From a virus: 20,266 bases of DNA. Made by a program: the position numbers and the translations under genes. Shown one piece after another: positions 1 through 20,266 of this stretch. Position 1 is the first letter of the stretch, and every line of letters starts with the position of its first letter. The stretch is taken from positions 1-20,266 of IMG/VR virus record IMGVR_UViG_3300023196_003382; one strand, written 5' to 3'. The notes beneath the pieces were generated by a model that was given only the letters and a program-made list of their open reading frames with translations, had not been told where the DNA came from and ran no database searches.

Positions 1-182
1 TAATCAGCACGGTCTTTCTGGAGTGATACCTCTTCAGGTCTCCAGAAATATCCCAACTGCTGAGTGGTCAACTTATCAAAAATTGGATACTTGTAAGAAT
101 CGTATCTTTGAATACCTAATGGTTTTCCAAAGAACATTGGTTGCTTTTTAGTGTCTACCTCTTCTGCATTGAACACGGTCAT
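1..182 (-). CDS. nrdB: Ribonucleotide reductase class I small subunit (NrdB), N-terminal part, truncated by window edge
   Basis: The reverse strand from the ATG at 182 encodes about 60 residues beginning MTVFNAEEVDTKKQ and containing FFGKPLGIQRYDSYKYP. I recognise this as the N-terminus of the T4/cyanophage class Ia ribonucleotide reductase beta subunit, which houses the di-iron/tyrosyl radical and works with NrdA to make dNTPs in the host cytoplasm. The catalytic residues lie beyond the left edge and cannot be checked. The gene starts 35 bases after the nrdA stop, so the two are surely cotranscribed. An in-frame GTG at 194 lies closer to a purine-rich AAGAAGAGAGA stretch than the ATG does, so the true start could be four codons upstream. 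Confidence 0.9.
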   Translation of the reverse strand, partial: MTVFNAEEVDTKKQPMFFGKPLGIQRYDSYKYPIFDKLTTQQLGYFWRPEEVSLQKDRAD

Positions 183-216
183 AGAATCGACCACTGGTCT
201 CTCTTCTTTATTCGTC

Positions 217-2514
217 TTAAATCTTACAAGACTCACAGTCTTCCTCCTCTTCGGTTTCTATTTGAGAAATTAAACTATCAAGTGACTCATTGGAATCATC
301 CATTTCGTCAGTCTTGATGTCGTATGTATTTTGATAGTAGGATGTCTTCCATCCATACTTGTATGTAGTTAATAGATCCTGTGCCATGATAGACACTGGA
401 ATTTCATTATTAGGATAATGTTCCGGATTGTAACTCCAATTGCCAGAGATTGCCTGGTCAAAGAATTTTTGCATTACGGCAACAATATTAATATATCCTT
501 TATTGGATCTCATTTCCCACAGAAGATCATAATTGTTCTTCAGTGTTCCGTATTGTGGAACAATCTGCTTAAGAGGTCCTTTTTTGGACTTCTTAATGGA
601 CAAGTATCCTCTAGGTGGTTCAATTCCATTTGTTGCGTTTGACACAACGGAACTGCTCTCCGAAGGCATCTGTGCGGACAATGTTGAGTTCCGTACTCCA
701 TATTCCAAAACTTGAGTTCTAAGACTCTCCCAATCGTACTGAAGCTCATTCGGAACAATTTCGTCCACGTCATTCTTATATGTATCAATCGGAAGAATTC
801 CATTTCCATATTTTGTTCGGTTACTGTATTCACAAGCACCTTTTTCCTTTGCAAGATTTACGGTAGATTTGATGAGATAGTATTGAAATGCCTCAGTTAA
901 ATCATGAACAAGTTTCCATGCACCAGAATCGCTATACTGATAACCATTCTTAGCAAGGTAATGTGCTAAACCAATGTAACCGATTCCAAGAGAACGGCGT
1001 GCTTTTGTGGCAATTTCTGCTGCTCGGATGGGGTAGTTTTGAAAATCAATAAGTTCATCAAGACTCCTAACAGCAAGATCACAAAGAATTTCAATATCCT
1101 CAAAATCCCTAATTTTTCCGATATTGATAGCACTAAGTATGCAGAGAGCAATTTCTCCATTTTCATCGTCAATATGATTAAGTGGTTTTGTTGGAAGAGT
1201 AATTTCTTGACATAGATTACTCATCTCTATCTTATCAGTAAATGATGAGTGAGAATTGCAGTGATCAATGTTCATGATATACAGTCTACCAGTTTCTGCT
1301 CTTTCTTTCAAGAGGTCTAAGAAAAGGTCTTGTGCTTTAAGAATCTTGCGTGGAATTGATCCGTCAGATTCATAACTTGTATAGAGATCATCAAACGATT
1401 CAGTGCCAAAAGCATCATACAGACCTGGCACATCGTGAGGGCTGAAGAGACTGATTTCTTCATTCTTGATAAAACGTTCGTAGAATAGTTTAGAGATTTG
1501 GATGCTGTAGTCCAACTTTCGGACACGATTATCTTCTGTCCCTTTATTGTTCTTAAGTACAATGATATCCTCTATTTCTTGATGCCAAATGGGAAAATGG
1601 ACTGTCGCGCTTCCACCTCTGATGCCGTTTTGAGTACAACATCTGACAGTGCTCTCAAACTTTTTGAGAAATGGGACGACACCTGTATGTTGTACTTCTC
1701 CACCTCTGATTTTAGTATTGATACCCCTGATACGACCTGCGTTGATACCGATTCCTGCGCGTTGTGCAACATATTTGCCAATAGCCATATCGCTAGTAAA
1801 GATACTATCGAGGGTGTCATCAACATCAACAAGAACACAGCTGGCATACTGTTTAAGAGTTGTCCTAACTCCTGCCATGATTGGTGTTGGGATGTTGATT
1901 TTGTGTCGTGAAATTGCGTCATAATACTTTTTTACATAATCCAAACGGGTTTCTTTGGGATATTTTGAAAAAATAGTTGCAGCAATTAACAGATACATGA
2001 ACTGTGGAGTTTCATATTGTACTCCAGTGCTTCTATCTTGAACAAGATATTTATCAACTACCTGACGAAGACCAGCATAAGTGAACAAATAGTCACGATC
2101 ATGATCAATGAAAGATTCAAGTCTTTCAAACTCTTCATCATTATAAAGACTTAGAATTTCTGAGTCATATACTCCACTCCCAACACAAGACTCTACATGC
2201 CCCTTTACAGTAGGATTCTCATGCATCCTACCAAACAATCGTTTACGCAAGGAGAAGAGCAGCAGACGTGCTGCTACGAACTGATAATTTGGGTGATCCA
2301 AGTCAATAAGATCGGACGCAGAACGAATAAGAATTTCTTGAATTTCTTCCGTTGTAATACCATCATAAAACTGAATTCCAGACTGCATTTCAACTTGAGA
2401 AGCAGAAACTGCTGCCAAATCTTTACATGCCTCTTCTACCATTACATGAAGTTTATTCAAATCAAGAGGTTCAGTATTTCCATTTCTCTTGACTACTTTT
2501 GTCCCGTTACTCAT
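217..2514 (-). CDS. nrdA: Ribonucleotide reductase class I large subunit (NrdA)
   Basis: This 765-residue alpha subunit reduces ribonucleoside diphosphates to deoxyribonucleotides. The length matches E. coli NrdA. Visible features, numbered from the ATG at 2514: an N-terminal ATP-cone-like segment (VVKRNG near residue 7 to about 95); the redox cysteine C226; the active-site run N433-L-C435-x-E437; the second redox cysteine C458 in EIALCILSA; and a C-terminal pair C760-x-x-C763 in DCESCKI that would be re-reduced by thioredoxin or glutaredoxin. All catalytic residues are therefore present. The frame is open to a TTG at 2526, but the ATG at 2514 forms an ATGA overlap with the primase stop and follows GGAAAA, so I prefer it. 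nrdB follows at once. Together they supply dNTPs for phage replication from recycled host nucleotides. Confidence 0.97.
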   Translation of the reverse strand: MSNGTKVVKRNGNTEPLDLNKLHVMVEEACKDLAAVSASQVEMQSGIQFYDGITTEEIQEILIRSASDLIDLDHPNYQFVAARLLLFSLRKRLFGRMHENPTVKGHVESCVGSGVYDSEILSLYNDEEFERLESFIDHDRDYLFTYAGLRQVVDKYLVQDRSTGVQYETPQFMYLLIAATIFSKYPKETRLDYVKKYYDAISRHKINIPTPIMAGVRTTLKQYASCVLVDVDDTLDSIFTSDMAIGKYVAQRAGIGINAGRIRGINTKIRGGEVQHTGVVPFLKKFESTVRCCTQNGIRGGSATVHFPIWHQEIEDIIVLKNNKGTEDNRVRKLDYSIQISKLFYERFIKNEEISLFSPHDVPGLYDAFGTESFDDLYTSYESDGSIPRKILKAQDLFLDLLKERAETGRLYIMNIDHCNSHSSFTDKIEMSNLCQEITLPTKPLNHIDDENGEIALCILSAINIGKIRDFEDIEILCDLAVRSLDELIDFQNYPIRAAEIATKARRSLGIGYIGLAHYLAKNGYQYSDSGAWKLVHDLTEAFQYYLIKSTVNLAKEKGACEYSNRTKYGNGILPIDTYKNDVDEIVPNELQYDWESLRTQVLEYGVRNSTLSAQMPSESSSVVSNATNGIEPPRGYLSIKKSKKGPLKQIVPQYGTLKNNYDLLWEMRSNKGYINIVAVMQKFFDQAISGNWSYNPEHYPNNEIPVSIMAQDLLTTYKYGWKTSYYQNTYDIKTDEMDDSNESLDSLISQIETEEEEDCESCKI

Positions 2515-3482
2515 ACTTTTTTCCAACTGTTGAATTTAATTTTTGCTTCTAAACCAGAATGTGTATTTAATTTTATCATAGACATAACGTCATGTCCAGC
2601 GAGAATCATATCATTGATATCTTTCTCTGTAATAATATTTGGCCAAATTACTACCTTCTGTCCTCTATCGATGAGTTTTGATACTCGGTTGACAATTTCT
2701 CTGTTGCGTGGTTCATTATCAAGAACCCAAATATAATCGCTCCAATTAAACGACCCAATATCAACATCGGACCCGCACATAGCAACAGAGTTTTCCACGA
2801 ACGTGGAGTCGAAGGGTCCTTCAACGATATAGATTGGTTTTTCTTCGTTGATTGTTTCAAGTCCGTATAGTTTCGGAAAATCATCGTTTAACATCACGGT
2901 GATATATTTAACAGAGTTGGGAATTAGACTTCTCCCCTGAAATCCAAAAAGATTATTCTCCATATCATACATTGGTATGATGATACGTGGTTCATCTTTA
3001 TATGTTGAATCAAACGTTTTCTTCTGTGTATTAGACCACTCTTTGAATTTATTGGTGTAATAAAACTTTTCGGGATTAAGTTTTCTGTCCAATAAGTATT
3101 TGTTTGCAAAAGGATTTTTTGATGCTTTAGGCAAATTTAATTTTTTCTTGAAAATTGGTTTCTTAAAATGAAACTCTGGTTGATCAACAACAAAACTACG
3201 TCCAGTATGACCTTCCTTAAACTTCTCAAGTGTGTACTGTTTATGAAGAGTAGTATCAAGTTTCTTGATAAAATTATTCAACGACAAACTAGCACCACAG
3301 TTATGGCACTTGAAGTTGGTGTTATTCTTCATAACATACATATACCCACGACACTTGTTCTTGTTCTTCTGTGAGTCTCCACAGATAGGACAACGAAAGT
3401 TGTATAGGTCTGATTTGACCTTCTTAAATTTTTGTAAACGTGACGAAATTAATCCAACGTACTTTGAATCAATTAGATCCAT
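2511..3482 (-). CDS. 61: DNA primase, T4 gp61-like
   Basis: A 323-residue primase of the T4 gp61 type, which makes RNA primers for lagging-strand synthesis as a partner of the gp41 helicase (9564-10940). The N-terminus carries a zinc ribbon with C31-P-I-C34 and C59-x-x-C62. The catalytic TOPRIM region begins with YIVEGPFDS, with the acidic residue E221, and continues with VLDNEPRN around 253-260 (D255, E257), which resembles the second TOPRIM acidic motif. Length is close to T4 gp61 (about 340 aa). The stop overlaps the nrdA ATG as ATGA, suggesting translational coupling. The ATG at 3482 is only nine bases after the previous gene's stop. Recognition is from motif layout and synteny. Confidence 0.92.
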   Translation of the reverse strand: MDLIDSKYVGLISSRLQKFKKVKSDLYNFRCPICGDSQKNKNKCRGYMYVMKNNTNFKCHNCGASLSLNNFIKKLDTTLHKQYTLEKFKEGHTGRSFVVDQPEFHFKKPIFKKKLNLPKASKNPFANKYLLDRKLNPEKFYYTNKFKEWSNTQKKTFDSTYKDEPRIIIPMYDMENNLFGFQGRSLIPNSVKYITVMLNDDFPKLYGLETINEEKPIYIVEGPFDSTFVENSVAMCGSDVDIGSFNWSDYIWVLDNEPRNREIVNRVSKLIDRGQKVVIWPNIITEKDINDMILAGHDVMSMIKLNTHSGLEAKIKFNSWKKV

Positions 3483-3491
3483 TACAATAGG

Positions 3492-3920
3492 TCACTTTTG
3501 CCTTTCTATTATAACCTGCGGGACGGATGGTGTCAAGATAGATGCCATAAATTTTTGTCCGGGCATACTGACTATAAATGAGACTACTGTTAATGCACCA
3601 GCAACAGTCCACATCTTTTTTTCCATAAGACGAAGACGATCATCAATTAATCTGATGTCTCTCTCACATCCTTTCTTTATCTCGTCTGCCTTACGATTCA
3701 CCTCACGGTGTACACTATCTATTTTTTCAAAGAGAACTGCATCAATTCTATCTTGCTTATCTAATTTTTCATTATGGACTGCCAGAAGTTGACCCATCTT
3801 AACAGAATTATCCTGAAGAGAATCAACAATTCTTTCCAATCTTTCTAAAATTGCGGCGTTAGCTGCAGCTGCTGATTCATCCATTTTGCATCCACATTCT
3901 TCGGGATCCTCTACCTGCAT
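3492..3920 (-). CDS. Coiled-coil protein with a C-terminal membrane segment (unknown; XhlA-like layout)
   Basis: Unrecognised 142-residue protein. Residues about 18-100 are highly charged and helical with heptad-like spacing (ERLERIVDSL, KIDSVHREVN, DDRLRLMEKK), followed by one hydrophobic segment at about 104-119 (VAGALTVVSFIVSM) and a short tail. This layout, a coiled coil followed by a single C-terminal membrane helix, resembles XhlA-type phage haemolysin/holin accessory proteins, but I see no diagnostic motif and do not assign lysis. The start is uncertain. The ATG at 3920 overlaps the upstream gene by 44 bases and follows GAAAAAG, whereas the ATG at 3884 (MDESAAAAN) would overlap by only 8. 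It lies directly before the primase gene. Confidence 0.75.
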   Translation of the reverse strand: MQVEDPEECGCKMDESAAAANAAILERLERIVDSLQDNSVKMGQLLAVHNEKLDKQDRIDAVLFEKIDSVHREVNRKADEIKKGCERDIRLIDDRLRLMEKKMWTVAGALTVVSFIVSMPGQKFMASILTPSVPQVIIERQK

Positions 3921-4062
3921 AAATGTACTTTTTCTTTTTCTTCACAGGAGGATCATCTCCTGCCTCAGCAGAACCAGCAATTTGACCAGAACCCATAGAC
4001 ACAGTAGGACCACCCTCTTCTTTGAGAGTTCTTACTATATCAATGATTTTGTTAATGTCCAT
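3877..4062 (-). CDS. Small conserved cyanophage protein with a lysine patch (unknown)
   Basis: A 61-residue protein starting MDINKIIDIVRTLKEEGGP. It has an amphipathic N-terminal helix, a Gly/Ser-rich middle (SMGSGQIAGSAEAGDDPP) and a basic run KKKKK followed by YIYAGRGSRRMW. It resembles small proteins I recall from T4-like cyanophages, but no function is known to me. The start is chosen at the ATG at 4062 because it overlaps the upstream stop as TAATG. An in-frame upstream ATG at 4089 would extend nine residues into that gene and is less likely. The lysine patch could bind nucleic acid or another acidic partner, which is inference only. Confidence 0.75.
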   Translation of the reverse strand: MDINKIIDIVRTLKEEGGPTVSMGSGQIAGSAEAGDDPPVKKKKKYIYAGRGSRRMWMQNG

Positions 4063-4433
4063 TAAATCTCTTGTAATTGCTGCAAACATTCATGATCTAT
4101 AGGAATACCTGTTATATCACTCTTAGGATATTCTGGAATACGATTCAAAAAGACAAGGAAACTCTTTATTGCAGGCCAGAGTTCTTCCTCCAAGTGATAA
4201 AATAATAAAGGTACTGTAGCATCATCAAATACATTAAACAATATAATAAGATGATTCAATATCAGGTGAATTTTTAACTCACCTGTATTTTTATATCTCT
4301 TCAATAATCTTTTAATATAACGTATCCTCTTTAGATCTGACTCAAAGTCATCTCTAGTAACTGATTGTGGGTTGTTATAAAATTTTATAGCGAAGAGTAG
4401 ATAGTTACTCTCGTTCAATTCATCAAATCTCAT
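4062..4433 (-). CDS. Conserved cyanophage protein, 123 aa (unknown, helical)
   Basis: A 123-residue, apparently all-helical soluble protein beginning MRFDELNESNYLLFAIKFY. It has a basic helix (DLKRIRYIKRLLKRYKNTG, residues about 33-51), a hydrophobic helix (LILNHLIILFNVF) and a Pro-rich C-terminus. I recall close relatives as uncharacterised proteins in T4-like cyanophages, but know no biochemical role. Its stop overlaps the next ATG as TAATG, so it and the 61-residue protein are probably translated together. Sixteen bases separate it from the upstream structural-type gene, and only a weak GGG ribosome-binding signal is visible. Confidence 0.8.
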   Translation of the reverse strand: MRFDELNESNYLLFAIKFYNNPQSVTRDDFESDLKRIRYIKRLLKRYKNTGELKIHLILNHLIILFNVFDDATVPLLFYHLEEELWPAIKSFLVFLNRIPEYPKSDITGIPIDHECLQQLQEI

Positions 4434-4449
4434 GTGTTAACCCATTTTA

Positions 4450-5004
4450 TCAAGCGTCAGGATATTGTGCGTCGTCATCTCTGTCAGCACTAATTGTGCC
4501 ACCAGCAACTAAAGTCTCAGTCTTAATTCTTAAAGTGCCATGCATATCAGTATAGGTGGTTACACCAACCCAACCAGCATGTTGTGGTTTGTAGTTGCGA
4601 GCATCACCAGAACCAGCTCTTGCGGTTTCAGTTTCAGTTTCGTCTACACCAAAAACACTAGAAGTTTTGTTTGATTTAACATCAGGTGCCGCATAATGCG
4701 AATCATTAATCGATGAAACTGGAATCTGAGTAACAACGTAAGCAGCTTTCGTGACATCACTAGAATCTGGATTTACAATCAGATCGCCAGTACCCTTAAC
4801 CGTAATTGCAGTGTCGCTAGTAACGGAATCAATAACTGCGTGACCAAAAGTAGCACCAGTACCAACAACAAGAACATCACCTTCGGATACAACGAATCCA
4901 GCAGTGTTAAATGTGGTTGCCGTACCAGTGACAGCACCGGTTGTCAGATTGATAGCGATTGATCCCTTATTACAAACGAGATCTTTATTGCCCCATAGAG
5001 ACAT
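4450..5004 (-). CDS. Probable virion structural protein, 184 aa
   Basis: A 184-residue protein starting MSLWGNKDLVCNKG, rich in Thr, Val, Gly and Ala and apparently beta-stranded (SIAINLTTGAVTGTATTF; VSEGDVLVVGTGATFGH). The C-terminal segment GWVGVTTYTDMHGTLRIK followed by TETLVAGG resembles a module I recall from several T4-like cyanophage structural proteins. A perfect T4-type late promoter (5035-5042) stands 31 bases upstream, and a terminator-like hairpin isolates it from the preceding gene, both of which fit a late-expressed particle protein. There is no signal peptide or membrane segment. The exact role (capsid decoration, neck or baseplate) cannot be told from sequence. Confidence 0.75.
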   Translation of the reverse strand: MSLWGNKDLVCNKGSIAINLTTGAVTGTATTFNTAGFVVSEGDVLVVGTGATFGHAVIDSVTSDTAITVKGTGDLIVNPDSSDVTKAAYVVTQIPVSSINDSHYAAPDVKSNKTSSVFGVDETETETARAGSGDARNYKPQHAGWVGVTTYTDMHGTLRIKTETLVAGGTISADRDDDAQYPDA

Positions 5005-5034
5005 GTTTCCTTACCTATGAATCTTGTATTGAAA

Positions 5035-5042
5035 TATTTATA
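5035..5042 (-). promoter_or_regulatory. T4-type late promoter TATAAATA
   Basis: On the minus strand this reads TATAAATA, identical to the T4 late promoter -10 consensus recognised by the gp55-type late sigma factor with gp33 and the sliding clamp. It lies in an intergenic gap, 31 bases before the ATG of the probable structural protein at 5004, which is a normal late-leader length. It immediately follows the hairpin at 5042-5066. Confidence 0.7.
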
Positions 5043-5066
5043 AAAAGAAAGGAATCACTCCTCTCT
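5042..5066 (-). terminator. Possible intrinsic terminator with the stop codon in its loop
   Basis: The minus strand reads AGAGAGGAG, then TGA, then TTCCTTTCT followed by a short T run. The arms (5058-5066 and 5046-5054) form nine pairs including two G-U wobbles, and the three-base loop is the stop codon of the 66-aa gene. The U tract is only five and merges into the late promoter TATAAATA. The stem is AT-rich, so efficiency may be modest. Confidence 0.45.
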
Positions 5067-5255
5067 AGCACGAATTGATTTGGTAACAACTTCAAGGAGT
5101 TGATCATCCATATCAGTCTTGGTCAGCTTAACAGCTTTAGCAAGAATAACAAGACAGATCTCAACCATCTTCTCACCAAGTTCTTCATTCTCTGGAATTT
5201 TAGAAACTGCATCGGTGATAATTTTTGATGCGAGTGGAAGTAAAAATCCTAACAT
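5055..5255 (-). CDS. Small hydrophobic/amphipathic protein, 66 aa (unknown)
   Basis: A 66-residue protein with a hydrophobic N-terminus (MLGFLLPLASKIITDAVSKI) and further amphipathic helices (ICLVILAKAVKLT), ending in charged KSIRAREE. It could be membrane-associated or form a helical bundle. It is small enough to be holin-like, but the second hydrophobic stretch is short and I do not assign that. No Shine-Dalgarno sequence is visible. Instead a perfect TATAAT sits three bases before the ATG, in a short repeat-containing gap (5256-5293). The stop codon lies inside a terminator-like hairpin. I recall similar small proteins in T4-like cyanophages without known function. Confidence 0.65.
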   Translation of the reverse strand: MLGFLLPLASKIITDAVSKIPENEELGEKMVEICLVILAKAVKLTKTDMDDQLLEVVTKSIRAREE

Positions 5256-5260
5256 TTAAT

Positions 5261-5286
5261 TATAGCAATTACACTATATAGCAATT
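5261..5286 (-). repeat. Direct repeat of a 10-mer in the 38-bp gap between the 66-aa and 600-aa genes
   Basis: The decamer AATTGCTATA (minus strand) occurs twice with a 16-base period, at 5277-5286 and 5261-5270. The second copy runs into a perfect TATAAT (5259-5264). Two stacked weak promoters or a protein-binding site are possible, but AT-rich gaps often give such matches by chance. Confidence 0.4.
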
Positions 5287-5293
5287 TAATGTT

Positions 5294-7096
5294 TTATTTT
5301 GGAAGTCCTTTTGTTCCTGCTCTCAGATCAGCATAATATCTCTTTAGAGCATCTGTAAACTGTGGATCACCAGGTTTGTAGTCTAATCTATCAACTGGTT
5401 GTGGTCCTGCAAAAGACGGTCTACCTTTTTCCACATTTCTCTGCATTGCTTGAGCAGATGCTTCGCGAGCATTACGATCACTAACAGCACGAGGATCTAA
5501 ATTATTCAATCTAGTTTTTTCTCTGGCAGCAGCGCGAGTGGCATCATTTGTCTTTGATGCAGCAGTACTCTTATTGAGTTTCTGAAGAGATTGATTTGCT
5601 TTATCTTGATAAAGTCTTAGTGCTCCAATATCACCAGAACCAAGTGTTTTCTTTTTACCGCCTCTAGTTATTACATTTTTAACAACCTCAGCACCTTTTC
5701 TTACAAGGTTTTTAGAACCAGGTATCCTCCTTATAACCTTTTGACCAAGATTAATCAAAGTGCCAAGACCTTCTTCAAGTTCTTGTCTTTGATTTTCATT
5801 TAAATTGTCAATGGCATCAAAAATCTGATCTTCAGAATAACCTTCTTCAATAAGAGAATCAGTAACCATTATCATTGCTTCACCATAAAGACTTACTGGT
5901 TCCATTTTACCAGTCATCTTGTCAATCTTTATGAAGGATGCAGTTGCCATCTTCTCATAACTCTTTTCGGAATCCTCTCCAGTAGTAGCAAGAACTCTCT
6001 TACCCATTGATCTCAACTTATTTTTAAGAACTTCACGATAAGTTTTATCGGCTCTCATGTCCTTCTTTTCCTTATCTTCAGGACCACAATCTCCGCCCAT
6101 ACCTTCAGAAACAGAATCGGGACATTCCTTAGTACCATGTACCGAACATTCTTCACCTTTACCGTTATGGACGCATGAATCCAATTTCTTTTTCTCGGCA
6201 ATCATCTCCATCAAACGACGTTGTGAAGCAGTCATCTCAACTTCAATATGAGCATAAATTCCTTTACGTACCTTTGGATTAGGGTCAGCACTATTTTCGG
6301 GCATTACCGTAATAATGCCGGTTGAATAATTATCAATACTTTTACCAGTAATCTTACCTTTGTTTTGACCTTCAGTTGAAGTAGTTCCATCTACAAGGAA
6401 ATCTTCACTCATACCTTTCTTCTTAGCAATCGCTGCATTAATTGCATCGCGACGATTGTAGATATAATTATCAGTTTTATTTTTTACACCATCATTATTT
6501 ACATCACCATCTCTTACCGATGGATTCTTAGCAACAGGATCCATTCCAATTTTCTTACTACGCTCACCGACAGGTTCACCATGTTCAGTCATTTCAACCT
6601 TAAGACCTTTTTCTCTTAAAGCAGTGATCTTTGCACGGTCGGCATATCTTACATAGGTGCGACTAGTTTTCTCATCAGTAACTCTTACCTTATATTTTCT
6701 ATCTGCACTTTCATCTTCATAAACAAATTCTTGCTCTTCCGAATCTTCAACAAAGACTTTAAACATTGCATTGGCAATTGAGGTAGTTGCACCATTAGTC
6801 ATTAATGGGGTATAAGATTCTTTCTTCTCACCACCACCACCATCGTTACCAAATAGTTTTGCTCTAACTGCTGATTGTTCAGGAGCACTCAGATTACTAT
6901 TCTGCATATACTGAGCATATGCTGCTCTCAGGTCAACACCCTCTCTTCTTGCACGATAACGAATATCGTATACTGCTTGGCGGATTCTTTTCTCAGAACC
7001 TTCAGCACCACCACTGTCAGAACCTTTTGCAGCAACAGGTGCTACTGCAGGGGCGTTCTTACGTGCTGGAAGCTCTTCAAATATCTTTTTAGTCAT
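5294..7096 (-). CDS. Large multidomain cyanophage protein with a dockerin-like Ca-binding loop (probable particle protein)
   Basis: A 600-residue hydrophilic, low-complexity protein. Visible modules: a disordered N-terminus; a conserved basic helix RIRQAVYDIRYRARR (38-51) running to KLFG (80-83), a block I recall from other cyanophage proteins; a beta-rich segment (111-180); a loop D198-V-N-N-D-G-V-K-N-K-T-D209, which fits the dockerin/EF-hand pattern D-x-N-x-D-G-x-x-N-x-x-D and is followed by a helix; a Cys/His cluster with C308-V-H310, C317-S-V-H320, C325 and C337; a segment around 385-425 with SLYGEAMIMVTDSLIEEGYS; and a basic, Ala/Arg-rich tail. No enzyme motif is seen. A late promoter (7135-7142) 38 bases upstream and the adjacent structural gene suggest a virion or scaffold role, which is inference. 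The ATG at 7096 has only a distant AAGGA. MTKK is the first Met in the frame. Confidence 0.85.
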   Translation of the reverse strand: MTKKIFEELPARKNAPAVAPVAAKGSDSGGAEGSEKRIRQAVYDIRYRARREGVDLRAAYAQYMQNSNLSAPEQSAVRAKLFGNDGGGGEKKESYTPLMTNGATTSIANAMFKVFVEDSEEQEFVYEDESADRKYKVRVTDEKTSRTYVRYADRAKITALREKGLKVEMTEHGEPVGERSKKIGMDPVAKNPSVRDGDVNNDGVKNKTDNYIYNRRDAINAAIAKKKGMSEDFLVDGTTSTEGQNKGKITGKSIDNYSTGIITVMPENSADPNPKVRKGIYAHIEVEMTASQRRLMEMIAEKKKLDSCVHNGKGEECSVHGTKECPDSVSEGMGGDCGPEDKEKKDMRADKTYREVLKNKLRSMGKRVLATTGEDSEKSYEKMATASFIKIDKMTGKMEPVSLYGEAMIMVTDSLIEEGYSEDQIFDAIDNLNENQRQELEEGLGTLINLGQKVIRRIPGSKNLVRKGAEVVKNVITRGGKKKTLGSGDIGALRLYQDKANQSLQKLNKSTAASKTNDATRAAAREKTRLNNLDPRAVSDRNAREASAQAMQRNVEKGRPSFAGPQPVDRLDYKPGDPQFTDALKRYYADLRAGTKGLPK

Positions 7097-7111
7097 CGGA
7101 AGATTTTACGA

Positions 7112-8386
7112 TTACGATTTCCTTATCTTATATTTATTTATAAAGTCCCTTCCGCTAGACATATTAGATCCCGGAACCATAGATTCAACATATTTTAGAT
7201 GTGATTTTGTTCCAACTAAACGTTTTTCTGCTGGAACACCACCCACTTCAGTTCCATTCACAATTGCCTCATTTACATCCTTAATCCATGACTTAAACAT
7301 AATCTTATCTTCAGTTACGCAAATCAGATGATTAGCACCTCTACGAATAATACGTCCAATGAGACCAGTATTCATATTTTCAACTAATTGACCAATGTTA
7401 AAGATAGTCTTAGATATATAATTTTCACGAAGAGTTTGTTGATCAAACTTGGGTGCCATTTCCCAAATACCCCATTCTTCATTAATACCCATCGATGCAC
7501 GGACTGTATTAAACAATTCTCTTGCATCTTTTGGTCTCATAGCATCAGGCATTGCCATCTTAAAAGTTCTGAAATCATTTTCAGATGCAGCAAGTCTTAA
7601 TCTTGACGCTGACATTCCTTCAACACCATCGGCATCAGGATCTCTATCACCGGCAGATAACACTTCAACATTATCAAACTGATAAAGAGTGCCATTATAA
7701 TTATTAGCGAGTTTATCAAATTCCCTTACTCTATCAGCACCACCAACAATTCTTACGTTTGCATATCCATCATTATGTGCTTTTTTTAGAACATCAAAAA
7801 TGGTTCTAGTATTTTGATCATTTTGAATTCTTGAACTATGTTGAGGGAACATCCCTCTCATGAATGCAACCTTTGTATCAGCATCCAAAGGATTCTTCTT
7901 AGGATCATTTGAACGTGAAGGGACAATCATATAGTCACTTTCTTCTGCTTCTGCAGAGGCAGCAGCAGTATCCATCAACTGTTGGTGACCAGCATGTGGC
8001 GGATTGAATCTACCAAAAGCAATAGTCAAAGTTCCTCTTGTTTTGGGAACTGGTGGAGGACCTGTCTCCAATTCTGGACTAATATTTAAAGTCTGTTGTT
8101 GCTGCGGTTCAGGTGCTGCCTGTTGCTCAGGAGGAACTTCCTGTTGCTGTAAACCAGGATCTATAAAATTTGGATCAGAAACATTTTTTTCAAGATCAGT
8201 TTGATTAGGATCATCTTTACCAACCTTCTGACGCTTATTATAAAACTTTAGTCTTCCTTTTTCAGTTTTTGCTACAAACTCTCCAGTTCCACGATCATAC
8301 CATCCACCATGACCATCACCTTGAAGTCCAAGACGTTTTGCCTGTTGAGTTGCGGATTCACCTAAAAATTGAAAAAAACTTTTCAT
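7112..8386 (-). CDS. HxGH nucleotidyltransferase (cytidylyl/adenylyltransferase superfamily) with capsid-targeting-like N-terminus
   Basis: A 424-residue multidomain protein. Residues 1-12 (MKSFFQFLGESA) resemble the amphipathic capsid-targeting peptides of T4 internal head proteins and include L8-G-E10, which fits the LxE/IxE site cut by the gp21 prohead protease. Residues 23-50 hold a GDGHGGWYDRGTG module, followed by a Gln/Pro-rich linker (79-114). The catalytic domain starts at 119 with TIAFGRFNPPHAGH; H131-A-G-H134 is the HxGH nucleotide-binding motif, and M258-SASRLR resembles the C-terminal SSTxxR signature. This fold transfers NMP from an NTP to acceptors such as NMN, pantetheine or phosphocholine; the acceptor here is unknown. 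The C-terminal GRIIRRGANHLICV (344-357) resembles a small beta-barrel module. The start overlaps the previous stop as ATGA. Enzyme superfamily is firm; packaging in the head is inference. Confidence 0.85.
   Translation of the reverse strand: MKSFFQFLGESATQQAKRLGLQGDGHGGWYDRGTGEFVAKTEKGRLKFYNKRQKVGKDDPNQTDLEKNVSDPNFIDPGLQQQEVPPEQQAAPEPQQQQTLNISPELETGPPPVPKTRGTLTIAFGRFNPPHAGHQQLMDTAAASAEAEESDYMIVPSRSNDPKKNPLDADTKVAFMRGMFPQHSSRIQNDQNTRTIFDVLKKAHNDGYANVRIVGGADRVREFDKLANNYNGTLYQFDNVEVLSAGDRDPDADGVEGMSASRLRLAASENDFRTFKMAMPDAMRPKDARELFNTVRASMGINEEWGIWEMAPKFDQQTLRENYISKTIFNIGQLVENMNTGLIGRIIRRGANHLICVTEDKIMFKSWIKDVNEAIVNGTEVGGVPAEKRLVGTKSHLKYVESMVPGSNMSSGRDFINKYKIRKS
7135..7142 (-). promoter_or_regulatory. 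T4-type late promoter TATAAATA
   Basis: The minus strand reads TATAAATA, an exact match to the T4 late consensus, within the last codons of the nucleotidyltransferase gene and 38 bases before the ATG of the 600-aa protein at 7096. Distance and orientation suit that gene, and the surrounding run AAATAAATATAAG is very AT-rich. Confidence 0.65.
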
Positions 8387-8598
8387 TGATATCTATTTCT
8401 ACGTAGTTCTAAGACGACATTCCGCTTATTGGAAACAATATAATTCAAAATATCATTCCGTATCTTTATATATTTATTCTTTTGTTTGCCTTTGCTTATA
8501 TCAATTTCGCGTTGAAATGTTTGATGAATGTATCTAATGAACTGTTCATAATTAGTTCCTTTATAATTAGCAACTAATTCGGAAATGTAAGAATTCAT
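8383..8598 (-). CDS. Small basic helical protein, 71 aa (unknown)
   Basis: A 71-residue protein from the ATG at 8598 (MNSYISELVANYKGTNYEQF). It is rich in Lys, Arg, Asn and Tyr, predicted mostly helical, and ends VVLELRRNRYQ. No motif is recognised. The open frame extends ten codons to a TTG at 8628, but that start has no support and would place the CATAAATA element inside the coding region, so the ATG is preferred. Its stop overlaps the nucleotidyltransferase ATG as ATGA, implying coupled expression. The basic character could suit nucleic-acid binding, which is inference. Confidence 0.65.
   Translation of the reverse strand: MNSYISELVANYKGTNYEQFIRYIHQTFQREIDISKGKQKNKYIKIRNDILNYIVSNKRNVVLELRRNRYQ
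8471..8478 (-). promoter_or_regulatory. Candidate late promoter AATAAATA (one mismatch)
   Basis: The minus strand reads AATAAATA, one base off the T4 late consensus, inside the 71-aa gene and about 85 bases before the nucleotidyltransferase ATG at 8386. It would allow late expression of that gene separately. Such AT-rich octamers arise by chance, so support is limited. Confidence 0.3.
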
Positions 8599-8606
8599 TT
8601 TTTGAA

Positions 8607-8614
8607 TATTTATG
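8607..8614 (-). promoter_or_regulatory. Candidate late promoter CATAAATA (one mismatch)
   Basis: The minus strand reads CATAAATA in the short gap before the 71-aa gene, ending only eight bases before its ATG at 8598. If used, transcription would begin almost at the start codon and give a near-leaderless message, so either it serves the downstream nucleotidyltransferase or it is a chance match. Confidence 0.3.
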
Positions 8615-8633
8615 AAGGTGTAAATCAAATAAT

Positions 8634-8837
8634 TTACTTTTTATCTACAATATCATTAAGATTTTTTTTTTCATTTTGATAGGGAACTATCTCACCAGTA
8701 TAATGTTTCCATCCCTCATGAAGTTCAGGAAGTAACCACTCATGAACTGGAAGACACGCTTCCCAATTGACTGGTTGAATGCAATTCATTATGGTAACAG
8801 ACCAGAATGCTGCTAAGTAATTAAGAATTGTGTACAT
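8634..8837 (-). CDS. Small protein with a hydrophobic N-terminus, 67 aa (unknown)
   Basis: A 67-residue protein beginning MYTILNYLAAFWSVTIMNCI, a hydrophobic segment that could be a membrane anchor or signal-like helix, followed by a Trp-rich polar part (VNWEACLPVHEWLLPELHE, then GWKHYTGE) and a charged tail ending DIVDKK. No family is recognised. It overlaps the end of the upstream membrane-protein gene by 17 bases in another frame, typical of this genome. A later in-frame Met (residue 17) would remove the hydrophobic segment. The pairing with the neighbouring membrane protein suggests a shared envelope-related role, but this is guesswork. Confidence 0.6.
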   Translation of the reverse strand: MYTILNYLAAFWSVTIMNCIQPVNWEACLPVHEWLLPELHEGWKHYTGEIVPYQNEKKNLNDIVDKK

Positions 8838-9159
8838 TTGATTTTAGCTTTTTTGCTTCCCTATTAGTCCAAAGAGCAAAGAGAATGATCGATCCATAAA
8901 AAACAGTATCATCCAACATTACTAGAAAAAAGATAACTGAACCACCAATACGTACCCATTCTGGTAAAGGTTCAACAATCTTTGAAAATAAATTGCGAAA
9001 TACTTGTTCAAACTTAAAGTACAGAATAACAAGTACCGTAACTGCAAATTCACTGTAAGGAACAACAAAATAAAGTGAAAAGAAGATAAAAATTGGCCAA
9101 TAATGCTTTTCAGGAATCTTCGCTACTAGTTTAAGATACTTATTAATCAGTTTTTTCAT
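8821..9159 (-). CDS. Small integral membrane protein, 112 aa (unknown)
   Basis: A 112-residue protein with a basic N-terminus (MKKLINKYLKLVAKI) and several hydrophobic stretches: about 21-35 (YWPIFIFFSLYFVVP), 38-48 (FAVTVLVILYF) and 71-95 (IGGSVIFFLVMLDDTVFYGS, then IILFALW), ending in a basic tail. Two to four membrane passes are plausible. It has no recognisable catalytic motif. It starts three bases after the mazG stop and so belongs to the tail of the replication/mazG transcript. A holin-like role cannot be excluded but nothing specific supports it. Confidence 0.7.
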   Translation of the reverse strand: MKKLINKYLKLVAKIPEKHYWPIFIFFSLYFVVPYSEFAVTVLVILYFKFEQVFRNLFSKIVEPLPEWVRIGGSVIFFLVMLDDTVFYGSIILFALWTNREAKKLKSNVHNS

Positions 9160-9162
9160 TTA

Positions 9163-9567
9163 TTAAATATCACCATCTTTACGATTCTCAGAATGATGAA
9201 CATCAAACTCACCACCAGGATATCGTGACTTGAGTTTATCAACATTCATCTCAATGATATCATCAAGAGAAATATTGAGACCCATACATGCCTGTGCAAC
9301 ATACCACATAATATCACCAAGTTCACGCTTCATATGAAACATGTTCTCTTCGGTGACTGGTTTACCCTGAAAAATAATCTTCTTTACAATCTCAGTAAAC
9401 TCACCTGCTTCGGCACACATACCAACAGAGGCAGTGAGGAGACGATGTGTTTCAAATCCTTCTCCACGAAGTTCTTGAATACGATACTCAAAGGCATCGG
9501 CATCTTGACTGGGTTGAGATGTGACGGCATTCACAAACTCAAGATATGCATCAGTGTTAACGGTCAT
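9163..9567 (-). CDS. mazG: MazG-like nucleoside triphosphate pyrophosphohydrolase
   Basis: A 134-residue protein of the all-alpha NTP pyrophosphatase (MazG) superfamily, which hydrolyses NTPs or dNTPs to NMP and PPi. The metal-binding motifs are complete: E53-A-G-E56 and, after a helix of about 25 residues, E82-L-G-D85 in RELGDIMWYVAQ. It is a single-domain form, unlike two-domain bacterial MazG. Cyanophages commonly carry mazG; earlier ideas that it controls (p)ppGpp compete with biochemical evidence for dGTP/dCTP preference, which would recycle host DNA nucleotides. The start overlaps the gp41 stop as ATGA, linking it to the replication operon, in keeping with a role in nucleotide supply. 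Confidence 0.9.
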   Translation of the reverse strand: MTVNTDAYLEFVNAVTSQPSQDADAFEYRIQELRGEGFETHRLLTASVGMCAEAGEFTEIVKKIIFQGKPVTEENMFHMKRELGDIMWYVAQACMGLNISLDDIIEMNVDKLKSRYPGGEFDVHHSENRKDGDI

Positions 9568-10940
9568 GAAAATTTAAATCCTGCAAATGATTTCTTTTGT
9601 TTGTCGTCGTTATTATACTCTTCTTCCCGCCCACTGTCAAGAATGTCATCCTGTGCTGATTGCTCACAATCATATAATCTCATCTTGGCACGATCAATTC
9701 CAACCACAAAACGTTTAAAAATACTGATATCATTGTATCTGTTTTTCAATTGCTTCACCATAATCTGTCCCAGTTGTTCCAACTCTTCTGTAGAAATAAG
9801 GGCAAACATAAGATCAGCAGTAGCAGGGAGACCAAAGGATTCAGAAGTGTCAGTAAGGTCAACATCAGAGCTACCATAACCAGAACGAGTGGTCTGGGTG
9901 GCAGATACGATAGGGACCTCGGCTTCGACAGCCAATCCTCTAAGTTCTTCTGCAATCGACTTAACAAGAGTATAGGAATTAATATTGGAAGATCCTTTGT
10001 AACGTGACGAGGCACAAATATTGAGATAATCCACAAATATAATATCAGGTTTAAAGGATTTCTTAAGTGCAAGTTCATTAAGAAGTGCTTTAAAATGTCC
10101 ACTATGAGCACTTGCAGTTGGATACTCTTTAATTATAAGTTGACCTTGTGTTTTTTTGTTTAAAGTGGCAACTTTGTTTTCAAATGAAGTTTTAGGAAGA
10201 CTTACAAGGTCTTGAATTGGTACATTCAGAAGGTTTGCATCAATACGTTCAGCAATTTTTTCCTCTGCCATCTCCATTGTAATGTAAAGAACGTTACTTC
10301 CTCTGAGGAGAACGGAGCTAGCCAGATGACACATGAAAAGAGACTTACCAACACCTGTCCCAGCAAGAGCGATATTAAGACTCTTGTTAACCAAACCACC
10401 TTTCGTAATCTTATTAAAATACTCAAGATCAAACGGGATACGATTCTCTTTCTGATGATAAAATTCATATCTCTCCTGATAGTCCTGAAGGTAATCGTGT
10501 CCAATATGATTATCAAATGAAACCGCTAATGCATTAGATAAAATCGAGGGAATCGCATCACGATTTTTCATTTCATCTTGCCCGTCAGCAATACTAATTG
10601 ATTCCATCAGAGCAAGATAAATTGCACGATCACGACACCACTTCTCAGTAGTGTCAGTCAACCAGTTTTGTTCTACTGAAATATCGGTAAAATTTGAAAT
10701 AATCTCACGAGAATCTTTCACTTCTACTTCAGAAAGGTCAGTGCGATTCTCTAACTCAATCGTGAGTGCTTCTGTTGTAATGGCAGAACCATACTTCACA
10801 ATAAACTGCGTAATCTCCTCAAAGATAATTTTTTCAGTTCTCTGTTCAAAATAATCAGGTTCAATAAACGGAATTACTTTGCGAGAATACTCTTCATTGA
10901 AAACAAGGTTTCGTAGAATAGTTGCCTCAATTCGCTCCAT
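9564..10940 (-). CDS. 41: Replicative DNA helicase, T4 gp41-like (DnaB family)
   Basis: A 458-residue hexameric replicative helicase that unwinds DNA 5'-3' ahead of gp43 and recruits the gp61 primase. Numbered from the ATG at 10940 (MERIEATILRNLVF), which aligns with the T4 gp41 start: an N-terminal helical domain; an SFDNHIGHDY linker (141-150); Walker A G194-TGVGKS200; downstream LYITMEMAEEKIAERIDANL, which matches the T4 segment; Walker B in IIFVDYLNIC; and the ENSYT-like SINSYTLVKSIAEELRGLAV region. The C-terminus FAGFKFS is short and hydrophobic, like the T4 tail. The frame is open to a TTG at 10961, which I reject. The start lies 14 bases inside the end of uvsX. Length matches T4 gp41 (475 aa). 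Confidence 0.96.
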   Translation of the reverse strand: MERIEATILRNLVFNEEYSRKVIPFIEPDYFEQRTEKIIFEEITQFIVKYGSAITTEALTIELENRTDLSEVEVKDSREIISNFTDISVEQNWLTDTTEKWCRDRAIYLALMESISIADGQDEMKNRDAIPSILSNALAVSFDNHIGHDYLQDYQERYEFYHQKENRIPFDLEYFNKITKGGLVNKSLNIALAGTGVGKSLFMCHLASSVLLRGSNVLYITMEMAEEKIAERIDANLLNVPIQDLVSLPKTSFENKVATLNKKTQGQLIIKEYPTASAHSGHFKALLNELALKKSFKPDIIFVDYLNICASSRYKGSSNINSYTLVKSIAEELRGLAVEAEVPIVSATQTTRSGYGSSDVDLTDTSESFGLPATADLMFALISTEELEQLGQIMVKQLKNRYNDISIFKRFVVGIDRAKMRLYDCEQSAQDDILDSGREEEYNNDDKQKKSFAGFKFS

Positions 10941-11946
10941 AAGAATAAGTTTGTTTTGCAATAATGTTCAGTTGTTCCATCACCTCTGGGGTGAAGTATG
11001 TTTCAGGATCTTTGTAAATTGCTTTGGCGTAGACTTTTTTAGTCTCACCATCAACAGTCATCTCATAACGACCTCCAACGTTTTTCCAAAGTCCGCCAAC
11101 CTCACCGAGTTCAAGAAGACCAAAATATCGATCAAGACCACGCTCATCGTAATAAAGACGCACCGTAACAATTTGATTCTCCTTACTTAAACGCGACTTA
11201 GCAGTCTTTGCCTTGATAAGATTTCCAATGACTTCTGTTCCATCCTTTTCCTTTTTCTTAGACAAGTGGATGATAGTTGAGGCGGCGTACTTGAGTCCAG
11301 AACCTCCACCCATTTCCTTAGTAGGGACGTAAGCACCAATGACATCGTAAGTGTGGTTAGTAACAATCATAGGGATATTTGCTTGACCCAACTTGAGTGT
11401 GAGCATACGGAACGCACCTTTAATCAGTTGGGATTTAGTCATATCCCGAACCAATTTTTCGTTGAGCGTATCAGTAATCTCTTTCTCAGTGGAGAGCATC
11501 CCCAAAGAGTCTAGCACAAACATACAGGGTTTGCGGTCTTCCTCAGGTGATTTTTGATACATGTCCACTGCCTTGAGTGCCTTGCTACGGAATTCCTCAA
11601 CAGTCACTACGTTGACGACAACAAGACGTGCGAGATCAATTCCTCTGCTTTCTAAGAGCGACTTATTGACAGCTGCCTCAGTATCAAAATACAGGCAATA
11701 TCCATCAGGATTAGAGTCCAAAAAATTCTTAACCACTGCGAGGCTAAAAAAAGTTTTACCAGTACTAGACTCCCCAGCAATGGCAGTAATCTTATTCCCA
11801 GAAAAACCACCAAATATACTACCTGAACAAAGTCCGTTAAAGATGTACGAACCTGTGTCCACGTAAGTTTCTGTGTCGTCGATGTCTTTTGCCAGTTTGG
11901 TATAGTCATCTCCGATTTCCTTTACAATCTCTTTTAAAAAATCCAT
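10927..11946 (-). CDS. uvsX: UvsX RecA-like recombinase
   Basis: A 339-residue strand-exchange protein of the T4 UvsX/RecA family, used in recombination-dependent replication and repair. Visible: Walker A G58-ESSTGKT65; YFDTEAAVNK (near 95), matching the catalytic glutamate region of RecA-like proteins; Walker B CMFVLDSLGML (about 138-148); and a loop-like stretch KEMGGGSGLKYAAS in the DNA-binding loop region. The start ATG at 11946 overlaps the stop of the 55-aa gene as TAATG, and its end overlaps gp41. Length is slightly shorter than T4 UvsX (about 390 aa), the difference being at the C-terminus. The gp43-small ORF-uvsX-gp41 order is that expected of cyanomyoviruses. Confidence 0.95.
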   Translation of the reverse strand: MDFLKEIVKEIGDDYTKLAKDIDDTETYVDTGSYIFNGLCSGSIFGGFSGNKITAIAGESSTGKTFFSLAVVKNFLDSNPDGYCLYFDTEAAVNKSLLESRGIDLARLVVVNVVTVEEFRSKALKAVDMYQKSPEEDRKPCMFVLDSLGMLSTEKEITDTLNEKLVRDMTKSQLIKGAFRMLTLKLGQANIPMIVTNHTYDVIGAYVPTKEMGGGSGLKYAASTIIHLSKKKEKDGTEVIGNLIKAKTAKSRLSKENQIVTVRLYYDERGLDRYFGLLELGEVGGLWKNVGGRYEMTVDGETKKVYAKAIYKDPETYFTPEVMEQLNIIAKQTYSYGAN

Positions 11947-12113
11947 TAAATAATAAATCCAAATTCTTCGCGGGCCACTTTTTTATAAGTATCAGGGTGC
12001 TTTTCCCTAATCTTCTTAATAGTATCAATTTTTTGGTAGAGTGCAGCATCTCCACCAAGACGTAAAGCACTTACAATAGTAGCAAGTTCTTTATCATTAA
12101 TAGGCAATTCCAT
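11946..12113 (-). CDS. Small conserved protein between gp43 and uvsX, 55 aa (unknown)
   Basis: This short gene encodes 55 residues: it starts MELPINDKELATIVSALRLGG, contains YQKIDTIKKIREKHPDTYKK and ends EEFGFII. Both ends are TAATG overlaps: its ATG uses the last A of the gp43 stop, and its own stop overlaps the uvsX ATG. That, plus an uninterrupted frame with phage-like codon use, makes it convincing despite its size. It appears to be a helical, soluble protein with no recognised motif. Position between polymerase and recombinase suggests a small replication accessory factor, an inference from context only. Confidence 0.8.
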   Translation of the reverse strand: MELPINDKELATIVSALRLGGDAALYQKIDTIKKIREKHPDTYKKVAREEFGFII

Positions 12114-14614
12114 TATCCAAAAAATAGTTCTAAGTTTACAGTTTTTTCAACATTCCATCCAATAGCATCCAAGATTGATTTTAGTGGTTCGACAAAACTT
12201 TTCTCAAATTGTAGGTCATAATCAATATACTTGTCAAGACCTAATTCTGTCGGAAAATCTTGAATGAATGAAATTACATTCTCTCTAATAATATTCGGTT
12301 TCTTCAAATAGAGAAACTTAATTTTTTCACCATTGGTGATAAGTGAATATTTATTAGTAAGTTTATTCTCCTTAATATAGTGATTAAACAATAGTGCTCC
12401 ACGACAATGAATAGGAGTTCCTTTAGAATAGATATCAGAATAAGATTTATATTTCACAACATCAGATACTGAGCGCGGAAATGCAATCTGTTCTGGAGGA
12501 AGTTTTTTAAACTCCGCACGGCAATTATCAATAAATTGAATTACCTCCTCTTCAGTACCATTCATCATCAATTTCAAACCATCTTTAATCATCTGACGAC
12601 ATGGTGCAGGTGTTGAGGATTTGACTGCCTCAATACCCATCATTTTAAGTTTAGGTTCATCGTACCGTACACCTTCACTATCCCATACGTTGAGAATGTA
12701 TCGCTTCTTCGCAGTCCAGATACCACGGTCAGCAATGTTCTCTCGCTTCATTTGCATTTTTTGGTCATACGCCGATACATAGTTCGCCAGGTTCTGGTAA
12801 CACTGGTCGATGTACGGTTCAAACTTATCTTCGCAGATCTTGTCAAGTAGTCCCACAATCGCAACCTTGTCGCCAGACTTAGAAGCAAAAAATTTATCAA
12901 CAAGAGGTCCAAGGTTAAGATAAATTGAATCTGTGTCAGATGCAATTACGTAGTCCTCGTCGGTTGTAGACAACAGTTTATTTAGATACTGGTTCATCTT
13001 ACTCTCAATCCAACGGATAGAGACTTGACCAGAAAGCGTAATCGCCTCCGCATTGGCCAATTTATAGTACCTAAAATATTGATTACCAATAGCACCATAT
13101 GCAGAGTTGAGTTGAATCTTGCGAGCCATCTGAATGTTGTTGCATCGTGCAATCTCTTTCTCCAATGCCTTAGTCGGAGTTTTTTCATAATCCTGTTTTG
13201 CAATAAGCATCTTCTTCTTATAGATGGTGCGATCCTTATAAATCTTCTCCATCAGTTCAGGTAGAAACCCACGAACATCTTTACGATACATGGCACCATT
13301 AGCACACACTGCACTGTCCTTATACAGTTCAAAGGTCAGTTCTTGGTTAAGTATCTTATCAACGGTAACTGATGGGTGCCTGGTCTCTCTGAGTGTCTCC
13401 GGAGAGATGTTGTACTGCATAATAAGGTGAGGGTAGAGAGAGTTAAGGTCAAAAGACACAACCCAATCATACTTTCCCGGAACCGGTTCCTTGACATATG
13501 CACCTGCATACTTAGAGTCTTTATCAGAACGAACGATAGGAGGGATTACAATATTTCTTTTTTTAAGGTAATTGTAGATAATCGTATCCCACATACGAAC
13601 CTGAGAGAACACATCAGCATAGTTCGCTTTAGCGTCATACGCCATAACGATTGCTAGTTCAATCAGTTTCATCTTGTCTTCCATACGGTCAACAAGTTCC
13701 ACGTCAATGATATTATATTCTACAAACTTTTGCCACCCGTTAGTATAGAAATCCTTAAAGGTATCAAACTCAGAGTGATCAAGTTTCTTTTGCCCAAGTT
13801 CTACACTCGCAATATAATCCAACCGATAAGACTCTTGTGCCTTATAAGTAAATTTCTTATAAAGATTTAGATAATCAAGTTGTGTAATACCACCTACATC
13901 ATAAGAAATATGCTTACGACCCATAATAATGGTCTCACGTTCTGTAACCAAACCCCAAGGAGAAAGGCGTTTCATCAACTTCTCACCAAGAATCCTATCA
14001 ATACGTCTCACCAAGTAAGGCATATCATAGAGTTCACTATTCCACCCAGTCACAACTTCAGGTGTATTGGTTTCAATCATCCACCAGTTAATAAAATCAT
14101 TTAAAAGTTCATACTCAGTTCTAAAACTTTTGTAGATGACATTCTCTTGCGTATTATTAAAAGGTCCCTGACCCCATGTACGAATCTGTTTAGTAGTATA
14201 ATCTTGGACGGTAATAAGAAGAACCTCTTCTGCTGCAGATTCAACATCAGGGAATCCGTTTTCAGATTTAACCTCAATATCAATTGTAGAGATTTTAATC
14301 TTTGTAGTATCAAATTTAATTTCTTCTTCAGGATACTTCTCAGAAATATATTGGTAGATGTATCTGTCGTTCCCGTAAATTTTAAAATTGTCTATACCAT
14401 CATATCGTTTAATAAATTCACGACAATCACGAACAGTTCCAGGTTCAATTGATTCAACATATTCACCCTCGAGTGTTTTGTATTTTGTAGGTTTTTTTGA
14501 TGCTACAAACAGAGTTGGATAAAATTTTTCCCTAGTTGCGAAATGGCGACCATTCTCATAACCACGAACCAAAAAGTGATCACCGACCATTTGAACATTG
14601 GTGTAAAATCTCAT
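12113..14614 (-). CDS. 43: DNA polymerase, T4 gp43-like (family B)
   Basis: An 833-residue replicative polymerase with 3'-5' proofreading. Exonuclease acids: D112-I-E114 (Exo I), the GWNSELYDMPYL region with D197 (Exo II), and Y300-NIID304 (Exo III). Polymerase motifs: A, D389-LNSLYP395; B, K499-IQLNSAYG507; C, D560-T-D562-S; then KKRY in TAKKRYIL. All catalytic residues are intact, so both activities are expected. It is about 65 residues shorter than T4 gp43 (898). The C-terminus ends NLELFFG, a hydrophobic tail like the T4 clamp-binding peptide. The ATG at 14614 (MRFYTNVQMVG) aligns with the T4 N-terminus, although it overlaps the upstream gene by 35 bases and has no strong ribosome-binding site. 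Confidence 0.98.
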   Translation of the reverse strand: MRFYTNVQMVGDHFLVRGYENGRHFATREKFYPTLFVASKKPTKYKTLEGEYVESIEPGTVRDCREFIKRYDGIDNFKIYGNDRYIYQYISEKYPEEEIKFDTTKIKISTIDIEVKSENGFPDVESAAEEVLLITVQDYTTKQIRTWGQGPFNNTQENVIYKSFRTEYELLNDFINWWMIETNTPEVVTGWNSELYDMPYLVRRIDRILGEKLMKRLSPWGLVTERETIIMGRKHISYDVGGITQLDYLNLYKKFTYKAQESYRLDYIASVELGQKKLDHSEFDTFKDFYTNGWQKFVEYNIIDVELVDRMEDKMKLIELAIVMAYDAKANYADVFSQVRMWDTIIYNYLKKRNIVIPPIVRSDKDSKYAGAYVKEPVPGKYDWVVSFDLNSLYPHLIMQYNISPETLRETRHPSVTVDKILNQELTFELYKDSAVCANGAMYRKDVRGFLPELMEKIYKDRTIYKKKMLIAKQDYEKTPTKALEKEIARCNNIQMARKIQLNSAYGAIGNQYFRYYKLANAEAITLSGQVSIRWIESKMNQYLNKLLSTTDEDYVIASDTDSIYLNLGPLVDKFFASKSGDKVAIVGLLDKICEDKFEPYIDQCYQNLANYVSAYDQKMQMKRENIADRGIWTAKKRYILNVWDSEGVRYDEPKLKMMGIEAVKSSTPAPCRQMIKDGLKLMMNGTEEEVIQFIDNCRAEFKKLPPEQIAFPRSVSDVVKYKSYSDIYSKGTPIHCRGALLFNHYIKENKLTNKYSLITNGEKIKFLYLKKPNIIRENVISFIQDFPTELGLDKYIDYDLQFEKSFVEPLKSILDAIGWNVEKTVNLELFFG

Positions 14615-15329
14615 TATGTACTATGTCTAGGTGGGTATGAAACTGAAATTTGTCCGTGTATATTATAGCATCTTTCCCAGTCGTTTCCTCAAAAGTGGAG
14701 ATGAACATTGAAAAATAATGCCAGTGCTGCTTAGGGGTATATTGAGGGGAAAGACAAACAAAGATGTGATCAAAATCATAATCCTCAAACTCGTAGTTCT
14801 CTCTTTCTACATTCAGATAATTAGGAACTACTTTATTATTGTAATGATTTCTTAATTTATTTGGACTCTCTTCATTACCAATCCAAACAAAAGATTTCAA
14901 TCGACCCGTACCACCTAACCAAGCACCCCAGTTTCCCTCATGAACTCTATTGTGATTCATGATTTCATCATATTCTTTACGATATGCTTCTTCAGCAGAT
15001 GAAGAGCTTTTTAGATAGTCTCCACCAAAAATATCGTCATGATGATCAATATTAATCAATTTTATATCTTTACAATCACATAGAGTATAAAGAATAGAAT
15101 CATGGTCATATCCAAAAGTAACACTATCACAATTCCTCAATGCTTTCAAATAAGTATTGAAACAATAAAGAAGGTTACCTTGGTCAATGTAAAAATGACT
15201 TTCTTTGAAAGAAGTATTATCAAATAATTTTTCCCATCTCAAAGTAGGATTTTGATTAAAAAAAATATTATTGTATAAATCAATTACTGGACTCATAATA
15301 TAGTCCAAATCAATACTTAAAACTTTCAT
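14580..15329 (-). CDS. Possible arginase-fold/UPF0489-like protein (unknown activity)
   Basis: A 249-residue protein found just upstream of gp43. It begins MKVLSIDLDYIMSPV (D7-x-D9) and contains GYDHD (73-77), L91-INIDHHDDIFGGD (D95, H96, H97, D98, D99) and DFDHIFVCLSPQYTP (185-199). Repeated short beta strands ending in Asp/His are typical of metal-dependent arginase/deacetylase-fold enzymes, and the SIDLDY plus DHHDD pair recalls UPF0489 proteins. I judge this an informed guess, since the classical DxHxD and DxDxxDP ligands are not exactly present. The gene overlaps gp43 by 35 bases, and its start overlaps the previous stop as ATGA, so it belongs to the replication operon. Confidence 0.7.
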   Translation of the reverse strand: MKVLSIDLDYIMSPVIDLYNNIFFNQNPTLRWEKLFDNTSFKESHFYIDQGNLLYCFNTYLKALRNCDSVTFGYDHDSILYTLCDCKDIKLINIDHHDDIFGGDYLKSSSSAEEAYRKEYDEIMNHNRVHEGNWGAWLGGTGRLKSFVWIGNEESPNKLRNHYNNKVVPNYLNVERENYEFEDYDFDHIFVCLSPQYTPKQHWHYFSMFISTFEETTGKDAIIYTDKFQFHTHLDIVHNEILHQCSNGR

Positions 15330-15583
15330 TCTGTAAGTTTAAGATACTCCGTAATTACTTCAGGACTGGGATCTGCAATAGTAAGAATATCACTAGAACG
15401 AATCATAAACTCTGTTTGATCGGATGCTTTAACCCAGCGTTCCATTTTACCATCAATATAGAAACGATATGGATTGATAAGTTTGCAATCAGGATCACCG
15501 ATAGAAGAATCCATCTCTTCAACTTCACTAATCAATACATTATCAATATCAACTAGCAGACACTTTATAGATTTATCACTCAT
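15326..15583 (-). CDS. Small cyanophage protein related to its 122-aa neighbour, 85 aa
   Basis: An 85-residue protein starting MSDKSIKCLLVDIDNVLISE. Its layout parallels that of the upstream gene product: IK-LL---LISEVEE aligns with IK-LL---LISDVKE, then a short strand (KLINPYRFYIDG), a W-containing strand (RWVKASDQTEFMI), an SSDILTIADPSPEV segment matching SADYIATICEPIKSV, and an EYLKL end. The size and strand-rich pattern suggest an Sm/LSm-like small beta-barrel, but this is not proven. The start is supported by GGAG eight bases upstream, within the end of the previous gene (8-base overlap); its stop overlaps the next ATG as ATGA. Confidence 0.75.
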   Translation of the reverse strand: MSDKSIKCLLVDIDNVLISEVEEMDSSIGDPDCKLINPYRFYIDGKMERWVKASDQTEFMIRSSDILTIADPSPEVITEYLKLTE

Positions 15584-15944
15584 TAATAATCTCCGTAGGG
15601 GATAATGGAATTTCGTCTTGAACTCCTTCTATACTTAAATTGTTCTCAGTCTTTTTTATGAACATATCCTTAACACTTTTAATAGGTTCACAAATAGTTG
15701 CAATATAATCTGCAGAAACCACAAATTTATTATCACTAGAAAGAATCAACCATGGAGTCAATACAACATCAATCTCATAGTTTGAATTTCCAGTATCAGA
15801 CTCAACAAGTACATTTTTTTCTTGAGTAGTCACATAATGTGGATGTTCAAGAAGATACCCACGAATCTGATCCTCTCGTGCAACTTCTTTGACATCTGAA
15901 ATTAAGGTTTCTCCTGTTTTCAGGAGCATCATCTTAATAGTCAT
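15576..15944 (-). CDS. Conserved cyanophage small protein (LSm-like layout), 122 aa, first gene of the replication operon
   Basis: A 122-residue protein starting MTIKMMLLKTGETLISDVKE, with GYLLEHPHYVT, a V-x-LTPWLILSS strand (about 73-82), KFVVSADYIATICEPIKSVK and a polar tail. I recall this family as widespread in T4-like cyanophages near gp43, always of unknown function. The small barrel-like strand pattern and the opening KTGETLISDV resemble Sm-like RNA-binding proteins, which would be a useful but unproven idea. The ATG at 15944 follows a strong GGAGGA (15957-15962) after a slightly long 12-base gap. It is the first gene after a terminator and a sigma70-like promoter, so it probably opens the early/middle replication transcript. 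Confidence 0.85.
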   Translation of the reverse strand: MTIKMMLLKTGETLISDVKEVAREDQIRGYLLEHPHYVTTQEKNVLVESDTGNSNYEIDVVLTPWLILSSDNKFVVSADYIATICEPIKSVKDMFIKKTENNLSIEGVQDEIPLSPTEIINE

Positions 15945-15956
15945 TTTTTAAAAAAT

Positions 15957-15962
15957 TCCTCC
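15957..15962 (-). promoter_or_regulatory. Strong Shine-Dalgarno GGAGGA for the 122-aa gene
   Basis: GGAGGA on the minus strand lies 12 bases before the ATG at 15944. It is one of the few near-perfect ribosome-binding sites in the window and supports this as an operon-leading start. Confidence 0.6.
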
Positions 15963-15985
15963 ATAAATTAAATCACTTTCAAAAC

Positions 15986-16014
15986 ATTCTAACATAAAAA
16001 AATGAGGGTTGCAA
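15986..16014 (-). promoter_or_regulatory. Sigma70-like promoter for the replication operon
   Basis: On the minus strand, TTGCAA (16009-16014; 4/6 to consensus) is separated by exactly 17 bases from TAGAAT (15986-15991; 5/6). It would start transcription about 35 bases before the 122-aa gene. The -35 lies in the descending arm of the terminator hairpin, so the upstream transcript ends and a new one begins at the same place. Host-sigma early/middle expression is the usual mode for cyanophage replication genes. Confidence 0.5.
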
Positions 16015-16038
16015 CTGGATTTTGCCAGTTGATCCCTC
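15996..16038 (-). terminator. Rho-independent terminator after the purS transcript
   Basis: The minus strand reads GAGGG, AT, CAACTGG, a CAAAAT loop, CCAGTTG, CAA, CCCTC, then A and a run of seven T. Arms are 16034-16038/16004-16008 (5 bp) and 16025-16031/16012-16018 (7 bp, perfect), joined by a small internal loop. This is a classical intrinsic terminator pointing in the direction of transcription, placed after the 63-aa gene. Confidence 0.8.
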
Positions 16039-16073
16039 GCGGCGACGATATTCATTCCTATTTAGGCAACCCC
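16004..16073 (-). other. Intergenic RNA with an alternative closing helix competing with the terminator
   Basis: This non-coding stretch lies between the 63-aa gene stop and the T tract. Besides the terminator, GGGTTGC (16066-16072) is perfectly complementary to GCAACCC (16006-16012). Pairing them would enclose the 7-bp inner hairpin as an arm but consume the bases needed for the GAGGG/CCCTC terminator base. The intervening sequence includes CCTAAATAGG and CGTCGCCGCG, unusually GC-rich for this genome. Mutually exclusive helices are the layout of an attenuator or riboswitch, but the fold is only seen by eye. Confidence 0.4.
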
Positions 16074-16076
16074 ACA

Positions 16077-16268
16077 TCATTCTTCTTTATATGTAATAGT
16101 GATTTGTTTGTAAACTTCGTCTCGATTATCACTATTATATACATTACAACGTTCAATCTTAGCATCTAAGATCTTCACCACATTATCGATCTGTAAATTA
16201 ACTACAAAATCTTTGAATACAGGAGTGAGTTCCCTCTTGTTTGATCCCGGTGTGTTAAATCCTTCCAT
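16077..16268 (-). CDS. Small hypothetical protein, 63 aa
   Basis: A 63-residue protein, MEGFNTPGSNKRELTPVFKD onward, ending VYKQITITYKEE. It is polar with alternating beta-like segments (FVVNLQIDNVVKILDAKIE) and no recognised motif. Its ATG overlaps the purS stop as TAATG, so it is translated with purS. It is the last gene before the terminator at 15996-16038. No function is assigned. Confidence 0.65.
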   Translation of the reverse strand: MEGFNTPGSNKRELTPVFKDFVVNLQIDNVVKILDAKIERCNVYNSDNRDEVYKQITITYKEE

Positions 16269-16543
16269 TATTCAATACCTTTAGGAAATTCTTCAATCTC
16301 AGTCAATTCATAATCCCAGTCTTCCATGACTGTATTGGCAAGGAATCTATCAGAAAGCATTTCCAATTCCTTCTCAGCATACTCTCTGCTCTCTGCTTCC
16401 AACCAAACATCAATCACCTTACCAAGTCTAAGTTTCTTGATATCCAACTCGGACAGTCGTTTACAGGCGTCTCTCACAGCATTGCCGGGAGAGTCATCCA
16501 CCTGTGATCGTAGTCGGATGAATACTAATGCTTTAAACTTCAT
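16268..16543 (-). CDS. purS: Phosphoribosylformylglycinamidine synthase subunit PurS
   Basis: A 91-residue protein matching the small PurS subunit of FGAM synthetase, which bridges PurL and PurQ in step four of purine synthesis and passes ammonia between them. The family pattern is clear: an opening strand KFKALVFIRLRS, GNAVRDACKRL, then LRLGKVIDVWLEAES (39-53) and FLANTVMEDWDYEL (68-81), which match the RVGKxIxLxLxAxS and LLANPVIEDYxxE segments. Length is typical. It follows AAGGGAG at 16549-16555 with good spacing and overlaps the previous stop as ATGA. No PurL or PurQ lies in the window, so it presumably supplements the host enzyme or phage genes elsewhere. purM lies about 3 kb upstream. 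Confidence 0.9.
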   Translation of the reverse strand: MKFKALVFIRLRSQVDDSPGNAVRDACKRLSELDIKKLRLGKVIDVWLEAESREYAEKELEMLSDRFLANTVMEDWDYELTEIEEFPKGIE

Positions 16544-16680
16544 GCTTTCTCCCTTTCATCAAGTGCTTCATTGATAATTTGTTTCAACTCAATACGTTCT
16601 TCTTCAGTAAAGATTGTACGAATTTTTACTGGCATAGGATCATAACTACTTGGTTTCTTTGATTTACCAGGAAGACTCAT
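16540..16680 (-). CDS. Tiny charged protein upstream of purS, 46 aa
   Basis: A 46-residue ORF starting MSLPGKSKKPSSYDPMPVKI and ending in a charged helix (EEERIELKQIINEALDEREK, then A). Its stop overlaps the purS start as ATGA, its frame is clean, and the last codons carry the purS ribosome-binding site (AAGGGAG). AAGGA lies directly against its own ATG, closer than ideal. No function is recognised. Confidence 0.65.
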   Translation of the reverse strand: MSLPGKSKKPSSYDPMPVKIRTIFTEEERIELKQIINEALDEREKA

Positions 16681-16690
16681 TCCTTGTGTG

Positions 16691-16834
16691 TCAATTTTGT
16701 CCACTGTTCTTTTTCACCCAACAAGGTTTACATAACGAATTTGTCCAACTACCATCAGGTGCTTGGTGTCCTACTTGAGGTGTTTGATTCGCTGGAACCA
16801 TTTTACCACACCCAACACACTTTGTCTTCCACAT
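16691..16834 (-). CDS. Small zinc-ribbon protein, 47 aa
   Basis: A 47-residue ORF starting MWKTKCVGCGKMVPANQ and ending KKNSGQN. Four cysteines form two knuckles, C6-x-x-C9 and C35-x-x-C38 (CKPC), spaced 25 residues apart, the standard arrangement of a zinc ribbon. Such small ribbons often bind nucleic acid or protein partners; the role here is unknown. It starts six bases after the end of the first LamG gene and is followed ten bases later by the 46-aa gene. An alternative Met at residue 12 would lose the first knuckle, so the first ATG is preferred. Confidence 0.75.
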   Translation of the reverse strand: MWKTKCVGCGKMVPANQTPQVGHQAPDGSWTNSLCKPCWVKKNSGQN

Positions 16835-16840
16835 TTTCAA

Positions 16841-17602
16841 TTAATGATATCGGTATTTGAGTGCATCATAGTTTTGTTTAACTTCTTCAGCAGATAAAAC
16901 TTTTTGATATGCAGACACGTATGATATAAGTCCACCAAAATTCATGGTGCTTTGGGGAATACCAAGATTTTTACTTCTTCCTATAGTTTTACTTCCATTA
17001 CTTAAATTAGCACTAGAAGGTCCATCATTAGTACCAGAACTCTGGCCAACAAATTCACCATTCACATATTGTTTATATGTATAATAGCTACCATCATGAT
17101 CTCGAATCATTACAGCATTATACCAGATATTAGGATCAAAAACAAAAGGAGCTGTCCAAAATGTAGTGTCATTACCAATTCCACTTTGACCATCGCTCGC
17201 TATTCTCATTTTTTCTTTACCAAACAAATAAATCAAAAGACAAAAGTCATTAGCAGTATCATTTCCTATCAATGTCATATAATCGGATGTATCATCATGT
17301 TTGAACCAAAAAGTTGTACTAAAACTCTTTATTGGACTATTAGGATCAAAAAACTCATCCTCAAAAGAAACATGGTCTCCAGATCCAAACTGTATTGCCC
17401 CTAAGTTACCAGAATCATAACTAGCTCCACTGTCTAAAGTTCCAGAATTGGGACCACCCCAATTTGGATATGCAATTTCTCGAGAATCTCCAGTAGAGTT
17501 CCAAGTAGTAGCACTAGGACCAGAAAGAGATTTTGGATTAGCAGCATCTACTAAAAAAACAAGTTTATCAGTAGATACTTTAGGATTATACTCAACTGAC
17601 AT
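16841..17602 (-). CDS. LamG-like (concanavalin A fold) structural protein 1, 253 aa
   Basis: The most divergent of three tandem LamG-like jelly-roll proteins. It starts MSVEYNPKVSTDKLVFLVDA, has the shared opening LVDAANPKSL, the strand block YDSGNLGAIQFGSGDHVSFE (about 62-81), FSTTFWFKHDD, IWYNAVMIRDHDG followed by YVNGEFVG, and the C-terminal VSAYQKVLSAEEVKQNYDAL. This order is that of laminin-G/pentraxin-like lectin domains, seen in phage fibre and decoration proteins that contact host surface sugars. No signal peptide. Translation starts eight bases after a strong AGGGAGG that lies inside the previous gene. Which particle part it belongs to is unknown. Confidence 0.8.
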   Translation of the reverse strand: MSVEYNPKVSTDKLVFLVDAANPKSLSGPSATTWNSTGDSREIAYPNWGGPNSGTLDSGASYDSGNLGAIQFGSGDHVSFEDEFFDPNSPIKSFSTTFWFKHDDTSDYMTLIGNDTANDFCLLIYLFGKEKMRIASDGQSGIGNDTTFWTAPFVFDPNIWYNAVMIRDHDGSYYTYKQYVNGEFVGQSSGTNDGPSSANLSNGSKTIGRSKNLGIPQSTMNFGGLISYVSAYQKVLSAEEVKQNYDALKYRYH

Positions 17603-18300
17603 TATACATACCTCCCTTTAAATGCATTGTAGTTTTGCAGAACTTCTGCTGCTGTGAGTCCTTTGTTGTATACTTTCGCAATTGACAATTTTCCAGAATA
17701 ATACCAAACGTTTGGTTGAGGAGCCACAAAAGATCCGATGTGAAAACCTGCATCAGTTATATTCATAATCCAATCAGTAATACTAAGAGTACTACTTGCA
17801 ATTGATGAACCATTTTTATATAAAACACATGCACCAGTAGATCTTACACAAGTGACTGCAAAATTTTGCCAAACATTATCAAGAACAAAATTACTAGATG
17901 ATGATAAACTATCACCACTTGTCCCATTACCAACTCTAAATATCAATTTCCTATCGGTAGTATCAACAGTATTAGCAAAAAACGCAAATCCACTATTCGA
18001 CCCACCACTACTAATAAAAGTATTCCTATTTGAATCTAAAGCTGGATTCACCCAAAAAGAAAGTGAAACTCCAGTTCCAGTGCTTAGATCATTGGGAAAA
18101 TTAATATAGTCATTTCCACCATCAAAAGACAAAGATCCACCATCATCAGAACTAAAAGTTGGTCCATATTTAGTTCCATTATTACTACCAATCAAGTCAT
18201 TACATTTAAATCCACTGCCGAGATAAGACTTAGTATTTCCTGCATCAAATGCGAATAAAAGTCCATCAGTTACAATCCTTGGAGAATGTGCTAGTGCCAT
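17602..18300 (-). CDS. LamG-like (concanavalin A fold) structural protein 2, 232 aa
   Basis: Second LamG-like protein: opening IVTDGLLFAFDAGNTKSYLG, strands GGSLSFDGGNDYINFPND (about 54-71), VSLSFWVNP, VWQNFAVTCVRSTGACVLYK followed by NGSSIAS, and the C-terminal SIAKVYNKGLTAAEVLQNYN then AFKGRYV. The last 16 codons are nearly identical in DNA to those of protein 3. A short SD-like AGGGAGG at 18309-18315 in the previous gene drives its start. Its stop overlaps the next ATG as TAATG. Probably a virion adhesin or decoration; an exact role cannot be assigned from sequence. Confidence 0.85.
   Translation of the reverse strand: MALAHSPRIVTDGLLFAFDAGNTKSYLGSGFKCNDLIGSNNGTKYGPTFSSDDGGSLSFDGGNDYINFPNDLSTGTGVSLSFWVNPALDSNRNTFISSGGSNSGFAFFANTVDTTDRKLIFRVGNGTSGDSLSSSSNFVLDNVWQNFAVTCVRSTGACVLYKNGSSIASSTLSITDWIMNITDAGFHIGSFVAPQPNVWYYSGKLSIAKVYNKGLTAAEVLQNYNAFKGRYV
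17608..17657 (-). repeat. 50-bp direct repeat, copy B (C-terminal codons of LamG protein 2)
   Basis: This segment encodes the TAAEVLQNYNAFKGRY end and matches 18306-18355 at 49 of 50 bases, the one difference being AAA versus AGA (Lys/Arg). It contains the AGGGAGG ribosome-binding site of the next gene (17611-17617). Identity at silent positions suggests recent duplication or gene conversion. Confidence 0.85.
17611..17617 (-). promoter_or_regulatory. Shine-Dalgarno AGGGAGG embedded in the LamG 2 C-terminal codons
   Basis: AGGGAGG on the minus strand is formed by the codons for Lys-Gly-Arg at the C-terminus of protein 2 and lies eight bases before the ATG at 17602 of protein 1. It is one of the best ribosome-binding sites in the window. 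Confidence 0.8.
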
Positions 18301-18302
18301 TA

Positions 18303-19019
18303 TTAATACCTCCCTCTAAATGCATTGTAGTTTTGCAGAACTTCTGCTGCTGTGAACCCTTTTCCATTGTATATTCGAATAGCAGACATATTTCCACCAA
18401 TATGATAATTCTGGCCAGGGTTGGAACCAAGTGAGAATTCTCCAATAGCAAGTTTAGTACCCGCAGATAAAGTTCCCGAATAACTTTCTGATCCTCTACT
18501 TACCTTATCAATATAATAGTTAATCGTAGATCCATTTCTAACAACAACATGTTGATGCCAATCATTATCAAAAGAATCAATTCCAGATGTTGTAAATTTA
18601 ATAGCAGCAATACCATCAACACCATTACGCACCCATATCATATTTCCTGTCGATCCATCTGATTCTGCTTGAATTGCCCACTTCCTCTGGGATTCAGATC
18701 CTCCAGAATGATTTTCTAAGAAAACTGCATAGTTTTGCTGCTGACCACCCTTAAACCAAAACTCTATTGTAAAATCTCCACTAAAACCACCTAAAGCAGA
18801 AGCATTAGAAATTGTAGCCTGATCATTTATTCCATCAAAAATAAAATACCCACCGTTGTCTGAATTATATGTAGGACCGTATTGCAACGTTGCATCATTA
18901 CCTTTGCCACTCAGATCAGTCCAAGTGGTTCCGCTAACAGGATAACTTTTAGTGTTAGCTGCATCAAGGCATAACACTAGCCCATCTTCAATTATATTTG
19001 GTCCTGCAAATCCTGCCAT
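18303..19019 (-). CDS. LamG-like (concanavalin A fold) structural protein 3, 238 aa
   Basis: First transcribed of the three LamG-like proteins. It starts MAGFAGPNIIEDGLVLCLDA and has AANTKSYPVSGTTWTDLSG, strands GGYFIFDGINDQATISN (about 56-72), FTIEFWFKGG, WHQHVVVRNGSTINYYID and the C-terminal SAIRIYNGKGFTAAEVLQNY then NAFRGRY. The order fits a laminin-G/concanavalin A jelly-roll as in cyanophage fibre-associated proteins. A late-type AATAAATA element (19038-19045) lies 18 bases upstream and a weak AAGAAAAG precedes the ATG, consistent with late structural expression. The adjacent genes are metabolic, so this is a late cassette inserted among purine genes. Confidence 0.85.
   Translation of the reverse strand: MAGFAGPNIIEDGLVLCLDAANTKSYPVSGTTWTDLSGKGNDATLQYGPTYNSDNGGYFIFDGINDQATISNASALGGFSGDFTIEFWFKGGQQQNYAVFLENHSGGSESQRKWAIQAESDGSTGNMIWVRNGVDGIAAIKFTTSGIDSFDNDWHQHVVVRNGSTINYYIDKVSRGSESYSGTLSAGTKLAIGEFSLGSNPGQNYHIGGNMSAIRIYNGKGFTAAEVLQNYNAFRGRY
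18306..18355 (-). repeat. 50-bp direct repeat, copy A (C-terminal codons of LamG protein 3)
   Basis: Matches 17608-17657 at 49 of 50 bases and encodes the TAAEVLQNYNAFRGRY end of protein 3. It carries the AGGGAGG site for protein 2. The equivalent end of protein 1 is clearly related in protein but not in DNA. Confidence 0.85.
18309..18315 (-). promoter_or_regulatory. Shine-Dalgarno AGGGAGG embedded in the LamG 3 C-terminal codons
   Basis: AGGGAGG on the minus strand is made by the Arg-Gly-Arg codons at the end of protein 3 and sits eight bases before the ATG at 18300 of protein 2, the same spacing as at 17611-17617. Confidence 0.8.
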
Positions 19020-19037
19020 TATATATTACTTTTCTTA

Positions 19038-19045
19038 TATTTATT
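19038..19045 (-). promoter_or_regulatory. Late-type promoter AATAAATA before the LamG cassette
   Basis: The minus strand reads AATAAATA, one mismatch from TATAAATA, overlapping the stop codon of the upstream gene and ending 18 bases before the ATG at 19019. Position at the head of a structural cassette supports late transcription. Confidence 0.5.
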
Positions 19046-19535
19046 AAATGAACTCACCCATATCATAGATATACATTCTACCCATCATAATCCAATATGA
19101 AGTGAATACATCCTCAAAGTGTTCTGCGAAAAATCTAAACTTCTCATCAATAAGTTGACGACCTAACACTTGGAAGTGTGCCTTTGACAGTGCAAAGAAT
19201 TCTTCAAGTGCTTCTTCATCTCCTTGCTTAAATCCACGAACATATAAATCCCTTGCAGTATTCATAATCTCATGGCATTCTTCTGGAAGTATCACTTTTG
19301 TTCTCCCATCAGGCAATGGCAATACCTTATTCTTAATTGTTCCCATTGAAAGTTTCATACACTCTCTAGTCTGTTCTGTGGAAAGTGCTCTTTCATCTTC
19401 ATCCCTAAATGCATGTTGTATACACCCATTCGTGCATTCCATAACACGAATAAGTGCAGTCGCATCCAATACTTCTGCAGATTGAGAACTCCAAATATCT
19501 TTCCAATACTTATAATACTGCGGATTAACTTCCAT
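19044..19535 (-). CDS. Helical protein of unknown function downstream of purM, 163 aa
   Basis: A 163-residue soluble protein from the ATG at 19535 (MEVNPQYYKYWKDIWSSQSA). It looks almost entirely helical, with acidic segments (FRDEDERALSTEQ; EEALEEFFALSKAHF), a central PLPDGRTKVILPEECHEIMN stretch and an aromatic/Met-rich end (SYWIMMGRMYIYDMGEFI). No catalytic motif or family is recognised. A GTG at 19544, directly after the purM stop (TGAGTG), would add three residues; neither start has a convincing ribosome-binding site. Its tight placement behind purM suggests cotranscription with it, and the late promoter for the LamG genes overlaps its stop. Confidence 0.7.
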   Translation of the reverse strand: MEVNPQYYKYWKDIWSSQSAEVLDATALIRVMECTNGCIQHAFRDEDERALSTEQTRECMKLSMGTIKNKVLPLPDGRTKVILPEECHEIMNTARDLYVRGFKQGDEEALEEFFALSKAHFQVLGRQLIDEKFRFFAEHFEDVFTSYWIMMGRMYIYDMGEFI

Positions 19536-19544
19536 AATATTCAC

Positions 19545-20266
19545 TCACATAGGTATAGTTATAATAGTTCCAATAACCCATGATCTCATACCAAATGGAG
19601 TGTCAGCAATCAAAGTTTGAGTGTGTTCTACTACTTCTTTTGGAACCACTAGACAGAATCCAATACCAAGATTGAATACATTACGCATCTCCTCCTCGGC
19701 AATGTCTCCTGCCTTCTGAATCTTGTTAAACAGTTCTGGTCTCTCCCAAGAATCATAGTCAACATCAACCGTAAGACCTGCTGGAAGGCATCGTGGGAGG
19801 TTCTCAGGCAGTCCTCCTCCAGTGATGTGCGCCATGCCTAGGATAGGAACCTCATCCAACAAATATTGAATGAGACGAGCATAGATTGTGGTAGGTCTCA
19901 GCAACTCAGGCATCTCTTTGTAGTAAATATAATTTCTCCACAGCATATCATTAATGAGTGTGTATCCATTACTATGAAGTCCACTACTCTCAATACCGAT
20001 GACTACATCACCTGCTCTAATGTTACTGCCATTAACAATATCATTCTTCTCTACAATACCAGTACAGAAACCAGCAAGGTCATAGTCATTTGCTCTATAA
20101 TGCTCTGCAGTTTCTCCACCTATAAGTTCCATCCCTGCCATTGTGCAACCAACATTAATCCCATACACAATATCACTGACGTTAGCATCAAGTGATTTGG
20201 TAGAGATGTAGTCTAAAAAATATAATGGTTTAGCACCAGAACATATAACGTCATTGACGCACATAG
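19545..20266 (-). CDS. purM: Phosphoribosylformylglycinamidine cyclo-ligase (PurM), C-terminal part, truncated by window edge
   Basis: About 240 residues of AIR synthetase, which closes the imidazole ring in step five of purine synthesis using ATP. Recognisable PurM segments are MCVNDVICSGAKPLYFLDYI, GGETAEHYRANDYDLAGFC, GDVVIGIESSGLHSNGYTLI, LRPTTIYARLIQYLL, GMAHITGGGLPENLPRCLPA and FNLGIGFCLVVP. The N-terminal 100 or so residues, including the glycine-rich ATP-binding segment, lie beyond the right edge; the internal MCVND is not the true start. The normally conserved stretch after GGETAE (MPGMY in bacterial enzymes) is about three residues shorter here. With purS, it indicates phage boosting of purine supply. 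The stop abuts the next gene. Confidence 0.95.
   Translation of the reverse strand, partial: MCVNDVICSGAKPLYFLDYISTKSLDANVSDIVYGINVGCTMAGMELIGGETAEHYRANDYDLAGFCTGIVEKNDIVNGSNIRAGDVVIGIESSGLHSNGYTLINDMLWRNYIYYKEMPELLRPTTIYARLIQYLLDEVPILGMAHITGGGLPENLPRCLPAGLTVDVDYDSWERPELFNKIQKAGDIAEEEMRNVFNLGIGFCLVVPKEVVEHTQTLIADTPFGMRSWVIGTIITIPM

Follow-up and report, generated by a model that had tools for sequence, protein, structure and literature searches.

A T4-type N-terminal tag suggests that a cyanophage HxGH nucleotidyltransferase is packaged in the phage head

An HxGH nucleotidyltransferase of T4-like cyanophages begins with a ten-residue tag of the T4 capsid-targeting type, and from its sequence we consider it likely that the protein is a late-made, adenylyltransferase-like enzyme that this tag addresses to the head, where it is packed and from which it is probably injected. 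The suggestion that the nucleotidyltransferase is packaged in the head was made in the original prediction, and it gains support from the conservation of the tag and from four homologues detected in virions, all of which are tagged. For this particular protein we infer packaging, cleavage, injection, activity and substrate. In the proposed course of events, the enzyme would be expressed late during infection, and its first ten residues would serve as a T4-type capsid-targeting sequence, with the aromatic residue at position 4 and Phe7 binding the prohead core. After cleavage behind Glu10 (LGE↓SA) by a prohead protease of the gp21 type, the enzyme would be free amid the packaged DNA. It would probably enter the cyanobacterium along with the DNA and pass a nucleotide on to a small molecule; AMP taken from ATP is the most likely one.

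The window, the whole stretch of 20,266 bases that was analysed, is an IMG/VR record of a T4-like cyanophage, and the phage is known only from this 20-kb fragment. The open reading frame (7112..8386; minus strand, like all features of the gene and its neighbour given below) starts with ATG and encodes 424 residues. On the minus strand the gene order gp43, uvsX, gp41, mazG, target gene, gp61, nrdA is that of Prochlorococcus phage P-SSM2, and the closest named relative, P-SSM2_194 (annotated as 'cytitidyltransferase'), is 68.9% identical over the full length. The protein matches PHROG 395 (E=4.5e-100) and scores above the cut-off for Pfam CTP_transf_like (PF01467; 32.3 bits versus 21), and relatives occur in 530 phage records. 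By sequence family and neighbourhood the ORF is the cyanophage core 'cytidyltransferase' T4-GC190 / PHROG 395, a gene present in 16/16 cyanophages in a 2010 comparison (PMC3037559). P-SSM2_194, S-SM1_190, S-SCSM1 NMNAT, SSZBM1_140 and SCREM2_gp154 are the same gene, with the same tag and catalytic motifs in a similar neighbourhood; members of the family vary in the DGHG module and the linker. The sequence features on which the packaging idea was first built, namely MKSFFQFLGESA, H131-A-G-H134, SASRLR at 259-264, GDGHGGWYD and RRGANH, were each located where the prediction had placed them. The next gene (5294..7096) encodes 600 residues; its N-terminal part resembles P-SSM2_195 (T4-GC191), and it has a short match to S-SCSM1 gp280, which is annotated as a virion protein.

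Residues 1-10 (MKSFFQFLGE; 8357..8386) form the tag, as judged by homologue alignment and by comparison with T4 IPII/IPIII. The same ATG start and the tag MK.F..F[LIQ] were found in 80/80 IMG/VR homologues. The next methionine of the window protein is M138, within the catalytic domain, so that no plausible start codon downstream of the tag was found. Among 65 distinct N-termini, M1, K2, F4 and F7 are invariant, F4 and F7 having zero entropy. Position 8 is L or I and position 10 is E in 61/65 each, positions 3, 5 and 9 vary freely, and the [L/I]xE site at 8-10 (LGE in the window protein) is likewise kept in 61/65, with FQE one residue earlier in the others. The anticipated conservation of an F-x-x-F-L-x-E pattern is thus borne out. 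The tag is far beyond chance: in a permuted-motif test covering 1.4 Mb of ORF starts at other loci, with the target gene family left out, the motif occurred at 20 candidate starts, whereas the 239 permuted motifs averaged 1.7 and 0/239 reached 20.

The N-terminus of T4 IPII and IPIII reads MKTYQEFIAEA. In T4, the first ten residues of IPIII are enough for incorporation into the head, targeting depends chiefly on residues 4 and 7, and gp21 processing depends on residues 8 and 10 (PMC9026906). The conserved positions of the cyanophage tag, judged by alignment, are those that matter in T4 IPIII: the likeness consists of an N-terminal peptide with an aromatic residue 4, Phe7, [LI]8 and Glu10. The match at residues 4, 7, 8 and 10 bears out the earlier view of this N-terminus as a T4-like capsid-targeting peptide with an LxE site. 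As a positive control, the tag expression was run on 49 kb of T4 and recovered only gp24, gp2, ipII and ipIII, of which gp24 and the internal proteins are established as core proteins or substrates of gp21 (PMC9026906). T4 IPI, IPII, IPIII and Alt go into the prohead core and are delivered at infection, and their mature parts are mutually unrelated (PMC9026906, PMC3012670). In the cyanophages, by contrast, the payload is an HxGH nucleotidyltransferase, for which cleavage and delivery would follow the T4 pattern. Our search of the open-access literature for cyanophages together with capsid targeting returned only a review on T4, where the word 'cyanophage' is confined to the title of a reference, and no description of the tag of the T4-GC190 / PHROG 395 family was found in the literature retrieved. 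Virion association and the T4 tag had each been described before; their combination and the wide range of tagged payloads appear to be new within the open-access literature searched.

A homologue of the gp21-type prohead protease is encoded by P-SSM2, S-SZBM1 and the complete genome G001, the P-SSM2 and G001 proteins being relatives of the S-SZBM1 protease by sequence comparison; the window is a fragment without head genes. The site that reads FLTE↓A in T4 gp23 is LTE↓A or LSE↓A in cyanophage major capsid proteins. By analogy, the 424-residue protein would be cut after Glu10; the virion mass-spectrometry papers on four homologues do not report a processed N-terminus. In a 231-kb contig (L092, G001:97501-117500), tblastn revealed many in-frame stops in the major capsid and protease genes, probably assembly errors.

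A sister clade (clade 2), 34-39% identical, is devoid of the DGHG module and the linker and keeps the tag as MRF..FI.EA; from these sequences, the tag evolves apart from the adjoining module. This module (DGHG.WYD...FVAKT.KG.LKFYNK; residues 11-55, 8222..8356) is predicted to form short beta strands and is followed by a Gln/Pro-rich linker (residues 56-112, 8051..8221) of low model confidence, whose length varies among relatives. The DGHG module also occurs on S-H34 homologues and on two virion proteins of S-CREM2, gp12 (PHROG 3561) and the kinase-like gp14, where it is found twice. Its presence on other virion proteins suggests that it accompanies packaged proteins and does not belong to nucleotidyltransferase chemistry, so that it would be an accessory of such proteins rather than a substrate selector. 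The RRGANH-containing module (residues 330-375, 7262..7399) is a predicted small beta unit, SH3/KOW-like by eye, that is retained in both clades; it is delineated by alignment, model strands and matches to phrog_4808 and phrog_22379. The original prediction assigned the choice of target to the extra modules. A target-choosing role is not supported, and for the DGHG module its occurrence on kinase-like and PHROG 3561 virion proteins and its absence from clade 2 speak against one.

Members of the family have been detected by mass spectrometry in purified virions of S-SM1 (PMC3037559), S-SCSM1 (PMC9602691), S-SZBM1 (PMC9146016) and S-CREM2 (gp154; PMC10665884). All four are tagged: MKKFSAFLNEAE, MKSFLQFLKEAA, MRFRQFIIEAV and MKNFSSFLTEAD, respectively. 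For S-SCSM1 and S-CREM2, the authors considered that the enzymes could be contaminants (PMC9602691, PMC10665884), and the protein could be an abundant late cytoplasmic enzyme that contaminates virion preparations, with an N-terminus that serves another purpose. We regard this as highly improbable, since four independent virion studies found the family, the protein carries the T4 tag, the tag outlives the loss of the adjacent module in clade 2, and tagged proteins are enriched among the non-structural ORFs detected. In S-CREM2 virions, 5/6 tagged non-structural ORFs were detected versus 23/181 untagged ones (p=3e-4); this value is post hoc, the motif having been refined after its initial form gave p=0.02. 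The tagged and detected proteins are gp6 (SAM-lyase family), gp13, gp14 (kinase-like), gp136 and gp154. A loose motif, accepted in any register within 25 residues, showed no enrichment among S-CREM2 virion proteins (p=0.37), and the small tagged proteins 191 and 192 of S-SZBM1 are absent from its reported virion list. Earlier virion studies found enzymes in cyanophage particles without dividing cargo from contamination; the tag, mapped in T4, is evidence for packaging that is independent of virion mass spectrometry, and it makes the question testable.

The S-CREM2 virion proteins gp6, gp12, gp13 and gp14 have related N-terminal tags, and gp12 and gp14 have DGHG-type modules; the main domains of gp6, gp12 and gp14 are unlike the nucleotidyltransferase and belong to the SAM-lyase family, PHROG 3561 and a kinase-like type, respectively. 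The virion protein gp6 (L195:3837-5081; PF23780 SAM-lyase family) starts with MKDFDSFLEEF and is a candidate packaged anti-restriction enzyme, in parallel to T4 IPI. For gp12 (L113:3878-6487, L114:3884-6817), annotated as Cas9-like, we found no Pfam match and a match to PHROG 3561, and the Cas9 name is doubtful; a tag-like FASFMAEA lies at about residues 18-25.

The tag is also found on many proteins of other kinds. When IMG/VR viral contigs were scanned at the DNA level for MK[ST]F..F..E[AST], 76 of the 80 matches listed opened an ORF of at least 50 residues, and the remaining 4 ran into contig ends. After removal of the tag, the at least 76 tagged ORFs fell into at least 33 unrelated clusters or families. 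These lower bounds come from the matches listed for a single tag pattern, and tag frequency was controlled by the permuted-motif test on other loci rather than in the same contig collection. Profiles among the tagged ORFs include GNAT acetyltransferase, methyltransferase (just under the cut-off), DUF6267, DUF5661 and a weak NTP_transf_2. In complete genomes, 3/303 (G001), 3/307 (P-SSM2) and 3/194 (S-SZBM1) ORFs are tagged, and the tag follows 0/695, 0/1000 and 1/667 internal methionines, respectively; one of the G001 matches, MILGGFIREY, may be due to chance. As judged from sequence, the tag is portable across unrelated mature proteins. The combination of an enzyme, a tag and flanking modules, initially thought unusual, is therefore not so, similar tags being borne by many unrelated proteins of these phages.

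A different reading of the tag is that the protein is a core or scaffold component, which enters the prohead and aids assembly or DNA packing and for which catalysis in the next host is not the purpose. T4 IPIII does affect head morphogenesis (PMC9026906), and the place of the gene in the core shared by 16/16 cyanophages compared in 2010 would suit such a function. Against it, the active-site motifs are invariant in both clades and several unrelated enzyme types occur among the tagged proteins, which argues for enzyme delivery and leaves the structural role unlikely. Since the same tag is found on dozens of unrelated proteins, such phages probably inject a set of ready-made enzymes with their DNA. 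In its broadest form, a view towards which we lean with less assurance than towards packaging of the nucleotidyltransferase itself, marine T4-like phages would use one interchangeable ten-residue tag, equivalent to T4 capsid targeting, for filling their heads with dozens of unrelated proteins, among them nucleotidyltransferases, kinase-like proteins, SAM lyases, acetyltransferases, methyltransferases and many of unknown kind, and the delivered payload could be read from a genome by the tag alone. For abundant ocean viruses, about whose early takeover of the host little is known, the tag would offer a way to list candidate injected proteins, and it could suggest where many proteins of unknown function are likely to be located.

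Several further observations concern tagged or tag-like proteins. Two small tagged proteins (L222:3736-4149 and L213:10529-11047) have a YHGT-type motif reminiscent of the folds of ADP-ribosyltransferases or RNA 2'-phosphotransferases, possibly in parallel to T4 Alt; a weak match to phrog_5470 was obtained for the former only, not the latter. The N-terminal part of phrog_455 matches tagged DUF6267 proteins and its C-terminal part matches this nucleotidyltransferase, which suggests a fusion of two tagged families. Tag-like sequences end S-SCSM1 gp279 (TFKEFLEYIE), S-CREM2 gp12 (TFRDFLN) and S-SZBM1_178 (FHEFLQSL), perhaps a C-terminal core-binding version.

The putative payload domain (residues 113-302, 7481..8050) is assigned an NMNAT/NadD/PPAT-like HxGH nucleotidyltransferase fold from PF01467, the structure model, Foldseek and VIA-align. 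Its [HT]xGH motif is H131-A-G-H134 (7985..7996), and SASRLR (residues 259-264, 7595..7612) is its ISSTxxR-type motif. Residue 131 is H or T in relatives, and G133, H134, S259, S261 and R264 are invariant in both clades. The model has a mean pLDDT of 73 with a confident domain at 117-301, for which the best Foldseek matches are NadD, PPAT, NMNAT and FAD synthetase. VIA-align Z scores for residues 117-301 range from 12.5 to 14.5 (PPAT 14.5, NadD 13.0, NadM 12.8; 2.7-3.4 A), the lead of PPAT being little above the tie margin of 1. The predicted domain thus bears out the expected nucleotidyltransferase, with a modelled fold nearer to adenylyltransferases (PPAT, NadD, NadM) than to cytidylyltransferases. 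Bacterial NadD/NMNAT and CoaD (PPAT) share the Rossmann-type fold, [HT]xGH and an SxSxxR-type motif with the phage protein, which differs in its 11-18% identity to them, its N-terminal tag and module, and its C-terminal beta module.

No significant match emerged when the sequence was searched against solved structures. All NCBIfam matches are under the cut-off and mostly of NMNAT or NadD type; scores were 24.7 versus 341 and 23.8 versus 240 bits for the NadR and NadD equivalogs, and 13.9 versus 103.3 bits for PPAT/CoaD (TIGR01510), the latter having the best fold Z of 14.5. The enzyme contains a GGxDR motif, which by eye looks more like the NadD/NMNAT pattern than the PPAT one. On the model, the predicted enzyme is tentatively an adenylyltransferase of the NMNAT/NaMNAT kind, a possibility that we place somewhat short of even, and a PPAT-like or another adenylyl acceptor ranks next; as acceptor, NMN or NaMN, which would rebuild NAD, is slightly favoured over phosphopantetheine. 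The Pfam name CTP_transf_like and the legacy annotation would instead suit a protein that is packaged as proposed and is a genuine cytidylyltransferase that works on precursors of lipids or the wall, for instance one of the glycerol-3-phosphate type. The fold matches listed (NadD, PPAT, NMNAT, FAD synthetase) all belong to the adenylyltransferases, with no glycerol-3-phosphate cytidylyltransferase among them, and the NCBIfam matches are mostly of NMNAT or NadD type; we accordingly find this version of the packaged enzyme rather improbable, and cytidylyl transfer by the modelled domain has a similarly small chance.

Late synthesis of the proposed adenylyltransferase-like cargo is suggested by an ATAAATA box of late-promoter type at 8471..8477 (minus strand), ~90 nt upstream of the start and inside the upstream ORF, recognized from its position in relatives and from synonymous-codon constraint. 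The sequence [AG]ATAAATA resembles the T4 late promoter. It lies 86-92 nt upstream in 78/81 clade-1 loci versus 6.3% of control windows, and the nominal p-value for this position is overstated because the loci are related. The codons of the upstream ORF that form the box are near-fixed: Lys is AAA in 77/77, versus 53% elsewhere, and Tyr is TAT in 75/77. Such near-fixed synonymous codons point to constraint on the box at the DNA level. Over the whole window, ATAAATA occurs about as often as expected by chance, and weight is given only to the conserved position and the codon choice. In clade 2 the box is upstream of the gene in only 2/53 loci, and a box follows the stop codon in 32/53.

Other ATAAATA boxes of the window, at 5035-5041, 7131-7141 and 19038-19044, lie just upstream of other minus-strand genes, and two of them adjoin genes related to or near virion genes; those at 7131-7141 are associated with the 600-residue gene. 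At 16841-19019, the window contains three tandem paralogues of ~230-250 residues that by eye resemble fibre or adhesin proteins of the LamG/concanavalin type.
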